From Silvibacterium bohemicum (GTDB taxonomy: Bacteria > Acidobacteriota > Terriglobia > Terriglobales > Acidobacteriaceae), in assembly GCF_001006305.1 (NCBI RefSeq), contig NZ_LBHJ01000004.1, positions 496,001-560,000 on the forward strand: a stretch of DNA of 64,000 nt, written 5' to 3'. This document shows, one piece after another, positions 1 to 64,000 of the stretch. The first letter of the stretch is position 1. Every line of letters begins with the position of its first letter. Made by a program: the position numbers and the translations under genes. A model generated the notes under the pieces. That model searched no databases. It saw only the letters and a list, made by a program, of their open reading frames with translations, and was not told the DNA's origin.

Positions 1-159
1 AATGCTGGGATCGAAGCGGTCTTCGCTGTGAATGACCCGCGCAATCACCTCGAATTGATCGCTCGAATGAATGCCGGGAAGATAGATGCCGAAGCGAACG
101 CTGAACTGATTCGCTCCAGTAACGGCAGGAAAGGCACCCACTTCACTCAGATCGATCAT
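1..159 (-). CDS. 5' end of unidentified protein, truncated by window edge
   Basis: An open frame on the minus strand runs from ATG at 159 to the window edge without a stop, giving 53 residues. The start at 159 has a GAGG motif 8 nt upstream. An in-frame ATG at 186 is an alternative, but its purine stretch lies too close. The readable part contains FGIYLPGI followed by a beta-rich stretch with VIARVIHSEDRFDP. The 'GIYLPG...VRVIH..D.F' look is faintly reminiscent of the N-terminal beta domain of GlgE-type glucan enzymes, but this is not enough to name it. It is divergent from etfB and separated from it by about 170 nt, so it probably has its own promoter. The family is unassigned. Confidence 0.45.
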   Translation of the reverse strand, partial: MIDLSEVGAFPAVTGANQFSVRFGIYLPGIHSSDQFEVIARVIHSEDRFDPSI

Positions 160-328
160 GGGAAGGACCTCGGTACGCGGGAGCATACCTCAGTTTCCCG
201 AGATCCCTTGATGAATTTCGTGAAAAGCGCTGGATAACTGTTGCTCACGCTCCGCGCATCCCTGTCAAAGTTGTGCGGTGGCAGAGGTTACGGCTACCAT
301 CATCGGTGGATTGAACGGAGTGAAGGAA

Positions 329-1087
329 ATGCGGATGATGACCCTGATTCGCCAGGTCCTGGACGCCGAGCAGAGCGTGCGCACGCGGGATGGCGCAGTC
401 GATCTGGCGAACAGCAAGCTGGTGATGGACACCATGGATGAGTACGGCCTGGAGGAAGCGCTCCGCCTGCGCGAAGGTGGCATCGACGCCGAGGTGATCG
501 CTGTCGGCGTAGGCCCCGCGCGGCTTCGTGAGGCACTGCGAACCGCGCTGGCTATGGGAGCCGACCGCGCCGTTCATGTCGAGACGGAGATTGCACTCGA
601 TCCTATCGCCCTCAGCAAGGTCGTGGCCGAGATTGCCCGGCAGGAGCAGGCGGAGCTCATCCTTTGCGGAGGACAGCAGGCCGACTGGGATAGCCAGGCG
701 CTCGGCGCGGCCACGGCGGAGCGGCTGAATTGGCCGCAGGTGACGTGGACCAGCGCTCTCAGCCTGCAGGACAGCACGCTCACCGGAAAGCACGACGTCG
801 ACGAAGGCCGCGAGGAGTTTTCTGTTGCCTTGCCCGCTGTGATTACCACGCAGCAAGGTTTGAACGATCCCCGCTACCCCACGCTGCCGAACATCCTCAA
901 GGCCAAGAAAAAAGAATTACGCAGCGAAACGCTCGAGCAATTCCAGGTGCAACCGATGGTCAAGATCACGGGGGAAGAGATCCAGGTGAAAGAACGGCTG
1001 CGCAAAATATTGGATGGCAAAGACGCAGCAGCGGCGGCAACGGAACTTCTGCACCTGCTGCGTGACGAAGCCCGGGTGATTGCATGA
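329..1087 (+). CDS. etfB: Electron transfer flavoprotein beta subunit
   Basis: EtfB, about 252 residues, is the AMP-binding beta subunit of the heterodimeric electron transfer flavoprotein that takes electrons from acyl-CoA dehydrogenases. The frame is open further upstream (ATG at 278), but I place the start at 329. There [17 protein letters not shown] matches the usual EtfB N-terminus, and a GGAG motif sits 8 nt upstream. Visible family features are [11 protein letters not shown] near residue 38, the VIAVGVGP strand, [15 protein letters not shown], and the signature-like [19 protein letters not shown]. The stop overlaps the etfA start (ATGA), so the two subunits are translationally coupled. 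Identification is firm; the start is likely. Confidence 0.95.
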
Positions 1088-2034
1088 TCCTTATCGCCGC
1101 TGAACATGCAAATGGAAAATTAAGCCGCAGCACCTATGAGATAGTGACGTGCGCACGCGAACTCGGCCGCGAAGGGCCGATCGCAATTCTCATTCTCGGC
1201 AAGGATGTCGTGGGAGCAGCCGCCGAAGCCGCGCTCGTCGCGGATCAGGTGCTGGTTGCAGATCGAGCCCAGTTTGCCCAATACGACGCGGAGTTGTGGT
1301 CTGCCGCAGTCGCGCAGATAGCATCCGAAGGAGAGGCTCACACCGTCCTCATCGGAGGCAGCCGCAGCGGCCGCGAATATAGCCCCAGGGTTGCCGTCAG
1401 GCTCGACGCTGCGCTGCTCGAGGATGTCACTTCCCTTCGCTTCGCGAAGGATGCAGTCTCCGCCCAGCACTACACCTATCTTGCGCGCGTCACGGAGAAG
1501 ATCGAGACGCCGGCCAAGACCATCGTCGCGACGGTGAAGCCGGGATCCTTTGCTGCGGCGGCTCCGGGCAGCAACCATGCCGAGCAATTCGATGTGGACT
1601 TGAACCTGCCGGAGCGGCGCGTAAAAGTAATCGGAAGATCGCTGGAGAAGACCGCGCGTATTTCTCTGAGTGAAGCGGATATCGTCGTCGCCGGCGGCCG
1701 GGGCGTAGGAAGCGCCGACGGATTTACGAAACTGGTTGAGGGACTGGCCGATCAACTTGGCGCCGCGGTGGGCGCAACTCGCGCGATTGTCGACGCCGGA
1801 TGGCGGCCATACTCCGAGCAGGTAGGTCAGACCGGCAAGACAGTGCAGCCCAAGGCGTACATCGCCATTGGTATTTCCGGCGCGGTGCAGCATCTCTCCG
1901 GCATGAGCAAGAGCAAGATCATTGTCGCAATCAATAAGGATGGCGACGCTCCCATCTTCAAAGTGGCGGACTACGGCATCGTAGGCGATGTGCAGCAGAT
2001 TGTGCCGGCCCTGATCGACGGCCTGCGCAAGTAG
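1084..2034 (+). CDS. etfA: Electron transfer flavoprotein alpha subunit
   Basis: EtfA, 316 residues, is the FAD-binding alpha subunit and partner of the gene just upstream, sharing a 4-nt ATGA overlap. The C-terminal FAD domain is clear: [17 protein letters not shown], then [30 protein letters not shown] and [19 protein letters not shown], ending in the [16 protein letters not shown] helix typical of the family. The N-terminal half holds the shorter beta/alpha domain with [18 protein letters not shown]. Length is normal. The next gene on the same strand encodes a membrane Fe-S protein, so the ETF probably hands its electrons to that protein and on to the quinone pool. Confidence 0.95.
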
Positions 2035-2069
2035 TGCTTCAGCTTAGATCGATTTAGAAACGCAGGTTC

Positions 2070-4571
2070 ATGCTTCCTCTCAGACAGAGATACGCGTTCC
2101 TCCTCTTTGCAGCGATCACGCTGGTTATCGGAGCACGCGGTTTCTACCGGCTCTACCTGCATATTCGCAGAGGGCGCGGCGACGCGGAAAGCCGCACCGA
2201 CCGCTTCCCTGCTCGCCTCTGGTATGCAATCGTCACCAGCCTAAGTCAGTCCCGCACCTTCCGCAAAAGGACAGCGGTCAGCTTCTTTCATTCATTCATC
2301 TTTTACGGATTCGTCTTCTATCTGCTGGTGAATCTCGCCGATGCGATCGAAGGCTTTGTACCATTCGCCATCTCATCAGCAACGACGCCGGGAGCAATCT
2401 ATAACTTCGTCGCCGATATCCTGAGCCTGCTCGTGCTCATCGGCGTGATCGCTCTCGTTGTTCGCCGCTTCCTGATCCCCGCACGGCACGATTTCCGTTT
2501 CAACGAAAAAACGCTCCTCCATCCAGACATCCAGCACGGCTACATCACGCGGGATTCGATCATCGTCTCGGCGTTCATCCTGTTTCACGTTGGCAGCCGC
2601 GCCATCGGAGCGGGAGCACGCATCGCTGCGGACGGTCCAGACCGGTGGCAGCCATTCGCCACGGCGCTCTCGCATCTCTTCGACGCGCAGAATGCCGAAG
2701 CCTGGCGAGTCTTCGGATACTGGGGCGCACTGGGCAGCGTTCTTGTCTTCCTCGCGTATTTTCCCTACACGAAACACGTTCATATCTTCATGGCCCCGGC
2801 AAATTATCTGCTGGCCCGCCGGCAGCCGAGCGGCGTGCTGCCTCTCGTAGAGATCAACCTTGAAGTAGAAGACCAGCAGATCGGTGCAAAGCGTTTGGAG
2901 GATCTCGCATGGCCTCGACTGCTCGATGCCTATGCGTGTATTCAATGCAATCGCTGCCAGGATGTGTGCCCGGCCACGGCCACCGGCAAATCGCTGAGCC
3001 CGGCTGCGCTTGAAATCAACAAGCGCATGGAGCTGAACCGGCTATCGAAACAATCGTCCGGCGCAGAAAGCCCGCAGCCACTACTCCAGTTCGCACTCAC
3101 TCCAGAAGCTGCCTGGGCCTGCACCACCTGTGGCGCCTGCATGGAAGTCTGTCCGGTGCAAGACGAGCAGATGCTGGACATCATCGACATCCGCCGCAAC
3201 CAGGTGATGATGGAAGGCGAGTTTCCTATGCAGCTGCAGAGCGCCTTTCGCGGCATGGAGCGCGCGAAAAATCCCTGGGGCATCAATCACGATCGGCGGA
3301 TGCAATGGGCTGAAGGGCTCGACGTCAAGACAACGGAGGAGAATCCTGCGCCCGACCTGCTCTACTGGGTCGGTTGCGCGGCAAGCTATGATCCGCAGGC
3401 ACAGAAGACGGCGCGAGCCTTCGTGCAACTGCTGAACCACGCGAAGGTGAACTACGCAGTGTTAGGCAAGAAAGAATGCTGCACCGGCGACAGCGCACGC
3501 CGCGCCGGCAACGAGCATCTCTATCGCGAGCTTGCCGACCAGAATGTGGCAACGCTCAATGCAGCGAGGCCCAAACTCATCGTAGCCAGCTGCCCGCACT
3601 GCATGAATGCGATCGGCAAAGAATACTCGCAGATCGGCGGCGATTACCCGGTCATGCACCACAGTGAATATTTGGCGTCTCTCGTCGCGAATGGTAAGTT
3701 AGCTTCCGATCCGCTGGACGCCAGCATTACGTACCACGATCCCTGCTACCTGGGCCGCCACAATGGCGTCTACGAAGCGCCGCGAAATCTGCTTCATGTC
3801 TTGAGCAATGACGTGAGAGAGCTTGATCGCAATCGCGAGAACTCCTTCTGCTGCGGCGCTGGTGGCGCACAGTTTTGGAAGGAAGAAGAAGCGGGCTCCG
3901 AGAGAATTTCCGAAAATCGTTTTCGCGAGGTCAAGCAGCGGTTGGCCGACGCCGGTCAGCAGAAGACGCTCGCCGTCGGATGCCCGTTCTGCAAGAGCAT
4001 GTTGAACAGCACGCCCGGCAAGGGCGATGCGGATGAGATCGTAGTAAAAGACATCGCAGAATTGCTGCTGGAAGGCGTGCAGAAGAAAGCCGGCATTGCT
4101 TCTGTCGCGCTCATTGAAGCTGCACCGTCATCCGCGAACATAGATGTTGAAACCGCACCGGCGATCCTTCAAGAAGAGCCCGTAGTCGCAGAGCAATCAG
4201 CGGCCAATCCAATTGCAGCAAATGAAATTCCGCTGCCGGCAGAAACAGTACAGCGCAAAAAATGGCAGCCGAACGCACGCACGACTGCGCCAACTCAAGT
4301 AGAGCCAGCAGCAAAAACTGAAGCCCAAGCGCCTCCAGCAGGAGCTCTCACGCCGAGCACTGCTTCAGCACCGCCTCCATTACTAGCACGGAAGAAGTGG
4401 ACACCCAAAGCTTCTGCAACCAGCCCAGAGAACGGTCCCACAACACCTATCGCCGATGCAGCTTCGCTCGAAAACAAAGCGGATGAAGGAGCGAAGGCGG
4501 AACCGGAACCATCGACTCAGCCGCCCGAGCGAAAGAAGTGGCAGCCTAAGTCAAAAAATCCGCAGGCCTAA
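2070..4571 (+). CDS. Membrane Fe-S / CCG-domain oxidoreductase, probable ETF:quinone reductase
   Basis: This 833-residue protein combines several hydrophobic N-terminal segments (about residues 10-235, nitrate-reductase-gamma/HdrE-like) with two 4Fe-4S clusters. The cluster cysteines are at 290, 293, 296, 300 and at 351, 354, 357, 361. Two cysteine-rich CCG domains follow (Cys470-471 with 508/511; Cys559, 594-595 with 638/641), as in HdrB/GlpC. Such DUF224-type proteins next to etfBA are proposed ETF:(mena)quinone oxidoreductases in other bacteria, and the gene follows etfA by 35 nt, so I infer that role. The last 160 residues form a Pro/Ala-rich, probably disordered tail. It carries the motif RKKW three times (residues 729, 774 and 821), each followed by x-P-[NK], which is not part of the catalytic family. 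Confidence 0.88.
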   Translation: MLPLRQRYAFLLFAAITLVIGARGFYRLYLHIRRGRGDAESRTDRFPARLWYAIVTSLSQSRTFRKRTAVSFFHSFIFYGFVFYLLVNLADAIEGFVPFAISSATTPGAIYNFVADILSLLVLIGVIALVVRRFLIPARHDFRFNEKTLLHPDIQHGYITRDSIIVSAFILFHVGSRAIGAGARIAADGPDRWQPFATALSHLFDAQNAEAWRVFGYWGALGSVLVFLAYFPYTKHVHIFMAPANYLLARRQPSGVLPLVEINLEVEDQQIGAKRLEDLAWPRLLDAYACIQCNRCQDVCPATATGKSLSPAALEINKRMELNRLSKQSSGAESPQPLLQFALTPEAAWACTTCGACMEVCPVQDEQMLDIIDIRRNQVMMEGEFPMQLQSAFRGMERAKNPWGINHDRRMQWAEGLDVKTTEENPAPDLLYWVGCAASYDPQAQKTARAFVQLLNHAKVNYAVLGKKECCTGDSARRAGNEHLYRELADQNVATLNAARPKLIVASCPHCMNAIGKEYSQIGGDYPVMHHSEYLASLVANGKLASDPLDASITYHDPCYLGRHNGVYEAPRNLLHVLSNDVRELDRNRENSFCCGAGGAQFWKEEEAGSERISENRFREVKQRLADAGQQKTLAVGCPFCKSMLNSTPGKGDADEIVVKDIAELLLEGVQKKAGIASVALIEAAPSSANIDVETAPAILQEEPVVAEQSAANPIAANEIPLPAETVQRKKWQPNARTTAPTQVEPAAKTEAQAPPAGALTPSTASAPPPLLARKKWTPKASATSPENGPTTPIADAASLENKADEGAKAEPEPSTQPPERKKWQPKSKNPQA

Positions 4572-4628
4572 ATCTCAGGCCCAGATCAAGGCCTGATGGC
4601 CGCCGCGCTCCATTCGAATCGCAGACAA

Positions 4629-5168
4629 CTAACGAGGGGGCGCCGAGTACCCGCGCTGCGCAAGTTGCTTACCCATCTCGGCGTACATCGTCTGATCTGT
4701 TGGTTGCCAGGTGCCCAACCCGTCGACATAGCGGTTGTACATGCAGAACGCCGCTGCAATCAGGACCGTATCGTGAATCTCAAGATCGGTTGCTCCCTGG
4801 CTGCGCGCCTCGGCAATGTCTGCCGGTGTCACTTGCTTTCCGTCGATCTGCACCTTGCCGGCAATCGCCAGCAGAGCCTTCAGCTTCGGAGTAATCGGCG
4901 CACGCTGAAAATCCGCAGTCACTTGTTTGACCACGGCGTCTCCACCCAGATGAGCGGCTGCAGCCGCGCCGTGACTGGTCTGGCAAAAATAGCAATCGTT
5001 CTTTGAGGAGACATAGGTCGCGATCAGCTCGCGCTCGCCCCCACTCAGACTGCCCGGCTGGTGAAGCAGGATGTCAGCCAACTCCCGCATCGGTTTTGCT
5101 GTCTCCGGACGAAACGCGAAGCCTCCGGTAATGCCCGGCAGTCCTTCAGGAAGCGCGATGTGTGCCAT
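4629..5168 (-). CDS. AhpD-like / carboxymuconolactone decarboxylase family protein
   Basis: A 179-residue all-helical protein of the AhpD/CMD superfamily. The redox motif is present as NDCYFCQTSHG (CxxC followed by xxxH), the arrangement used by alkylhydroperoxidase-type disulfide enzymes. A second family landmark is the MYNRYVDGLGTW stretch near the C-terminus. The start at 5168 has a GAGGAG ribosome-binding site 7 nt upstream. It lies 24 nt downstream of a close homologue on the same strand (5193-5765), so the pair is a tandem duplication and probably one transcript. Peroxidase activity is inferred from the CxxC motif only; the substrate is unknown. Confidence 0.85.
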   Translation of the reverse strand: MAHIALPEGLPGITGGFAFRPETAKPMRELADILLHQPGSLSGGERELIATYVSSKNDCYFCQTSHGAAAAAHLGGDAVVKQVTADFQRAPITPKLKALLAIAGKVQIDGKQVTPADIAEARSQGATDLEIHDTVLIAAAFCMYNRYVDGLGTWQPTDQTMYAEMGKQLAQRGYSAPPR

Positions 5169-5192
5169 GATTTCTCCTCAAGGTAGTTTGTT

Positions 5193-5765
5193 CTAGCGCG
5201 CCAACGCTTCCGTGGGCAGATACGTTTTGCTCACGCTGATATACCCGTCGCGGGCCACCTGCTTGCCGCGCTCGCGATAGAGTGCTTCGTCCTGCGGCTG
5301 TGTTGTCCCCAGGCCGTCGACATAGCGGTTGTACATGCAGAATGCCGCTGCAATCAGCACGGTATCGTGAATCTCCCGGTCGGTTGCTCCTACGCTGCGT
5401 GCGTCTGCGATATCTTCCGCAGTCACGTTTTTGCCGCCGCGCTGCACCTTGCCCGCGATCACCAGGAGTGTCTTCAGTTTTTCTGAGATAGCGGCGTAAT
5501 GAAAGTCGGCCTTCACCTGCTTGACCAGGTCTTCATCCCCATTGAGATGAGCCGCCGCAATCGCGCCGTGCGCGCTCTGGCAGTAGTGGCAATCGTTCAG
5601 ATAGGAGACATAGGTCGCGATCAACTCGCGCTCGGCGGGCGTGAGCGTGCTCGGACCAAGGAGCAATATCTCTACGAGCTCGTTGAGCGGCTTTGCTGTT
5701 TCCGGGCGAAAAGCCATGGCTCCACGGATTCCGGGCAGCCCCTCTGGCAATGCAATATGTGGCAT
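5193..5765 (-). CDS. AhpD-like / carboxymuconolactone decarboxylase family protein (paralogue)
   Basis: A 190-residue paralogue of the neighbouring gene and the first of the two to be transcribed. The redox site reads NDCHYCQSAHG, keeping both cysteines and the histidine. The C-terminal MYNRYVDGLGT block is identical in character to the neighbour. It differs by a longer C-terminal tail (KTYLPTEALAR). The start at 5765 has AAAGGAAA about 9 nt upstream. Both copies begin with nearly the same residues (M-[PA]-HIALPEGLPGI), which shows the duplication is recent enough to align end to end. Role inferred: peroxide or organic hydroperoxide reduction. Confidence 0.85.
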   Translation of the reverse strand: MPHIALPEGLPGIRGAMAFRPETAKPLNELVEILLLGPSTLTPAERELIATYVSYLNDCHYCQSAHGAIAAAHLNGDEDLVKQVKADFHYAAISEKLKTLLVIAGKVQRGGKNVTAEDIADARSVGATDREIHDTVLIAAAFCMYNRYVDGLGTTQPQDEALYRERGKQVARDGYISVSKTYLPTEALAR

Positions 5766-5951
5766 AGACTTGTTTCCTTTCAGGAGTGTGAGGACCTGGC
5801 CGACAACCCGCCCGGTTTTCGGTTATTGATAAGTTCCATCGAAGGCGAAATCAGAAGAGCATCCTACGCGAGAGCCGTGGGGGCGGGCATCCACCGTAAG
5901 GTTGAGACCGCCGCCCCGAACCGCAAACTGGATTGAGATCTATTCCGCAAT

Positions 5952-5981
5952 GGAAAAAGCCGCCAGAAAATCTGGCGGCTT
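5952..5981 (-). terminator. Intrinsic terminator after the bicupin gene
   Basis: On the minus strand an 11-bp perfect stem (AAGCCGCCAGA / TCTGGCGGCTT) with a 3-nt loop runs straight into a run of T residues. It lies about 65 nt past the stop of the oxalate-decarboxylase-like gene, the expected place for a Rho-independent terminator. Confidence 0.85.
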
Positions 5982-6046
5982 CGTCCAAAAAGAACATACG
6001 TCGTAATAAGGAAAACGTACAACAAACGCACTCGCACTCCCAAAAG

Positions 6047-7303
6047 CTATTCGGGTGTGATGACCACTTCCTTTTTGCTGATCTTGCGAAGGAAGTCTTC
6101 GCCTGTTCCCAGATGCTCATCGACCAGACGCGACGGGGTATGAGCCAGCCATTCGCCGAGCGAGATGTCCTGATAATCCGGTGTGGGGAAAACCTCGAGG
6201 AAGACCAGATCGGTGTCGCCGATGTTTTCGATGAAGTGCGGCTTCGATTGCTCGATGTAGCCCACATCGCCGGGATGGAAATCCATCGTGCGTGCATGAC
6301 CGCCCGCGGCGAAGACCGTCATACGCGCGGTCCCCTTCACGTAATACTGCCATTCGTCGTCATTCGGGTGCCAGTGCAGCTCGCGCAAGCCGCCCGGCTT
6401 GAGCGTCACGATGGCCGCCGCGATGTTGGTAGCGGGAAAGTTAGATTGATCGATGATCTTCACGCTTCCGCCCGCGGTCACCTTGGTCGGCTTCATCTTG
6501 TCGGTAAAGAAAGCAAAGCTGTCGGGAACCGGGCCGGTCGCGGCATAGACCTCTTTCTTCTCCTCCTCGAGCGGCCGCGGCAGGTCGCGCTGGAAGATGA
6601 AGAGCTCCCGGGACGGAACATTCGCGAACGTCGATTCGGGAGTGTCGAAATTCTTGGCAAGCACTTCCTTCGGAGTATGGTGCAGCCAGTCAGTCAGTAG
6701 AAAGGTTTCAAATTCGTTGAAATTGCCGTCGTTGAAGACCAGCAGGAACTGGCATCCGTCAGGGCCCAACCCCTGAATCGAGTGTGGAACGCCGCCGGGG
6801 AAGATCCATAAATCACCTTCGTGGACATCCTCGACGAAACCTCGGCCTTTCGCGTCAACGGCCGTGATGCGGGCGCTTCCGGCGGTCATAAACGCCCACT
6901 CGGCGCCTACGTGCCAGTGCAGTTCGCGGATGCCGCCGCTCACCAGCCGCATCTCCACGCCGGCCATCTTCTTCGATATAGGCATGTCGCGCACCGTCAC
7001 CTGGCGTGTCCAACCGCCCGCTTCGACTCGCTTATGGGCATAGCTGAACGGGTACTTGAACGGCGGCTGCCCCCCCGCATCGGTAGTCGGCGGCCAAACG
7101 GAGTCGGGCTCGGCGCTGTCCAGGACGGAATTCTTAGGCCCCGGCTGCTGCTCATTGACACCGGTATGGGTGTCTTTGCTTTTATCCATCGTCTGCTGCG
7201 CCGCCGCCACCACCGGCAAAGAAGCTGCTGCGGCCAACACCGCTGAGCTCCTTCCCAGAAATGTCCGTCTGCTCAACCCGTCCTTGCTGTCTTGCTCTGC
7301 CAT
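6047..7303 (-). CDS. oxdC: Tat-exported bicupin, oxalate decarboxylase family
   Basis: A 418-residue bicupin. A twin-arginine signal (SRRTFLG at residues 11-17, then an Ala-rich hydrophobic stretch) predicts export of a folded, metal-loaded protein. Cupin 1 has metal ligands H129, H131, E135 and H174; cupin 2 has H310, H312, E317 and H356. This matches the two Mn sites of oxalate decarboxylase (oxalate to formate and CO2). The active-site lid of characterised OxdC enzymes is SENST; here the aligned segment (residues 196-200) reads NEFET, keeping the glutamate. The start at 7303 follows a GGAGGAAG site. Decarboxylation is likely; oxidase activity or another acid substrate is possible because of the lid change. 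Confidence 0.85.
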   Translation of the reverse strand: MAEQDSKDGLSRRTFLGRSSAVLAAAASLPVVAAAQQTMDKSKDTHTGVNEQQPGPKNSVLDSAEPDSVWPPTTDAGGQPPFKYPFSYAHKRVEAGGWTRQVTVRDMPISKKMAGVEMRLVSGGIRELHWHVGAEWAFMTAGSARITAVDAKGRGFVEDVHEGDLWIFPGGVPHSIQGLGPDGCQFLLVFNDGNFNEFETFLLTDWLHHTPKEVLAKNFDTPESTFANVPSRELFIFQRDLPRPLEEEKKEVYAATGPVPDSFAFFTDKMKPTKVTAGGSVKIIDQSNFPATNIAAAIVTLKPGGLRELHWHPNDDEWQYYVKGTARMTVFAAGGHARTMDFHPGDVGYIEQSKPHFIENIGDTDLVFLEVFPTPDYQDISLGEWLAHTPSRLVDEHLGTGEDFLRKISKKEVVITPE

Positions 7304-7643
7304 GCTGCTTCCTCCGATTGCGCCTTCATCTTTGTGTACATTGCTGTTGTTCGGGGGCCTTCCATACTCGGAGCGCGGTCTCCCAGCGGCCGCCGAACGT
7401 AGAGAATATATCGGCGGCTATTGCTGCCTTTCTATCCCGTAAGGCGGGAAGAGGGCATTAACTTCCGCTACATCAACAGACGGGGCTGGGTTCGTTCAAA
7501 GCTACTGGCTAAATCTTCGGGGGCGCAAAGAATTTCTGGCCGGGAGGAGCACACCGGAGTCGAGCCGCGGATATTGGCAGATACCTCCGAGCCTTTGTGC
7601 TTTCCTTATCGCCGCATTTTTGCAAGCGAACGGCGCCCCTTCC
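7304..7643. other. 340-nt intergenic region, no gene seen
   Basis: This stretch lies between the stop of the VKOR gene and the start of the bicupin gene, both on the minus strand. It holds the bicupin ribosome-binding site at its left end and presumably that gene's promoter. I see no convincing coding frame, tRNA, or paired promoter hexamers. Confidence 0.5.
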
Positions 7644-8048
7644 TCAGACCGTAGTTCGAGAACCGCCCATAAACATCCAAGCCAGCGAACAAAGCGTAAT
7701 GAGGGCGATAATTCCTTGCGAGATGACGCAGTAGAGGCACCAGACCTCGAGCTTGTGAGCCTCAATATTGCTCAGGTAGAGCGCGAATCCCAGACCTGCG
7801 AGCGCGCCCAGAAGCACCACCCCGCGACGCCTTGCTAGAGCCAATATTCCCAGGGCAACATATCCGGCGATGCCGATCGCGGCGACCGGGATATGCTTGA
7901 TCTCCGCGTAGCGGCTATGATTCACGATCCCGCAATCCCAGTGCGCATTGATATCGCAGGGCTGCACATCATACGAGTAGTGAACATGCAGCGCGAGACT
8001 GGAAACAATTACTCCGGCCAAGGCGAGAAAAAACACCAAAAATCGCAT
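7644..8048 (-). CDS. Vitamin K epoxide reductase (VKOR) family disulfide oxidase
   Basis: A 134-residue, four-helix membrane protein of the VKOR family, which reoxidises DsbA-like partners and passes electrons to quinone. The active-site pair is WCLYC (C104/C107) and the loop pair is C31/C39 (QPCDINAHWDCG), both required for the electron relay. I place the start at 8048 (MRFLVFF), which has a GGAGAAGG site, rather than the upstream ATG at 8123 that would add a non-membrane extension. The divergent neighbour encodes a DsbA-like thioredoxin, so the two make a complete periplasmic disulfide-forming system. There is no DsbB in the window. Confidence 0.9.
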   Translation of the reverse strand: MRFLVFFLALAGVIVSSLALHVHYSYDVQPCDINAHWDCGIVNHSRYAEIKHIPVAAIGIAGYVALGILALARRRGVVLLGALAGLGFALYLSNIEAHKLEVWCLYCVISQGIIALITLCSLAWMFMGGSRTTV

Positions 8049-8145
8049 CAGGTTGACCTTCTCCTTCGTGCTTCGTCGATATTCTTTTGACGTCGCGGGC
8101 TGGCTCGCGAGACAACCCACCAAAGAGATAAGATTAAATCACCGT

Positions 8146-8763
8146 ATGCTACGCAATGTTGCCATTCTCCTTACCGGTGCTGTTCTCGCGCTGAGCAGCC
8201 AATTGAGCCACGCCCAGCAGGATATGTCTCCCCTGAAGCCGTCCCCGGGCTCTCATGTTTCGCTGTTCGAATTTGCCGATCTGGAGTGCCCCATGTGTGC
8301 GCGGCAGAACCCCGTCCTCAAGGATGCGTCTGCCAAGTACCACGTACCGTGGATACGCCATGACTTCCCGCTGCAGATGCACGTGTGGAGCTTCCAGGCC
8401 GCCGTCAACGCCCGCTGGTTCGACACCCAGCCCAAGAAGCTTGGCAACGATTACCGGGATGCAGTCTTCGCCAGCCAGTCCAGCATCGAGACTAAGGACG
8501 ATCTCCGCTCGTTTACGGATAAGTTCGCGCAGCAGCACGGAGTGGCATTGCCCTTCGTCCTCGATCCCCAGGGCAAGCTGGAGGCGGAAGTGAAGGCCGA
8601 CTATGCGCTGGGAGTGCGTCTTGGCGTGCATCAGACCCCGACCGTCTGGATCGTGACCGACCGCAGCGGCGGAGCTGCGCCTTATACCGAGGTTACAGAT
8701 TTCAACAAGCTCTACACCGCGCTCGATCAAGCTGTGGCCCAAACCGGCCACGGCAAGAAGTAA
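8146..8763 (+). CDS. DsbA-like secreted thioredoxin-fold protein
   Basis: A 205-residue protein with an N-terminal signal peptide (MLRNVAILLTGAVLALSS, cleavage probably after SHA) and a thioredoxin fold. The redox motif is CPMC (C48-C51) in FADLECPMCARQ, and the cis-proline loop is HQTPTVWIV. These features match DsbA/thioredoxin_4 oxidoreductases that introduce disulfides in exported proteins. The start chosen is ATG 8146; the frame is open upstream, but those residues precede the signal peptide and overlap the VKOR promoter region. Only 97 nt separate it from the divergent VKOR gene, which suggests shared control and direct partnership. Confidence 0.88.
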   Translation: MLRNVAILLTGAVLALSSQLSHAQQDMSPLKPSPGSHVSLFEFADLECPMCARQNPVLKDASAKYHVPWIRHDFPLQMHVWSFQAAVNARWFDTQPKKLGNDYRDAVFASQSSIETKDDLRSFTDKFAQQHGVALPFVLDPQGKLEAEVKADYALGVRLGVHQTPTVWIVTDRSGGAAPYTEVTDFNKLYTALDQAVAQTGHGKK

Positions 8764-8774
8764 GAGACCAGGAA

Positions 8775-8824
8775 GCCGCCGCTCCGGCGGCGGATGGGTG
8801 CATTCCTCTCCAGGCAATGCACCC
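8775..8824 (+). terminator. Double hairpin after the DsbA-like gene
   Basis: Two consecutive stems follow the stop codon: a GC-only 7-bp stem at 8775-8791 and a 9-bp stem (GGGTGCATT / AATGCACCC) at 8796-8824. No T-run follows, so this may be an mRNA 3' stabiliser rather than a true intrinsic terminator. Confidence 0.4.
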
Positions 8825-8897
8825 GCTTGAAATTCGCCTCACAAGAAGACCTTCCGTAACGGGGCTCGGTTAGACTTGGGCTTCACGGGAGATTCTC

Positions 8898-10079
8898 ATG
8901 CAGATCGACGCTATCCAAGCCGCTCTTCGCGAACAGGCCATAGATGCCTGGCTCTTCTACGATCACCACCATCGGGATCCCATTTCTTACCGCATCCTCG
9001 GCCTGCCCGCGAATGCGCACGTCACCCGTCGCTGGTACTATGTGATTCCCGCAGAAGGAGAGCCGCGTAAGCTGGTGCACCGCATCGAATCCGGACGACT
9101 GGATTCCCTGCCTGGATCGAAGGGTGTGTATTCCTCGTGGCAGGAGCTCGAGACCGGCCTCGACGCCATGCTTCAGCCCTACACCACGCTAGCCATGCAG
9201 TACTCGCCGCGCAATGCCATCATGTACGTCTCGATGGTCGACGCAGGCACCGTCGAGGTCCTGCGCGAATTCGGAAAAAATATTGTGAGCTCGGCCGACC
9301 TGGTCAGCCGCTTCGAAGCGATTTTGACTCCAGAGCAAATTGCCAGTCACTACGAGGCTCAGGCAGCCATCGACCAGATCCTCGCCGAAGGCTTTCGCGA
9401 GATCGGGCGGCGGGTTCGTCCTGCAAATGGCAATCCTCAGCGAGTCACGGAGTACGACATCGTGCAATGGCTTTCGGAGGCGATGCGCCGCTCCGACCTG
9501 GTTTGGGAAAACGGCCCCAATGTTTCCGTCAACGCAAACAGCTCCGACTCTCATTACGAGCCGACCGCCGAAGGGTCAAAGGAGATCCACGACGGCGACT
9601 TCGTGCTCATCGATATCTGGGGGCGCAAGAATCGTCCCGGCACCTGCTTCTACGACATCACCTGGACGGGCGTGGTCGGCCGCGAGCCATCCGAGCGCGA
9701 GAAGAGAGTTTTCGAAGTTGTCAAAGGCGCCCGCGATGCGGCCGTCAAAGCCGTCAAGGATGCATTTTACGCCAGGGAGCCCATCGCTGGATGGCAGGCC
9801 GACGATGCCGCACGCGCAGTCATCCAGGAGGCCGGCTTCGGCCAGTATTTCACCCATCGCACCGGCCACAATATCGGCAACGATATCCACGGCAGCGGCG
9901 CTCACCTCGACAACCTGGAAACCCACGACGAGCGCCTCATCCTGCCTAACACCTGCTTTTCCGTGGAGCCAGGCGTTTATCTCGATACCTTCGGCATACG
10001 CAGCGAGCTGAACATGATCACCACCGCGGAAAGGGCCTCGGCCACCGGCCGCATTCAACAGGAGCTGGTGAGAATCTAG
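8898..10079 (+). CDS. M24 family metallopeptidase (Xaa-Pro peptidase-like)
   Basis: A 393-residue two-domain protein of the pita-bread M24 family (aminopeptidase P/prolidase-like). The N-terminal creatinase-like domain is followed by the metal domain. Ligand-bearing motifs are visible: VLIDIWGRK with the first Asp near residue 238, a second Asp in CFYDITWTG, HRTGHNIGNDIHG near residue 320, and Glu-containing FSVEPGVYL and GIRSELNM. The GGGAG site 8 nt before ATG 8898 supports the start. No signal peptide, so cytosolic. Likely role: release of N-terminal residues preceding proline from peptides. It sits alone, followed by two small membrane genes. Confidence 0.88.
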   Translation: MQIDAIQAALREQAIDAWLFYDHHHRDPISYRILGLPANAHVTRRWYYVIPAEGEPRKLVHRIESGRLDSLPGSKGVYSSWQELETGLDAMLQPYTTLAMQYSPRNAIMYVSMVDAGTVEVLREFGKNIVSSADLVSRFEAILTPEQIASHYEAQAAIDQILAEGFREIGRRVRPANGNPQRVTEYDIVQWLSEAMRRSDLVWENGPNVSVNANSSDSHYEPTAEGSKEIHDGDFVLIDIWGRKNRPGTCFYDITWTGVVGREPSEREKRVFEVVKGARDAAVKAVKDAFYAREPIAGWQADDAARAVIQEAGFGQYFTHRTGHNIGNDIHGSGAHLDNLETHDERLILPNTCFSVEPGVYLDTFGIRSELNMITTAERASATGRIQQELVRI

Positions 10080-10135
10080 AGTCGACTCTCGCCGGAGGCG
10101 TGAAAGCCGCCGCATCCTGTATATTCAAGAAAGAG

Positions 10136-10540
10136 ATGGCCTCCAAGGTTCAAGTGCCCGCGAAGACCCAGACGCAGGGCTTTCAATATTCCGCGCTGAT
10201 CGTAGGCTGGCTGGTTCCCGGAGCAGGCCATGTTTTGACTGGCCGCTGGCTCCGCGGCCTGCTGCTCTTCGTGTCTATCGCGACGATGTTCTGGCTGGGC
10301 ATCGCGATGCAGGGCAAGCTCTATCTGCCCAACACCGGTGACGTTCTGGATATGCTCGGCTTTGCCGGCGATCTGGGCAACGGCCTGTTTTATGCGCTGG
10401 GACGCTTTCTCGACCTTGGTCACGGCGCGGTACAGATTGCCACCGCAGACTACGGCACCAAGTTCATCGTGGTGGCAGGCTTGCTGAACTTTATCTCCGC
10501 CGTAGACGCGCATAACCTGCGGATCGGCAGGAAAATCTGA
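10136..10540 (+). CDS. Small integral membrane protein, DUF6677-like
   Basis: A 134-residue membrane protein of unknown function. Hydrophobic segments are centred on GWLVPGAGHVLTGRWLRG, LLLFVSIATMFWLGIA, and a C-terminal FIVVAGLLNFISAVDA. I recall similar short proteins from acidobacterial genomes (DUF6677-type), but I cannot verify that here. The start at 10136 follows a purine-rich AAGAAAGAG. A GTG at 10100 would add 12 residues but sits 1 nt from its only SD-like motif. The stop overlaps the start of a second small membrane gene (10540), so the pair is translationally coupled and probably forms one unit. Confidence 0.65.
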   Translation: MASKVQVPAKTQTQGFQYSALIVGWLVPGAGHVLTGRWLRGLLLFVSIATMFWLGIAMQGKLYLPNTGDVLDMLGFAGDLGNGLFYALGRFLDLGHGAVQIATADYGTKFIVVAGLLNFISAVDAHNLRIGRKI

Positions 10541-10719
10541 TGTTCGCTCCCACACACTTCACCGCCGTTCTTCTTTTCGCCACCTTCGCCTCGGTAGTCT
10601 TCGGGATTACGCAGCGGTCCACTCCAAAGGCGATGGTTCGCTATGGCCTTTACTGCTGGGTGATGTTTGTCGGAGTGGTGATTGCCGCCAGTTGGGCGAT
10701 GTGGCTTATCCGGCGCTAG
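10540..10719 (+). CDS. 59-residue two-TM membrane protein
   Basis: A short gene whose ATG overlaps the TGA of the preceding membrane gene (ATGA). The product is 59 residues with two hydrophobic helices, FTAVLLFATFASVVFGI (residues 7-23) and GLYCWVMFVGVVIAASWAMW. A positively charged turn (QRSTPKAMVR) lies between them, and the protein ends in IRR. The coupled start, the clean frame to TAG at 10719 and the two-helix pattern support a real gene. It ends 15 nt before the convergent GNAT gene. No family is recognised; a two-subunit membrane unit with the upstream protein is an inference. Confidence 0.7.
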   Translation: MFAPTHFTAVLLFATFASVVFGITQRSTPKAMVRYGLYCWVMFVGVVIAASWAMWLIRR

Positions 10720-10734
10720 CCGGACACTCAATCA

Positions 10735-11712
10735 CTATTTCTTTCGTTCCCACAGAACCGCATCGAAGCTGTGCATCTCCACGAAGCCGGCATGGCGGTA
10801 CAGAGAAACCGCGCCTTCATTCCCCTCGGTGACGGTCAAAGTCAGCGCCCGAAACTCCCGGCGACGGATGTCGTCCACACACGCATCGATCAGAATGCGG
10901 CCGCAACCGCGGCCCTGGTAAGGCCGGGCAACGCAGAGCTGGGTAATGTGCGCTACATCTTCGCGGACCCGCGAGCAGAGCAGTACTCCGGCCAACTCAT
11001 GACTGCCCGGCCGCACCAGAACCCGCGAAGCTGCGGGGTCGAAGAAGCCGCAACCGGGAAAACGCACAATGTTATGCAGAAAGCGGAGCGAACCAGCCAC
11101 GCTCCTGTATTGGTCGTTGATATGGCTGTCCAGATGGCCTTCGTAGGCTGTGGATATCAGATGGGCCGCTGGGTTGAAGTCCTCGTCTTTCCAAGGCCGC
11201 ATGACAAGGTCGTCGGGCAGCTTGCGCACGATGCGCGGACCTGTTTTGTCCCGGACGGACAGACGCAGAAAGAGACGCTTGGAAGTCTCGAATCCTGCAG
11301 AACGAAAAACACCGATGTGCAATCCATGGGGATGAAGCAACAGCTGCGACTCGATGCGGTCCACACCGGGCGAATTCTGCAGCAGCTCGATCAGGTTTTC
11401 CAGCAGCCGGTTCTCAACTTCGGTAGCGGTGGCATCGGAGTTATGCGGGGGCACCGCAAAGACATCTCCGATTACTGCCTTGTGATCTTCGTAAACACAA
11501 AAGACGTATCCGGAGATCCGTCCGCCCTCGATAGCAACATACCCCGGCAGCACGCGGGAATCGAGATACTGCAGCAACAGATTCGCTGACGCCCGATAAT
11601 CCCACTCCAGCCGTTCGCTCCATACCCGCGCTTCAGCTTCCAGCAGGGAGCGTAGGCTGGCAGCGGAGAAGTGCCGCAAATCGAGAATTTCGAGTTGGAG
11701 CGCGGGAGTCAT
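10735..11712 (-). CDS. GNAT family N-acetyltransferase
   Basis: A 325-residue protein with a C-terminal GNAT fold. The acetyl-CoA pyrophosphate loop is PYQGRGCGRILI (Q/RxxGxG/A type), followed by EFRALTLTVTEGNEGAVSLYRHAGF, the usual strand-helix end of the domain. The N-terminal half also looks GNAT-like (YVAIEGGRISGYVFCVYE, VIGDVFAVPPH), so this may be a double-GNAT protein with one degenerate copy. The substrate is unknown. It is convergent with the small membrane genes and not obviously in an operon. Confidence 0.8.
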   Translation of the reverse strand: MTPALQLEILDLRHFSAASLRSLLEAEARVWSERLEWDYRASANLLLQYLDSRVLPGYVAIEGGRISGYVFCVYEDHKAVIGDVFAVPPHNSDATATEVENRLLENLIELLQNSPGVDRIESQLLLHPHGLHIGVFRSAGFETSKRLFLRLSVRDKTGPRIVRKLPDDLVMRPWKDEDFNPAAHLISTAYEGHLDSHINDQYRSVAGSLRFLHNIVRFPGCGFFDPAASRVLVRPGSHELAGVLLCSRVREDVAHITQLCVARPYQGRGCGRILIDACVDDIRRREFRALTLTVTEGNEGAVSLYRHAGFVEMHSFDAVLWERKK

Positions 11713-11976
11713 TGCAGTATTTCGATGTTAAGGCAAAGGGACGTTTGCCGTTAACGCGATCCTTGCCTCCGGCATCAATGAGGTGCTGAGAATGAAAGGC
11801 TGCATCCGCCAAATCCAGCAACGGAACGGAGCGTTCTATGCCGCCTCCGCCCGAAATCCATCTTCGTCACCTGTTGAGATAGACGAGCTATGCCATCCTG
11901 AAGGTGCAAATTACTGATTTCACTTCGCACATCTCGAAGATATTCCAAGTACGGCAGCCGCCTCGGGACAAGGCGC

Positions 11977-13755
11977 TTATTTGGCAGTGGAAACAGAGTA
12001 CACAATTAAGTCTTGTGCTGGATACGTGAAAAGCGGCTCGTAGGTTCGACCTTGTAACAGGTGATTCAGCTGATCGACATAACTCCCGCGAACAATGAGC
12101 AAATGCTGCTGAGGCGGAACCCCGTCATGCTCGTAGTTCACGACCTCATGGTTGCGATAGAACGAGAGACCATACTCCACGTCTCGGCGCACCCTGTATA
12201 CAGCCACAGTCCCACCCGGAGGCAAAATCTCGTCGATAATCTTTGCCAAAGGCCGCGCGGAATAAGTGAGATCGATCAGGGTAATGTTTCGCTTTGTACC
12301 CGCTATGGCATGGATGCCAAAAAACGGCCCTACGCCGAAAAGGTAAAGCAGCATGATGACTAAAGGCACCATGGTCGCGATCCGCAGCCGCTTCAGCCCA
12401 AAGCGATAGACGGTGATGAGAATAAAGACCGCTGCCGCAAATGCGGTCATTGCTCCCGCAATCACCGCGCTCGCCGGAGGCATGGCCTCGGGATGCTGCA
12501 AATGCAGTGGCAGAAGAATCACAAATGCCGTCAGCAGCCCGGTCAACAGCGCATGGGGGATAAGGAGCCATGCCTTTAACCCGCGCTCGCGCATGCGGTT
12601 GAGATAATCGCCGGTCAGGATGGTCAGAGGAGGGATCGAAGGCAGGATGTAACCGGGAAGCTTGGACTGCGAGAAGGAAAAGAAGACGATGGGAACCAAT
12701 GCCCAGAGCACCAGAAACTCCGGAAAGGCATCGCCGGCGCGAAAGGTTCCCATGTAATGCCCCTTGGCGCGTCTCGCTCGCCACTCCGCAATCGATCCTC
12801 GGACCGCATCGCTGAAAGCGGCAATGGCGATGACTGCCCACGGGGTCAGCGAAAGCAAAACGATTGGCAGATAGAACCAGAAAGACTGCTCGTGCTGGAA
12901 GCGATTGGTGGCGAAGCGTTCCAGATTGTGCTCAAGGAAAAAAACGTGCAGGAAATTGGGGTTGCGCTTCTGAACCGCAATAAACCACGGCAGCACCATG
13001 GCCAGATAAAGAACCACGCCCGGCCACCAGATAGTCCTTCGCAAGATCGACCATTCGCGCCGCAGCGCCGCAAACGCAATCAGGATCACCAGCGCGAGAA
13101 AAGGCGCCACCGGTCCCTTGGCCAGCGTCGCAGCGCCAACGAAGAAATACAGGTCGAAGAGCCAGAACTTGCTGTCGGTCTCGTACCAGGCATACCAACC
13201 GAGCATCCCGATACAGAGCGGCGCAGCCAACTGCATATCCGTCGAAGCGCCCCGGGCGAAGGCGATAATACCCGCCGAAGCCGCCGTAATGAGCGCAGCG
13301 TCGAGCTGGCCGCCGCGACGAAATCGCCGTATGTGGAGATAAATCAGAGTTACGAGAATGAACGCAAAGCTGGCCGAAGGCAGACGCGCCGACCAGTCAT
13401 GCACGCCGAACTCCCGGAAGGAAAACATCGCCCGCCAATAGTAGAGAGCGGGCTTTTCCAGCCACGGCCGGCCCCAGAGGATCGGCGTGACGTAGTCGCG
13501 CCGCGCCAACATCTCCCGCGCCACCTGGGCATATCGGGGCTCATCGGCCCCCACCAGCCCGATGCCGGCGCCGCCAAAAATCGGCACCAGTCCGTAAAAG
13601 AGAAAGAACGAAGTCAGGATAAAAAGCGTAGCCGCTTCGAGGGTTGTCGCGAGCGACGGAAAACGACCCAGCAGACTATTTGGATTCTGCGATAGAGCTT
13701 TGATTCTGGAAGAAATACCCACTGTTCTCTTGATCTCGAAAGGAACTCCCGACAA
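11977..13755 (-). CDS. ArnT/PMT-like membrane glycosyltransferase
   Basis: A 592-residue multi-pass protein of the GT-C fold (ArnT/dolichyl-phosphate-mannose mannosyltransferase superfamily). The diagnostic first periplasmic loop is present: GADEPRYAQVAREMLARRDY with the catalytic-type Asp-Glu, then WLEKPALYYW. About ten hydrophobic segments follow, and a C-terminal soluble domain of about 120 residues ends the protein. These enzymes move a sugar from a polyprenyl-phosphate carrier to lipid A, protein or another acceptor outside the membrane. The acceptor here is unknown. The frame opens with a TTG at 13755 lacking an SD; GTG at 13722 is an alternative start. Confidence 0.82.
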   Translation of the reverse strand: MSGVPFEIKRTVGISSRIKALSQNPNSLLGRFPSLATTLEAATLFILTSFFLFYGLVPIFGGAGIGLVGADEPRYAQVAREMLARRDYVTPILWGRPWLEKPALYYWRAMFSFREFGVHDWSARLPSASFAFILVTLIYLHIRRFRRGGQLDAALITAASAGIIAFARGASTDMQLAAPLCIGMLGWYAWYETDSKFWLFDLYFFVGAATLAKGPVAPFLALVILIAFAALRREWSILRRTIWWPGVVLYLAMVLPWFIAVQKRNPNFLHVFFLEHNLERFATNRFQHEQSFWFYLPIVLLSLTPWAVIAIAAFSDAVRGSIAEWRARRAKGHYMGTFRAGDAFPEFLVLWALVPIVFFSFSQSKLPGYILPSIPPLTILTGDYLNRMRERGLKAWLLIPHALLTGLLTAFVILLPLHLQHPEAMPPASAVIAGAMTAFAAAVFILITVYRFGLKRLRIATMVPLVIMLLYLFGVGPFFGIHAIAGTKRNITLIDLTYSARPLAKIIDEILPPGGTVAVYRVRRDVEYGLSFYRNHEVVNYEHDGVPPQQHLLIVRGSYVDQLNHLLQGRTYEPLFTYPAQDLIVYSVSTAK

Positions 13756-13824
13756 GGCTAACAGATTGAGTCGAGTAACAGAGTAAAGGCGGCAGGTCTT
13801 ACAGGCGGAATCGTGGGGCGAAGC

Positions 13825-14811
13825 TCATACGACAACGCCCGCGGAGTGCATGGAATTGCGCGCTGTCGCCCGTAGGAGATCCAGGATACGGCTTTCCGCC
13901 GCAGACAATGGCCCGTCGATGGTGCAGCCGCTCGCATGCAGATGGCCGCCACCGCCAAGCCCCTCCGCGATGCCCGCCACGTCGATCGATCCCTTACTGC
14001 GGATCGAAAGACGCACGCGTCGATTCGGAAGCTCGCGCAAAAATACGGCGACATCGACCCCGGAAATCGAAATCGCGTAGTTCACCAATCCTTCGCAGTC
14101 TTCCTCGGCAGCCGAGGTCCGCATCATGTCGTTGTGGGTGACCCACATCCAGGCCAGTCGCCCTTCGCGCCGCAGATTCGAAAGCGCAGCTCCTAAAAGC
14201 AGCATCTTGGAAGTCGGGTTCGAGAAATAAGTATGTTGCGCAATGGTGGTCGGGTTTGCCCCTTGGCGCACCAGATCGCCGGCCAGCTCAAACGTATGAG
14301 CGTCGGTGCCCGCGTAGCAGAAAGAACCGGTATCGGTGAGCACCGCCGTGTACAAGCAGGTCGCCATTTCGGTGGTTACGCGCACTCCAGCCAGGGTAGC
14401 CAGATCGTAGACCATCTCCGCAACAGCGCAGGCGTCATTGTCGATCCAGTTGATGGCGCCAAAAATACGGCCGCTTACGTGATGGTCGATGTTGATGATG
14501 AAGCGGTCTTCGAGCCCCTGCAGCCGGGAACGCTCGATGCCGTCGCACTCCAGCAGGATGACCGCGTCATAGTCGCCCTCCACACACTCCACCTGGCGGA
14601 TGGACGAGGCGCACGGAAGACCGCGATAGATCAGCGGCACGCCGTCGCATGACACCATATCCACCTGCTTCCCCAGCTGATCCAGGATCATGCCGCAAGC
14701 CAGAATCGATCCGACGGCGTCTCCATCCGGCCGCGCGTGCGCGGAGATCAGGAACCGCTCGCCACCGTGGATGGCCTGGAGAACCGCGTGGATGTCATCG
14801 AACTTCTGCAT
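13825..14811 (-). CDS. nrnA: DHH/DHHA1 phosphoesterase, NrnA-like
   Basis: A 328-residue DHH-family phosphoesterase. Motif I is AHARPDGDAVGS (metal-binding His and Asp residues), the DHH motif is NIDHHVSGRIFG, and the C-terminal DHHA1 domain carries GGGGHLHASGC. NrnA-type proteins degrade short oligoribonucleotides and dephosphorylate pAp. Its place at the end of the rimP-nusA-infB-rbfA run is the common arrangement in many bacteria. It lies 33 nt downstream of rbfA, so it is probably cotranscribed. Length and motif spacing are normal. Confidence 0.9.
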   Translation of the reverse strand: MQKFDDIHAVLQAIHGGERFLISAHARPDGDAVGSILACGMILDQLGKQVDMVSCDGVPLIYRGLPCASSIRQVECVEGDYDAVILLECDGIERSRLQGLEDRFIINIDHHVSGRIFGAINWIDNDACAVAEMVYDLATLAGVRVTTEMATCLYTAVLTDTGSFCYAGTDAHTFELAGDLVRQGANPTTIAQHTYFSNPTSKMLLLGAALSNLRREGRLAWMWVTHNDMMRTSAAEEDCEGLVNYAISISGVDVAVFLRELPNRRVRLSIRSKGSIDVAGIAEGLGGGGHLHASGCTIDGPLSAAESRILDLLRATARNSMHSAGVVV

Positions 14812-14844
14812 CAGGTATGGGCCCTAAACTCCTACTCGGACGAA

Positions 14845-15225
14845 CTATTCCTTCGGCGCTTCCTTCTGGCGCCGGCGCTGGCGGCCCAGCAGCTCATCGA
14901 TTCGAGCCTTCATTTTTTCGGAACGGTCGATGTGGAAGGTCAAATCCGGCACATGCTTCTTCCCGGTGCGCTCCAAGAGCTCATGGCGGATGTATCCGCG
15001 CGCGGCCATCAGCCCATCGATGGTCTTCGCTTCTTCCTCGGTGCCGCCGTCGACCGCGACATAGATTAGGGCCGATTTACCACCGGGGTTCAACAGCACC
15101 TGGGTTACATATGCAAAGCTGATACGCGGATCGGAGAGCTCACCTTCGATCATTGCGCCAATTTCCTCGCGAAGCGTCTCCGCGACACGATCCTGATGGT
15201 ACTTCCGAGCCCTCTGTTCCGGCAT
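14845..15225 (-). CDS. rbfA: Ribosome-binding factor A
   Basis: RbfA, 126 residues, is a KH-fold factor that helps mature the 16S rRNA 5' end in the 30S subunit. The family pattern is clear: RVAETLREEIGAMIEGELSDPRI, then FAYVTQVLLNPGGKSALIYVAV, and LERTGKKHVPDLTFHIDRSEK near the end. The tail is Arg/Lys-rich. ATG 15225 is preceded by GGGGAAG at 7 nt. It lies between the DUF503 gene and nrnA in the infB operon. Confidence 0.93.
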   Translation of the reverse strand: MPEQRARKYHQDRVAETLREEIGAMIEGELSDPRISFAYVTQVLLNPGGKSALIYVAVDGGTEEEAKTIDGLMAARGYIRHELLERTGKKHVPDLTFHIDRSEKMKARIDELLGRQRRRQKEAPKE

Positions 15226-15305
15226 CTAAAACTTCCCCTAGCTAAACTTCTGAGAATATCAGATGAAAGATGCCTGACAAAGCGGCTCGTTGAAAATAAA
15301 ACCAC

Positions 15306-15605
15306 TTACGCATCTTCCAAAAAGTCCCACCACGCATCGGCGACGATGGCGCCCAAATCGTTGGCGATGCGGTTCACCGCGGCCTCGACCTGCTGCATCT
15401 GCCCAGTGAGATAATCGCGCGAACCGGAGATAGCGGCAATCCCGATGGTCGCGGAGCGCCAGGTAACTGCCTCGTCCAGCTCGGCGACTGAGATATTGAA
15501 GCCGTAACCAAGCTTTTCCTTCAAGCTTCGGACGACCTGCCGCCGGTCTTTCAGCGATTGTGCATGCTCAATGCGCAGCTCGATGGTCATCGCAGCAACC
15601 GGCAT
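15306..15605 (-). CDS. DUF503 family protein
   Basis: A 99-residue DUF503 (YlxP-like) protein. Characteristic elements are IEHAQSLKDRRQVVRSLKEKL and the FNISVAELDE strand, with a C-terminal helix ending LGAIVADAWWDFLEDA. Family members sit between infB and rbfA in many genomes, as here, and are thought to take part in ribosome assembly or function, but the role is not settled. The start at 15605 is supported by a GGGAGG site 5 nt upstream. Confidence 0.85.
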   Translation of the reverse strand: MPVAAMTIELRIEHAQSLKDRRQVVRSLKEKLGYGFNISVAELDEAVTWRSATIGIAAISGSRDYLTGQMQQVEAAVNRIANDLGAIVADAWWDFLEDA

Positions 15606-15841
15606 CTTCGCCTCCCATTTCTAATACAGGATATCGAAGGGCTGCACAGACTCGTAACTCCGCTCTTTGTTCGTCATTCAGAATCTCAGAGCTGCGACCA
15701 ACCAACATCGCCGAGATTTTTCGCTGGCGCTCAGAATAATGTCGCTGGCCCATGCCAGCGGTGAGCCAGCGCAACTGATACTCAACAAAAAGCGGCCAGC
15801 GATACCGGATCAGCACTGAGCTGACCGAAGGATCGCTGACC

Positions 15842-15901
15842 GCCTTTTCGCTAACCGCTTCTTAGCTGACCGGACTTTCGCTAGCCGCTTCTTAGCCGAC
15901 C
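15842..15901. repeat. Two tandem 30-bp repeats just after infB
   Basis: Units at 15842-15871 and 15872-15901 match at about 25 of 30 positions and share the core TTTCGCTA.CCGCTTCTTAGC. A partial third element (GCTGACCG at 15835-15842, CTGACCGAAGG at 15821-15831) extends the pattern leftwards. The right unit touches the infB stop codon. It is not part of a recognisable gene. Confidence 0.7.
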
Positions 15902-18900
15902 TAGCTCGCCGTCAACTCCGCCGCCACCTTCTCGGTTACGAAAGCCTCGATGGTGTCGCCGACCTGGATGTCGGTGAAGTTTGAGATGCCCACGCCGCAC
16001 TCCATGCCGTTGGTGACTTCCTTGGCATCGTCTTTGAAGCGCTTCAGCGAAGAAATCTTGCCCTTGAAGACTGATTCTCCGCCACGCATCAGGCGCGCTT
16101 CCGAGTCGCGCTTGAGTACGCCGTCGAGAACCCGGCAACCGGCGATGGTACCAACCTTGGGAATGCGGAAGACGTTGAGCACTTCCGCGCGACCGAGGTG
16201 GTTCTCCTTGAAGACCGGCTCCAGCAGTCCGAGCATGGCCTTGGTGATCTCGTCCTGCAGCTCGTAGATGATCGAGTGCAAGCGAATCTCGACATCTTCC
16301 TGCTCGGCAAGATCGGCCGACTTGCGGTCCGGCCGCACGTTGAATCCGATGATGATCGCATTCGACGCAGAAGCCAGCAGCACGTCGCTCTCGGTGATCG
16401 CACCCACGCCGGAGTGGATGACCTTGATGCGCACCTTCTCGGTGGACATCTTCTGCAGCGAGTCGGCCAGCACCTGAACCGAGCCGGTGACGTCGCCCTT
16501 GATGATGATCGGCAGTTCCTTGATGCCGGCTTCCTTGATCTTCTCGGCAAGCCCTTCGAGCGAGACGCGGGAGGACTTGGCCAGCTGCGACTCGCGCTCC
16601 TTCATCTTGCGGTACTGCGAGATGACCTTGGCCTTGTCGCGATCCGCCGTGACCAGGAACGTGTCGCCCGCTTCCGGCATGCTCTCGAGACCCAGAATTT
16701 CTACGGGTGTCGAGGGTCCTGCCACTTCGATCGCACGACCTCGGTCGTCGAACATGGCGCGGATCTTGCCGAAGGTGTTGCCGACAATGAAGCTGTCCTG
16801 GTTGCGCAGCGTTCCGTTCTGTACGAGCACCGATGCCACCGCACCGCGTCCGCGATCCAGCTTGGCTTCGATGACCGTTCCGACCGCCGAGCGTCCCGGA
16901 GTTGCCTTGAGGTTGCCGAGATCGGCGACCAGGCAGATCATTTCCAGCAGCAGATCGAGATTCTGCTTCTTCTTCGCCGATACATCGACGAAGACCGTCG
17001 AACCGCCCCACGCTTCGGGAACCAGCCCGCGATCGCCCAACTGCTGCTTCACGCGATCTGGCTGAGCATCGGGCTTATCGATCTTGTTGACGGCCACAAT
17101 GATCGGCACATTCGCGGCCTTGGCGTGATCCACGGCTTCGAGCGTCTGCGGCATCACGCCGTCATCCGCTGCAACCACGATGACGACGATATCGGTGACC
17201 TTCGCGCCGCGCGCACGCATGCGGGTAAAGGCTTCGTGACCCGGCGTATCGAGGAAGACAATCTCGCGGCCAAATGCCGGAGAGCCTTCCTTGTTGATCT
17301 TCACCTTATAAGCGCCGATGTGCTGGGTAATGCCTCCAGCTTCTCCGCCAGCTACGTCAGTTTCGCGGATGGCATCGAGCAGCGAGGTCTTACCGTGATC
17401 GACGTGGCCCATGACCGTGACCACCGGCGGACGGGTGACCTCATGCTCGTCAGGATTTTCCTGCGCCAGCACATTTTCGATGGCTTCGTTCGCCATCTGG
17501 TCTTCGAAGGTGATGATCTCGGTGTCGGCGCCGAACTGATGCGCCACATCCTTGACCAGCTCCGCATCGAGCGACTGGTTGACGGTGACGAATACGCCGC
17601 GCATCAGCAACGTGGCGATCAGATCCTTGCCGCGCACACCCAGCTTCTCAGCCAGGTCTTTCACGCTGATGCCTTCGGTCACTGTAATGGTCCGGGTGAT
17701 CGGCAAAGGCTCAGCTGGAACAACCGCCCCGCCAAATCTTGACGGCGGAGAGAAGCCCTTCATCGGGCCTTCTTTAGTCTTCGGATATTGCTGCCGTCCA
17801 CGGCGGGCGTTAGGTCCCGGACGCTGCGGACGCGGTGCCTCACCGCCGCCAGGCGGCAAAAGTCCAGGTGCGCCGCCGGGGCCAGGGCGCGGGCCGAAGC
17901 CGGGACGCGCTCCCATGCCGGGACGCTGACCGAAGCCGGGACGTGCTCCCGGAGGTCCGCCGCCAGGCTGAGTGCGGGTCGGATGCATCGGGCGCCGTGC
18001 GCCAGGAGCTCCCGGAGGGCCACCCTGGGGACGCTGGCCGTAACCGCCAGGACCGCCGGGTCCACCACCGCCAGGACCGCCCGAAGGCCGGCGATCGAAG
18101 ATCGGACGTCCACGCTGGATCGATCCGCCAGGACCGCCCTGTGCGGTTGGCCCGCTGGGTGCCAGATTGGGTCTTTGTGAAACCGGAACCGGTGGAGGCG
18201 CGGTATAAACCGGCCGCGGTCCGGTCTGCGGCATGATGACACGGCGTGGCGCGACCGTCGGCACCGCCGGAGCGGGCGCAGCTGCCGCTGGAGCTTCCGG
18301 AGTTTCAGCAGCGGCGGCGGGAGCTTCAGGTGTAGATGCCGGCGCTGAAGTAGAGGGAGCTGTGGCCGTGGGTGCAGCGGCAACCACGGGAGGCTTAGCC
18401 GCTACCGGAGCAGCCGGGACCGCGGCACTGACTGCGGGTCTTGATTCTGCCGGGGTAGCTGCCGTTGAAGTGGCTGCTACCGGAGCAACTGCTCCAACCG
18501 GAGGCTTGGCAACGACCGGCCCAGCCGGGGGCTTGGCGGCAATCGCAGGCGTCGGAGGCGGCGCGACAATCGGCGCTGCCTGCCGTGGCTGCGGAACAAT
18601 GCGCCGCGGAGCTGGCTTCGACGGATCCTGACCTGCCACACCCGAGGTTGGCATGCCTGATGTTGTTACAGCCGGAGCTGTCACATTGGGAGTTGCCGCA
18701 TTCGGAGTGCCGAGGCCGGGACCACCGGTACGAGCCGGAGCAGGACTTGAGGAACCCCCGTTGGAAACGGCTGGGGACGGTGCCGAAGGGCTGGCTGCCG
18801 CTGGCGTTGCTGCGGGTGAGCTCGCAGCCGCAGGAGGCGCTGCTGCAACCGTTGCCGTTCCTGCTGGGCGTGGAGCTTGAGCCGCAGACACCGGAGGTAC

Positions 18901-19302
18901 AGAGACCACAGGGCGAGCGTTGGCAGAGGTGGTGACCACAGCCGGATTGGCGGGTCTAACCTGTGTGGAGGGCGGAACAGCTTGAACCGGAGCAACGGGC
19001 CTCGGTGGCGCAGCCGCCTCTTCTTTTCTCTGCTGGATCGCCTTGAGCACGTCGCCAGGTTTGGACACGCGCGACCAGTCAATCTTCGGCTTGGCCGAAG
19101 CATTGTCGTTGGCGCGATTGGCACTCGCACCGCCAGATCTTCCGCGCTGAAAATGTGTGCGCACACGCTCGGCTTCATCGAGCTCAAGCGAACTGGAGTG
19201 TGTCTTCTTCTCGGTAACGCCTACGTCATCGAGCACGTCGAGGATCGCCTTGCTCTTCACTTCCAGTTCACGCGCTAAATCGTTGATTCGAACTTTACTC
19301 AT
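15901..19302 (-). CDS. infB: Translation initiation factor IF-2
   Basis: IF-2, about 1133 residues, is the GTPase that places initiator tRNA on the ribosome. The N-terminus [19 protein letters not shown] is the IF2_N domain; ATG 19302 has an AAAGGGGCGG site, so a TTG at 19326 is not needed. The G domain shows GHVDHGKT near residue 630, DTPGHEAF near 683 and NKID near 737, followed by the two beta-barrels and the IF2 C-terminal domain. Between residues 50 and 560 lies a very long Ala/Pro-rich region. About residues 386-494 are Gly/Pro/Arg-rich (GGPGG, GQRPG, ARPGF repeats). This makes the protein far longer than the roughly 890 residues of E. coli IF2. It is cotranscribed with nusA. Confidence 0.96.
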
Positions 19303-19445
19303 CCGCCCCTTTGTACCTGCTCCCAAAGCCTCTAGCTGTTCATAACAACCTCTTGGCTGCGGGGTTTGACGATCTATCTATTATGGCTCGAAAACCGCGA
19401 TTCGCATCGATCTTCTGAGCCCGAAACGTGGAGAAGTGGCGCATA

Positions 19446-21110
19446 TTACGCGCCATTTCCCGAGTTGTGATCGCTTTCTTCCTGCAATTCTGCCGATTCC
19501 GCTACATCTTCGAGAACCGCGGTCTCCCGAAGCCGGTGGCTGGTATCGTGACCGCCGGGCGCAACCGCCTCGGCGCCGTTATCGTCTGCGCCTTCGCCGG
19601 TTTCGGTAATCTCGCCAATCTGCTCCTCGGCAACATCGTCATCGATCAGGCCCGAACCCTCATCGGCCGCACCTTCTGTATCGATTTCAACGTCATCCTC
19701 GCCGTCGTCCTGGGTCAGGTCGAGTTTGAGAGCCGCTTCTTCTTCATCCAGGCTGGCGTTGGAAGCAGCCTCTGCAGCTGCCGCCTCGCTGTCTTCGCTC
19801 GAAGCTGCGGCGACGATAGCCGGACGATCTTCACCCTCTTCGTACTGTCCGAAGTAATGGCGTACCGCTATGCTGATCTTTTCCAATGTCTTCTCGCCAA
19901 TCCCTGGAATCTCTTCCAGCTGTTCGGGAGTCATGTCCGCCAGCGCCTCGACCGTGGTGATACCGGCAGCCACCAGCTTCTGGATGATCTGTTCGCCCAG
20001 CTCGCTGACCTGCTCGATCGCCGTCGCCGGACCACCTACACCCTGCATCTGCTGCTCGACTTCCTGGCGCTTCTCTTCTTCGCTCTTGATGTCGATCTTC
20101 CACTCCAAAAGCTTCGCCGCCAGACGAACATTCTGCCCCTTCTTTCCAATCGCCAGGGAGAGCTGTGTATCGTCGACGATCACTTCCAGCTGCTTTTCGC
20201 CAAGGTCGGTAATGCTGACCCGGCTCACCTTGGCAGGCTGCAATGCCTTCTCGGCGAAGGTGGTGATCTCTTCGCTGAACTCGATGATGTCGATCTTCTC
20301 GCCGCGCAGCTCGCGAATGATGGACTGGACACGCATGCCCTTCATGCCGACGCAGGCGCCGACCGGATCCACATCCTTATCTCGGGACATGACCGCGATC
20401 TTGGTTCGCTCGCCGGCTTCGCGGGCGATGGCGCGAATCACCACGGTGCCGTCATAGATCTCCGGCACTTCGCTCTGGAAGAGGTTCTGCACCAGCTCCT
20501 TCGCTGCACGGGAGACGATCACCTGCGGCCCCTTGGCAGCGCGGTCGACGCGCAGCAGAACCACGCGCACCCGCTCGCCTACGGCAAACTGCTCCAGACG
20601 GGACTGTTCCCGGCGCGGCATGCGCGCTTCGGCCTTGCCCAGGTCGAAGATCACGTCCTGCAGTTCGACCCGTTTGACCGTCGCATTCAGCACCTCGTTT
20701 ACGCGGTGGTTGTACTCGTTGAATACCGTGTCCCGCTCGGCCTCACGCACCTTCTGGAAGATGACCTGCTTGGCCATCTGCGCGGCAATACGCCCCAGCA
20801 CATCAGTCGGCTTGTAGTAGCGAATCTCGCCACCGATCTCGACCTCGGGAGCCAGTTCCCGCGCGGCATCGAGCGCAATCTGGTTCACCGGGTCTTCGAT
20901 CAGCTCCGGCGTTTCGACCACCGTCTTATAGACATAGGCACGGATCTCGCCCGAGTCCTTGTCCAGCTCGGCGCGCATATTCTCCTGCGTCTTGTAATAC
21001 TTGCGCGTGGCGAGGGCGATGGCGTCCTCGACTGCTCCCACGACGATCTCGGGGTCGATGCCCTTGTCGCGGCTTAGGATTTCGATGCTCTGATACAGCG
21101 CGCTTGCCAT
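19446..21110 (-). CDS. nusA: Transcription termination/antitermination factor NusA
   Basis: NusA, 554 residues. The N-terminal RNA-polymerase-binding domain starts at MASALYQSIEILSRDKGID. The S1 domain (GTVVIRAI...) and two KH domains follow, with DVDPVGACVGMKGMRVQ and LAIGKKGQNVRLAAKL as KH GxxG regions. A helix-hairpin-helix-like segment (TPEQLEEIPGIGEKTLEKI) follows. The last 130 residues form an acidic tail rich in Glu, Asp and Ala, longer than in most NusA. NusA binds RNA polymerase and modulates pausing and intrinsic termination. It lies between rimP and infB, the conserved order, 81 nt after the rimP stop. Confidence 0.96.
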   Translation of the reverse strand: MASALYQSIEILSRDKGIDPEIVVGAVEDAIALATRKYYKTQENMRAELDKDSGEIRAYVYKTVVETPELIEDPVNQIALDAARELAPEVEIGGEIRYYKPTDVLGRIAAQMAKQVIFQKVREAERDTVFNEYNHRVNEVLNATVKRVELQDVIFDLGKAEARMPRREQSRLEQFAVGERVRVVLLRVDRAAKGPQVIVSRAAKELVQNLFQSEVPEIYDGTVVIRAIAREAGERTKIAVMSRDKDVDPVGACVGMKGMRVQSIIRELRGEKIDIIEFSEEITTFAEKALQPAKVSRVSITDLGEKQLEVIVDDTQLSLAIGKKGQNVRLAAKLLEWKIDIKSEEEKRQEVEQQMQGVGGPATAIEQVSELGEQIIQKLVAAGITTVEALADMTPEQLEEIPGIGEKTLEKISIAVRHYFGQYEEGEDRPAIVAAASSEDSEAAAAEAASNASLDEEEAALKLDLTQDDGEDDVEIDTEGAADEGSGLIDDDVAEEQIGEITETGEGADDNGAEAVAPGGHDTSHRLRETAVLEDVAESAELQEESDHNSGNGA

Positions 21111-21190
21111 ATTTCTCTCTCGGTTCTCTTTTCGGTTGGCCGCATCCCCGCGGCCAAAAGATTCACGCCCGGATCAAACGCCGGACAAAG

Positions 21191-21787
21191 TTAAAACTCA
21201 GGAATCAGGCTGGCCTTCTCGATATTCGAGAATTCAATCTCGACCGCATCCTTATTCACCGCCTGATTGGCCTTTTTCCCTTTGCCCTTTTGCTTAAGGG
21301 CGCTTAAATCAACTGTGATGCCTCGATCGCCCACCTGGGCGATTCTGCCCTGCCAGTGCCGGTTCCCAGACACTGCCGTAAAGGTCTGCAGCTTGACCAG
21401 GCTGCCGGAAAAACGCTGGTAATCGGCTGCAGAATAGAGCTTTCTGTCCAGTCCTGGCGACGAAACTTCCAAAGTGTATTCCGCACCCGGCACCAGCTCC
21501 TCGACATCCAGAACGGTTCCAAAATCGCGGCTGAAGGCGGTGCAGTCATCGTGTGTAATACCGGCCAGTTGCTCCGTCTTGAAGCCCTCCGGTAACGGAG
21601 CGCTCTCGTCGGATGCTTCCCCGCTTTTCGCCGCCAGCTTGGCCCGCTCTTCCGCATTCTTCTCGATGAAAATACGCAGAGTCCGGTACTTCGCAGCTCC
21701 CTGATACTCCACCTCGACGAGGTCGAGGCCGTGAGAGGCCGCGACACGCTGGGCAAGGACGCGAATTTGGTCAAGGTTGAGGGCCAT
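21191..21787 (-). CDS. rimP: Ribosome maturation factor RimP
   Basis: RimP, 198 residues from ATG 21787, is a 30S assembly factor. The start MALNLDQIRVLAQRVAASHGLDLVEVEY matches the family N-terminus. A GTG at 21883 keeps the frame open, but it would translate through an attenuator-like hairpin and add unrelated residues. The N-terminal alpha/beta domain includes FRDFG-like SRDFGTVLDVEE and YTLEVSSPGLDRKLYSAADY, the family signature. The C-terminal SH3-like domain ends in FSNIEKASLIPEF. A loop rich in Glu and Ser (residues 45-70) is a lineage insertion. First gene of the nusA-infB operon. Confidence 0.92.
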   Translation of the reverse strand: MALNLDQIRVLAQRVAASHGLDLVEVEYQGAAKYRTLRIFIEKNAEERAKLAAKSGEASDESAPLPEGFKTEQLAGITHDDCTAFSRDFGTVLDVEELVPGAEYTLEVSSPGLDRKLYSAADYQRFSGSLVKLQTFTAVSGNRHWQGRIAQVGDRGITVDLSALKQKGKGKKANQAVNKDAVEIEFSNIEKASLIPEF

Positions 21788-21832
21788 AGGCAGTTCAGCT
21801 GGCGAGTTTGACGGAGATTCTTCAGGCCAAAT

Positions 21833-21854
21833 AAAAAGTGGGCTATAAGCCCAC
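21833..21854 (-). promoter_or_regulatory. Attenuator-like hairpin in the rimP-nusA-infB leader
   Basis: On the minus strand GTGGGCT-TAT-AGCCCAC forms a perfect 7-bp stem (8 bp with the flanking A/T pair). It is followed directly by TTTTTATTT, the form of an intrinsic terminator. It lies about 50 nt before the rimP start and downstream of a TTGACA at 21930-21935, so it would be in the operon's leader RNA. A second small stem (GTCTG/CAGAC) lies at 21905-21920. No good -10 hexamer was found. Confidence 0.5.
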
Positions 21855-22014
21855 TCATCTCTCCGAGGCTGCCGGAAACTCACGGGCCAGGCACGGACAA
21901 ACTCGTCTGCTCTTACAGACTACGCCGTTTGTCAATAGAGTTCAATCTGCATGACATTGACTCCTTGCCGGCCGACAGGCCTTGGCCAAACTTAACAAGC
22001 GGTACCCAGCAGGT

Positions 22015-23472
22015 ATGCTATTTTATCGCTGGCTCATGATCGTTCACGTTCGCCCTGCAAGCATTCTCTTAGGCATTTTGATCATCGGCTTTTCGCCGAA
22101 TGTCTACGCTTCCAAGCTACCCACAACTTTTGACGGCTACGTAACCAACATCGCCTCGGCGCACGAATTCGACGTAGGCGCCCGCCATGTCGTTTGGGAT
22201 GCGAAGACCCAGCACGAAGTAACGTATGTCAATCACGACCCTGGCGGCTTTCTCAGCACAAGTATTGGCCCGATCGACACGGATTTACATGTGGGATCGC
22301 ATGTCCATGTGGAGGGTACAGTCGATAAGCGGACCGGCGGATTTACGGCTACGCTCATCCACTCCTTTCCCGAGTCCGTGGACAGCAACAAACGCAAGCT
22401 GGAAGGCGCGGGGTTGATCGAGGAAACTCCGCAGCTTCATCAAGACGGGCAAAGTTGGTCGGGAACCGTCTGGATCGATGGATACCCCCTCCAGTTGACG
22501 CCTCAGACGAAGCTTGCTTCCGAGGACGGCAGCCCTTTCTCCCCAGACCATATCGGCACGAATGTCTGGGTCGAGTACCAGGCCACGCGCCGGCCGGACA
22601 ACTCGCTGTCCGCCACTTCTCTCACCTTGTCCCCGCTAAAGATCGAGGATAAGGAGAAAAAGTTCCGCGAAAAATCAGAGCCGGAAATCGAGAAGCCTGA
22701 CTACGAACATCATGTTCCGGGCAATCTGAAGTGGCATTGGAACTGGGCGCTCGAGATCGTGCCCGATGAAAACATTCAGAACTACGTCAGCGGCGTGGGC
22801 AGCCGTCTCGTTCCGCAATATCAGAAGGATCTTCCCTCAGCGGATCCCTCCAAGATAGATTTTCGTTTCTATGTCGTACATCGCCCCGCGAAATGGAAAG
22901 AGGCGCTGTGGACGCAAGCGATGAGTGACGCGACGGCGAGTCCGGGCGGCGTGGTCATCGTGCCCGACAATGTACTGGCGGCGCTCGACAACGAGGCGCA
23001 GCTCGCGGCCCTCCTCTCCAACTGCATCGCAGTGACGCTCGAGCGGCAAGCCTACACTCATCGAACCCGGATGCACGTACAGCGCGATCTCAATTGGATA
23101 GGTCTGGCTACGATCGGCGGCGACCTCGGAGCGCCACTCCTGATCGGAAACAGCATCGCGTACAACAACCTCATGCTGCAGATCAACGAACAGGCGGGCC
23201 GCATCGGCCTCCGCTATATGCTGCAGAACGGCTATGACCTCCGCGAAGCGCCCTTTGCCTGGACCATCGCCGCCAACAAAAGGGCCGAAAATCCGGACGA
23301 ACCCAACATCCCTGCCCCACAACTTGCCCAAAGCCTGATGAGCGACTTGCTTCTGGGCTACAAGACAACTGACTATGGTGCGCTCACGACGAATCGCGAG
23401 CCGTATCAGCAAATGCTGGCTCAATTGCATGCCGCGTTTCCCGATCTTCCCAAGCCGAAAAACCACTCGTAA
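22015..23472 (+). CDS. Secreted M48-like protein lacking the zinc motif
   Basis: About 485 residues. A signal peptide (ILLGILIIGFSPNVYA) is followed by two beta-rich DUF5666-like segments, then a domain that follows the M48 metalloprotease layout. In that layout 'NEAELAAVLAHEIGHV' precedes the catalytic helix and 'EADRIGLRYMARAGYDPREA' supplies the third ligand. Here the helices read DNEAQLAALLSNCIAVTLE (around residue 335) and NEQAGRIGLRYMLQNGYDL (around 392). HExxH is gone and the third ligand Glu is Gln. The fold may be kept for binding rather than catalysis. ATG 22015 has GCAGG close upstream; ATG 22036 or TTG 21982 are alternatives. Function unknown. Confidence 0.72.
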   Translation: MLFYRWLMIVHVRPASILLGILIIGFSPNVYASKLPTTFDGYVTNIASAHEFDVGARHVVWDAKTQHEVTYVNHDPGGFLSTSIGPIDTDLHVGSHVHVEGTVDKRTGGFTATLIHSFPESVDSNKRKLEGAGLIEETPQLHQDGQSWSGTVWIDGYPLQLTPQTKLASEDGSPFSPDHIGTNVWVEYQATRRPDNSLSATSLTLSPLKIEDKEKKFREKSEPEIEKPDYEHHVPGNLKWHWNWALEIVPDENIQNYVSGVGSRLVPQYQKDLPSADPSKIDFRFYVVHRPAKWKEALWTQAMSDATASPGGVVIVPDNVLAALDNEAQLAALLSNCIAVTLERQAYTHRTRMHVQRDLNWIGLATIGGDLGAPLLIGNSIAYNNLMLQINEQAGRIGLRYMLQNGYDLREAPFAWTIAANKRAENPDEPNIPAPQLAQSLMSDLLLGYKTTDYGALTTNREPYQQMLAQLHAAFPDLPKPKNHS

Positions 23473-23526
23473 CCACGTTCTCATGCAGTTTCTGTGGGAT
23501 ACTGTGCCCAAACTCGATCAAAATCT

Positions 23527-24024
23527 ATGAGCCAGATCAATCCTTACGCCTCCAACCTGGGAAAAGACGATCCTCTGAAGGTTCTTTCCGCGACCCCTCG
23601 CAAAATAGAACAACTCATCGAGGACCTGGGCTCCGAGCGGATGGATCAGCCCTCCGCGCCGGGTAAATGGAGCCCACGTGAGATCGTCTGTCATCTCGCC
23701 GACACCGAGCTGGCGTTCGCCTTCCGCCTCCGCCAGACGCTGGCCGAAGGCGACCATGTCATCCAGCCCTTTGACCAGGAAAAGTGGGCGGCCAACTACG
23801 CCGCCTACGATGCCCGCGAGGCTCTGACGCTCTTCTGCGCGATCCGGAACTGGAATTTGGCCCTGCTCCGCTTTACTTCCGAGGAGCAGCGGAGCAAGAC
23901 GGTGACCCACCCCGAGCGCGGGGCCATGACCTTCTGGATCATCGTGGAGACCTTGGCCGGCCACGACCTCAACCATCTGACCCAGCTGCAGGTCATCGCC
24001 AGGAACTTCGCTCCCGCGCACTGA
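23527..24024 (+). CDS. DinB-like four-helix metal-binding protein
   Basis: A 165-residue DinB/YfiT-superfamily protein. Its metal-binding histidines appear in IVCHLADTE (helix 2) and in the paired AGHDLNHLTQL near the C-terminus, the usual three-His arrangement. The APGKWSPREIVCHL stretch is a strong family signature. Members include thiol transferases and many uncharacterised proteins; no substrate can be named. ATG 23527 gives MSQINPYASNLG, preferred to an upstream ATG that adds residues with no family likeness. It ends about 100 nt before the S9 peptidase gene on the same strand. Confidence 0.82.
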   Translation: MSQINPYASNLGKDDPLKVLSATPRKIEQLIEDLGSERMDQPSAPGKWSPREIVCHLADTELAFAFRLRQTLAEGDHVIQPFDQEKWAANYAAYDAREALTLFCAIRNWNLALLRFTSEEQRSKTVTHPERGAMTFWIIVETLAGHDLNHLTQLQVIARNFAPAH

Positions 24025-24124
24025 GGTCCTTAAAGTAGAGCGGGCGCTCCATCTCTGGATTCTCAGACGTGGGATAACACCAACTTTCTCCCGGCAAAAC
24101 GCGAACGCCTTTATACTCGGCTGC

Positions 24125-26197
24125 ATGCTCAGGCTTGCTCCTCTCACCTCTCTGCTTGGAATCGTTGCGCTCAGCGCTGCTGCACTTGCCCAAACCGCTC
24201 CGCCCGCGCCCGTGGCCCCGCATCCCGTCACGCTGGATGACATCTTTCGCTTCCACGACGTAGGCGACCCTCAAATCTCGCCCGACGGCCAGTGGGTCGT
24301 ATATACGGTAGCGACGACCGATGAGACTGCGGACAAGCGAACGACCGATCTGTGGATGGTCAGCTGGGACGGCTCCCAGGACATTCGCCTCACCTATAAC
24401 ATCGAATCCTCTGCCAGCTCGCCCCGCTGGAGCCCCGATGGCAAGTACATCTCGTTTGAAACCGACCGTCCCGGCAAAGCAAAGGGATCGCAGGTCTGGG
24501 TTCTCGATCGCCGCGGTGGAGAAGCCCGTCAGCTCACCGACGTCAAAGGTCATCTCGGCGGCTATGCCTGGTCACCTGATGGCAAGAAGCTGCTGCTCAC
24601 CATCCGCGCCGACGAAGACGAGGACAAAGCCAAGGACAAGAAAGACGAGAAAAAGGAAGAGAAACCCAAGCCCATAGTTATCGACCGCTACCACTTCAAG
24701 CAGGACGTGCAGGGATACCTGAGCGGCAACACGCATGCCCTGCTTTATCTGTGGGACACAGACACGCACAAGCTGGAAAAGCTCACCAGCGACAAAGATC
24801 ACGACGAGAGCAATCCATCCTGGTCGCCGGACGGCAGCAAGATCGCATTCGAGAGCAATCACGATCCCGACTGGGATCGCACCATCAACTCCGATGTGTT
24901 TGTCGTGGACGCGACCCCGAACTCGACGCCCAAGCAGCTCACGACGTTTAAGGGCTCCGACGGCGGCCGGCGGCTTGCCTGGAGCCCGGATGGCCGATGG
25001 ATCGCCTACGCTCAGGGCAGCGATCCGAAGTTCGAGGAATATAACCAGGACGAGCTGGCCATCGTTGGCTCCGACGGAAGCGGTCAGAGACTACTCACCA
25101 CGAAGCTCGATCGCAGCGTCGCAAATCCGATCTTTTCGCCCGATGGCAAATCCATCACCGTACTCGTTGAAGATGACCGGTCCGAATACCCCGCTGTGGT
25201 CAGCATCGAAGACGGATCGACCAAGAAGCTTTTGGATGAGCCCGGAGTCGTGACCACGATGAACGACGTTTCCGGCAAGCAGGCCCTTATTCAGACCACC
25301 GATACCGCTCCCGGAGAAATCTTTGCATTCGAAGACGGAAGACTGCGCAAGCTCACTAGCCAGAACGACGCGCTGCTCGCACAACTCAAGCTCGGCGCCA
25401 CTCGCGACCTCGACACCACTGAAAAAGACGGGACCTCGGTCCATGCACTGCTGACCTTACCGCCTAATGCGAAGCCCGGACAAAAGTATCCGATGCTGTT
25501 ACGAATTCACGGCGGCCCTAATGGCCAGGACGCGCACAGCTTCACCCTCGAACGCCAGCTCTTCGCCGCACACGGATATGCGGTGCTGAACGTCAACTAT
25601 CGCGGCGGCTCCGGCCGCGGCCGCGCCTATTCGGAGGCGATCTTCGCCGACTGGGGCCATCATGAAGTCGCCGATCTCCTTGCCTCCGTCGATGAAGCGG
25701 TGAAAGAGGGCTATGCCGATCCCGATCACCTCGGCGTGGGCGGATGGAGCTACGGCGGCATTCTTACCGACTACACCATCGCCAGCACCACGTGCTTCAA
25801 GGCAGCGATCAGCGGAGCAGGCATGGGTAATCCCATCGCGCTCTACGGTGTCGACCAGTACGTGCATCAGTACAACACCGAGCTGCTTCCGCCGTGGAAG
25901 GGCCAGGAAACCTACATCAAGCTGGCCTATCCTCTCTATCACGCCGACAAGATCAAAACGCCTACGCTCTTCATGGGCGGCGACAAGGATATGAACGTTC
26001 CTCTGGTGGGAGGCGAGCAGATGTACCAGGCGCTTCGCACTCTCGACGTACCTACGGAGCTGGTCGTCTATCCCGGCCAATTCCACGGCTTCACCCGCCC
26101 CAGCTTTATCCGCGACCGCTACCAGCGCTACTTTGACTGGTACGACCAATGGATCCTCGGCAAAAAGCCGGTCCCGACGCCCGCTCCAAAGAGTTAA
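24125..26197 (+). CDS. Secreted S9 family peptidase (acylaminoacyl-peptidase-like)
   Basis: A 690-residue serine peptidase of the prolyl-oligopeptidase clan. A signal peptide (residues 1-22, ending ALAQ) is followed by a beta-propeller of PD40-type repeats (SPDG recurs at 52, 103, 150, 234, 287 and 338), then an alpha/beta-hydrolase domain. Catalytic residues are Ser542 in GGWSYGG, Asp622 in GGDKDMNVP and His654 in FHGF; the oxyanion HGGP is at 462. Residues 163-183 form a Lys/Glu/Asp-rich insertion in the propeller, seen in many secreted S9C relatives. It would cleave short peptides, perhaps N-acylated ones, outside the cytoplasm. A perfect 10-bp hairpin follows. Confidence 0.9.
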   Translation: MLRLAPLTSLLGIVALSAAALAQTAPPAPVAPHPVTLDDIFRFHDVGDPQISPDGQWVVYTVATTDETADKRTTDLWMVSWDGSQDIRLTYNIESSASSPRWSPDGKYISFETDRPGKAKGSQVWVLDRRGGEARQLTDVKGHLGGYAWSPDGKKLLLTIRADEDEDKAKDKKDEKKEEKPKPIVIDRYHFKQDVQGYLSGNTHALLYLWDTDTHKLEKLTSDKDHDESNPSWSPDGSKIAFESNHDPDWDRTINSDVFVVDATPNSTPKQLTTFKGSDGGRRLAWSPDGRWIAYAQGSDPKFEEYNQDELAIVGSDGSGQRLLTTKLDRSVANPIFSPDGKSITVLVEDDRSEYPAVVSIEDGSTKKLLDEPGVVTTMNDVSGKQALIQTTDTAPGEIFAFEDGRLRKLTSQNDALLAQLKLGATRDLDTTEKDGTSVHALLTLPPNAKPGQKYPMLLRIHGGPNGQDAHSFTLERQLFAAHGYAVLNVNYRGGSGRGRAYSEAIFADWGHHEVADLLASVDEAVKEGYADPDHLGVGGWSYGGILTDYTIASTTCFKAAISGAGMGNPIALYGVDQYVHQYNTELLPPWKGQETYIKLAYPLYHADKIKTPTLFMGGDKDMNVPLVGGEQMYQALRTLDVPTELVVYPGQFHGFTRPSFIRDRYQRYFDWYDQWILGKKPVPTPAPKS

Positions 26198-26214
26198 TCT
26201 CCTCACCGAATGCC

Positions 26215-26240
26215 CCCACGTCTCGCTGCAGAGACGTGGG
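26215..26240 (+). terminator. Hairpin after the S9 peptidase gene
   Basis: A perfect 10-bp stem (CCCACGTCTC / GAGACGTGGG) with a 6-nt loop lies 18 nt past the peptidase stop. No T-run follows, so termination here is likely but not certain. Confidence 0.5.
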
Positions 26241-26306
26241 AGCCGTGCTCGCGCACTTCCAACATCGAAGCGCCCAAAATGCTAACCTTTTTCTGTTACC
26301 CAAAGC

Positions 26307-27452
26307 ATGACAGACAAAGCGAAAATCTCATCTCCCCCCGGATTCCAGGCGCATGCCGGCGCCGAGATTCCCATCGGCGGCTCCCGCTTTGTGCGGGCAT
26401 GCCTGAAGCAGCCCGTCGACAGAACCCCGGTGTGGTTCCTGCGCCAGGCCGGCCGTTACATGCCGGAATACCAGGCCGTACGCCGCCACCACACCCTGCT
26501 TGAAATCTGCAAGCAGCCTCAGCTTGCAGCCGAGGTGACGATTACCGCAGCCGAAAAGCTCGACGTCGATGCGGCCATCATCTTCGCCGACCTGCTTTTG
26601 CCCTTCGAGTGCATGGGATTGGATTTCGAGTTCCAGGCCGGTGAAGGCCCGGTCGTACACCATCCCGTTCGCACCGCCGACGACATTGCCCGCCTTCGCA
26701 CCGACCGCGCAGGCGAGCTCGGCTATGTCGCCCAGGCCATCGAGCGTGTCGTCGCACACTTTGGCGCCCCCCGCGGCGTTCCCAGGCAGGACCGTCTGGG
26801 CATCATCGGCTTCTGCGGAGCGCCGTTCACCCTCGCCAGCTACATGATCGAGGGCGGCGGCTCGCGCAACTATGTTCATACGAAGACGCTGATGTACCGG
26901 CAGACCGACGCCTGGCGGCGCTTGCTCGACAAGCTGGTGACCGTGCTCACGCAATATGCGCGCCAGCAGGTGGAGGCCGGCGCCGATGTCATCCAGGTAT
27001 TCGATAGCTGGGCCGGTGCGCTGAGCGTTGAGGACTATCGCGAATTTGTTTTGCCCACCACCAAAATTTTGATCCGCGAGATTCAATCCTACGGCGTGCC
27101 GGTTATTTATTTCGGTGTCGACACCGCCACTCTCTTGCCCGCGATGCGTGAAACGCAAGCGGATGTTCTCGGTCTCGACTGGCGCACGCCGCTCGATATT
27201 GCCTGGCGGCAGCTTGATTACTCCTGCGCCGTTCAGGGCAATCTCGATCCCATCACGCTTTTCGCCGAGCCCGAGCTAATACGTAACCGTGTCCGGCACA
27301 TTCTCGATCAAGCAGCCGGAAAGCCAGGGCATATTTTCAATCTCGGCCATGGCATTGTTCCCGAAACCCCGGTTGAAAATGTTCAGCATGTCGTGAAATT
27401 CGTTCGCGAATATGCGGCGGAGAAGGCAATCCGGGACCAGCGCCATGTCTGA
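26307..27452 (+). CDS. hemE: Uroporphyrinogen decarboxylase
   Basis: HemE, 381 residues, converts uroporphyrinogen III to coproporphyrinogen III in heme synthesis. The substrate-binding signature PVWFLRQAGRYMPEY (residues 40-54) is intact, followed by FADLLLPFECMGLDFEF and the second signature IGFCGAPFTLASYMIEGG. The catalytic Asp lies in IIFADLL. The N-terminus carries about 25 extra residues before the conserved core. It overlaps hemH by 8 nt and heads the hemE-hemH-hemY cluster, an order also known from Bacillus. Confidence 0.95.
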   Translation: MTDKAKISSPPGFQAHAGAEIPIGGSRFVRACLKQPVDRTPVWFLRQAGRYMPEYQAVRRHHTLLEICKQPQLAAEVTITAAEKLDVDAAIIFADLLLPFECMGLDFEFQAGEGPVVHHPVRTADDIARLRTDRAGELGYVAQAIERVVAHFGAPRGVPRQDRLGIIGFCGAPFTLASYMIEGGGSRNYVHTKTLMYRQTDAWRRLLDKLVTVLTQYARQQVEAGADVIQVFDSWAGALSVEDYREFVLPTTKILIREIQSYGVPVIYFGVDTATLLPAMRETQADVLGLDWRTPLDIAWRQLDYSCAVQGNLDPITLFAEPELIRNRVRHILDQAAGKPGHIFNLGHGIVPETPVENVQHVVKFVREYAAEKAIRDQRHV

Positions 27453-28383
27453 GCGTGCGGCGGTTCTACTTCTCGCGCACGGCACGCCTGACACCTTGGA
27501 CGAAATCCCGGAATACCTCCGAAACATAACCGGAGGACGCCCGCTTCCCGATAGCGTGGTCGAGGAAATCCGCCATCGCTACTCGCTGATCGGCGCCAGC
27601 CCACTGACACAGCTGACGCTCGAACAGGGCCGTCTTCTTGCCGAAGAGCTGGGCATGCCGGTTTACGTCGGCATGCGCAACTGGAAGCCATACATCGCCG
27701 ATGTCGTAGCCAGGATGCGCGAAGATGGGATTACCAAGATCGTCGCTATTTGTCTCGCGCCGCAGAACTCGCGCACCAGTGTCGGTCTCTACCGACGCGC
27801 GCTATTTGCTGCGAGCGGCGCAATGCGCATCGAGTTCATCAATGGCTGGGCCGATCATCCACTGCTTGCCGACGCCTTCGCAGAAAGACTACGCATCGTG
27901 CTGGAGCCATTCCAACTCGATGCAGGCCAACCCATACCGGTCCTCTTTACTGCGCACAGCGTGCCTTGCCGGACCATCCAGACGCCTGCGCCATCGGATA
28001 CAGGAGCTGCGCTCGATCCCGATCCCTACGCTGTCGAAGCTAAACGCACCGCGGCTTTGGTAGCAGAACGCGCAGGCGTTCAAGAAGATCAGTGGTGCTT
28101 CGCCTTCCAGAGCCAGGGCATGTCGGGAGGCCCGTGGATCGGCCCAACCGTCGAAGACACATTGACGGCGCTGCATCAGCAGGGCGCCGGTAAAATCGTT
28201 CTTCAGCCCATCGGCTTTCTCTGCGACCACGTCGAGATCCTTTATGACATCGACATCGCCTTCCGCGAGTTTGCTAACAAGCTGCAGATGGAATTGAAGC
28301 GCCCCGAATCGCTGAACGACTCGCCACTGCTGATCGCGGCCTTGGCCGATCTCGCCCGCAAGGGCCTTGAACGGCTGGCCTGA
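27445..28383 (+). CDS. hemH: Ferrochelatase / coproporphyrin ferrochelatase
   Basis: HemH, about 312 residues, inserts ferrous iron into the porphyrin ring. The start is ATG 27445, giving MSERAAVLLLAHGTPD, inside the last codons of hemE; an in-frame start at 27412 would extend it without family likeness. Family features: IRHRYSLIGASPLTQLT, VGMRNWKPYIADVV, the conserved His in LFTAHSVP, and the metal-site Glu region LCDHVEILYDIDI. AFQSQGMSGGPWIGPTVEDTL is the typical C-terminal signature. Whether the substrate is protoporphyrin or coproporphyrin cannot be read from the sequence; the hemEHY arrangement favours the coproporphyrin route. Confidence 0.94.
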   Translation: MSERAAVLLLAHGTPDTLDEIPEYLRNITGGRPLPDSVVEEIRHRYSLIGASPLTQLTLEQGRLLAEELGMPVYVGMRNWKPYIADVVARMREDGITKIVAICLAPQNSRTSVGLYRRALFAASGAMRIEFINGWADHPLLADAFAERLRIVLEPFQLDAGQPIPVLFTAHSVPCRTIQTPAPSDTGAALDPDPYAVEAKRTAALVAERAGVQEDQWCFAFQSQGMSGGPWIGPTVEDTLTALHQQGAGKIVLQPIGFLCDHVEILYDIDIAFREFANKLQMELKRPESLNDSPLLIAALADLARKGLERLA

Positions 28384-28395
28384 CACGCAATTGAT

Positions 28396-29814
28396 ATGAA
28401 GCGCATCGCCATTATCGGTGGAGGGCTAAGCGGCACCGCTGCTGCGTGGCAGCTCGCGCGCGATGGACAATCCGAATTCGTTCTCTATGAAGCTTCTTCC
28501 CGCCTGGGCGGCATCGTCGAAACAGCGCGCGTCGAAACAGAGGACGGCCGATTCATCATCGAGTGCGGACCCGATGCGTGGGTGACAGAAAAGCCCTGGG
28601 CGCGCGAGCTGGCCATCGAGTTAGGCCTCGAATCCGAGATCATCGCTTCAAACGATGCCATGCGCCGAACCTACATTCTGCGCGACGGACGGCTCATCCC
28701 CATCCCCGACGGCATGCGCATGATGGTTCCCACGCAATGGGCTTCTATCGAAGAATCTCCGCTCTTCAGCGAGGAGGCGCGTCTCGCCTATCGCAACGAA
28801 TTCCAGAATGCAGAATCCCTCAGGCAATCCGCGCTCAAAGAGGACGTAGACGAATCGGTAGCCAGTTTTGTCCGCCGCCACTTCGGAGAGGAAGTCACGC
28901 ACACCCTCGCCGGCCCGCTGCTTGCCGGCATCTTCGGAGGCGACGTCGAAAGGCTCAGCGTTCGTGCTGTGATGCCGGCGTTCGTGAAGATGGAGAGGGA
29001 ACACGGCAGCCTCATCGCCGCCTTGCAGAGGAAGCAAGCGGCCCAGACGCAATCCCCGGCTGTCTTTACTACCCTTAAGGGCGGCTTGCAAACACTTGTG
29101 GAGCGGATGCAGACTGCATTGCCTTCCCACGCTGTCCGCTTGCAACATTCTGTCCATGCAATCACGCGACGCAGCGGGCAATGGGAGCTCGAAGCCCAAG
29201 GCACGAGGGAAAATTTCGATGCCATCATCGTCGCTACGCCCCCGCATGTTACTCGACAATTGCTTCGGGCGCTTCATGAAGACATCGCCACATTCCTGGA
29301 GATGGAGTCGACCTCGGCGATCGTCGTGGCCCTCGCTTTCTCCAAAGAGCAATCGCGCGGCCTTACGATCCCATCCGGATTCGGCTACCTGGTGCCGCCT
29401 TCATCCACGTCTGAAGACATCGGGAACCCGCAGCTCTTAGCCTGCACCTTTGTCGACCAGAAATATGAACACCGCGCCCCGAAAGGCACGGTGCTATTGC
29501 GCGCATTTTTCGGAGGATCCGCTGCAAAAGCTCTCATGGGTGACGCCGACGGCCGTCTCATTGCGTTGGCACGACAGCGGCTTGCCGAGGCCCTGGTTCC
29601 GCTGCCCGAACCCGCAGTATCCCTCGTTCGCCGTTGGCCGCTCTCGCTGCCCCAGTATGCGGTCGGCCACGTTCGCCGCATCGAACGGCTGGAAGAGCTG
29701 GTGCAGACCATGTCCGGCCTTCATCTCGTCGGCAACGCCTATCACGGAGTGGGCCTTCCCGACATGGTCCGCCAGGGTCGAGATGCCGCGCGCAAGGCTG
29801 TTCAGACCGCGTAA
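28396..29814 (+). CDS. hemY: Protoporphyrinogen/coproporphyrinogen III oxidase (FAD)
   Basis: A 472-residue flavin amine-oxidase-type enzyme. The dinucleotide motif is IAIIGGGLSGTAAAWQLA, followed by FVLYEASSRLGG. The C-terminal FAD motif is LHLVGNAYHGVGLPDMVRQGRDAA. It oxidises protoporphyrinogen or coproporphyrinogen to the porphyrin. It starts 12 nt after the hemH stop, so the three heme genes form one transcript. Length matches HemY/HemG-type oxidases. Confidence 0.93.
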   Translation: MKRIAIIGGGLSGTAAAWQLARDGQSEFVLYEASSRLGGIVETARVETEDGRFIIECGPDAWVTEKPWARELAIELGLESEIIASNDAMRRTYILRDGRLIPIPDGMRMMVPTQWASIEESPLFSEEARLAYRNEFQNAESLRQSALKEDVDESVASFVRRHFGEEVTHTLAGPLLAGIFGGDVERLSVRAVMPAFVKMEREHGSLIAALQRKQAAQTQSPAVFTTLKGGLQTLVERMQTALPSHAVRLQHSVHAITRRSGQWELEAQGTRENFDAIIVATPPHVTRQLLRALHEDIATFLEMESTSAIVVALAFSKEQSRGLTIPSGFGYLVPPSSTSEDIGNPQLLACTFVDQKYEHRAPKGTVLLRAFFGGSAAKALMGDADGRLIALARQRLAEALVPLPEPAVSLVRRWPLSLPQYAVGHVRRIERLEELVQTMSGLHLVGNAYHGVGLPDMVRQGRDAARKAVQTA

Positions 29815-29911
29815 ACAAAGCGAATTTCATCCGCCGGCTCTCCCTTGCTTTCATTCAGCGTTAACGTTCAAGTAATGGAACCGCGCTTCCCATCAACGCA
29901 TCCAATCCGCT

Positions 29912-30790
29912 ATGACGACCAAAGAGCTTAACGCAGCGGCGAGCGGTACATTTACCCTCGGCGGAGATATCCACATCAACCGTCTCGGCTTCGGAGCCAT
30001 GCGCATTACCGGCGAAGGCATCTGGGGCGAACCGAAAAACCCAGAGCAGGCGAAGAAGGTTCTCCGGCGCGCTGTAGAGCTCGGCGTCAATTTCATCGAT
30101 ACCGCGGACGCCTACGGCCCCGAGGTCAGCGAACGGCTTATCGCCGAGGCTCTTTATCCGTATCCGAAGTACCTCATCATCGCCACCAAGGGTGGTCTCA
30201 CGCGCTCCGGCCCCAATGCCTGGGCTCCGGTGGGCCGTCCCGAATATCTCCGCCAATGCGTCGAGCTGAGTCTCCGCCATCTCAAAGTTGAACGCATCGA
30301 TCTGTGGCAGCTCCACCGCATCGATCCAAAAGTCCCGGTTGAAGAATCTCTAGGTGTAATCAAGGAGCTGCAGCAGCAGGGGAAGATCCGCCATGTGGGC
30401 CTCTCTGAAGTCAATGCCGATGAGATCAAGCAGGCGAGCAAGGTTCTTCCCATCGTCAGCGTTCAGAATCTTTACAATCTCGGCGACCGTCAACACGAGA
30501 AGACGCTGCAATACTGCGAACAGCAAAAGTTGGGATTCATTCCCTGGTTCCCGGTCGCGGCCGGTAAGCTGGCGCGCTCCGGCGGACCGCTCGACGCAGC
30601 GGCCAAGCGCCACAGCGCCACCGTCGCGCAGCTTTCGCTGGCATGGCTGCTCCATCATTCGCCGGTGATGCTGCCCATCCCCGGAACGTCCTCCGTCGAT
30701 CACCTCGAGGAGAACATCGCTTCCGTCAATGTTCAACTCAGCGCGGACGAGTGGAAGGCCATCGAAGAAGACGGTAAGGGTAAGGCTTAA
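29912..30790 (+). CDS. Aldo/keto reductase
   Basis: A 292-residue cytosolic TIM-barrel NADPH-dependent reductase. The catalytic tetrad is visible: Asp and Tyr in FIDTADAYGPEVSE, Lys in IIATKGGLT, and His in DLWQLHRID. The C-terminal cofactor signature is MLPIPGTSSVDHLEENI. It resembles the YdbC/PdxI-like group, but the substrate is unknown. It follows hemY by about 100 nt and ends at a strong hairpin terminator shared with the convergent sodC gene. Confidence 0.88.
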   Translation: MTTKELNAAASGTFTLGGDIHINRLGFGAMRITGEGIWGEPKNPEQAKKVLRRAVELGVNFIDTADAYGPEVSERLIAEALYPYPKYLIIATKGGLTRSGPNAWAPVGRPEYLRQCVELSLRHLKVERIDLWQLHRIDPKVPVEESLGVIKELQQQGKIRHVGLSEVNADEIKQASKVLPIVSVQNLYNLGDRQHEKTLQYCEQQKLGFIPWFPVAAGKLARSGGPLDAAAKRHSATVAQLSLAWLLHHSPVMLPIPGTSSVDHLEENIASVNVQLSADEWKAIEEDGKGKA

Positions 30791-30804
30791 TACCTTGCAT
30801 AAAT

Positions 30805-30836
30805 AAAAGAGGCAGGCCGCAGGGCCTGCCTCTTTT
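30805..30836. terminator. Bidirectional intrinsic terminator
   Basis: A perfect 14-bp stem (AAAAGAGGCAGGCC / GGCCTGCCTCTTTT) with a 4-nt loop lies between the convergent aldo/keto reductase and sodC genes. The A-tract on one side and T-tract on the other let it act in both directions. Confidence 0.92.
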
Positions 30837-30861
30837 ACTTGCATCGATCTGGATTGCCCAA

Positions 30862-31401
30862 CTACTGCTGTGTGATCAACCCGCAGGCGATTCTTCCACC
30901 GGCATTTCCGGTCGGATCGGTCTTCATATCGTCCGCTTTCTCATGGATGATGAATGCGGTGCCGCCGTTTGCGAATACCGAGTTCGGCGCGCTGGGATCA
31001 AGGGTGACATCCTTGGCCAGAAACGCCGTCTTCACCGTGCCATCCGCGCCCACAATCAGATTCAGCGGCATATCTCCATTGTGATGGCCGTCAGGACTAT
31101 CGATCCCATGCTTCTTTCCTGACGGATTGAAATGGCCACCCGCCGTCTTGAAATCAGGTGCATCGCACTTCGCGTTCTGGTGAATGTGAATTGCGTGCTC
31201 GCCCGGAGGTAGATTCTTCAACGCGACTTTGACGGCTACAGCGCCCTTCTTTCGTTTCAGAACTGCCGTCCCGGCATCTTTTCCATCTGAGGTCTTAAAC
31301 TGGACCGTCACCGATTTCGGCGCTGCGGTCTGGGCGGTCATCGGCAAGGCTGCCGCGGCGGAAAGCGCCACAGCGAACCAAATCTTCGGGAATGTCTTCA
31401 T
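30862..31401 (-). CDS. sodC: Secreted Cu/Zn superoxide dismutase
   Basis: SodC, 179 residues, destroys superoxide in the periplasm. Signal peptide residues 1-23. All metal ligands are present: Cu ligands H72, H74, H90 and H153, with H90 bridging to Zn, and Zn ligands H98, H107 and D110. Cys79 and Cys173 should form the structural disulfide, and Arg170 guides the substrate. The signature GNAGGRIACG is complete. ATG 31401 has an AGGAG site 8 nt upstream. Its disulfide would be made by the DsbA/VKOR type of system found elsewhere in this window (inference). Confidence 0.95.
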   Translation of the reverse strand: MKTFPKIWFAVALSAAAALPMTAQTAAPKSVTVQFKTSDGKDAGTAVLKRKKGAVAVKVALKNLPPGEHAIHIHQNAKCDAPDFKTAGGHFNPSGKKHGIDSPDGHHNGDMPLNLIVGADGTVKTAFLAKDVTLDPSAPNSVFANGGTAFIIHEKADDMKTDPTGNAGGRIACGLITQQ

Positions 31402-31799
31402 AGAAAATCTCCTGGCGCAACGAACAACGGTCCCTGGAACTGAATGATCTCAGCTGCTACTTCAGGTGCTAAGTCAGATGTGCGCATGTGCACACCTCGA
31501 TCTCGTTCAGGATACGCGAATCGATGCTGGTATCAATACCGCCGCGAAACTTCTGTTTAAGTGTTTTTCCTCGCCCCTTACAAGACTCTGTGACCGCCTC
31601 AAAACCGCTTAACCGAGAACGCTCAATAAGGGGCAGGACTGGCCCGGATCACCCCGGCCGCCGGCTTCCGTAAGGATGCAGAATTTCGTCCGGGATATTT
31701 CCCCTTCAGCCTTACGCAACGTCTCTTTCCGACATCAAAACTTGATGATGCTGTGAGGATGAGCTAGAACTGCATGTTCGTCCACGAAAGGAATTCCTT
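31402..31799. other. Divergent 398-nt intergenic region, sodC / receiver-like gene
   Basis: It holds the sodC ribosome-binding site at its left end. An imperfect dyad lies at 31479-31494 (TGTGC ... GCACA around a CATG core), which could be an operator, and a possible promoter for the right-hand gene sits near 31742-31770. A 61-codon frame at 31488-31673 lacks an SD and has no recognisable features, so I do not call it a gene. Confidence 0.45.
31742..31770 (+). promoter_or_regulatory. Possible sigma-70 promoter for receiver-like gene
   Basis: TTGATG at 31742-31747 and TAGAAC at 31765-31770 are 17 nt apart and lie 30 nt before the start at 31800. Each hexamer matches the consensus at 4 of 6 positions, so this is only suggestive. 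Confidence 0.35.
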
Positions 31800-32198
31800 A
31801 TGGTAAGGCCCTGTTTCCTGGTTATCGATCCGGAATTTCCCGGAAGCATCTCGACCCGCAAGCTGGTCATCGAGACCGCCAAATTCAACGTGCTGACCGC
31901 GTATAGCGGACGCGAAGCCATTGAAACAATGCGACACTTCCCGTTAGTGAGCGGTGTAGTCCTGGACGCCGACGTACGCGATCTTCCGTGCGACGCATTA
32001 GTATCGGCGCTCAAGGCGATCAACCCTGTAATCCCGGTGATCGCGATCTCCGGCCCCCGGGGCACACGGTGCACAGGCGCGGATCATCATCTTGAAAGCT
32101 TCGATCCGCGCAAATTGCTGGAGATCCTTTCCGCTCTATATCCGGAAGAAACCACGCAAATCGAGAAGCGCAATGAGGAGCTGGAAAGAGAAAACTAG
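31800..32198 (+). CDS. Stand-alone degenerate response-regulator receiver domain
   Basis: A 132-residue single-domain protein that follows the receiver (REC) fold: CFLVIDPEFPGS (strand 1), VLTAYSGREAIETM (helix 2), SGVVLDADVRDLP (strand 3 with the phospho-acceptor-like D56), VIPVIAISGP (strand 4). The Asp pair at strand 1 is reduced to a single D10. The switch Ser84 is kept. The conserved Lys of the KPF motif is replaced (HLESFDPRKLL). A short charged coiled tail (EKRNEELEREN) ends it. Phosphorylation is therefore doubtful; it may be a phosphorylation-independent adaptor. AAGGAA lies 8 nt before the ATG. No kinase is adjacent. Confidence 0.7.
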   Translation: MVRPCFLVIDPEFPGSISTRKLVIETAKFNVLTAYSGREAIETMRHFPLVSGVVLDADVRDLPCDALVSALKAINPVIPVIAISGPRGTRCTGADHHLESFDPRKLLEILSALYPEETTQIEKRNEELEREN

Positions 32199-32212
32199 GA
32201 ATTTGAATCATT

Positions 32213-32288
32213 TGGTGGAGCTAAACGGGATCGAACCGTTGACCTCCTCGTTGCGAACGAGGCGCTCTCCCAGCTGAGCTATAGCCCC
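32213..32288 (-). tRNA. tRNA-Ala (anticodon CGC)
   Basis: A complete 76-nt cloverleaf with encoded CCA. The acceptor stem GGGGCTA/TAGCTCC contains a G3:U70 wobble, the identity element of alanine tRNA. The D arm is GCTC..GAGC, the anticodon stem CCTCG/CGAGG with loop TTCGCAA (anticodon CGC, codon GCG), and the T arm AACGG-TTCGATC-CCGTT. It lies alone between two convergent genes. Confidence 0.97.
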
Positions 32289-32364
32289 ACGAAGGCAGGA
32301 GACACTCCCCTTAGCTTATCAGCGCAAGCGGAATTCGAAAAGCCCGGCGGCTGCACCCATCACC

Positions 32365-34926
32365 TTATTCCGCCCGCAGCGCGTCCACGGGATTCACCGA
32401 AGCTGCCCGGCGCGCCGGCAGATAGCTCGCCGCGGCAGCCGCTAAGGCCAACACTGCCGCAACCCCGGCCAGAGTCGGCACATCCCAGGAATGAACCTGG
32501 AAGAGCAGTTTCTGCATCAGCATGCCCGCAAATACTGAACAGCACCCTCCCAAAGCAATTCCGATCACGGCCAGCCATCCTGCTTCGAACAAAATCAGCC
32601 GGTAAACTCCGCTCTTCTGCGCCCCTAGTGCCATGCGCACACCAATCTCCCGCGTCCGCTGGCTCACCGAATACGCGATCACACCGTATAGCCCGACCAC
32701 TCCCAGCAGCAGCGCAAACGCGGCAAATCCTCCCACCAGCCACGCCGAGGATCGGTGCAGGTAGGAGGATGGCGAATCGTGAATCTTCTCCGTCATCGTG
32801 ATGCCGCCAAAGGTCGCAATCGATGGATCAATCTTATGAATTGCAACATCCAGCAGAGGAATCGAGGACTCCTCTGCCTGCGAAGTACGCACAATCACCG
32901 CAAACTCGCTCGTGGGGTCCTGGTTGAAAGGGATGTACATCGCCGCACGCGGAGCCGCATCCAGCTGTCCTTCCTGGATATCGCTCACCACGCCGATAAT
33001 CTCGCTTTTTTTCTGCATAGAAGCGTCAACAGAAATCTGTTTACCGATCGGATCTTCATCGGGAAAATACTGCCTCGCCATCTGCTCGTTGACTACCACC
33101 ACACGGGGCTGCGACTCGTCCTCGGCGTCAGTGAAGTAGCGACCGCGCAGCAGTTTCGTCTGCAGCACGGAAAAGTATCCGGCGCTCACCTCTCGATAGA
33201 CCGTCTCATACCGCTCGCCATGAAAAGACCGTCCCACAATTCGGAAATCCTTGATGCCATCGCCGTCGCCCAGCGGAAGCTGGCTGGCAAAGGCCACAGA
33301 CTTCACCCCTGGCAGACTAGAAATCCGAGTTGCCAACTCGCGCTCCAATGCGATCTGTTGCGCATCAGTCGAATAAGCATTTCCGGTCGCCGCCGCCTGG
33401 ATCGCAGCCACGTGCTCCGGCTGCACACCGGTATCCACATGCAGCAGCCGATAGAAGCTCTTGCCGAGCAAACCCGCGCCCATCAACAGCACCATGGCCG
33501 TAGCCAGCTCCACCACTACCAGATGGGCTCCAAAACGCCGCCATATCACCCCCGAAGATCCGCGGCTGCCTTCCGCCAGCCCATCCCGCAGATCTGAGAG
33601 AGACAGGCGAAGCGCGGGAGTCACCGAAAAAAATACGCTCATAAAAAGTGCAATGGCTCCGGCAAGCAGCCGCATAGCCGACCATGCAAACGCGATGCCG
33701 ACCGTCGTTCCTGCGGTCACCAACGCCACACCTTCAATCGCGAACTGACCTACCAGCCGCGCCCGCGATGCCCCCAGCGCGCCGCGCACGGAGATCTCCC
33801 GTCTCCGGCTCTCCGACCGCACCAGCAGCAGACTCGCCACATTCACAGTGGCAATTAGCAGCAGTAGACCGGCTCCGCTCAGCAGCACCAGCAGAATCGG
33901 ACGAATGTCACCAACGATTACTTCGGTCAGTGGCAGCATAAATGCGAGCCGATCCCGGTTCGTGTCGGGATATTGTCTTTCCAACTGCCCCTCGACGTCC
34001 TTCAAATTCGCCAGCGCAGACGCAGAGGAAACACCATCCTTGAGCCGCGCGATTCCGAAAAAGTCGTGGCAGCCTCGATTCTTTTCGCAGTTGCCGGAGG
34101 CGCGAGTAGTGGCCCAGAACTCCGCCGGCTCAGCAGGAGCAAAATGAAAATCGCGCGGCAGCACGCCGATGATCGTCGTTGGATTGCCGTCGAGCGTAAC
34201 CGTCTTCCCCACCACGTCTCTTCGTCCGCCATATCGCTTCTGCCACGCCGCATAGCTCAAGAGAGTGGTGCGCGGAGCCGCCGACTGGTCTTCCTCAGGA
34301 CCGAAATCACGGCCCAGTATCGGCGTCACACCCAACGTGCGAAAGAACCCAGCGGAAATGCTCGCTCCCTGTGTCTGCTGCGTGCCTTCGGGCGTGCTTA
34401 AGATAAAGCCGCCAACCGAATAGATATCAAGAGAACTAAAAACCTGATTCGATTTCTTCCAATCCAGGTAATCGAGATAAGACAGATGAAAGCGCGGTCC
34501 CACAGGAATGCTTTCGAAGAGAACCGCCAGCCGCGAAGGATTCTCATACGGTAGAGGCTTGATCAGTGCAGCGTCGACAAACGCGAAGATAGCCACGTTC
34601 ACGCCGATTCCCAAGGCCAGCATCAGAATCGCAGTGACCGTAAATCCCGGATTCTTTCGCAGTTGCCGAATGGCGAACACCAGATCCTGCACTACACTCT
34701 CCCAGCGAAAGCCCACCATCTCATGGCTCCGTTCTTGTAGGCGTGTCATATTGCCGAACTGTCGCGCCGCCGCGTACCGGGCCTCGTCCACAGACATGCC
34801 CTCGGATTCAAACTGCTTCGCCGCTTCTGCTCGATGGAATGCCATCTCTTCTTCCAGATCGCGGCTGAATCGGTCACGGCGAAAGAGAATCTGAAGCTTG
34901 CGAAGCATTCGAACGATTCCATTCAT
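32365..34926 (-). CDS. Acidobacterial duplicated orphan permease (ADOP), FtsX/MacB-like
   Basis: An 853-residue membrane protein of the ADOP group. The N-terminus has a cytoplasmic helical segment (DLEEEMAFHRAEAAKQFESE...) followed by VFAIRQLRKNPGFTVTAILM, the usual entry into the first MacB-periplasmic/FtsX unit. A second FtsX unit ends the protein, closing with LPARRAASVNPVDALRAE. No ATP-binding partner gene is adjacent, hence 'orphan'. These proteins are abundant in Acidobacteria and their substrate is not known. It starts 11 nt after the PadR-type regulator stop, with an AAGGAG site, and is clearly cotranscribed with and probably controlled by that regulator. Confidence 0.92.
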   Translation of the reverse strand: MNGIVRMLRKLQILFRRDRFSRDLEEEMAFHRAEAAKQFESEGMSVDEARYAAARQFGNMTRLQERSHEMVGFRWESVVQDLVFAIRQLRKNPGFTVTAILMLALGIGVNVAIFAFVDAALIKPLPYENPSRLAVLFESIPVGPRFHLSYLDYLDWKKSNQVFSSLDIYSVGGFILSTPEGTQQTQGASISAGFFRTLGVTPILGRDFGPEEDQSAAPRTTLLSYAAWQKRYGGRRDVVGKTVTLDGNPTTIIGVLPRDFHFAPAEPAEFWATTRASGNCEKNRGCHDFFGIARLKDGVSSASALANLKDVEGQLERQYPDTNRDRLAFMLPLTEVIVGDIRPILLVLLSGAGLLLLIATVNVASLLLVRSESRRREISVRGALGASRARLVGQFAIEGVALVTAGTTVGIAFAWSAMRLLAGAIALFMSVFFSVTPALRLSLSDLRDGLAEGSRGSSGVIWRRFGAHLVVVELATAMVLLMGAGLLGKSFYRLLHVDTGVQPEHVAAIQAAATGNAYSTDAQQIALERELATRISSLPGVKSVAFASQLPLGDGDGIKDFRIVGRSFHGERYETVYREVSAGYFSVLQTKLLRGRYFTDAEDESQPRVVVVNEQMARQYFPDEDPIGKQISVDASMQKKSEIIGVVSDIQEGQLDAAPRAAMYIPFNQDPTSEFAVIVRTSQAEESSIPLLDVAIHKIDPSIATFGGITMTEKIHDSPSSYLHRSSAWLVGGFAAFALLLGVVGLYGVIAYSVSQRTREIGVRMALGAQKSGVYRLILFEAGWLAVIGIALGGCCSVFAGMLMQKLLFQVHSWDVPTLAGVAAVLALAAAAASYLPARRAASVNPVDALRAE

Positions 34927-34937
34927 AGCGGAACTCC

Positions 34938-35267
34938 TTACGCGTCCTGCAAGACACGACCGATCGCGGCAATCATCTGCTCAAACTGAGACAGCTCGAG
35001 ACTCAACTGCTTCCGTCCCGCGGCAGTCAACGTGTAGAAACGGGCTCGCCGATTGGTTTCCGTCATCTTCCATTCGCCCTTCACCCAGCCCTGCAGCAGG
35101 AGCCTCTGCAATGCGGGGTAAAGCGATCCCTCTTCCACCGTCAGCACATCGTCGGAGAGGCGCTTGATCGAAAGAGCTATGCCATAGCCATGAAGCGCGC
35201 CCCGAGTCAGCGTCTTCAGGATGAGCATGTCCAGAGTTCCCGGCAGCAATTCGGATTTCTTCCCCAT
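34938..35267 (-). CDS. PadR family transcriptional regulator, acidobacterial type
   Basis: A 109-residue winged-helix regulator. MGKKSELLPGTLDMLILKTL, ALHGYGIALSIKRLS, EEGSLYPALQRLLLQGWV and ARFYTLTAAGRKQL are the standard PadR blocks; the C-terminal dimerisation helix is short, as in the acidobacterial subgroup linked to ADOP permeases. It is the first gene of the padR-ADOP pair. No Shine-Dalgarno sequence precedes the ATG. The -10-like TATATA ends 7 nt before it, so the mRNA may be leaderless. A perfect dyad overlies that promoter and is the obvious candidate for autoregulation. Confidence 0.93.
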   Translation of the reverse strand: MGKKSELLPGTLDMLILKTLTRGALHGYGIALSIKRLSDDVLTVEEGSLYPALQRLLLQGWVKGEWKMTETNRRARFYTLTAAGRKQLSLELSQFEQMIAAIGRVLQDA

Positions 35268-35273
35268 GGGCCA

Positions 35274-35303
35274 TATATAGATTATCTATGGGTAGAGAGT
35301 CAA
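35274..35303 (-). promoter_or_regulatory. padR promoter with overlapping palindromic operator
   Basis: On the minus strand TTGACT (35298-35303) and TATATA (35274-35279) are 18 nt apart. The perfect dyad ATAGAT-T-ATCTAT (35277-35289) covers the spacer end and part of the -10. Transcription would start about at the A of the padR ATG (35267). PadR proteins bind such dyads, so autorepression is the likely function. Confidence 0.6.
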
Positions 35304-35389
35304 TGGCGAAAATGTAGAGTGCGGCGCTTCACCGATAAGTGAGGCGGCTGCATTGTCGATGTGTAAGAGATGAGACGGAAAAGAGCGAT

Positions 35390-37087
35390 CTACTTCAGCT
35401 GGACCTGCACCGCATCCTTGATCTGAATGTCTTTGCTGTGCGCAGGCACGCTGACCTTCAGGCCGTCCGGTAGATAGTGGCCGATCACTTCGGGACGAGC
35501 CCAGTCCAAGGTCCATCCATCGGCGATCGCTACTACCGTGTATTCGCCGGGGATCACCCGTTTGAGGGCGAAGCTGCCGTCTGAGTCGCTCTGATCGCGA
35601 CGAAACAGCTCTCGACTGCCACCGGGATTCACCGGAACCAGCAGGATCATCACGCCAGCCGCCGGTTTGCCGTCGGCCTTCGCAAAACCAGTCACCGTCG
35701 CCGAGCTTTCTACCAGGGTGGCCGCGAGGGTTACCGGCGCGTTTCCTACCTTCAGCATGTGCTTGTCCATCGTCGCGCCTGAGGCTGTTGCCTGGCTGAT
35801 CGCCACAGCCGCATCGCTTGCGGTAGGTATCACTTCATACGTACCCGGACGAACGTTGCGAATCTCGAACCCACCATCTTTGTCGACACGAGCGCTGCTG
35901 CTAGCTTCGCCCTGCTGAGGTGTGAGGGCGATACTGAGTCCAGGTGGAAGATTTCCTCCGCCTGCCATGGCGACCTTGCCGGTTACATTGACCAGAGTTT
36001 CTCCGCCGCCGACGTCGACGACCTGATGACCGGAGGATGCATCCACGCTCATGAGGCGCCCGGCTTCGCCGCGCGGCGACTGGACTTCCAACTCGTAGTG
36101 ACCGGGAGCGACGCCACTCAGCTCAACGGTCGTCATGCCCGGTGCTGTCTTGCCGTCACCGCGAGGCATGTACGTGGTGCCCTGCATACCGCCAGCTTCC
36201 ATCGATCCGAATACGTCCTGGTGGAGCTGCATCATCGGGTACGGCCCTCGCTCCGGACTCGGGATCTGAAAAGATATATGCACTGCCGGCACCGCATGCA
36301 GGGTGAAGTTCACCGGAATGCGATCGCCGGCTTTCACCGGGATGGGTGTCGCCGAATCCGAATCGGTCACGTCGGCATAAAATGTCGTGGCGTAGGCTAC
36401 ATCGAGCGGCGATCGCGACTTCTCCCCGGAGGTATCGTTTTCCTGACCTATCAATGTTCGTGATCCCACGGCGTACCACGGTTGCGCTGTGACTGCGATG
36501 TAGTAGTTTCCAGGCGCGAGGCGAGGAAATTCATAGTTGCCCAAATCATCGGAGACGACTGCGCTTGCGCGCACGATTTTCCCCGTACCGCTTCGTTCAT
36601 CCTGGCGATAGAGGGACACACGCGCCTGCTGCACTGGATCGCCGGAGTCATCGGCGACGACTCCGTAGAGAACCGCCAGAGGCTGGACCGTAAATCTCAG
36701 GCCGGTCGAAACCAGCCCTTCACCCGTAACGATCGCTGTCGAGAAGCCGTCGTGCTCGTCGAAGGCAGCGGCCAGATAGCCACGATGCGTGGCGCGTAGG
36801 GAGTACTTTCCGTCCGCCAGGCGCGGGAAGAGAAATCGCCCGTCCGCATTCGTGTTTGTTTCCGCAACCAGCGTGTCTGTTTTGGAATCGTTCAGCGTCA
36901 CGTCAGCGCCTTCGAGCGGCTGTCCACTCGCGGCGCTAAGAACGGTTCCGCTGATGATGCGGCCTTCGTTCGAGGTGGGCGCCGTCTGCGCCGAGATGGA
37001 AACGTGCTCCGCGCATACGGCCCACAATGCGAAGACGCATCCGACGAGCAAGAAACGTTGCTTCAGCGATCGAGTCCGGCAGATCAT
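35390..37087 (-). CDS. Secreted protein with carboxypeptidase-regulatory-like repeats
   Basis: A 565-residue exported protein. A signal peptide (FLLVGCVFALWAVCAEHVS region) precedes a series of beta-sandwich CarboxypepD_reg/Cna-B-like modules, recognisable by repeated G-x-V/I...G.P..GA.V.L and DG.F.F..L.DG.Y patterns. Examples are VLSAASGQPLEGADVTL...DGRFLFPRLADGKYSLRA, then GVVADDSGDPVQQARVSLY...YEFPRLAPGNYYIAV, and a final one near residue 500. No catalytic residues are visible. The start overlaps the stop of the upstream homologue (ATGA), so they are coupled. Role unknown; surface or periplasmic carbohydrate or protein binding is a guess. Confidence 0.75.
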   Translation of the reverse strand: MICRTRSLKQRFLLVGCVFALWAVCAEHVSISAQTAPTSNEGRIISGTVLSAASGQPLEGADVTLNDSKTDTLVAETNTNADGRFLFPRLADGKYSLRATHRGYLAAAFDEHDGFSTAIVTGEGLVSTGLRFTVQPLAVLYGVVADDSGDPVQQARVSLYRQDERSGTGKIVRASAVVSDDLGNYEFPRLAPGNYYIAVTAQPWYAVGSRTLIGQENDTSGEKSRSPLDVAYATTFYADVTDSDSATPIPVKAGDRIPVNFTLHAVPAVHISFQIPSPERGPYPMMQLHQDVFGSMEAGGMQGTTYMPRGDGKTAPGMTTVELSGVAPGHYELEVQSPRGEAGRLMSVDASSGHQVVDVGGGETLVNVTGKVAMAGGGNLPPGLSIALTPQQGEASSSARVDKDGGFEIRNVRPGTYEVIPTASDAAVAISQATASGATMDKHMLKVGNAPVTLAATLVESSATVTGFAKADGKPAAGVMILLVPVNPGGSRELFRRDQSDSDGSFALKRVIPGEYTVVAIADGWTLDWARPEVIGHYLPDGLKVSVPAHSKDIQIKDAVQVQLK

Positions 37088-38748
37088 TCTGGAGTCGAGA
37101 CCTCGCCGCCTGTTTGAATCACATCGAGTTGCACGTTCACCGTGCCGTTGGCTTCTACGGTAACGGTCGGTCCCTTGCCGGTGTATTGCGCAAGACTTTC
37201 CGTATCGTTCGCATCAATCTCCCTGGACTGATCGAGAGCAATCACATGATAGGAACCCGGAGCGAGATTGGTCATCGTGAACTGGCCGCCAGCCTGCGTC
37301 GTGCTCTGCGGCACCTGCGATGTAGTCGGGAAAAGCGGGATGGCATAGATATAGATTCTGGATATCTCGCCCGACGAAGTTGATGCCGCCGCCGTGGAAG
37401 ATTGATTGAGCTGGCCCTTGAGTGTGCCAAAATCATTGCGAATCGTGATCTCGATTGGAGCCGTCGTGTTGCCCGGCCCGATAACCAGCGGCTCACGCGT
37501 CAGGTCAGTACCTCCACAGGTGATCGAGCTGACATAGCCCTGAAACGGATATGTCTCAACCCAGTAGCGTCCCGGCGACACGTTTTCCAACTCGAAAAGC
37601 GAGCTGTCGTTCGATCCCTGCTGATGCCGCAGTCCACTTCCCGTCTGGTTTTCGAATGCATCGGCCGGAGACAACGTGAGGTTGATCCCTGCCGACAAAT
37701 CAATCTGCGATCCCGCGGCAATAATCACCTGAGGCTGATTATTGCCACCTTCGCTATCCTTGCGGATAACCACCGGGATGGCGTGCAGCGGCAACAGGGT
37801 CATGGTCAATCCTGAAACCGGACCGCCTGCGACCGTGAAGTCGACGCGTCCATACATCTGGGACTCGCCGAAAGTATGGGTCTCGGCATAATAATGTCCG
37901 TTCGGTAAATTGATCTCCGCTGTGCCGCGCTGCGGGTCCCATCGCGTCCCGGCCTCCAGAATGCGGCCGCTCGAATCGTGAATCTGAACCTCCGCACCTC
38001 CTGCGCGCCCTTCGGCACGTTGAGGCATGGCAATACTCACCGGATAAAACGGCTGGCGGGTCAGCGTGAAATCCGCCTGCGCCTGCTGGCCAGGTGAGAC
38101 CGCGATCATGCCGGCTGCGGAAAAATCCGCGACACTCGGATAAAAGACCGAGGCATAGCCGTATCCAACCGAACCCGGCGCGATGCGTCCCATGCGAGCA
38201 TGCGCCGGCATGCTGTAAATGAGGTAAGAGCCCGGCGCTTCGAGACTCGCCAGGCGAAATGCTCCTTCGCTGTTGGTCATGGCCATAGTCTGCATCGTCC
38301 AAGCCACGCGACCGTTGACTGCGCGCTTACGATACGCCATGATGCGGATGCCGTCCGCCTCGTCTCCGGTCGAGAGCGTGACATGGCCGGTGATGATGGC
38401 TTCGGGAGTCAAGCTGAACGTAAGATCCGGCATATTCGCGGCAACATTGACGGAGTTCATCATCCCTCTCCTACGGGCTGTGTAGCCAGGACGGCGCAGG
38501 TTGATCTGGACTTGACCCGCGGGAAGATTCAGCTCGAAATGCCCGTCATTGTCGGTGAGCACCGCATCCGCATTCGCATACACGAGGACTCGTGCAATGG
38601 GCTGATGAGTCACGTTATTGAGCACGACGCCCCGTACCGGATAGGTCGCAGCAGCGTCTTGCGCCGCACAGCGAAAGGTCGCAGCGCCGAGCGCACAAGC
38701 CACCACTGCAACGTAGAGAGCAAGACTCCTCTTGGGCAGAATGAGCAC
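37084..38748 (-). CDS. Secreted protein with carboxypeptidase-regulatory-like repeats (upstream partner)
   Basis: A 554-residue exported protein with signal peptide SLALYVAVVACALGAATF and the same general module type as the downstream gene: VRGVVLNNVTHQPIARVLVY..DNDGHFELNLPAGQVQINL, then a middle section with EAIITGHVTLSTGDEADGIRIM, and a final GQFTMTNLAPGSYHVIAL. The sequence is clearly diverged from its neighbour. The 4-nt stop/start overlap argues that both proteins are needed together. The 220 nt upstream contain no obvious promoter. The genes lie next to the padR-ADOP pair but in a separate transcription unit. Confidence 0.75.
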   Translation of the reverse strand: MLILPKRSLALYVAVVACALGAATFRCAAQDAAATYPVRGVVLNNVTHQPIARVLVYANADAVLTDNDGHFELNLPAGQVQINLRRPGYTARRRGMMNSVNVAANMPDLTFSLTPEAIITGHVTLSTGDEADGIRIMAYRKRAVNGRVAWTMQTMAMTNSEGAFRLASLEAPGSYLIYSMPAHARMGRIAPGSVGYGYASVFYPSVADFSAAGMIAVSPGQQAQADFTLTRQPFYPVSIAMPQRAEGRAGGAEVQIHDSSGRILEAGTRWDPQRGTAEINLPNGHYYAETHTFGESQMYGRVDFTVAGGPVSGLTMTLLPLHAIPVVIRKDSEGGNNQPQVIIAAGSQIDLSAGINLTLSPADAFENQTGSGLRHQQGSNDSSLFELENVSPGRYWVETYPFQGYVSSITCGGTDLTREPLVIGPGNTTAPIEITIRNDFGTLKGQLNQSSTAAASTSSGEISRIYIYAIPLFPTTSQVPQSTTQAGGQFTMTNLAPGSYHVIALDQSREIDANDTESLAQYTGKGPTVTVEANGTVNVQLDVIQTGGEVSTPE

Positions 38749-38968
38749 GGGAGCAGACCTTTGCCGCCATTCTCAGCTATCTCACTGAAAATTCAAACTG
38801 TAAGTTTTGTGAAATCTGTGGCCGCACAGGTTGGACGGACGTTTGTCAAAATCGGAGACACAATCAGAGAGAAAAACTTAAGGAAGAGGGTCGAGGGGGT
38901 CATCCCTCAGGTTCGGTCGCGAAGGCAAAGACTGCAGGAAGAAGCAACTCCTGGACTAACCGAGAAGA

Positions 38969-40147
38969 TTAACCGAGGAACGCCGGTTCGGGCATGTCCT
39001 GTTCTTCGCCGAAAGTGAGCGGCGACACGGACGCGTCCGCGTCATCCGCCGTCGACTGCCGATCCTCGAAGAACCGCTCGACCACTCCCAGAACGGCCTC
39101 GCTGGTCTTCGACATGTAGATCGCCTTGCGCAGCGCAGCGCCGCCCGGCACGCCATGCGTGAACCAGGTGGCAAATTGTTTCATCTTGCCTTGGACTTCG
39201 GGATACTCCGCCGCCACCAGCATCTCGAAATACGTGCGAATCATCCGATAGCGATCCATCTCGGTCGGCTGGTCGTAGCGACCGGTTGCGGTGTACTGCG
39301 CAATCTGGCGGAAGATCCACGGATTGGCCGGCGCGGCGCGTCCGATCATCACCGCATCGCAATGAGTCTCTGCCACCAGCGCGCAGGCGTCTTCCGGCGT
39401 GCGGATGTCGCCATTGCCGATGACCGGAATGGCGACCGCATCTTTTACTGCCCCGATCCACTCCCAGCGCGCCTGGCCTGAGTAGCCCTGCTCACGCGTG
39501 CGGGCATGCAGCGCGACGGCGTTGAGTCCCGATTCCTGAGCCAGCTTCGCGAGTTCGACACAGATGATGTGCTGATCGCTCCATCCCAGGCGAAACTTCA
39601 CCGTGAACGGAATCGAAACCGCAGCACGCACCTCGGCAAAAATTTTGGCAATCAGCGGAAGATCGCGCAGCAGGCCGCTGCCTCCATTGCAGGAGACCAC
39701 GCGCTTCGCCGGGCAGCCAAGGTTCAGATCTACCATGTCGAAGCCGGTGTCCTGGACAATCTTTGCCGCATCCGCCAGTGTGGCCGGATTCGACCCGAAG
39801 AGCTGCGCCGAGATCGGATGCTCGTCGTCGTAATAGGTGAGATACCGCTTCCGCTTCGATTCGCGCATGCGGGCGAGGCCGTCGGCCGAGGTGAACTCGG
39901 TCATAATGAGGCCGCAGCCCGACTGCTGATTGGAAGTCTCGGAGTCTACCGAGGCGGGAGTTTCGGCGTCACCGCTGAAGATGCTGGCATTCTTGATAAA
40001 CCGCCGGAAGATGGTATCCGTGACTCCGGCCATGGGCGCTAGCACCGTCGCCGGAGCCACCTGCACTCCGCCGATCGAGACAGACGCCGGCACACGCGCG
40101 CCCGTAGGCATCGCATGCTCGACCGGGTTGTCCCAATGCTTCTTCAT
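38969..40147 (-). CDS. dusB: tRNA-dihydrouridine synthase
   Basis: A 392-residue FMN enzyme that reduces uridine in the tRNA D-loop. VLAPMAGVTDTIFRRF opens the TIM barrel. VDLNLGCPAKRVVSCNGGSG carries the catalytic Cys in the GCP motif. LHARTREQGYSGQARW and IPVIGNGDIRTPEDA with DAVMIGRAAPANPWIF are FMN-binding signatures. An insertion around residues 55-75 (ETPASVDSETSNQQSG) is unusual, and the C-terminus adds about 25 residues after the helical domain. The start at 40147 is ATG with GAAGAG upstream; GTG at 40162 is possible. Confidence 0.92.
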   Translation of the reverse strand: MKKHWDNPVEHAMPTGARVPASVSIGGVQVAPATVLAPMAGVTDTIFRRFIKNASIFSGDAETPASVDSETSNQQSGCGLIMTEFTSADGLARMRESKRKRYLTYYDDEHPISAQLFGSNPATLADAAKIVQDTGFDMVDLNLGCPAKRVVSCNGGSGLLRDLPLIAKIFAEVRAAVSIPFTVKFRLGWSDQHIICVELAKLAQESGLNAVALHARTREQGYSGQARWEWIGAVKDAVAIPVIGNGDIRTPEDACALVAETHCDAVMIGRAAPANPWIFRQIAQYTATGRYDQPTEMDRYRMIRTYFEMLVAAEYPEVQGKMKQFATWFTHGVPGGAALRKAIYMSKTSEAVLGVVERFFEDRQSTADDADASVSPLTFGEEQDMPEPAFLG

Positions 40148-40180
40148 AAACTGTCTCTTCACACCACCAAACGAAAGCCG

Positions 40181-40717
40181 TCAGGCCCGAACTTCCCAGT
40201 CAGCAGTATGCTCGGCGACATATTGATCAGCTAACTCAACAATTTCCTTTGAAGAACGGAATCGTTCGGGTTTCACGAGCACATTGACAGTCGGTTCATT
40301 CTCTATCGCATTGAGCGAAAGAATTCCAATGCGCCCAACGCCATCCATGGCAAGAGCGCGCTGGGCTGTACTTGCCGGCGGTGAATATAAGGCATCGACA
40401 GTATCGGAGTCGTAAACCGCCACATAGCGGAACTGGCAAGGAAGCGATCGCAGCTCTTCTATAGACCCACCCACGAGCTCATCCAGGCCCCGAGGAGGCG
40501 GCGTTCCTTTAATCCCAAACGACTGATTGACTCGCTCGACAAAGAGCACGGCATGAACGTCGCCAACACCCGCACGATCAATTGCTAGCACGGGAATGGG
40601 GATACCCCTCCATTGCGCATCGAAATATATCTTAGGAACAAGGAGTTTCTGAATGAAGTAGTCGAGCAGGGCATTCTTGGCTCTTCCGAATTGCTGAATG
40701 TTATTAGTCGGCCCCAT
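40181..40717 (-). CDS. Unknown protein paired with HEPN-like gene
   Basis: A 178-residue soluble protein of unrecognised family. Visible features are an N-terminal helix (NALLDYFIQKLLVPKIYF), a mixed beta region IPVLAIDRAGVGDVHAVLFVERV, a Pro/Gly loop (KGTPPPRGL), and a strand-rich C-terminal half with YVAVYDSDTVDALY and GRIGILSLNAIENEPTVNV. The ID...DVHAVLFVE pattern could fit a nuclease-like alpha/beta core, but no catalytic set is convincing. Its start overlaps the end of the HEPN-like gene by 14 nt, so both are made together. It ends just before dusB. Confidence 0.55.
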   Translation of the reverse strand: MGPTNNIQQFGRAKNALLDYFIQKLLVPKIYFDAQWRGIPIPVLAIDRAGVGDVHAVLFVERVNQSFGIKGTPPPRGLDELVGGSIEELRSLPCQFRYVAVYDSDTVDALYSPPASTAQRALAMDGVGRIGILSLNAIENEPTVNVLVKPERFRSSKEIVELADQYVAEHTADWEVRA

Positions 40718-41129
40718 CGCGCCACCCCTCGATCTTCAGATCCGCCCCTGTAATCTCCGCCCACGCAGCAAAACGTTCGGCCCGGTCGGTGAGTGCTTTA
40801 AATTTTTCCTGAGCGACCCTTTTGGACCCGTATGCAATCGCGTTTTTGTCGCCTATCAGATCGCTCAGCCTCTTGAGACCATCCAGTTTCGGATACCGCT
40901 TATCTCTCAGGAGCTGCTCGAGCCTCGACACCGCTTCTCGGTGGTCGTCGGCTGACACATTATCATCTCCAAGACCGGTCCTCAGAGCGTCGCAATAAGA
41001 AACTGCCCCGTGGACCGCCAGCAACGCTGAAGAATAGCCGTAAGCGATGCAATCATCTCGAAGCAGCTTCATGCCCTCAAGAAAGTCTTTTGCGCGTTTT
41101 AGGTACAACTGAACCTGCACGTCCGACAT
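40704..41129 (-). CDS. HEPN-like helical protein
   Basis: A 141-residue all-helical protein. The helix YLKRAKDFLEGMKLLRDDCIAYGYSSALLAVHGAVSYCDAL followed by a second long helix pair matches the HEPN architecture. In RNase-type HEPN toxins the last motif is R-x4-6-H (RN..IAHG); here the corresponding site reads KNAIAYG (residues 95-101), so the catalytic Arg and His are both replaced. ATG 41129 is preferred over the ATG at 41174 because it starts directly at the conserved helix. The overlapping downstream gene is its probable partner. A toxin/antitoxin-like or defence role is only a hypothesis. Confidence 0.55.
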   Translation of the reverse strand: MSDVQVQLYLKRAKDFLEGMKLLRDDCIAYGYSSALLAVHGAVSYCDALRTGLGDDNVSADDHREAVSRLEQLLRDKRYPKLDGLKRLSDLIGDKNAIAYGSKRVAQEKFKALTDRAERFAAWAEITGADLKIEGWRDGAD

Positions 41130-41157
41130 GGCCGCATTCTCGCACAAGATGCCACGA

Positions 41158-41185
41158 ACGAAAGCCCCCGCCACAGCGGAGGCTT
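41158..41185 (-). terminator. Probable terminator of rpmE
   Basis: On the minus strand a 10-bp stem (AAGCCTCCGC / GCGGGGGCTT, one G-U pair) with a 4-nt loop lies 25 nt past the rpmE stop and is followed by a short T-rich stretch. Confidence 0.55.
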
Positions 41186-41210
41186 CGTCGATTCGACTGG
41201 CAGCTTGGTC

Positions 41211-41432
41211 TTACTTGGCTGCGGGCTCCGCCTTGGCGTACTTGCGGCGGAAGCGCTCGACACGGCCTGCGGTATCCACCAGCTTCTGCTTACCCGTAAA
41301 GAACGGGTGGCAGCTGGAACAAATTTCAACGTGGATGTCGCCCTTATGGGTCGAGCGAGTCGCGAAGTTCGAGCCACAAGCGCACATGACGCGAATTTCG
41401 TTATAGTTCGGATGAATTCCTGCTTTAGGCAT
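41211..41432 (-). CDS. rpmE: 50S ribosomal protein L31 (zinc-binding type)
   Basis: Ribosomal protein bL31, 73 residues. It begins [20 protein letters not shown] and carries the four-cysteine zinc site in CACG and [24 protein letters not shown], so it is the zinc-containing (C+) form. Length is normal. It is transcribed alone, with a probable terminator behind it. The SD is weak. Confidence 0.96.
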
Positions 41433-41630
41433 GATTCTGTTTGGACCTTTCCAACAATCCTTTTATTTTAGGCTGTTTCGACTTCGGCTGCAAGATTGGA
41501 TGTGCGGTCGCTTATGAAGATTCAAACTGTCCCCAGCTGCAAATAAGGATCGCATTCGTGACAAACCCCTTGGAACTCGCGATTTCCGATATTCTGCGGT
41601 ACTCTCCGGGAGTACAAAGGGCGACCAATC

Positions 41631-42704
41631 GTGAAAACTCTCCTGCTGACTCTCGGTCTTCTTCCCTCTCTGGCCATCGCGCAAACCGCAGCGCCGGCCA
41701 TTTCTCCGACTACCGCCCAGACCGCCGCGCAATCCGATACCAGTTACATCGACGCCGATGGCGCCGCGCACATTACACGGGTCATTCCGGTGCCGAAGAC
41801 CCTCAGCCCGGAGGCACAAAAGCTGCTATCGCGGCAGACTTCCGATGCGCCCCGGCCGCAACCCCTGGCCGAACGCCGCAGCGGAACTGATGCCTGGCAG
41901 GCTCGCGCCGGAGCTGCATCCAAGGCGGTCTATCCAGTCAGCATAGAGAAGAGCGCCGTCGCCGGCGTTCCGGTATTGCTGGTCACGCCACCGGTTATCG
42001 GTCCCGGCAAGAGCGACCGCGTGCTCATCTGCGTGCATGGCGGAGGGTTCAACTCTGACTCCGGTTCGCTGACCGAGAGCATTCCCATCGCCAGCCTCAC
42101 GCAAACCAAAGTGGTTTCCGTTCTCTACCGCCTGGCGCCCGAGCATCCCTTTCCCGCGGCAGTAGACGACGCCGTTGCCGTCTATAAAGAGCTGCTCAAG
42201 ACCCACAAGCCGAAAAATATCGCGCTCTATGGAACCTCAGCCGGCGCCATTCTCACCGCCGAGACGACGGCCCGACTCAAACAGATAGGTCTGCCGCTGC
42301 CCGGCGCGCTGGGTGTCTTTTCCGGCATGGGCGATTTCAGTCAGGTCGGCGACTCGATCGCGATGTATGCGCTCAATGGCCTCGCCGGCCATCTCGATCC
42401 GCCTCAGCCAGGAACGAACGACAAGGAGTATGTCGGCTCGACCGATCCCCGCGACCCCGTTTTGTCGCCCCTCTACGCCGACGTGCATGGCTTTCCGCCC
42501 ACGCTATTCATCACCAGCGGACGCGACATTCTGCTCAGCGGAACCAGCATCCTGCAACGGCATTTTTATGAGTCGGGAGTCGACGCGCAGCTCATCGTCT
42601 TCGACGGCCTTTCGCACGCCTTCTGGAACGACGTTAGCCTGCCGGAATCGAAGGAGGCTTACAAGATCATGGCCGATTTTTTCGACAAGCATCTCGGCAG
42701 ATAA
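41631..42704 (+). CDS. Secreted alpha/beta-hydrolase, HSL-type esterase
   Basis: A 357-residue exported esterase-like protein. It uses a GTG start (41631) with AAAGGG 9 nt upstream and a signal peptide ending SLAIAQ. The oxyanion motif of the hormone-sensitive-lipase group is CVHGGGF, followed by SVLYRLAPEHPFPAAVDDA. The nucleophile is in YGTSAGA, the catalytic His in LSHAFW, and the Asp is probably in SGRDILLSG. It should hydrolyse short-chain esters or amides outside the cytoplasm; the substrate is unknown. Stands alone. Confidence 0.88.
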   Translation: MKTLLLTLGLLPSLAIAQTAAPAISPTTAQTAAQSDTSYIDADGAAHITRVIPVPKTLSPEAQKLLSRQTSDAPRPQPLAERRSGTDAWQARAGAASKAVYPVSIEKSAVAGVPVLLVTPPVIGPGKSDRVLICVHGGGFNSDSGSLTESIPIASLTQTKVVSVLYRLAPEHPFPAAVDDAVAVYKELLKTHKPKNIALYGTSAGAILTAETTARLKQIGLPLPGALGVFSGMGDFSQVGDSIAMYALNGLAGHLDPPQPGTNDKEYVGSTDPRDPVLSPLYADVHGFPPTLFITSGRDILLSGTSILQRHFYESGVDAQLIVFDGLSHAFWNDVSLPESKEAYKIMADFFDKHLGR

Positions 42705-42716
42705 GCCCAGCCAGAG

Positions 42717-42938
42717 TTACAAGTCTTCGGGACTCAGACCCGTATGTTTGGCGATTCGCGAGAGCATTTTGGGACCGAGCTCTTCATTGACGTTCCGCAA
42801 GCGCACGCAGCGCGATTGCGGAACTGCAGCCAATGCGATTTCCCTGGTTTCACCATAGGCCATCGCTCCTGGGAGGTTGGTGATTTCCGCAATCCAGCGT
42901 CCATCCTCTTCGCGGTCGAACGCGACTTCAAATCGCAT
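42717..42938 (-). pseudogene. Decayed HicB/HicA toxin-antitoxin remnant
   Basis: The 73-residue frame starts like a HicB antitoxin (MRFEVAFDREEDGRWIAEI, TNLPGAMAYGETREIALA) but ends like a HicA toxin (EELGPKMLSRIAKHTGLSPED). Between them HicB-like sequence can be found in another frame: AIALRALAERQ, beginning 1 nt out of phase. So a frameshift hit hicB, and a deletion removed the rest of hicB and most of hicA. The HicA catalytic His region (SHKTL-type) is missing. It is probably not functional as a toxin or antitoxin, though a short fused peptide could still be made. Family assignment rests on memory of HicA/HicB signatures. Confidence 0.65.
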
Positions 42939-43036
42939 GACAGCTCCGTGTTTGCATTTTATATGTTCTGCACACACACTTCTGATTTTCCACGACCGCC
43001 CTACCGCGGATCGCTGCGATACTGGTAGAAGCCTTC

Positions 43037-43795
43037 ATGCCTCAGCCCTGCCCCAAATGCGATGGAATGGGAATGCGCGTCCAGCGCCGGCCTAACGGCC
43101 GCTTCGCCGCCGAGCCCTGCGAATGCCGTTTTGAGCAGCGACGGGCGACGCTAGTCGAGCGCGCCCACATCCCACGCCGCTACCAGCACTGCTCCTTCGA
43201 CAGCTACGAGGCCAGTTTTCCCGGGGCCGACCGTTCGCTCGCCGCCGCGCACCTTATGACGCGCCGCTTTGTCGATGGCTATCCCGCAACCACCGAAGGC
43301 CATGGGCTCCTGCTAACCGGCTCCATTGGCGTGGGCAAAACCCATCTCGCCGTCGGAATCCTGCAGTCCCTCATCGTGGAAAAAGGCGTTCACGGACTCT
43401 TCTGCGACTATCGTGAGCTGCTCAAGGAGATCCAGCATTCCTACAACCCGCAGGTGCTGACGACAGAGCTCGACATCCTGCGTCCAGTCTTCGACGCCGA
43501 GGTTCTGGTGCTCGATGAGCTCGGCGCATCGAAGCCCACGGAGTGGGTGTGGGATACGGTAGCGCATATTCTGAACACGCGCTACAACGACAAGCGCACC
43601 ACCATCATCACCACCAACTACGCCGACGCTCCTCCCGGCGGCGTGGCCACCAGCCCACAACGAGCCATGCGCGATGAAACCCTCGGCGACCGCATCGGCG
43701 AGCGCATGCGCTCTCGTTTAGCAGAGATGTGCGTAGTGGTAGAAATGCACGGAGCCGACTTCCGCCAGAAGGTCGGCAGAGCCCGCTTCGCGTAG
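43037..43795 (+). CDS. DnaC/IstB-like AAA+ ATPase with N-terminal zinc finger
   Basis: A 252-residue ATP-binding protein of the DnaC/DnaI/IstB helicase-loader group. Residues 1-35 carry two Cys pairs (CPKCDGMG and CECRFEQ), a zinc ribbon as in primosomal loaders. Walker A is LLTGSIGVGKTHLA and Walker B AEVLVLDELGA; sensor-1-like TTIITTNY follows. The C-terminal region has GERMRSRLAEMCVVVEM. No transposase is adjacent, so it is more likely a chromosomal replication helper than an IS21 accessory protein. Confidence 0.85.
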   Translation: MPQPCPKCDGMGMRVQRRPNGRFAAEPCECRFEQRRATLVERAHIPRRYQHCSFDSYEASFPGADRSLAAAHLMTRRFVDGYPATTEGHGLLLTGSIGVGKTHLAVGILQSLIVEKGVHGLFCDYRELLKEIQHSYNPQVLTTELDILRPVFDAEVLVLDELGASKPTEWVWDTVAHILNTRYNDKRTTIITTNYADAPPGGVATSPQRAMRDETLGDRIGERMRSRLAEMCVVVEMHGADFRQKVGRARFA

Positions 43796-43828
43796 TCAGC
43801 AAAGCAGTCTCCTACCCGCGTCACGCTC

Positions 43829-44548
43829 TTATCGGAACTCTCCAGCCAGCATTTTCTTTCGCTCACTCGGTGCGAAGTGCTCAATGGCATATCGCAACGC
43901 GGTCCGCGGCAGCCGGCGATAGTGCGTCTGCAGAAAGCCTATCAACCGTCCGCGATCCTGCCGTCCCACCTCACGCAGCACCCAGCCAACCGCTTTGTGG
44001 ATGAGATCATGATCATCATCGAGCAGCATTTCAGCGATGCTGAGCGCATCTTCTAGCTCGCCGTTCCGCACCAGCCTCATGGTTGCGATGATCGCGATTC
44101 GCCGCTCCCACAGAGATTGTGACCGGGCGAGTTTGCGCAGAATCCTGCGCGGGCGCGTTCTCAAATGCTCGCCAAGGATGTAGGGAGCGGAGCCATCCAC
44201 GAGATCCCAGTTGTTGATGCCGGCCGTATTCTGCAGATAGAAATCGACGATCTCCGCCCGCTGCTCGTCGCTGCCGCGTTTGTACTGCGACACAAGAATT
44301 TCAAGCGCTGCGGATCGGCATTCGTGAATCTTCGAGCTCAGCAATTTTGCGATGTCAGCCAGCGGAAGTTCGCGAAAACGGAGAGTTATCTTACGCAGCA
44401 TCGGCGTCGAGATACCGAGGAAGATGTCTCCTTCGCCGTATTCACCCTTGCCCGTTTTGAAGTAGGCCGCGCTGGTTAAGGCCCGGCGCGGATCACCCGC
44501 AGTCTTAAGATCTTTCTCGAGATTCGCGCGGGTAACTTTCTCAGGCAT
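43829..44548 (-). CDS. DNA alkylation repair protein, AlkD-like
   Basis: A 239-residue all-helical HEAT-repeat protein of the AlkC/AlkD glycosylase group, which removes N3- or N7-alkylated purines. Family motifs are YFKTGKGEYGEGDIFLGIS, CRSAALEILVSQYKRG, and the central NNWDLVDGSAPYILG carrying the catalytic-type Trp and Asp. DHDLIHKAVGWVLREVGR is the conserved C-terminal helix. The GGAG site before ATG 44548 is good. It follows the EamA transporter by 10 nt and may be cotranscribed with it. Confidence 0.9.
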   Translation of the reverse strand: MPEKVTRANLEKDLKTAGDPRRALTSAAYFKTGKGEYGEGDIFLGISTPMLRKITLRFRELPLADIAKLLSSKIHECRSAALEILVSQYKRGSDEQRAEIVDFYLQNTAGINNWDLVDGSAPYILGEHLRTRPRRILRKLARSQSLWERRIAIIATMRLVRNGELEDALSIAEMLLDDDHDLIHKAVGWVLREVGRQDRGRLIGFLQTHYRRLPRTALRYAIEHFAPSERKKMLAGEFR

Positions 44549-44558
44549 GAGCTTCTCC

Positions 44559-45497
44559 CTACTCCAGAATTACTTCCGCTTCGATGCGGCCCGTTGCCGT
44601 GAGCACCACTGCGGCTGCGATGATGAGTCCGCCGCCGACCCAGGCGCCAGGTCCGAGGCGGTCGCCTAACAGCTCCACGCCGAGAATCGACCCCAGCGCC
44701 GGCTCGATATTGAGAAAGACGCCTGCTCGCGACGCCGGTACGTGGTGAATGCCCCAGTTCCAAAGAAAAGTTGTCGCAGCGGTGCAAAACAAGCCGCTCG
44801 CCACCAGCGCAAACCACACGCGCCCGCTGACGCCGTGCACCGGAGGCCATCCATCGATCGGTACGACGCAAAGCACCAGCATGATCAGTCCGCTGAGGAT
44901 TCCATACGCGGTGACCACCATGGCCGAGTGCCCATGCATCAGGTGACGGTTCAGCAAAATCCATCCCAGCGAAATCACCACCGAGAGCACCACTAACATA
45001 TCCCCCACCAGCGACGGCCCATTTGCTGCCAAACCATGACCGCCGCTCAGAGTAATCAGCACAACACCACAGGTGGATCCGAAAAGAGCCATCCATCCTT
45101 TCCAATCCAGCCGCTCGTGCGTGAAGATGGTTGCTCCGATCGCCAAGATCACCGGAGCAGTGCCCACCATCAATGCCGCGTGACTGACAGTAGTCAGCGA
45201 AAGACCATAGAACTGGATCAGAAACTGAACTGGGATGCCTAGAAACGAAGCCAATAACAGCAGTCCCCATTCCTTGCGGTTCAATCCGGGACGACGCGGT
45301 CGAACCAATAGAGCAGGCAACAAACCCAGCATCGCGAAGAAGAAACGGTAGACGACCATATGGCCCACGCTCATCTGGGTGAGCGCGATCTTGCCGAAAT
45401 AAAAACCAGTGCCCCAAAGCGTGCCCGCCAGCGCGCAGGCTCCGTAACCAAGCGCAGTGGTGGAACGGGAGGATCGAGTTTGTATTTGCGTATTCAT
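44559..45497 (-). CDS. EamA/DMT family transporter
   Basis: About 312 residues with ten predicted membrane helices in two EamA repeats, typical of drug/metabolite exporters. GTLWGTGFYFGKIAL and RFFFAMLGLLPALL belong to repeat one. GILSGLIMLVLCVVPIDG and the family-typical ASRAGVFLNIEPALGSILGVELLGDRLGPGAWVGGGLI belong to repeat two. The frame extends to 45599, but ATG 45497 (MNTQIQTRSS) places the first helix near the N-terminus as expected. The cargo is unknown. Confidence 0.85.
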   Translation of the reverse strand: MNTQIQTRSSRSTTALGYGACALAGTLWGTGFYFGKIALTQMSVGHMVVYRFFFAMLGLLPALLVRPRRPGLNRKEWGLLLLASFLGIPVQFLIQFYGLSLTTVSHAALMVGTAPVILAIGATIFTHERLDWKGWMALFGSTCGVVLITLSGGHGLAANGPSLVGDMLVVLSVVISLGWILLNRHLMHGHSAMVVTAYGILSGLIMLVLCVVPIDGWPPVHGVSGRVWFALVASGLFCTAATTFLWNWGIHHVPASRAGVFLNIEPALGSILGVELLGDRLGPGAWVGGGLIIAAAVVLTATGRIEAEVILE

Positions 45498-45655
45498 GAG
45501 CCGGGATTGAATGAAAGAACTGACTTCAGAATAAAGGCAGTCGTATGCCTGCGCGGCGCGAGCCAAAGAAAGCGCTCGCGCCAAACGAATCTCGACCAAT
45601 GTTCAAGGCTTTGGGCCGAAGGCGCGTGTGCCCGGACGGCCAGTCCCGGCCGGTC

Positions 45656-47734
45656 CTACCAGACTTCGCAGCGGTTGGCTGGCGCCATCGGCTGTCCGGT
45701 CTTGCACCCGAATGCCTTCTGGAATTGCGGCACGTTGACCACCACGCCGTTTACGCGAAACTCTTCCGGCGAGTGAGGATCGGTCTGCACCCGCAGGCGC
45801 AGATCGGCGGGCCGGTTGTTCTGGCACCATCCCTGCCCGTACGAGACGAAGAATTGCTGCTCCGGGGTGAGGTTGCCATACTCGGCGCTGCCCTTTTGCG
45901 TGAGGCTCACTCCAGCCTTCTGTGCGCGATCGAGATACGCCAGGAAGGCGAGCTTCAGGCCCCCCAGGTCAGCCAGGTTTTCACCCAACGTGAGCTGTCC
46001 GTTCACATGGAGATTGTCGACGGCGACAAACCCGTCGAACTCCTTCACCACGCAACTCGACCGTTCACTGAATTGCTTGCTGTCCGCCGGGGTCCACCAG
46101 TCGACAAAGTTCCCGTGCGCATCGAACTGCCGTCCCTCATCGTCGAAGCCATGCGTCAGCTCGTGGCCAATCACGCCGCCCACATCGCCGTAGTTGACGG
46201 CGTCGTTCTGCGTCGGATCAAAGTAAGGCGGCTGCAGAATGCCGGCTGGGAAGTTGATGTCGTTCATCTGCGGGTTGTAGTAAGCATTGACGGTTGGCGG
46301 GCTCATGCCCCACTCCCCGTGGTCCACCGGCTTGCCGATCTTCGCAATGTCGCGCCTGGCTTCGAAGGCTGCCGCGCGCTGGGCGTTGCCAAGTGCGTCG
46401 CCGGCCTTGACCTCGAGTGTCGTATAGTCGCGCCACTTATCCGGGTAGCCGATCTTGTTGGCAACTCCGTGCAGCTTTTCTTTCGCCTTCACTTTGGTCT
46501 GCGGGCTCATCCATACCAGCTGATCGATATCCCGATTCATCGCATCTTCAATGTCCTTGGTCAGCTCCAGCGTACGGGCTTTGTCTTCCGGACTAAAGCG
46601 CTGCGCCACATATGCCTGACCTAGCGCCTCACCCAGCGCACCATCCACCGAGCGCACACACCGTTTCCAGCGGGGCTGTTGTTGTGGCTGGCCGGAGAGG
46701 ATCTTTCCATAGAAAGCAAAACTCTCCTCATCGAGGTCGCGGGGCAGAGCCGTCGCAGGCGTGCGGCGAAGCATGCTCCAGCGCAGATAGGTCTTCAGAT
46801 CGGCGAGGCCGGTTGATCCCAGCAGCTGATTCAACGCGGCAAAATATCCCGGAGTAGCCACATTCAGCGACTGGATCGGCGGCGTATTGGCAGCGCGGAG
46901 AAAACGGTCGAAGGCGAAGTTCGGCACGCCGGCGTCGAACTTTGCCAATTCCAGCTTGTGATAGAGCCGGGCCGGATCGCGCCGTTCGACATTGTTAAGC
47001 GAGGCCGCGGCCAGTGCCGTTTCGAGGCGAAGCACAGTGGCCGCATCCTTCTCGGCTTGCGCATGCGATTCGCCGATCAGCTCGAACGTACGCTCCACAT
47101 GTTTTTGGTACTGCTCGCGCAGCTGGACCGATTGTGCATCCGTGCGCGAGTAATAGCCTTTCTCCGGCAGCCCTAGCTCAGCCTGGTCTAACACCCCAAT
47201 CTGCTGGCTGGCATCTTTAAAATCCTGGTCGCTTGAAAAGCTGAAGAAAGATCCGACACCTTCCAGTTGCAGTGCGGCGGCTAGCTCCGGCAGTCCGTCT
47301 TTCGACGAAAGAGCATCCACTCGGCCGAGCAAAGGCTTCAACGGCACGAGCCCTGCCTTGTCAATCGCGTCGGCATCCATGCAGGTCGCGTAGTAGTCTC
47401 CGATCTTCTGCTCCTCCGCCGAACGGCCGGTGTTACCCGCCGCCGCTTTCTCGAGAATCGATTTCAACACCAGGAAGTTCTGATCCAAAAGCTCCGTGTC
47501 CCGCCCGTACGAGGAGCGATCCTCTGGGATAGGATTCTTTTTCAGCCAGTTGCCGCAAGAATATTGGTAGAAGTTAACGCAGGGATCGACACTGCTATCG
47601 ATCAGCGCCGGATCGAGTGCCTTCGCTGGAGTCGCCGGCGTATCCTTGGTATTCGTCTGGGCATAACAGACGGCCAATGCAGGAAAGATCATCATAAAGA
47701 ACACGAAGTGAAATCGAGAGAGCAGACGAATCAT
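45656..47734 (-). CDS. M13 family zinc metallopeptidase (neprilysin-like)
   Basis: A 692-residue secreted endopeptidase. The signal peptide (FMMIFPALAVCYAQ) is followed by the mature start SVDPCVNFYQYSCGNWLKKN, typical of M13. The zinc motif is VIGHELTHGFDDEG (His521-His525 region), the third ligand Glu lies in GENLADLGGL near residue 583, and the substrate-binding VNAYYNP motif precedes them. The chain ends in CEVW, the invariant M13 C-terminus. It cleaves peptides in the periplasm or outside. ATG 47734 has GAGG at 6 nt. Confidence 0.95.
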   Translation of the reverse strand: MIRLLSRFHFVFFMMIFPALAVCYAQTNTKDTPATPAKALDPALIDSSVDPCVNFYQYSCGNWLKKNPIPEDRSSYGRDTELLDQNFLVLKSILEKAAAGNTGRSAEEQKIGDYYATCMDADAIDKAGLVPLKPLLGRVDALSSKDGLPELAAALQLEGVGSFFSFSSDQDFKDASQQIGVLDQAELGLPEKGYYSRTDAQSVQLREQYQKHVERTFELIGESHAQAEKDAATVLRLETALAAASLNNVERRDPARLYHKLELAKFDAGVPNFAFDRFLRAANTPPIQSLNVATPGYFAALNQLLGSTGLADLKTYLRWSMLRRTPATALPRDLDEESFAFYGKILSGQPQQQPRWKRCVRSVDGALGEALGQAYVAQRFSPEDKARTLELTKDIEDAMNRDIDQLVWMSPQTKVKAKEKLHGVANKIGYPDKWRDYTTLEVKAGDALGNAQRAAAFEARRDIAKIGKPVDHGEWGMSPPTVNAYYNPQMNDINFPAGILQPPYFDPTQNDAVNYGDVGGVIGHELTHGFDDEGRQFDAHGNFVDWWTPADSKQFSERSSCVVKEFDGFVAVDNLHVNGQLTLGENLADLGGLKLAFLAYLDRAQKAGVSLTQKGSAEYGNLTPEQQFFVSYGQGWCQNNRPADLRLRVQTDPHSPEEFRVNGVVVNVPQFQKAFGCKTGQPMAPANRCEVW

Positions 47735-47873
47735 TTCAAACCTCTAGAGTGCGATAGACAAGCTGGAAGCTAGCAACGTGAACAGCGCAAGTCAAGCATC
47801 GTCTGCAATTTCCGCCCGCTCGCGAAAACCCCTGTCACCCTCGCTTCGGAAGGATTTGCACGGAGGTCGCCGG

Positions 47874-49175
47874 ATGAGGAAAATGCTCATGATGGCTTTC
47901 GGCTTCATGTCCGCACGTTTTCCCGCAACGATCGTCGCATGCTCGATGCTCGCTTACGCTTCTCTCACGTCCGCGGCCGCAGGCAACTCCAAATCCAAGC
48001 ATCAGGCAGAGTCGGGACCACCTCCCGTCGCCCGCATTGAAGTCGGGCCTCTCGGGTATACCGCGCCCAGCAGGTTCTATCTGGTGGGGCGCTTTGCTTC
48101 GGCGTCCCTTGATTTCATCGACAGGGAGCACCTCCTCTTCACCTTCCGGGAAAGCGGCCTGATGCAGCGCGTTCCCGAAGCTTCCAGAGACGACGACGAT
48201 CAGGCCATCTGCGCACTCGTGCTGGATATTGCCAGCGGCAAAGTTGTCCAGAAGGCAAAGTGGCGTATGCACGATCGTCAGAGGTATCTCTGGGCCATCG
48301 GCAGGGGCGAGTTCCTGGTGCGCCAGCGAAATTCTCTCTATCTCACCGACAGGCGGCTGGAGCTCCATCCGTATATGCAGTTCGATACTCGGCTTCAGAG
48401 TATCGCCGTCGCCCCAGACCACCAACTGATCACCCTGGAGTCCGAGAAGCACGATCCCTCCGTCGAGGATTCCGATACCGACCAGAACTCACAAGTCCCG
48501 CTCTCGTCGAAAGACGTCAAGCGGCCCTCGACCCAGATCCTCATCGTGCGCATTCCCGACCAGGCTCCGATCGCGAGGAGCGAAACACGCCACGTCGTCG
48601 AACTGCCGCTGGTTCAGAATGGCTTTCTGGAGCTGCTCGAAGGCGATCATCCCGATAAGTGGGTAGTCCGGAACCGACCGTTCACCGGCAGCGGGAACAA
48701 TGTCGTCGAAGTTACTTCCGCCTGCAATCCGGAGATCACTACGCTCAGCAACACGGTGGGGCTGGCCATCGGCTGCACAGGCGGATCAAGCGACCACATG
48801 GTGACGGCCTTCTCTACTACGGGAACCGTTTTGTGGCGGGACCGCTGGCAGCCGCGCTACATCTGGCCAACCTTCGAATTCGCTGAAAACGGCACCCGCT
48901 TCGCCTATGGCTCACTTGAGCTAAATCACACCATCGGCACCATGGATCCCTTCGGGGAGGATGATGTCGTGGCGCAGATGGTCGGCGTCTTCGATACGGA
49001 GACAGGAAAACTAGAGATGGTGAAGACAGCCTCCCCGATCTTGAGCGCCGGCCACAATTATGCTCTCTCCGAAGACGGCGAGCGGTTCGCCATCCTTCGC
49101 GAAGGGGCAATCGAAGTTTACGACCTGCCCCCCGCGCCGACCGGCCCGGTCATAGCGAAATCCTCGCCGAAGTAA
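47874..49175 (+). CDS. Secreted protein of unknown function, possible beta-propeller
   Basis: About 433 residues. ATG 47874 is chosen because a GGAGG lies 7 nt upstream and it places the signal peptide (ATIVACSMLAYASLTSAAAG) at the N-terminus. The mature part is rich in short strands with recurring patterns of 'D...G.l......r..' type (FIDREHLLFTFRESGL, LVLDIASGKVVQKAKW, LQSIAVAPDHQLITLES, LAIGCTGGSSDHMVTAFS). This suggests a WD40-like propeller without catalytic residues. No family is recognised. It is divergent from the M13 peptidase gene by 139 nt. Confidence 0.65.
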   Translation: MRKMLMMAFGFMSARFPATIVACSMLAYASLTSAAAGNSKSKHQAESGPPPVARIEVGPLGYTAPSRFYLVGRFASASLDFIDREHLLFTFRESGLMQRVPEASRDDDDQAICALVLDIASGKVVQKAKWRMHDRQRYLWAIGRGEFLVRQRNSLYLTDRRLELHPYMQFDTRLQSIAVAPDHQLITLESEKHDPSVEDSDTDQNSQVPLSSKDVKRPSTQILIVRIPDQAPIARSETRHVVELPLVQNGFLELLEGDHPDKWVVRNRPFTGSGNNVVEVTSACNPEITTLSNTVGLAIGCTGGSSDHMVTAFSTTGTVLWRDRWQPRYIWPTFEFAENGTRFAYGSLELNHTIGTMDPFGEDDVVAQMVGVFDTETGKLEMVKTASPILSAGHNYALSEDGERFAILREGAIEVYDLPPAPTGPVIAKSSPK

Positions 49176-49242
49176 GCGGTTTGCCCCATGGGTACTCGAC
49201 GCGCAAGGATTGTCGACGGCCCACCCCGTTGCACACGAGGTA

Positions 49243-50322
49243 CTACGCCGGAAGCTTTTCTACTTCCGGATACTGGTGCTGCTCACGCCCGACCTTGCCG
49301 TCGTACATGGTCGTGGTTTTGAAGCGCTCCAGCCGGCCGTCGGCAGAGAGAGCCCGGCACCTGTCCTCCAGCGCTTTGCGTTCCCCCGCGGACATCGGAG
49401 TGAAGCTCGAAGCGATGGCCAGATTCTGATCGAGGATCAACTCTGAATCCATGCCGCTGATCGTGGTGGCCACGGGCAGGCTCATCGCATAGCGAAGTCC
49501 CTCTTCTGGAGTTACGCCCCCGTGCGTCACCAGCTCGCCGGAACCTCCGAGGCTCTTCATGCCCAGCACGGCCATGCCGCGGCGATTGGCGTCCGGCAGC
49601 ACATGCTGCTGAAAACTGCGAAAGCGCGCGTCAAAACAGTTGAGCGGCATTTGGATGGTGTCGAACGGAAAATCGTGGGAGAGCATCTTGAGGTGAATCG
49701 CCGGATCCTTGTGCCCGGTAAAACCGACCCAGCGAACTTTCCCATCCTTCTTCGCCTGCTCCAATGCCTCAATGGCTCCATCCGGACGAAAGATCAGATC
49801 GGGATCGTTGTAATAAACGACCTCGTGAATCTGCCACACGTCCAGGTGATCAGTCTTCAATCGACGGAGCGACTGCTCCAGCTGTTCCATGGCAACTTTC
49901 TTATCGCGGCCATGCGTGCAGACCTTGGTCATCAGGATGACCTTGTCGCGCTTGCCCTGAAGCGCGATGCCCAATCGCTCTTCCGCTTCGCCCTCGTGGT
50001 ATTCCCATGCGTTGTCGAAGAAATTCACGCCAGCATCGACGGCCTTCCCGACCATGGCATTCACCGTCTGCTGGTCTTTGGCCGAGCCGAGATGAAATCC
50101 TCCAACTCCGAGGATAGACACCTGCTGTCCAGTCTTCCCAAAGGGGCGGCGCGGCACCTGTCCGCTCGAAGTTTGATTCGCCATGGTGGTCTCCTGCGGA
50201 TTTTCCGATGTAGCGGCGGCGTTGGCATCGCGGGCTGCCAGGGATCCAGCTCCGGCCAATGCGGCTGATTTTAAAAATGTGCGGCGGGAGAGGGCGTCGT
50301 TTGATTTCTCGGGGTTCGTCAT
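49243..50322 (-). CDS. Tat-exported aldo/keto reductase
   Basis: A 359-residue TIM-barrel reductase with a twin-arginine signal (SRRTFLKSAALAGAG, residues 12-26). It would be exported folded, presumably with its NADP(H), which is unusual for a nicotinamide enzyme. Catalytic tetrad: Asp and Tyr in FFDNAWEYHEGEAE, Lys in LMTKVCTHGRDKK, His in DVWQIHEVVYY. It is close in sequence to the next gene upstream (50332-51351), which lacks a signal. The two are separated by 9 nt and cotranscribed. Substrate unknown. Confidence 0.88.
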   Translation of the reverse strand: MTNPEKSNDALSRRTFLKSAALAGAGSLAARDANAAATSENPQETTMANQTSSGQVPRRPFGKTGQQVSILGVGGFHLGSAKDQQTVNAMVGKAVDAGVNFFDNAWEYHEGEAEERLGIALQGKRDKVILMTKVCTHGRDKKVAMEQLEQSLRRLKTDHLDVWQIHEVVYYNDPDLIFRPDGAIEALEQAKKDGKVRWVGFTGHKDPAIHLKMLSHDFPFDTIQMPLNCFDARFRSFQQHVLPDANRRGMAVLGMKSLGGSGELVTHGGVTPEEGLRYAMSLPVATTISGMDSELILDQNLAIASSFTPMSAGERKALEDRCRALSADGRLERFKTTTMYDGKVGREQHQYPEVEKLPA

Positions 50323-50331
50323 AGCTAGTCT

Positions 50332-51351
50332 TCAGCCCGCCTGCACTGCGGGATAAGGCTTTCCGGTATTGTCGGTTTCTTTCAGCATCTGCTTGACTTC
50401 GATGGATTGGTCGTCAAGGGGGAAGCCGTGCGCCAGCCGCGCTTCGGGATTATCGTATTTCAGCGACATCTTATAGAGCTCGAAGCGTCCGTCTCCCGCA
50501 ACGGTGCGGCAGCGATCGCGCAAGGCCTGCATCTGCTGTTCATTGAGCGGTTGAAATCCCTGGGCGATGGCCAGATTCTGCTCGACGATCTCCATCTTTT
50601 CCATGCCGGTGATGGTCGTCGTCACGGGAAGGCTCATGGCATAGCTCAATGCCTCTTGCGCGCTCAACATTCCCTTTTTCACCGATTCACCGTGGCCCAC
50701 GATGGGCTTCATCCCTAGAGCTGCGATGCCACGCTTGTTGAGTTCCGGAAGCACCTGCTGCTCAAAGCTGAGGAAGTTGGCGTCGAAGGGATTGAGCGGC
50801 ATCTGCACCGCATCCCATTCGAATCCGCAGTTCAGCATTTTGAGGTGAATCTCCGGACGCTTATGGCCGGTGAATCCGACAAAGCGAACCTTGCCTTGCT
50901 CCTTCGCCTTGCGCAGCGCCTCGGCTGCGCCATTGGGACGAATAAAGAGATCGGGATCGTTCTCGAATGCCACGCCGTGTACCTGCCACAGATCGAGATG
51001 ATCGGTTTGCAGGCGGTTCAGCGACTCTTCCAGCATCTGAGTGGCAATCATGGCCTCGCGCCCGTGGGTGCAGACCTTGGTCATCAGAAAGACCCTGTCT
51101 CGCTTCCCCTTGAGAGCCATCCCCATCCAGTTTTCTGATTTGCCCCGGTTGTACTCCCAGCAGTTATCGAAAAATGTGACGCCGCCCTCGATTGCACGAT
51201 GCGCAATGCGAATAGCGGTGTTGAGATCCTCGGCCTGGCCCAGATGGTGGCCGCCGAGACCCAGAGCGGAGATTTTCACGTCGGTGTGCCGGCCAAACGG
51301 CCGCAGGGGGATGGAAGAACTCAAGGCGCACAGCTCCTTTGCATCGAGCAT
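50332..51351 (-). CDS. Aldo/keto reductase (cytosolic paralogue)
   Basis: A 339-residue paralogue of the following Tat-exported enzyme. The tetrad is FFDNCWEYNRGKSE, LMTKVCTHGREAM and DLWQVHGVAFEN. No signal peptide. Start assignment is uncertain. ATG 51351 is given here, but TTG at 51324 has a perfect AAGGAG 9 nt upstream and would begin MSSSIPLRPFGRHTD, which fits the family better. Its C-terminal tail (QSIEVKQMLKETDNTGKPYPAVQ) is longer than that of its partner. Confidence 0.87.
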   Translation of the reverse strand: MLDAKELCALSSSIPLRPFGRHTDVKISALGLGGHHLGQAEDLNTAIRIAHRAIEGGVTFFDNCWEYNRGKSENWMGMALKGKRDRVFLMTKVCTHGREAMIATQMLEESLNRLQTDHLDLWQVHGVAFENDPDLFIRPNGAAEALRKAKEQGKVRFVGFTGHKRPEIHLKMLNCGFEWDAVQMPLNPFDANFLSFEQQVLPELNKRGIAALGMKPIVGHGESVKKGMLSAQEALSYAMSLPVTTTITGMEKMEIVEQNLAIAQGFQPLNEQQMQALRDRCRTVAGDGRFELYKMSLKYDNPEARLAHGFPLDDQSIEVKQMLKETDNTGKPYPAVQAG

Positions 51352-51456
51352 GATCCCATCGAACAGATCGCCCAATAGGCAATAAGTTCTTCGATGCGAT
51401 AAATCGCGACGGAGGTTACAAGTGCTACTTCAGTGGATGAATGTAACGGAGGAGAG

Positions 51457-51494
51457 TGGATCTATAGAGACGGCGCTGCCTGGATCTATAGAGA
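51457..51494. repeat. Two direct repeats with TCTATAGA palindromes
   Basis: TGGATCTATAGAGA occurs at 51457-51470 and again at 51481-51494, a 24-nt period. Each contains the perfect 8-bp palindrome TCTATAGA. The spacing places both on nearly the same DNA face, as for two operator half-sites. Confidence 0.6.
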
Positions 51495-51614
51495 TTGCCG
51501 CGAGTGATTATGGGTAGAAGAACGATGCGCTTGAGAATAGGAAATGGTTCGAACTCAGCGGGCCCGCACAGAGCCGTAAACGAGAATGGTCCAGAAGTGA
51601 TATCAAACGTCCCG

Positions 51615-51643
51615 TTGACCCCCTCTTTGCGGCCACCTACAAT
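51615..51643 (+). promoter_or_regulatory. Sigma-70 type promoter of hrcA operon
   Basis: TTGACC (51615-51620) and TACAAT (51638-51643) are exactly 17 nt apart, each matching the consensus at 5 of 6 positions. The predicted start near 51650 gives a leader of about 60 nt before the hrcA ATG. Confidence 0.75.
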
Positions 51644-51709
51644 AAATAAGGAGAAGTTTATCCATTCGGCGCCGGACGCTTAAGCTGAAGTGGAGAGGCT
51701 GAGGGGCCT

Positions 51710-52774
51710 ATGTCTTCCGATCTGCGAATCAGCCCGCGCGAGCGGCTGGTGCTGGTTACGATCATCGAAAACTATATCGACACCGGGGAGCCTGTGGGCT
51801 CGCAGGCTATCGCACGCCAGCTTGGCAACAAGGACGGCATGAGCGCGGCGACCATCCGCAACGTGATGGCCTCGCTCGATGAATCGGGCCTGCTCGATCA
51901 ACCCCACACCTCGGCGGGACGCGTTCCCACTCCCCAGGCCTTCCGTTTCTATGTCGAGCAGCTCGCCGCCCAGACCCGTTTGAATGGAATGCCGCAGGAG
52001 CGCATAGAGCAGATTCACGACAGCTTCGCGGGCGTGAGCTCGGGACAGCAGTTTCTGGAACGGACCTCGCACGTGCTCGCGCTCCTCTCGAGCGGCGTCG
52101 GTGTCGCGATCACTTCGACCCCGGAAACTCAGACTCTTGAGCACATTCATTTCGCCCGTCTGGGCGCGGGCCGCGTTCTTGCCGTGGTAGTCACCATGGA
52201 GGGAGCCGTGCAGGACCGGGTGATAGTGCTCGACCGCGACCTGTCGCTGCCCGACCTGGAGACCGCCTCCCGCTTTCTGAATGAGAATTTTCATGGCTGG
52301 TCGATCGAACGGATTCAGGGAGAGCTCGCCCGCCGCATCGAGGCCGAGCGCAGCGAATATAACCGCCTGATGCAATCGCTCGAAGAGCTCTATCGCAAGG
52401 GAGCGCTGGAAAGCCAGGCCGCATCGGCGACCACCATCTTCGTCGAAGGAGTGGCGAATCTACTCTCGACCGAGATCGATCGCGGGCGCCTGCGCACCAT
52501 GCTTCACGCGCTGGAAGCGAAAGAGAGGCTGATCGAGCTTCTGAATGCTTACGTGGACGCACGGCAGCAGAATGTTCGCGTCGTGGTTGGACTCGAAGAA
52601 GCCATCCCCGGTCTGCATAACCTGGTCCTGATCGGAGCACCTACGCGCATCGGCGCTGAAAGCCTGGGCACAGTGGCAGTTATCGGCACCACCCGAATTC
52701 AGTATGAACAAACCATCAACGCCGTGTCCTACATCGCACAGCTTTCGGACCGGATTTTCCAGACTCCGCAGTAG
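51710..52774 (+). CDS. hrcA: Heat-inducible transcription repressor HrcA
   Basis: HrcA, 354 residues, is the repressor of class I heat-shock genes. The winged-helix N-terminus is DLRISPRERLVLVTIIENYI with the signature TGEPVGSQAIARQ and MSAATIRNVMASLDESGLL, followed by QPHTSAGRVPT, a near-invariant family block. The rest is the GAF-like and dimerisation region ending YIAQLSDRIFQ. The GAGGGG site precedes ATG 51710. It is the first gene of hrcA-grpE-dnaJ; dnaK is not in the window. HrcA normally binds CIRCE, which I do not see upstream. Confidence 0.95.
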   Translation: MSSDLRISPRERLVLVTIIENYIDTGEPVGSQAIARQLGNKDGMSAATIRNVMASLDESGLLDQPHTSAGRVPTPQAFRFYVEQLAAQTRLNGMPQERIEQIHDSFAGVSSGQQFLERTSHVLALLSSGVGVAITSTPETQTLEHIHFARLGAGRVLAVVVTMEGAVQDRVIVLDRDLSLPDLETASRFLNENFHGWSIERIQGELARRIEAERSEYNRLMQSLEELYRKGALESQAASATTIFVEGVANLLSTEIDRGRLRTMLHALEAKERLIELLNAYVDARQQNVRVVVGLEEAIPGLHNLVLIGAPTRIGAESLGTVAVIGTTRIQYEQTINAVSYIAQLSDRIFQTPQ

Positions 52775-52827
52775 CCAACCGCGAAGTAAGATGCGTATGC
52801 CACCCCTGTCGCATCTAAAGTAGGCCG

Positions 52828-53460
52828 ATGAACCTCCGGGATAGACTGAAAAGAGCAGCAAATAATTACCAGCAGAAGGACGTTGCCGGAATTCCAATGA
52901 ATAATGAAGCAGTTGAAACGAAACAAACGAACGATTCTGCCACCGACGTCACAGAAGTAGGGGTAGTCGATCCCCTCGCGCCGGCCGATGCCGTATCTCA
53001 GGAAGAGTTCGAGCGCCTTAAAGCTGAGCGCGATTCCCTGATCGACAGGCTGGCCCGCCTGCAAGCGGAATTCGACAACGCGCGCAAGCGCGAGACCCGC
53101 GAGCGCAATGAATTTCGCGACTACGCCGTCTCCGGCGCCATCGAGCAGTTTCTTCCCGTGCTGGATAACTTCCAGCTGGCGCTCAAATCCACCGCCTCGA
53201 CTGAACAGCTCCGCACCGGCGTCGAGTTGATCGTCAAGCAGATGGAAGAGGCGCTTCGCTCGCTCAACGTACAGACCGTGGAGACGGTAGGATCTACGTT
53301 CGATCCCCGCTTTCATGAAGCTCTCGAAATGGTCGAAAAAGATGATGTACCCGACCACCAGGTCATCGAAGAAGTGCGCCGCGGCTACCGCATCAAGGAT
53401 CGCCTCCTGCGTCCTTCTCTGGTTCGCGTGGCCAGCAATTCGCAACAGAAGGAAGCATGA
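52828..53460 (+). CDS. grpE: GrpE nucleotide exchange factor
   Basis: GrpE, 210 residues, is the DnaK nucleotide exchange factor. An acidic N-terminal region is followed by a long coiled coil (SQEEFERLKAERDSLIDRLARLQAEFDNARKR...). The beta domain has FLPVLDNFQLAL and VGSTFDPRFHEALEMV, the family signature, closing with GYRIKDRLLRPSLVRVA. A start at 52897 (MNNEAVE) is possible, as neither start has a strong SD. Its stop overlaps the dnaJ start (ATGA). Confidence 0.93.
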   Translation: MNLRDRLKRAANNYQQKDVAGIPMNNEAVETKQTNDSATDVTEVGVVDPLAPADAVSQEEFERLKAERDSLIDRLARLQAEFDNARKRETRERNEFRDYAVSGAIEQFLPVLDNFQLALKSTASTEQLRTGVELIVKQMEEALRSLNVQTVETVGSTFDPRFHEALEMVEKDDVPDHQVIEEVRRGYRIKDRLLRPSLVRVASNSQQKEA

Positions 53461-54596
53461 GTCAATCAGCCAACACGATGAAAGCAGATTATTACGAAGT
53501 ACTGGGTGTGGCCCGAACCTCCTCCGATCAGGAATTGAAGACTGCCTATCGCAAGCTTGCGATGCAGTATCATCCGGACCGCAATCCCGGCGATCAAAGC
53601 GCCGAAGAGCGATTCAAGCAGTGCAGCGAAGCCTACCAGGTGCTCGCCGATCCGGAGAAGCGTGCGGTCTATGATCGCTATGGTCATGCCGGCGTAGCCT
53701 CGGCCGCGCAGGGTGCAACCGGAAACCCCTTCGGCGATCTTCAGGACCTCGGCGATATCTTCGGCGATCTGTTTGGCTTCAACGTCAGCGGCGGTGGCGG
53801 CGGCCGCAGGGCCTCGCGCATGCAGAAGGGCCGCGATGTGCGCTTCGATCAGACCATCGAATTCGAAGAGGCGGTCTTCGGTAAAGAGGTTCAGGTCAAA
53901 GTACGCCGCATGGAGGCCTGCACCGACTGCCGCGGCACCGGAACAGCGACCGGGCGCGGTCCCGTCACCTGCCAACAGTGCCAGGGACGCGGCCAGGTTC
54001 GCTACCAGCAGGGCTTCTTTTCGATTGCCCGCACTTGCAGCGCCTGCGGAGGAACGGGCAACGTCATCACCGATCCCTGCCATGTCTGCCGTGGCGATGG
54101 CCGGGTCGAACGGCAGCACACGGTCAGCGTCAATATTCCGGCCGGCGTCGAGGACGGCACTCGCATCCGCTACCAGGGTGAAGGCGATGCAGGTCGCTTC
54201 GGAGGACCCTCCGGCGATCTTTATATTGTGCTCGCCGTCAAGCCGCATCAGTTTTTCGAGCGCGAAGGCAACGACCTGCATTGCGTGATGCCTATTTCCT
54301 TCACGCAGGCAGCGCTGGGAGCCGAGATCGATATTCAAACGCTCGAAGGCGAGACTGCGCTGAAGATTCCCGAAGGCACGCAGAGCGGCAAGCAATTTCG
54401 CGTTCGCGGCAAGGGTGTGCCTTACCTGAATGAACATGGCCGGGGAGACCTGATCGTGCAAGTGGCGGTTCAAACGCCAAAGAAGCTCACCCGCATCCAA
54501 AAGGAACTGTTGCGGCAGCTCGGCGAAACCGTAACCGTGGAGAACACACCAACCTCTCGAAGCCTCTTCGAGAAGGTGAAAGAGATCTTCTCTTAA
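53457..54596 (+). CDS. dnaJ: Chaperone DnaJ (Hsp40)
   Basis: DnaJ, 379 residues, with the full type I layout. The J domain contains the HPD motif in MQYHPDRNPGD. A Gly/Phe-rich linker (GDIFGDLFGFNVSGGGGG) follows, then a zinc domain with four CxxCxGxG repeats starting at CTDCRGTG near residue 155 (CQQCQGRG, CSACGGTG, CHVCRGDG), and the C-terminal substrate-binding barrels. It stimulates DnaK and binds unfolded proteins. Translationally coupled to grpE and closed by a terminator. Confidence 0.96.
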   Translation: MSQSANTMKADYYEVLGVARTSSDQELKTAYRKLAMQYHPDRNPGDQSAEERFKQCSEAYQVLADPEKRAVYDRYGHAGVASAAQGATGNPFGDLQDLGDIFGDLFGFNVSGGGGGRRASRMQKGRDVRFDQTIEFEEAVFGKEVQVKVRRMEACTDCRGTGTATGRGPVTCQQCQGRGQVRYQQGFFSIARTCSACGGTGNVITDPCHVCRGDGRVERQHTVSVNIPAGVEDGTRIRYQGEGDAGRFGGPSGDLYIVLAVKPHQFFEREGNDLHCVMPISFTQAALGAEIDIQTLEGETALKIPEGTQSGKQFRVRGKGVPYLNEHGRGDLIVQVAVQTPKKLTRIQKELLRQLGETVTVENTPTSRSLFEKVKEIFS

Positions 54597-54618
54597 ACCG
54601 GACGACAAAGTATCAAAA

Positions 54619-54660
54619 GCAAAAGAGCGGCGGCCTGGAAGGCTCGCCGCTCTTTTTGCT
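54619..54660. terminator. Intrinsic terminator after dnaJ
   Basis: A 12-bp stem (AAAAGAGCGGCG / CGCCGCTCTTTT) with a 12-nt loop, extended by flanking GC/GC pairs and followed by TTTTTGCTT. It lies 22 nt after the dnaJ stop, before the convergent rsmE. Confidence 0.88.
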
Positions 54661-54703
54661 TGAAGCATTTCTGAACCCCGTCCCCTAAACCCTGTCCCCT
54701 GTT

Positions 54704-55441
54704 TTATTCCAGCATCGCAGCAACCACCGCCATTGCCGTAATCGCCGCCGTCTCGGCGCGCAGGATGCGCGGTCCCAGGCTAACCGCCTTCCATCCTTCC
54801 TCATCGAAGAGGGCTTCTTCCTCCGCAGCCCATCCTCCCTCCGGTCCTACTGCCATTCGGATGCGAGGCATTTCGTCGCCGGCCTCTTTCATTGCTGTGC
54901 TCAAAGCCTGGCGCAGAGTGGTCGAGCGTTCCTGCTCGGCTAGGAGAAGACGCAGCCCCTCGCTTTCCCGGCGAGCCGCCGTCTTCAGCAGCGTGGGATC
55001 TTCGATCATTGGCACATCGGAGCGGCGCGATTGCTGCGCCGATTCGCGTGCAATCCGGCGCCAGCGCTCGACCCGATTCTGCGCAGATGCAGCAAGATGC
55101 TTTTCACTCCGGCGCGCAACGATGGGAACGATACGCTCGACTCCGAGCTCGGTGGCTTTCTCCAAAGCCCACTCCATGCGATCAAACTTGAAGATGGAAA
55201 GCAGCAAGGTAACCGGTAGTGCTGGGTCAGCCTCTACCTCCGCGATCAGGTTGAAGCGAACTTCGTCGCCGCTGATGCCGGCAATCACGCCACGCCACAC
55301 GCGATCCCCGGCTACGATGTCGAACTCCATGCCGGTCTGCGCTCGCAATACGCGGATCAGGTGCGCAGCCTGTTCTCCGCTCAACGAAGCTGTAGCTTCA
55401 TCCCATCTATCGGCAATCCAGCGGCGTCTTGTCATACCCAT
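54704..55441 (-). CDS. rsmE: 16S rRNA m3U1498 methyltransferase
   Basis: RsmE, 245 residues, is a SPOUT-class methyltransferase that modifies U1498 of 16S rRNA. The N-terminal PUA-like domain (HLIRVLRAQTGMEFDIVAGD) is followed by MEWALEKATELGVERIVPI and the knot region IRMAVGPEGGWAAEEE and VSLGPRILRAETAAI, both family signatures. ATG 55441 follows AAAGGACA at 5 nt; ATG 55435 is a second option. The gene ends 44 nt from the dnaJ terminator. Confidence 0.94.
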   Translation of the reverse strand: MGMTRRRWIADRWDEATASLSGEQAAHLIRVLRAQTGMEFDIVAGDRVWRGVIAGISGDEVRFNLIAEVEADPALPVTLLLSIFKFDRMEWALEKATELGVERIVPIVARRSEKHLAASAQNRVERWRRIARESAQQSRRSDVPMIEDPTLLKTAARRESEGLRLLLAEQERSTTLRQALSTAMKEAGDEMPRIRMAVGPEGGWAAEEEALFDEEGWKAVSLGPRILRAETAAITAMAVVAAMLE

Positions 55442-55486
55442 ATTGTCCTTTATTCATCGCGGTGTTTGCCGAAGGGAGCGTGCAGA

Positions 55487-55537
55487 AACACGAAGGGGAA
55501 CGCTTTGCAGCGTTCCCCCTTTGTGTTGCCTTTTTTT
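55487..55537. terminator. Hairpin between rsmE and the 22-codon gene
   Basis: A long imperfect stem (about 18 bp, AACGCT/AGCGTT at its tip with loop TTGC, then GGGG/CCCC and AACAC/GTGTT) followed on the plus strand by GCCTTTTTTT. It lies 20 nt beyond the stop of the small Lys-rich gene on the minus strand, so it may close that transcript and stabilise it, but its T-run suits plus-strand termination. Confidence 0.65.
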
Positions 55538-55546
55538 ATTGCCTAC

Positions 55547-55615
55547 TTACTTCTTCTTCGCTGCCTTCTTTGCTGCCTTCTTCGCCGGTTTCTTGGCTGC
55601 CTTTTTCGTTGCCAT
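55547..55615 (-). CDS. 22-residue Lys/Ala-rich histone-tail-like peptide
   Basis: A very short gene: ATG 55615 to TAA 55547, 22 residues beginning MATKKAAKKPAKKAAK and continuing with the same AAKK repeat, 11 Lys and 7 Ala in total. It resembles the tails of histone-H1-like bacterial proteins (Hc1/AlgP type). Support for expression: a GGGAG ribosome-binding site 9 nt upstream, a consensus promoter 64 nt upstream, two strong hairpins in the leader, and a hairpin behind it. The peptide would bind DNA, RNA or other polyanions (inference). Low-complexity repeat sequence by chance is the alternative, but the signals around it argue against this. Confidence 0.7.
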   Translation of the reverse strand: MATKKAAKKPAKKAAKKAAKKK

Positions 55616-55633
55616 GGTTTCTATTCTCCCTTT

Positions 55634-55648
55634 TCGATGTGACATCGA
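55634..55648 (-). promoter_or_regulatory. Leader hairpin 2 of the Lys-rich gene
   Basis: TCGATGT-G-ACATCGA, a perfect 7-bp dyad with a single central base, lies 19 nt before the ATG, just upstream of the ribosome-binding site. It could be an operator or a translation-controlling stem. Confidence 0.55.
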
Positions 55649-55650
55649 GT

Positions 55651-55670
55651 CTGCAGCACTAATGCTGCAG
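55651..55670 (-). promoter_or_regulatory. Leader hairpin 1 of the Lys-rich gene
   Basis: An 8-bp perfect stem (CTGCAGCA / TGCTGCAG) with a 4-nt loop. It lies directly after the promoter and would be the 5' end of the RNA, a position that often protects transcripts from decay. Confidence 0.6.
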
Positions 55671-55678
55671 TTAACGAA

Positions 55679-55707
55679 TGTATAGAAGTCTGAAAAAAGA
55701 GTGTCAA
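55679..55707 (-). promoter_or_regulatory. Consensus sigma-70 promoter of the Lys-rich gene
   Basis: Minus-strand TTGACA (55702-55707, 6 of 6) and TATACA (55679-55684) with exactly 17 nt between, in an AT-rich block unlike the rest of the GC-rich window. The strongest promoter match I saw here. Confidence 0.85.
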
Positions 55708-55782
55708 GAAAAAAATCACATTTCGTCGCAATCTATTTTTTTAGTGGAATCGTTCAGGTCAACCATGCAGCGTTTTTTCTTC

Positions 55783-56580
55783 TCAAAGAACGCGAAGATG
55801 CTTCACGATTGCCAACGCAATTCCGGTTAACGAGTCATGCCACGCGTGCGCCATCATGCCCGCACGCAAGCTTCTTCTTTTTACAGCAAGTATGCTGAAA
55901 GCCGCGCCGTACGCGGTGATGACGATCATTCCGCCGATGCCCTCATAGCCGTGAGAGATGCCGAAGAGGATCGAGGACGCGACAATACCGCACCACAGCT
56001 TGCTAGCAGTGCTGCGTCCTAACGACGAAAACTGCTGCAGGAAGTAACCGCGAAAGACAAACTCTTCCACGATTCCGGCGGTGAGGCACAACGCGAGCCA
56101 GGTAACCATCTCTACCCCACTCTGCGGAGCAAGTTCGATTACCGCCTTCTGCAGAACTAGAAGATGCATGAGCCGCAACACAGCGGCGAGCGCGGCAAGC
56201 AGGATCATTGCCATCAGCCAGAAGATCATAGCCACGCCGAAGTCGCGCGCCCACATTCTCCATCCTTGGCGCCGCTGCCCCAGCAGCCGCCGCACGGGAA
56301 CGTGACCCATGCGTATTCCCCACCAGGCGAGAGCAGCCAGCAGCCACTCCCACGCAATCCCGAAGAGATAGCGGCGAGTGTGCCCGCCCGAAAATCCTTT
56401 GGCCTTCGACTCGATACTGGTCAGCACCGAGACGGTAATAAGAAATGCGACGAGAAACACGGTGTGCCACCACGGTGCAATCGGATGAATGCGTGCCGGC
56501 CACTCGGCAGCATATGCTGCCGCTCCGGTCGTATCAACCACTGGGGATAGTCCTTCGCTTGTGTACTCTGATATCTTCAT
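55783..56580 (-). CDS. CPBP/CAAX family membrane protease
   Basis: A 265-residue membrane protein of the type II CAAX/CPBP (Abi) family. Motif 1 is GIVEEFVFRGYFLQQ with E172, E173 and R177; motif 2 gives H210 in FGISHGYEG; motif 3 is MMAHAWHDS with H245/H248. Several membrane helices surround these sites. ATG 56580 has GGAG 9 nt upstream; a longer frame reaching into the thiolase gene on the other strand is not credible. Bacterial members process peptides or signals, some acting in bacteriocin immunity; the target here is unknown. Confidence 0.88.
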   Translation of the reverse strand: MKISEYTSEGLSPVVDTTGAAAYAAEWPARIHPIAPWWHTVFLVAFLITVSVLTSIESKAKGFSGGHTRRYLFGIAWEWLLAALAWWGIRMGHVPVRRLLGQRRQGWRMWARDFGVAMIFWLMAMILLAALAAVLRLMHLLVLQKAVIELAPQSGVEMVTWLALCLTAGIVEEFVFRGYFLQQFSSLGRSTASKLWCGIVASSILFGISHGYEGIGGMIVITAYGAAFSILAVKRRSLRAGMMAHAWHDSLTGIALAIVKHLRVL

Positions 56581-56673
56581 TCGTTCCCACTCCGAGTTTA
56601 GACCGTGGAAAGCCGATGAAGGCTGCATAGAATCAGCAAATCGGATGGAGCATCGAATAGAGGTGAGGCAGTC

Positions 56674-57885
56674 ATGAATCAGCAGTTGTTGGAAGACATC
56701 GTTATCGTTTCGGCCGTCCGCACACCAGTGGGCAAATTTCAAGGTGCGTTCTCCGATCTGAAGGCTACGCAGTTGGGAGCGATCGCGGTGCGCGAAGCGG
56801 TGAAGCGCGCTCATCTGGCCCCATCGGAAGCGAATCAACTTGTTGACGAGTGCATTATGGGCAACGTGTTGCCGGCCGGTCTCGGGCAGAACCCGGCGCG
56901 TCAGGCGGCTCTGAACGGCGGCCTTCCGGTCGAGGTCAGCGCACTCACCATCAACAAGGTCTGCGGATCGGGTCTGAAGGCTGTTGCTCTCGCCGCCCAG
57001 TCCATCCAAACCGGCAACGCTGAGATCGTCGTCGCCGGCGGCATGGAGTCCATGACCAATGCGCCCTATCTTCTGCCGCAGGGGCGCAGCGGCTTCCGCA
57101 TGGGCAACGCGGTCGCCGTCGACTCCATGGTCCACGATGGGCTTTGGGATATCTATAACGACTACCACATGGGCATTACCGGGGAGAACGTTGCCGAGAA
57201 GTACGGAATCACCCGCGAAGAGCAGGACGAGTACGCTCTGAACTCCCATCGCAAAGCCGCCGCGGCTTGGAAAGAGGGCCGCTTCGCATCGCAGGTAGTT
57301 TCCGTCGAGATAGCAGCGAAGAAGAAGGGCCAGCCGCCAACCCTGGTTGAGCGTGACGAGTCGATTCGCGAAGATGCCAGCATCGAAGCGTTGCGAGCGC
57401 TCAAGCCCGCATTCAAAAAAGACGGCACCGTCACTGCGGGCAACGCACCCGGAGTCAACGATGCCGCGGCGGCGCTCGTCGTCATGTCGGCAAAGAAGGC
57501 GGCGGAGCTGCAGCTTGAGCCGATGGTCCACATCCGCGCGCAGGCCACCAGCGGCGTCGACCCTAAATGGGTCATGCTGGCTCCCGTCACCGGAGTTCAG
57601 AAACTGTTAGCGCGAGCCGGTTGGACTGCGGACAGCGTCGACCTCTTCGAATTGAACGAGGCCTTCGCCGTGCAAGCCCTCGGCGTCACGCGCGAACTTG
57701 GTCTTCCCCTGGCGAAAGTAAACGTCAACGGCGGTGCCATCGCTATCGGCCATCCCATCGGCGCAAGTGGAGCGCGGGTGCTGGTTACGCTTATCCATGA
57801 AATGATCCGTCGCGACGTTCATCGTGGAGTTGCCGCGCTCTGCCTTGGTGGAGGAAACTCCGTCGCCCTAGCTATCGAGCGATAA
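56674..57885 (+). CDS. Acetyl-CoA C-acetyltransferase (thiolase)
   Basis: A 403-residue thiolase. The acyl-enzyme Cys97 is in [13 protein letters not shown], the catalytic His near 360 in [12 protein letters not shown], and the second Cys near 390 in [29 protein letters not shown] is a further signature. It either condenses two acetyl-CoA or cleaves acetoacetyl-CoA; the direction cannot be read from the sequence. A short-chain biosynthetic type is favoured by its length. It may feed the ETF-linked beta-oxidation suggested at the left end of the window. Followed after 7 nt by a methyltransferase gene. Confidence 0.93.
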
Positions 57886-57892
57886 GGACTTC

Positions 57893-58678
57893 ATGAAGCC
57901 TACCGAGCGATTCACCAGCCGGGTCGACAGCTACCGCCGGCACCGGCCTCACTATCCCCAGGAGATCGTCACGCTGCTGGAGCGTGAGTGCGGGCTTCAT
58001 CGCAGCTCAGCCATCGCCGATATCGCTGCCGGAACCGGCCTGCTCGCGGAAATCTTTCTCGAGCAGGACTACCCAGTGACCGCGATCGAGCCAAACGATG
58101 CGATGCGTGAAGTCTGCCGGGAGTTGATCGCGGAATATCCGCAACTCCAATGCTTATCAGGAACTGCCGAAGCCACCGGGCTCGGCGACAACTCGATCGA
58201 TCTGATCACCGTGGCGCAAGCGATGCATTGGTTCGATCTGAAGCGCACACGTACCGAGTTTCGTCGCATACTCCGGCCCTCAGGCTGGTGCGCCGTCATC
58301 TACAACAATCGCCGCATGTCCGGGGACAGCTTCCACGAAGGCTATGAACAGATCCTCGCTGATTTCGGCAGGGATTATGCAGCCGTTCGGGATAGCCATC
58401 TGACACCGGAAGGGATCGCCGCGTTCTTCGCACCAGATGGGATGAAGGAAGTCACCTTCCCTAACGCGCAGGATCTCGACCTGCAGGGCCTGGAGGGCCG
58501 GGTGCTCTCTTCGTCCTACATGCCGCAGCCCGGACATCCCCGTTGCGATGCAATGCGCCTCGCGATCGCGGACTTATTCAAGAGCGAAGAGAGGAATGGC
58601 CACGTTCGGATGGAATACGAGTGCTCCGTCGCTTACGGCCAACTCACAACGTCAGCATTCGATGACATTGAGAGCTAA
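57893..58678 (+). CDS. Class I SAM-dependent methyltransferase
   Basis: A 261-residue methyltransferase. Motif I is [18 protein letters not shown], the acidic residue after strand 2 is in [10 protein letters not shown], and the post-motif helix region is [13 protein letters not shown], where the WF pair follows the pattern of Trp-Phe containing small-molecule methyltransferases of the Tam/UbiE-like group. The substrate is unknown. It lies 7 nt after the thiolase with an AAGGA site, so it is cotranscribed. Its 3' end overlaps the convergent sdaA gene by 27 nt. Confidence 0.85.
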
Positions 58679-60037
58679 GCCGGCGAGTGAAGTCTCCTTA
58701 TAGCGCGACTGCATATCGAGGCCGGTGAGATACATCGTCTTGATCACCTGATCGAGCGACACCTTGTGCCCCTCGGTCTCGTTCATGGCGATCCTGCAGG
58801 CATGCACCGCCTTGACCGCGCCCATCGCATTGCGTTCGATGCAGGGAATCTGCACCAACCCGCCAATGGGATCGCAGGTCATGCCCAGGTTGTGCTCCAT
58901 CCCGATCTCGGCGGCATGCTCCACTTCGCTGTTGGAGCCGCCCAGCGCGGCAGCCAATCCACCGGCGGCCATCGAACAGGCCACGCCCACCTCACCCTGG
59001 CAACCCACCTCGGCTCCGCTGATCGATGCGTTCTCTTTGTAGAGCACGCCAATCGCGGCCGAGGTTAGAAAGTAGCGCAGGATTCCCTCTTCGTCCGCTC
59101 CGCCGATAAAAGTCCGATAGTAACGGGCGACTGCGGGAATGACTCCAGCAGCTCCATTCGTCGGAGCCGTGACCACGCGGCCGCCGGCAGCATTCTCTTC
59201 ATTGATGGCCATGGCATAAACGGTCACCCAATCCAACGGCGCTAGAGGATCTACTGAGCCCTTCGCACCTAGCCTCTGCGCCAGGCGTGCAGCGCGTCGC
59301 CGCACCTGCAATCCGCCGGGAAGAATTCCCTCGGTGGCGATGCCGCGATCGATGCAAGCCTCCATCACACTCCAGATATGCAGAATGCCCGCGCGCACTT
59401 CCGCCTCGTTGCGCAATACGCATTCATTGGCCAGCATCACCTGCCAGATGGCGAGATTCTTTTCAGCAGCAAGTTCGAGCAGTTCCGCCGCACTGCGAAA
59501 AGGAAACGGCAGCGTCGCTGTCGTCATCACTGGAGCAGCGCCCGCGCCCTCAGCATCGGCCACAATGAATCCGCCGCCGATGGAAAAATAGATATTGCTG
59601 AGAAGCTCAGTTCCCTGTGCATCGACAGCGGTGAAGCGCACCCCGTTGGGATGCTCCGTCTTGGCACCCGGAGGAAACATCTGATCGCGATGAAAAAACA
59701 GGTGCTCGCTCTCGCGAAAAGGAATTGTTTGTTGGCCCAGCAGAGCAAGCATGCCCGACGCACGAATTGCCGCCAGCTTCGGCTCGATGGTTGCAGGATC
59801 GATTGCGGAAGCCTCTTCGCCGCTGAGCCCCAGCAGCACCGCGCGGTCCGTCCCGTGGCCTAAACCGGTCAGGGCAAGCGATCCGTAGAGGTCGACGCGA
59901 AGCAAAGCGACACGATCCAACAATTTCGATGCGGCAAGCTCCTCGGCAAAACGCCGCGCCGCACGCATGGGCCCCATGGTATGAGAACTGGATGGGCCGA
60001 TGCCCACCTTATAGAGATCGAACAGGCTGGTCTTCAC
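58652..60037 (-). CDS. sdaA: L-serine dehydratase, single-chain iron-sulfur type
   Basis: A 461-residue L-serine ammonia-lyase that turns L-serine into pyruvate and ammonia. [14 protein letters not shown] is the beta-domain signature, and the alpha domain has [34 protein letters not shown] and [11 protein letters not shown], with the cysteines that hold the labile 4Fe-4S cluster. Both domains are on one chain, as in proteobacterial SdaA. The start is a GTG at 60037 with no clear SD. Confidence 0.94.
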
Positions 60038-60081
60038 AACAGATCATTCTAGTCCGCGTGGACTGCACATCCAACCCGCCG

Positions 60082-61074
60082 TCAATTCTGTTTCGCGACC
60101 GGCTTCTTCTTTGATGTCTTATGCGTAGTCTGATGGACCTCTTCCGGAGTCAGGGGCGTTGTCACGCGAATGTACGATGCAGCCGACATATACCGCACCG
60201 AGGGCTTGGGATCGTCGAAGCCGTCCACCAATGCATCCGTCACATCTTTGCCGTGGAATTTTCCGAGCGCCTTAGCCGAAGCCAGCCGCAGAAAGGGATC
60301 TTTGTCCCGCAGCGTCTGAATCAGAGCCTTCTGGTTCGACTCATTGGGATCGCTCGCCAGCAATCCGGCAGCAATGACCCGCGGTGAATTGGCCGACGGT
60401 CCCGGATGCGCAAACTTGACGGCCGCCAGCGCGATTCCCACCGGTCCGAACAACATCGAAGCTCCTTCTTCCGCGCCCATGGTGGCCATCGTCGAGGGAT
60501 CATGCAGGTCGCGGTTCACCGTGTGCATCCCCGACTTGAGCATGCCCGAGGTGGCCTTCATCTGCCCCGTCAATACTCCCTGCAGCACGTTCATGCCGGT
60601 GTGATCTCCCATCTTCCACAGCGAGGCCGCCGCAGTCACCACCACCTCCGGCGCCTGGTACTCCATGGCAATACGCAGAGCGGGAATGAACGCGTGATCT
60701 TCCGTCGTGCCCGCCGAAGCCACCGCTGCCAGCTTTACATCCAGGTTGTTGTCCTTCATGGCGGAGGTAATCATCTCTTCGGCCTGCTTATATCCACCCA
60801 GCGTGCCCAGAGCCACCAGCAGGCTCACGTGCTCGCGCGGCTTCGACGCCTGGCTGGTTGACTGCAGCATCTGCCATGCAGTCGTCAGCGCGTCTCCCTG
60901 GTTGGACTTGAGCTGGTCGGAGTGCGCGGTCACTGGCTGATCCGGCTCGTCGCTGCCCTGGCTGGCTTGCGCAGCCTGATTATTGTTGGAACTGCTGTCA
61001 CTCTGAGCCTGAACCACCGGGACTGCGGAGAGCAGGATGGCTGAAAAGATGACCGTCTGAGCAAAGTTTTTCAT
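60082..61074 (-). CDS. Secreted HEAT-repeat protein
   Basis: About 330 residues. ATG 61074 is preferred over the frame opening at 61128 because AAGGAG lies 10 nt upstream and it starts at the signal peptide (TVIFSAILLSAVPVVQAQ). The mature N-terminus is Ser/Asn/Gln-rich (about 40 residues). The rest carries HEAT/PBS-lyase-like helical repeats: LKLAAVASAGTTEDHAFIPAL, VVVTAAASLWKMGD, DPFLRLASAKALGKFHGKD, KPSVRYMSAASYIRV. The C-terminus is Lys-rich. A periplasmic protein-binding scaffold is likely; no enzymatic residues are seen. Confidence 0.78.
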   Translation of the reverse strand: MKNFAQTVIFSAILLSAVPVVQAQSDSSSNNNQAAQASQGSDEPDQPVTAHSDQLKSNQGDALTTAWQMLQSTSQASKPREHVSLLVALGTLGGYKQAEEMITSAMKDNNLDVKLAAVASAGTTEDHAFIPALRIAMEYQAPEVVVTAAASLWKMGDHTGMNVLQGVLTGQMKATSGMLKSGMHTVNRDLHDPSTMATMGAEEGASMLFGPVGIALAAVKFAHPGPSANSPRVIAAGLLASDPNESNQKALIQTLRDKDPFLRLASAKALGKFHGKDVTDALVDGFDDPKPSVRYMSAASYIRVTTPLTPEEVHQTTHKTSKKKPVAKQN

Positions 61075-61237
61075 TGCGGTATTTCTCCTTCGCAGGCCTT
61101 CGATCGAGGCCGCTCTTACCCGAACCAAGACTCCAGGTTACTAACGCTACCTGAGCAGCATCCATTCCACGCGTTTGCATGAAAGAGCATGTCGTTCGCG
61201 AGTGTATACTCCAGCCACTTTTACTCCCAAGAACATT

Positions 61238-62797
61238 ATGCTTTTCAAAGCCTTCAGCGCCTCCGTCTACGGCATCGACGCGAACATGATCGATGTCGAA
61301 GTCGATTTCTCCGGCATCAAGACCACCGAGGATCACTTCCACACGGTTGGACTTCCCGACGCCGCCGTACGCGAAAGCCGCGACCGCGTACGCGCCGCCA
61401 TCAAAAACTCCGGCTTCGACATTCCGCCCACCCACATCACCATCAACCTTGCGCCGGCGGATATCAAGAAAGAAGGCTCAGGCTTCGATCTCCCCATGGC
61501 CGTAGGCATTCTCGGAGCGTACGGAGCACTGCAACTCCGCGATCTCAGCCAGTTTCTGCTGGTGGGCGAGCTCGGGCTCGATGGCGGCCTGCGCGCCATC
61601 TCGGGCATGCTCTCGGTAGCAGTCGCCGCACGCGAGCATGGCATTAAAAACCTGGTCGTCCCCAAGGCCAACGCTCGCGAAGCCGCCGTGGTCGAAGGCG
61701 TGAACGTCTATCCAGTGGAGACGCTGAACGAGGTTCGCGAACTGCTCAACGCGGCGGGCAACGGCGGAATCCACGTCGCTCCCTTTCAAGTAGAAGCAAA
61801 GCACGTGCTCGGCGAGCTGCAGCATTGTGCGCTGGACTTCGCCGATGTTCGCGGCCAGCAAACGGCCAAGCGAGCGTTGGAGGTTGCAGCCGCGGGCGGC
61901 CATAACATCCTGATGATCGGACCACCGGGCTCAGGCAAAACGATGCTCGCCAAACGTCTGCCCTCTATTCTCACTCCGCTCAGCTTTGAAGAAGCTCTGG
62001 AGACGACCAAGATTCATTCCGTCGCCGGTGTTCTCGATCCCGAGGCGGGACTGGTAACCCAGCGGCCCTTTCGCTCGCCACATCACACGATCTCTGACGC
62101 CGGGCTTATCGGAGGAGGCGTCATTCCGCACCCCGGCGAGGTTTCGCTCGCGCACAACGGCGTGCTCTTTCTCGACGAGCTGCCGGAGTTCCCGCGCAAT
62201 GTGCTCGAAGTGCTGCGCCAGCCTCTTGAGGACCGCACAGTCACCATTGCTCGCGCTTCAATGTCTCTGAGTTTTCCATCCGCCTTCATGCTCGCCGCCG
62301 CCATGAACCCCTGCCCCTGCGGCTATTTCAATGACAAGTCGCGCGAGTGCCACTGCACTCCGCCGATCATCCAGCGTTACGTCTCCAAGGTCTCCGGACC
62401 GCTGCTCGATCGCATCGACATCCACATCGAGGTCCCTGCCGTGCAGTATCGCGAGCTGCGCGCCGGCGCATCGAGCGAGAGTTCGGCGAGCATCCGGGCG
62501 CGGGTTCTCAAAGCTCGCGGGCTGCAGAGCGAACGCTTCGCCCACGCTCGCGAAAAAATCTATTCCAACGCGCAGATGAGCACCCGCCAGATTCGCGCCT
62601 TCTGCGAACTCGGCCCCGACGCCGAGAAGCTTCTGGAACGCGCCATGCAGCAACAGGGGCTCACAGCCCGCGCTCATGACCGCATCTTAAAAGTGGCTCG
62701 CACCATCGCCGACCTCGAAGGTCAAAGCGCGCTCACCGTAGCCCACATCGCCGAAGCCATCCAGTATCGGACGCTCGACCGCAGTTATTGGAGCTAG
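61238..62797 (+). CDS. comM: YifB/ComM-like Mg-chelatase-type AAA+ ATPase
   Basis: About 519 residues. The start [14 protein letters not shown] (61238) matches the family exactly. The N-terminal ChlI-like domain has [20 protein letters not shown] and [19 protein letters not shown]. Walker A is [15 protein letters not shown] near residue 228, Walker B is [11 protein letters not shown], and the zinc-like cluster is [17 protein letters not shown]. The C-terminal domain closes with TLDRSYW. ComM is a branch-migration helicase in natural transformation of some proteobacteria; the role in Acidobacteria is inferred. Confidence 0.92.
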
Positions 62798-62896
62798 GCA
62801 GACGTATACCTTAAAAATCGAAAGCTTAACGTCGCGTCCCTTGAACGTTGAGCTCAGGCAACTCAGACGGAGAACCTCCCCTGAGACAATGGAACG

Positions 62897-64000
62897 ATGA
62901 ACGAGACAACTGGGAGCGAGGGAACGGGGCGCGAAACAACGGGGAGCGAGCCAATTGCCGAGTATCGCCGCCGCTTGAGCGCGATCGCCGATTCTACAAA
63001 CCGCTACCGCGGGCGCGATAAAGTCTTTGCAGCGGCCAAGCTGATTCTCGGCGTTTTCATCGTCCTCGCTGCAATCTGGCTGGTGAAGTACCACGCGGCC
63101 CGGTTGTACTTGCTGCTGATCCCCATTTTGCTTTTCGTCGTTCTTGGCGTACTGCACGAGCGAATCTTAAAGCGGCTGCGCTCCGATGCTCGGCTCCAGT
63201 CCTATTACAACCAGGGCATCGCTCGCATCGAGAATCGCTGGGCTGGCATTGGAGAAACCGGCGAACGATTCCTCGACCCTTCACATCCTTACGCGCGCGA
63301 TCTCGATATCTTCGGCCCTGGCAGCCTCTTTCAATTGCTCTGCACGGCTCGAACCAGTTCGGGGGAACAGACCTTGGCTGCGTGGTTGATGGCCGCAGCG
63401 CCTGTCCCCGAAATCACAGCACGCCAGGAAGCAGTTCAAGAACTGACCCCGAAGGTGGACTTGCGCGAACGCCTGGTTCTCGCCGGAGAAGAAGTCAAAA
63501 AAAACGTTCATCCCGAAGCACTGATCGCATGGGCGGAGAACGCACAGCCATTGAACCGTGCCTCGATTCGCCTCACTACACTCCTTCTGACTGCTTTGTG
63601 GCTGCTCAGCCTGGTCGCCTGGTGGAGATGGGACTGGATGGCCGCTGCTCTCGCCATAAGCCTTGTCAATTTCGGAGTGAGCTACAAGCTCCGTTCGCGA
63701 ATGAACCGCGCCGCGGAAGGTGTCTACGGCGCGCAGCATGATCTCGCCTTATTGGCGGGCATCTTGAAAATCATCGAAGCAGAGGCGGCAACTGCGCCGA
63801 AGATCGTTCAGCTGCAGCACAGGCTCGGCCGCTCCGGCGTGCTGGCCTCGCAGGCGATAGTGGCTTTGAGCAAGCGCGTCGAATGGCTCGAATCGAACGA
63901 TAACTGGTTTGTGAAGATATTCGACCCATTCATCTTCTACTTTCCCCACTGCGTGATGGCGATCGACGCCTGGCGTACGCGCCATGGCGCGGCGATTCGC
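62897..64000 (+). CDS. Membrane-associated MutS-like ATPase, N-terminal part
   Basis: An open frame from ATG 62897 to the right edge, 368 residues, no stop yet. Two hydrophobic pairs are visible (KLILGVFIVLAAIWLV with YLLLIPILLFVVLGVL, then LLLTALWLLSLVAWW with WMAAALAISLVNFGV). Between them is DLDIFGPGSLFQLLCTART, the characteristic block of the membrane-bound MutS-family ATPases found in Bacteroidota and Acidobacteria. The ATPase domain would lie beyond the edge. The first 19 residues contain a repeated ETTGSE element, from a near-duplicate 20-bp segment in the DNA. Its function is not established; a role in mismatch repair is not proven for this group. Confidence 0.75.
   Translation, partial: MNETTGSEGTGRETTGSEPIAEYRRRLSAIADSTNRYRGRDKVFAAAKLILGVFIVLAAIWLVKYHAARLYLLLIPILLFVVLGVLHERILKRLRSDARLQSYYNQGIARIENRWAGIGETGERFLDPSHPYARDLDIFGPGSLFQLLCTARTSSGEQTLAAWLMAAAPVPEITARQEAVQELTPKVDLRERLVLAGEEVKKNVHPEALIAWAENAQPLNRASIRLTTLLLTALWLLSLVAWWRWDWMAAALAISLVNFGVSYKLRSRMNRAAEGVYGAQHDLALLAGILKIIEAEAATAPKIVQLQHRLGRSGVLASQAIVALSKRVEWLESNDNWFVKIFDPFIFYFPHCVMAIDAWRTRHGAAIR

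Follow-up and report, generated by a model that had tools for sequence, protein, structure and literature searches.

The minus strand of the analyzed window, a 64,000-nucleotide stretch of a Silvibacterium bohemicum contig, contains a complete small transcription unit at 55707-55486. This unit, referred to here as the cassette, consists of a promoter, two hairpins, a ribosome-binding site (RBS), a 22-codon Lys/Ala frame, and a terminator. The promoter, TTGACA-N17-TATACA (55679..55707), can be seen in the sequence and was aligned in 12 relatives and in 78 loci. Its -35 hexamer TTGACA (55707-55702) is separated by a 17-nt spacer from the -10 hexamer TATACA (55684-55679), and a conserved T-tract, TTTTTTC, lies upstream of it. 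Hairpin 1, CTGCAGCA-TTAG-TGCTGCAG, is found at 55651..55670 and hairpin 2, TCGATGT-C-ACATCGA, at 55634..55648; the latter is absent in some relatives, for example L019, L020, and L164. The RBS, AAAGGGAGAATAG with a conserved tail, is found at 55621..55633, with GGGAGAATAG at 55630-55621, and its GGGAG is kept also in genomes with no ORF behind it. The ORF, MATKKAAKKPAKKAAKKAAKKK, occupies 55547..55615, with its ATG at 55615 and its TAA at 55547. It is followed by a 3' untranslated stretch (55525..55544) containing two copies of AGGCAA (55544-55539 and 55531-55526), and by an intrinsic terminator, AACAC AAAGGGGGAACGC..GCGTTCCCC..GTGTTT (55486..55527), with its hairpin at 55520-55493.

All of the parts named in a first-pass annotation of this DNA were found on the minus strand, and the hairpin that it placed behind the stop is an intrinsic terminator, which also appeared terminator-like in a promoter and terminator scan. 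The annotation's consensus promoter is perfect in the -35 hexamer, but the -10 hexamer has only four of the six consensus bases and lacks the final T. A scan that demanded this T did not list the promoter. The cassette is more than a chance arrangement, as no second match to the extended promoter (21 fixed bases, up to three mismatches) was found in the 6.46-Mb genome and the whole cassette recurs across the family. A second GGGAGAATAG with an ATG is present in the genome (L235), where it precedes an unrelated 146-codon frame, and it was taken as a chance occurrence. With a promoter and an intrinsic terminator of its own, the cassette has the layout of a small autonomous transcript, judging by sequence. 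The 197-nt stretch 55676-55480 folds 3.6 standard deviations below dinucleotide shuffles, and none of 200 shuffles folded as well.

The cassette is found nearly throughout its family. A DNA search of 41 genomes detected it from promoter to frame in several genomes of the same genus and in other genera. A covariance model extending from the T-tract to codon 4, including the two hairpins, was built from 12 aligned relatives. It matches 179 of 200 genomes of the family, 135 of the 146 good-quality genomes, and 76 of the 79 genera. Three of the genomes have two matches, and each other matching genome in this search has one. In the phylum as a whole, 32 of 297 genomes match, 31 of them in the same family, but this count understates the spread because the filters were strict. 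Relaxing the filters gives matches in 16 of 19 genomes outside the family (f2 12/14, f3 1/1, f4 0/1, f5 2/2, and G485, from another class). Many of these E-values are weak (a genome's best match can be as poor as 0.46), and the matches are believable only because a short Lys-rich frame follows. Leaving G485 aside, 18 genomes of the order and class remain, and weaker matches with a similar promoter and a short Lys-rich frame are found in 15 of them. G485 was not counted because it has a lone Lys/Ala frame (L106) and its promoter is not the same. L106 has 29 codons and follows an AAAGGAG; the region upstream of it differs, and the frame may be an independent mini-gene of this kind.

A scan of named genomes with a fixed pattern returned at least 116 stretches. 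Of the 80 that were examined, 78 carry the mini-gene, while L179 and L182 are unrelated genes that by eye resemble recA and rplD. These 78 loci say nothing on the conservation of the RBS and the first codons, since the pattern fixes those bases. The named records among the 80 include Acidobacteriaceae, Terracidiphilus, Acidobacterium, and Candidatus Sulfotelmatobacter. Some genomes are without the cassette. In g52/g53 genomes L254, L255, L256, and L258 there is a clean absence, with no cassette between the upstream gene and rsmE. No cassette motif was found in L257, and L259 and L260 have another genomic context. Several g52/g53 genomes have lost the whole unit, showing that it is dispensable there. 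G004 was missed by the search, as its contig ends inside the cassette (L253).

Codon comparisons among relatives indicate that the frame is a real gene under strong purifying selection. A set of 118 distinct ORFs from 140 loci ranges from 12 to 37 codons in length, and 117 of them end in a stop codon, while the remaining one runs off its record. Their 2385 residues are K 1197, A 716, T 160, M 118, P 73, S 38, H 35, G 30, V 17, and R 1, and neither D nor E is present in any ORF. The codon test was limited to codons 5 to stop, which are untouched by the selection of any search. In 84 nearest-neighbor pairs of equal length, 282 single-change codons are synonymous and 43 are non-synonymous, with an expected synonymous fraction of 0.228 and a ratio of about 0.045; the rows are related and are not independent events, but the direction is clear. 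Differences at codon positions 1, 2, and 3 number 87, 50, and 337 in these pairs. No Lys was seen to change to Arg, Glu, Asn, or Gln in these pairs, even though a single base change would be enough. Together with the conserved promoter, leader hairpins, and terminator, the selection on the frame supports the earlier suggestion of a stand-alone gene missed by the usual tools. Ala codons have a bias of their own. GCA accounts for 179 of 292 Ala codons after Lys, 76 of 208 after Ala, and 8 of 65 after Pro, compared with about 15% in eight window genes and 7 of 33 in two long Lys/Ala frames, with kinship uncorrected and the controls few. The bias after Lys would fit RNA-level selection on AAGGCA within the frame and is a hint of it.

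The composition of the peptide fits the histone-tail-like character proposed for it, with 1197 Lys and 716 Ala residues and a single Arg in the 118 ORFs. By composition it contains a Lys/Ala/Pro low-complexity stretch like those of H1-like proteins. A large group of relatives has peptides of 12-19 residues that end in KKH, with a terminal His (for example L119, L123, and L140). The tiny basic ribosomal proteins bTHX, bL37, and eL41 are similar to the peptide in size and charge. However, they have a fixed sequence and length and use Arg, while the cassette peptide ranges almost threefold in length and contains a single Arg in 2385 residues. With the tails of AlgP, PhaF, and Hc1/Hc2 it shares AAKKPAKK-type repeats and the lack of acidic residues; such tails are disordered and are expected to bind DNA by charge. 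By analogy with histone H1-like tails, the peptide most likely binds polyanions. It differs from these proteins in having no folded domain, so that a tail of 12-37 residues makes up the whole protein. According to excerpts of PMC9239181, AlgP has a 124-residue N-terminal domain and a 195-residue tail, and the AlgP and PhaF tails are involved in DNA binding and in the organization of polyphosphate granules. Pfam and NCBIfam gave no match for the peptide at E-values up to 1, and thus no link to a curated family of longer H1-like proteins, but this is a weak negative, as a 22-residue query can hardly score.

Both leader hairpins lie within the predicted transcript and covary as RNA. In 78 sequences, chosen by a pattern that leaves the hairpins out and aligned by fitting to the model, which favors pairing, 92% of the cells pair and 10 of the 12 pairs have changed on both sides. 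None of 500 shuffles scored as high, and slid structures pair at 19-50%. The operator control that the first-pass annotation considered for these hairpins thus finds no support of its own. Hairpin 1 begins about 9 nt past the -10 hexamer, so it likely sits at or beside the predicted 5' end of the transcript. Hairpins at the 5' end protect mRNAs from decay. Behind the frame, a perfect stem is found 16-42 nt past the stop in 97 of 115 relatives, and 80 of these have at least five T in the next 12 bases; the figure for random stretches is 3 of 506. AGGCAA is the commonest 6-mer in the 3' stretches of the relatives (48 of 97), but it is found in only 9 of 30 members of the clade with KKH/His endings, showing that it is not a universal core motif.

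Some lineages have kept the RNA without the frame. The promoter, leader, GGGAG, and terminator are present without a Lys-rich frame in 29 genomes from five genera. The frame was expected to be conserved in relatives if it is a gene, and it is present in 56 of 73 model-selected family loci examined, but it is absent from the other 17, and 12 further genomes of one genus also keep the RNA without a Lys-rich frame. The 17 ORF-less loci belong to genera g40 (seven), g73 (six), g53 (two), g52 (one), and g43 (one). In g40 the RNA is found in 19 of 19 genomes and the frame in none. When seven start codons were allowed, no frame of at least ten codons with one-third Lys was present in any of the 30 ORF-less loci (29 genomes), while all six ORF-bearing controls were detected. 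A search for a relocated peptide in the ORF-less genomes, which recovered two of three ORF-bearing controls and missed the S. bohemicum cassette, gave only tails inside frames of at least 117 codons. The GTG in the g40 sequence GGTGGCAAAG was considered as a new start codon and rejected, as most of the frames examined run into the terminator and there is no shared stop.

The phylogeny of RsmE suggests that the frame was lost more than once. In a quick tree of 46 rows, the ORF-less rows of g40 and g73, 13 in all, group together as a single long-branched clade (SH-aLRT 97) that has an ORF-bearing sister. The ORF-less g52/g53 rows are found elsewhere, among genomes without the cassette. Since several families contain ORF-bearing forms, losing the frame is the more parsimonious change. 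It was probably lost at least twice, and L093 may represent a third case.

The ORF-less copies might be relics that have yet to erode. The cassette would then be an ordinary mRNA encoding a polycationic peptide of the nucleoid, as the first-pass annotation supposed, or of the ribosome, and its leader would serve stability and translation only. This explanation is unlikely, though it accounts for part of the data. The coding selection is strong, complete loss is seen next to ORF-less copies in g52/g53, and a decayed old frame with its start codon destroyed is recognizable in five g40 loci (L095, L098, L281, L284, and L292). However, the long-branched clade of 13 has kept promoter, hairpins, GGGAG, and terminator, and relics should erode at the rate of their flanks. 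In the six g73 species the blocks from promoter to terminator are 61-89% identical, whereas most flanking blocks reach 0-45% (each gap scored as a difference). The best-conserved part is the single-stranded middle (TGGGAGCGCAGGCAAACGCAACCAAGGCAAAGCA), at 84-89%, and the one-base insertions and deletions in it would disrupt any reading frame. In six g40 sequences the cassette blocks (33-78%) are no better kept than the upstream flank (about 50-70%); the contrast is missing here because this flank is a coding gene.

Particular motifs are maintained in the ORF-less RNAs. Among 14 aligned g40 RNAs, GGTGGCAAAG is invariant in all 14 and TCAGGGAGA is nearly invariant. The covariation term in the fold of these RNAs is near zero, so the fold was given no weight as evidence of pairing, and a hairpin with the loop GGCAAAG shows one-sided changes only. 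Copies of GGCAA occur within 80 nt of the GGGAG in 29 of the 30 ORF-less loci, the exception being L284, which ends with its contig. GGCAAA is found in a predicted hairpin loop in both g40 and g73. In the ORF-less locus L243, at about 1570-1600, GGGAGAATA forms an arm of a perfect hairpin (TATTCTCC..GGGAGAATA), so that the RBS is closed there, as if it had fallen idle. Retention of the RNA without the frame in 29 genomes, along with the conservation contrast in g73, indicates that the transcript probably also acts as an RNA.

The position of rsmE raises the question of a role in cis. The cassette could be a leader or attenuator of a downstream rsmE, in which binding of a ribosome or factor chooses between terminator and read-through. 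A promoter, a structured leader, and a terminator do precede rsmE, which is on the same strand in 34 of the 78 named loci, on the opposite strand in 16, and not found in 28, some of which lack flank. In the ORF-less lineages rsmE is conserved: it follows 27 of the 29 loci tested, the other two being L093 and L284, the latter ending with its contig. The counts for the 78 named loci come from a targeted comparison of neighbors; automatic clustering was dropped since it mixed overlapping antisense frames. An rsmE leader is nevertheless improbable as a general explanation. Of the 16 loci with rsmE on the opposite strand, 15 have it about 3-4 kb away, and these encode KKH-ending peptides. No rsmE was found within 3.1 kb in L093, and none of five window neighbors, including rsmE, was found within about 1.5 kb on each side in 16 loci outside the family. 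The conserved same-strand downstream gene of a leader-peptide attenuator was not found over the 78 loci. A cis or leader role for rsmE is possible in the ORF-less lineages. A purely regulatory RNA, with a frame that arose by chance from A/G-rich repeats, would agree with the ORF-less versions and with the GCA bias after Lys as a trace of AAGGCA kept as RNA, but it is very hard to reconcile with the excess of synonymous changes, the in-frame stop at 12-37 codons in 117 of 118 ORFs, and the lack of Lys changes to Glu, Arg, Asn, or Gln in nearest pairs.

The most probable interpretation, at about 60%, is that this small, autonomous unit of Terriglobia yields two products, an RNA with its own role and a Lys/Ala polycation. 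The transcript would be about 190 nt long and presumably strongly expressed. One hairpin would stand at its 5' end and another behind it, and it would also contain AGGCAA motifs and a single-stranded AGGGAGAAUAG before ending at the intrinsic terminator. The 5' hairpin may give it a long life. The RNA itself may bind a partner, which could be an RNA chaperone (Hfq, for example) or a target that it pairs with. Genes for Hfq were found in 15 of 15 genomes tested, making a base-pairing role possible. In most lineages translation would produce a polycation of 12-37 residues, which may bind polyanions by charge alone, DNA first and RNA or polyphosphate next, in the manner of histone H1-like tails. 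One clade and a few scattered species have lost the coding function and kept the RNA, while others have deleted the whole unit. The 29 genomes that retain the RNA without the ORF suggest that an RNA function may be separable from the peptide. The nucleoid peptide gene of the first-pass annotation is probably only half of the story, as the transcript would have an RNA-level role too. A more specific version can be put forward tentatively. An old, near family-wide core RNA would bind its partner through AGGGAGAAUAG and the GGCAA loops and would at the same time encode a minimal all-lysine polycation. One clade would then show the ORF being shed to give a pure regulatory RNA, with the RBS remodeled into hairpins (L243; g40).

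The closest precedent for the whole cassette, by analogy, is SgrS. Like the cassette, SgrS/SgrT and other bifunctional small RNAs, such as VcdRP of Vibrio as it is described in literature excerpts, combine a small ORF and an intrinsic terminator in one short transcript, together with an RNA-level function that the cassette probably has as well. SgrS also shares the loss of the ORF in some lineages while the RNA stays: excerpts of PMC4021124 describe the SgrT frame as missing in some Yersinia and disabled in E. coli O157:H7. The two systems differ in that there is no sequence relation, the SgrS model of Rfam giving no match, and in that the cassette encodes a Lys/Ala polycation and has two 5' hairpins before its ORF. 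The cassette also stands apart in its distribution: it is found nearly throughout one family, and weaker matches extend it to other families of the class. No Rfam family matches the locus at the gathering score, and E-values up to 5 give only three unrelated miRNA models. A literature search, with most subscription journals outside its reach, found the gene described nowhere. The transcript is conserved in soil Acidobacteria and undescribed; it has no name and no Rfam or Pfam entry.

In a major soil family, 179 of the 200 genomes searched have a single-copy transcript that has gone unnamed and is too short for gene finders. If the interpretation as an RNA with two products is correct, the relatives form a natural series (ORF and RNA, RNA only, and nothing) whose members can be compared to test the roles of a bifunctional RNA separately. 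The peptide would be about the smallest imaginable histone-tail-like protein, with Lys kept and Arg avoided.

Other Lys/Ala-rich frames were seen in these genomes. One of the cassette-bearing genomes contains a second stand-alone Lys/Ala mini-frame, L004 (G018:C131), which is 19 codons long and is preceded by a hairpin-like repeat of its own. The genome containing the cassette studied here has a 247-codon open frame (L272, G000:C4 near 772400-772741) with an acidic middle and a Lys/Ala/Pro-rich tail, a separate H1-like candidate. Tails similar to that of the L272 protein are present in relatives.
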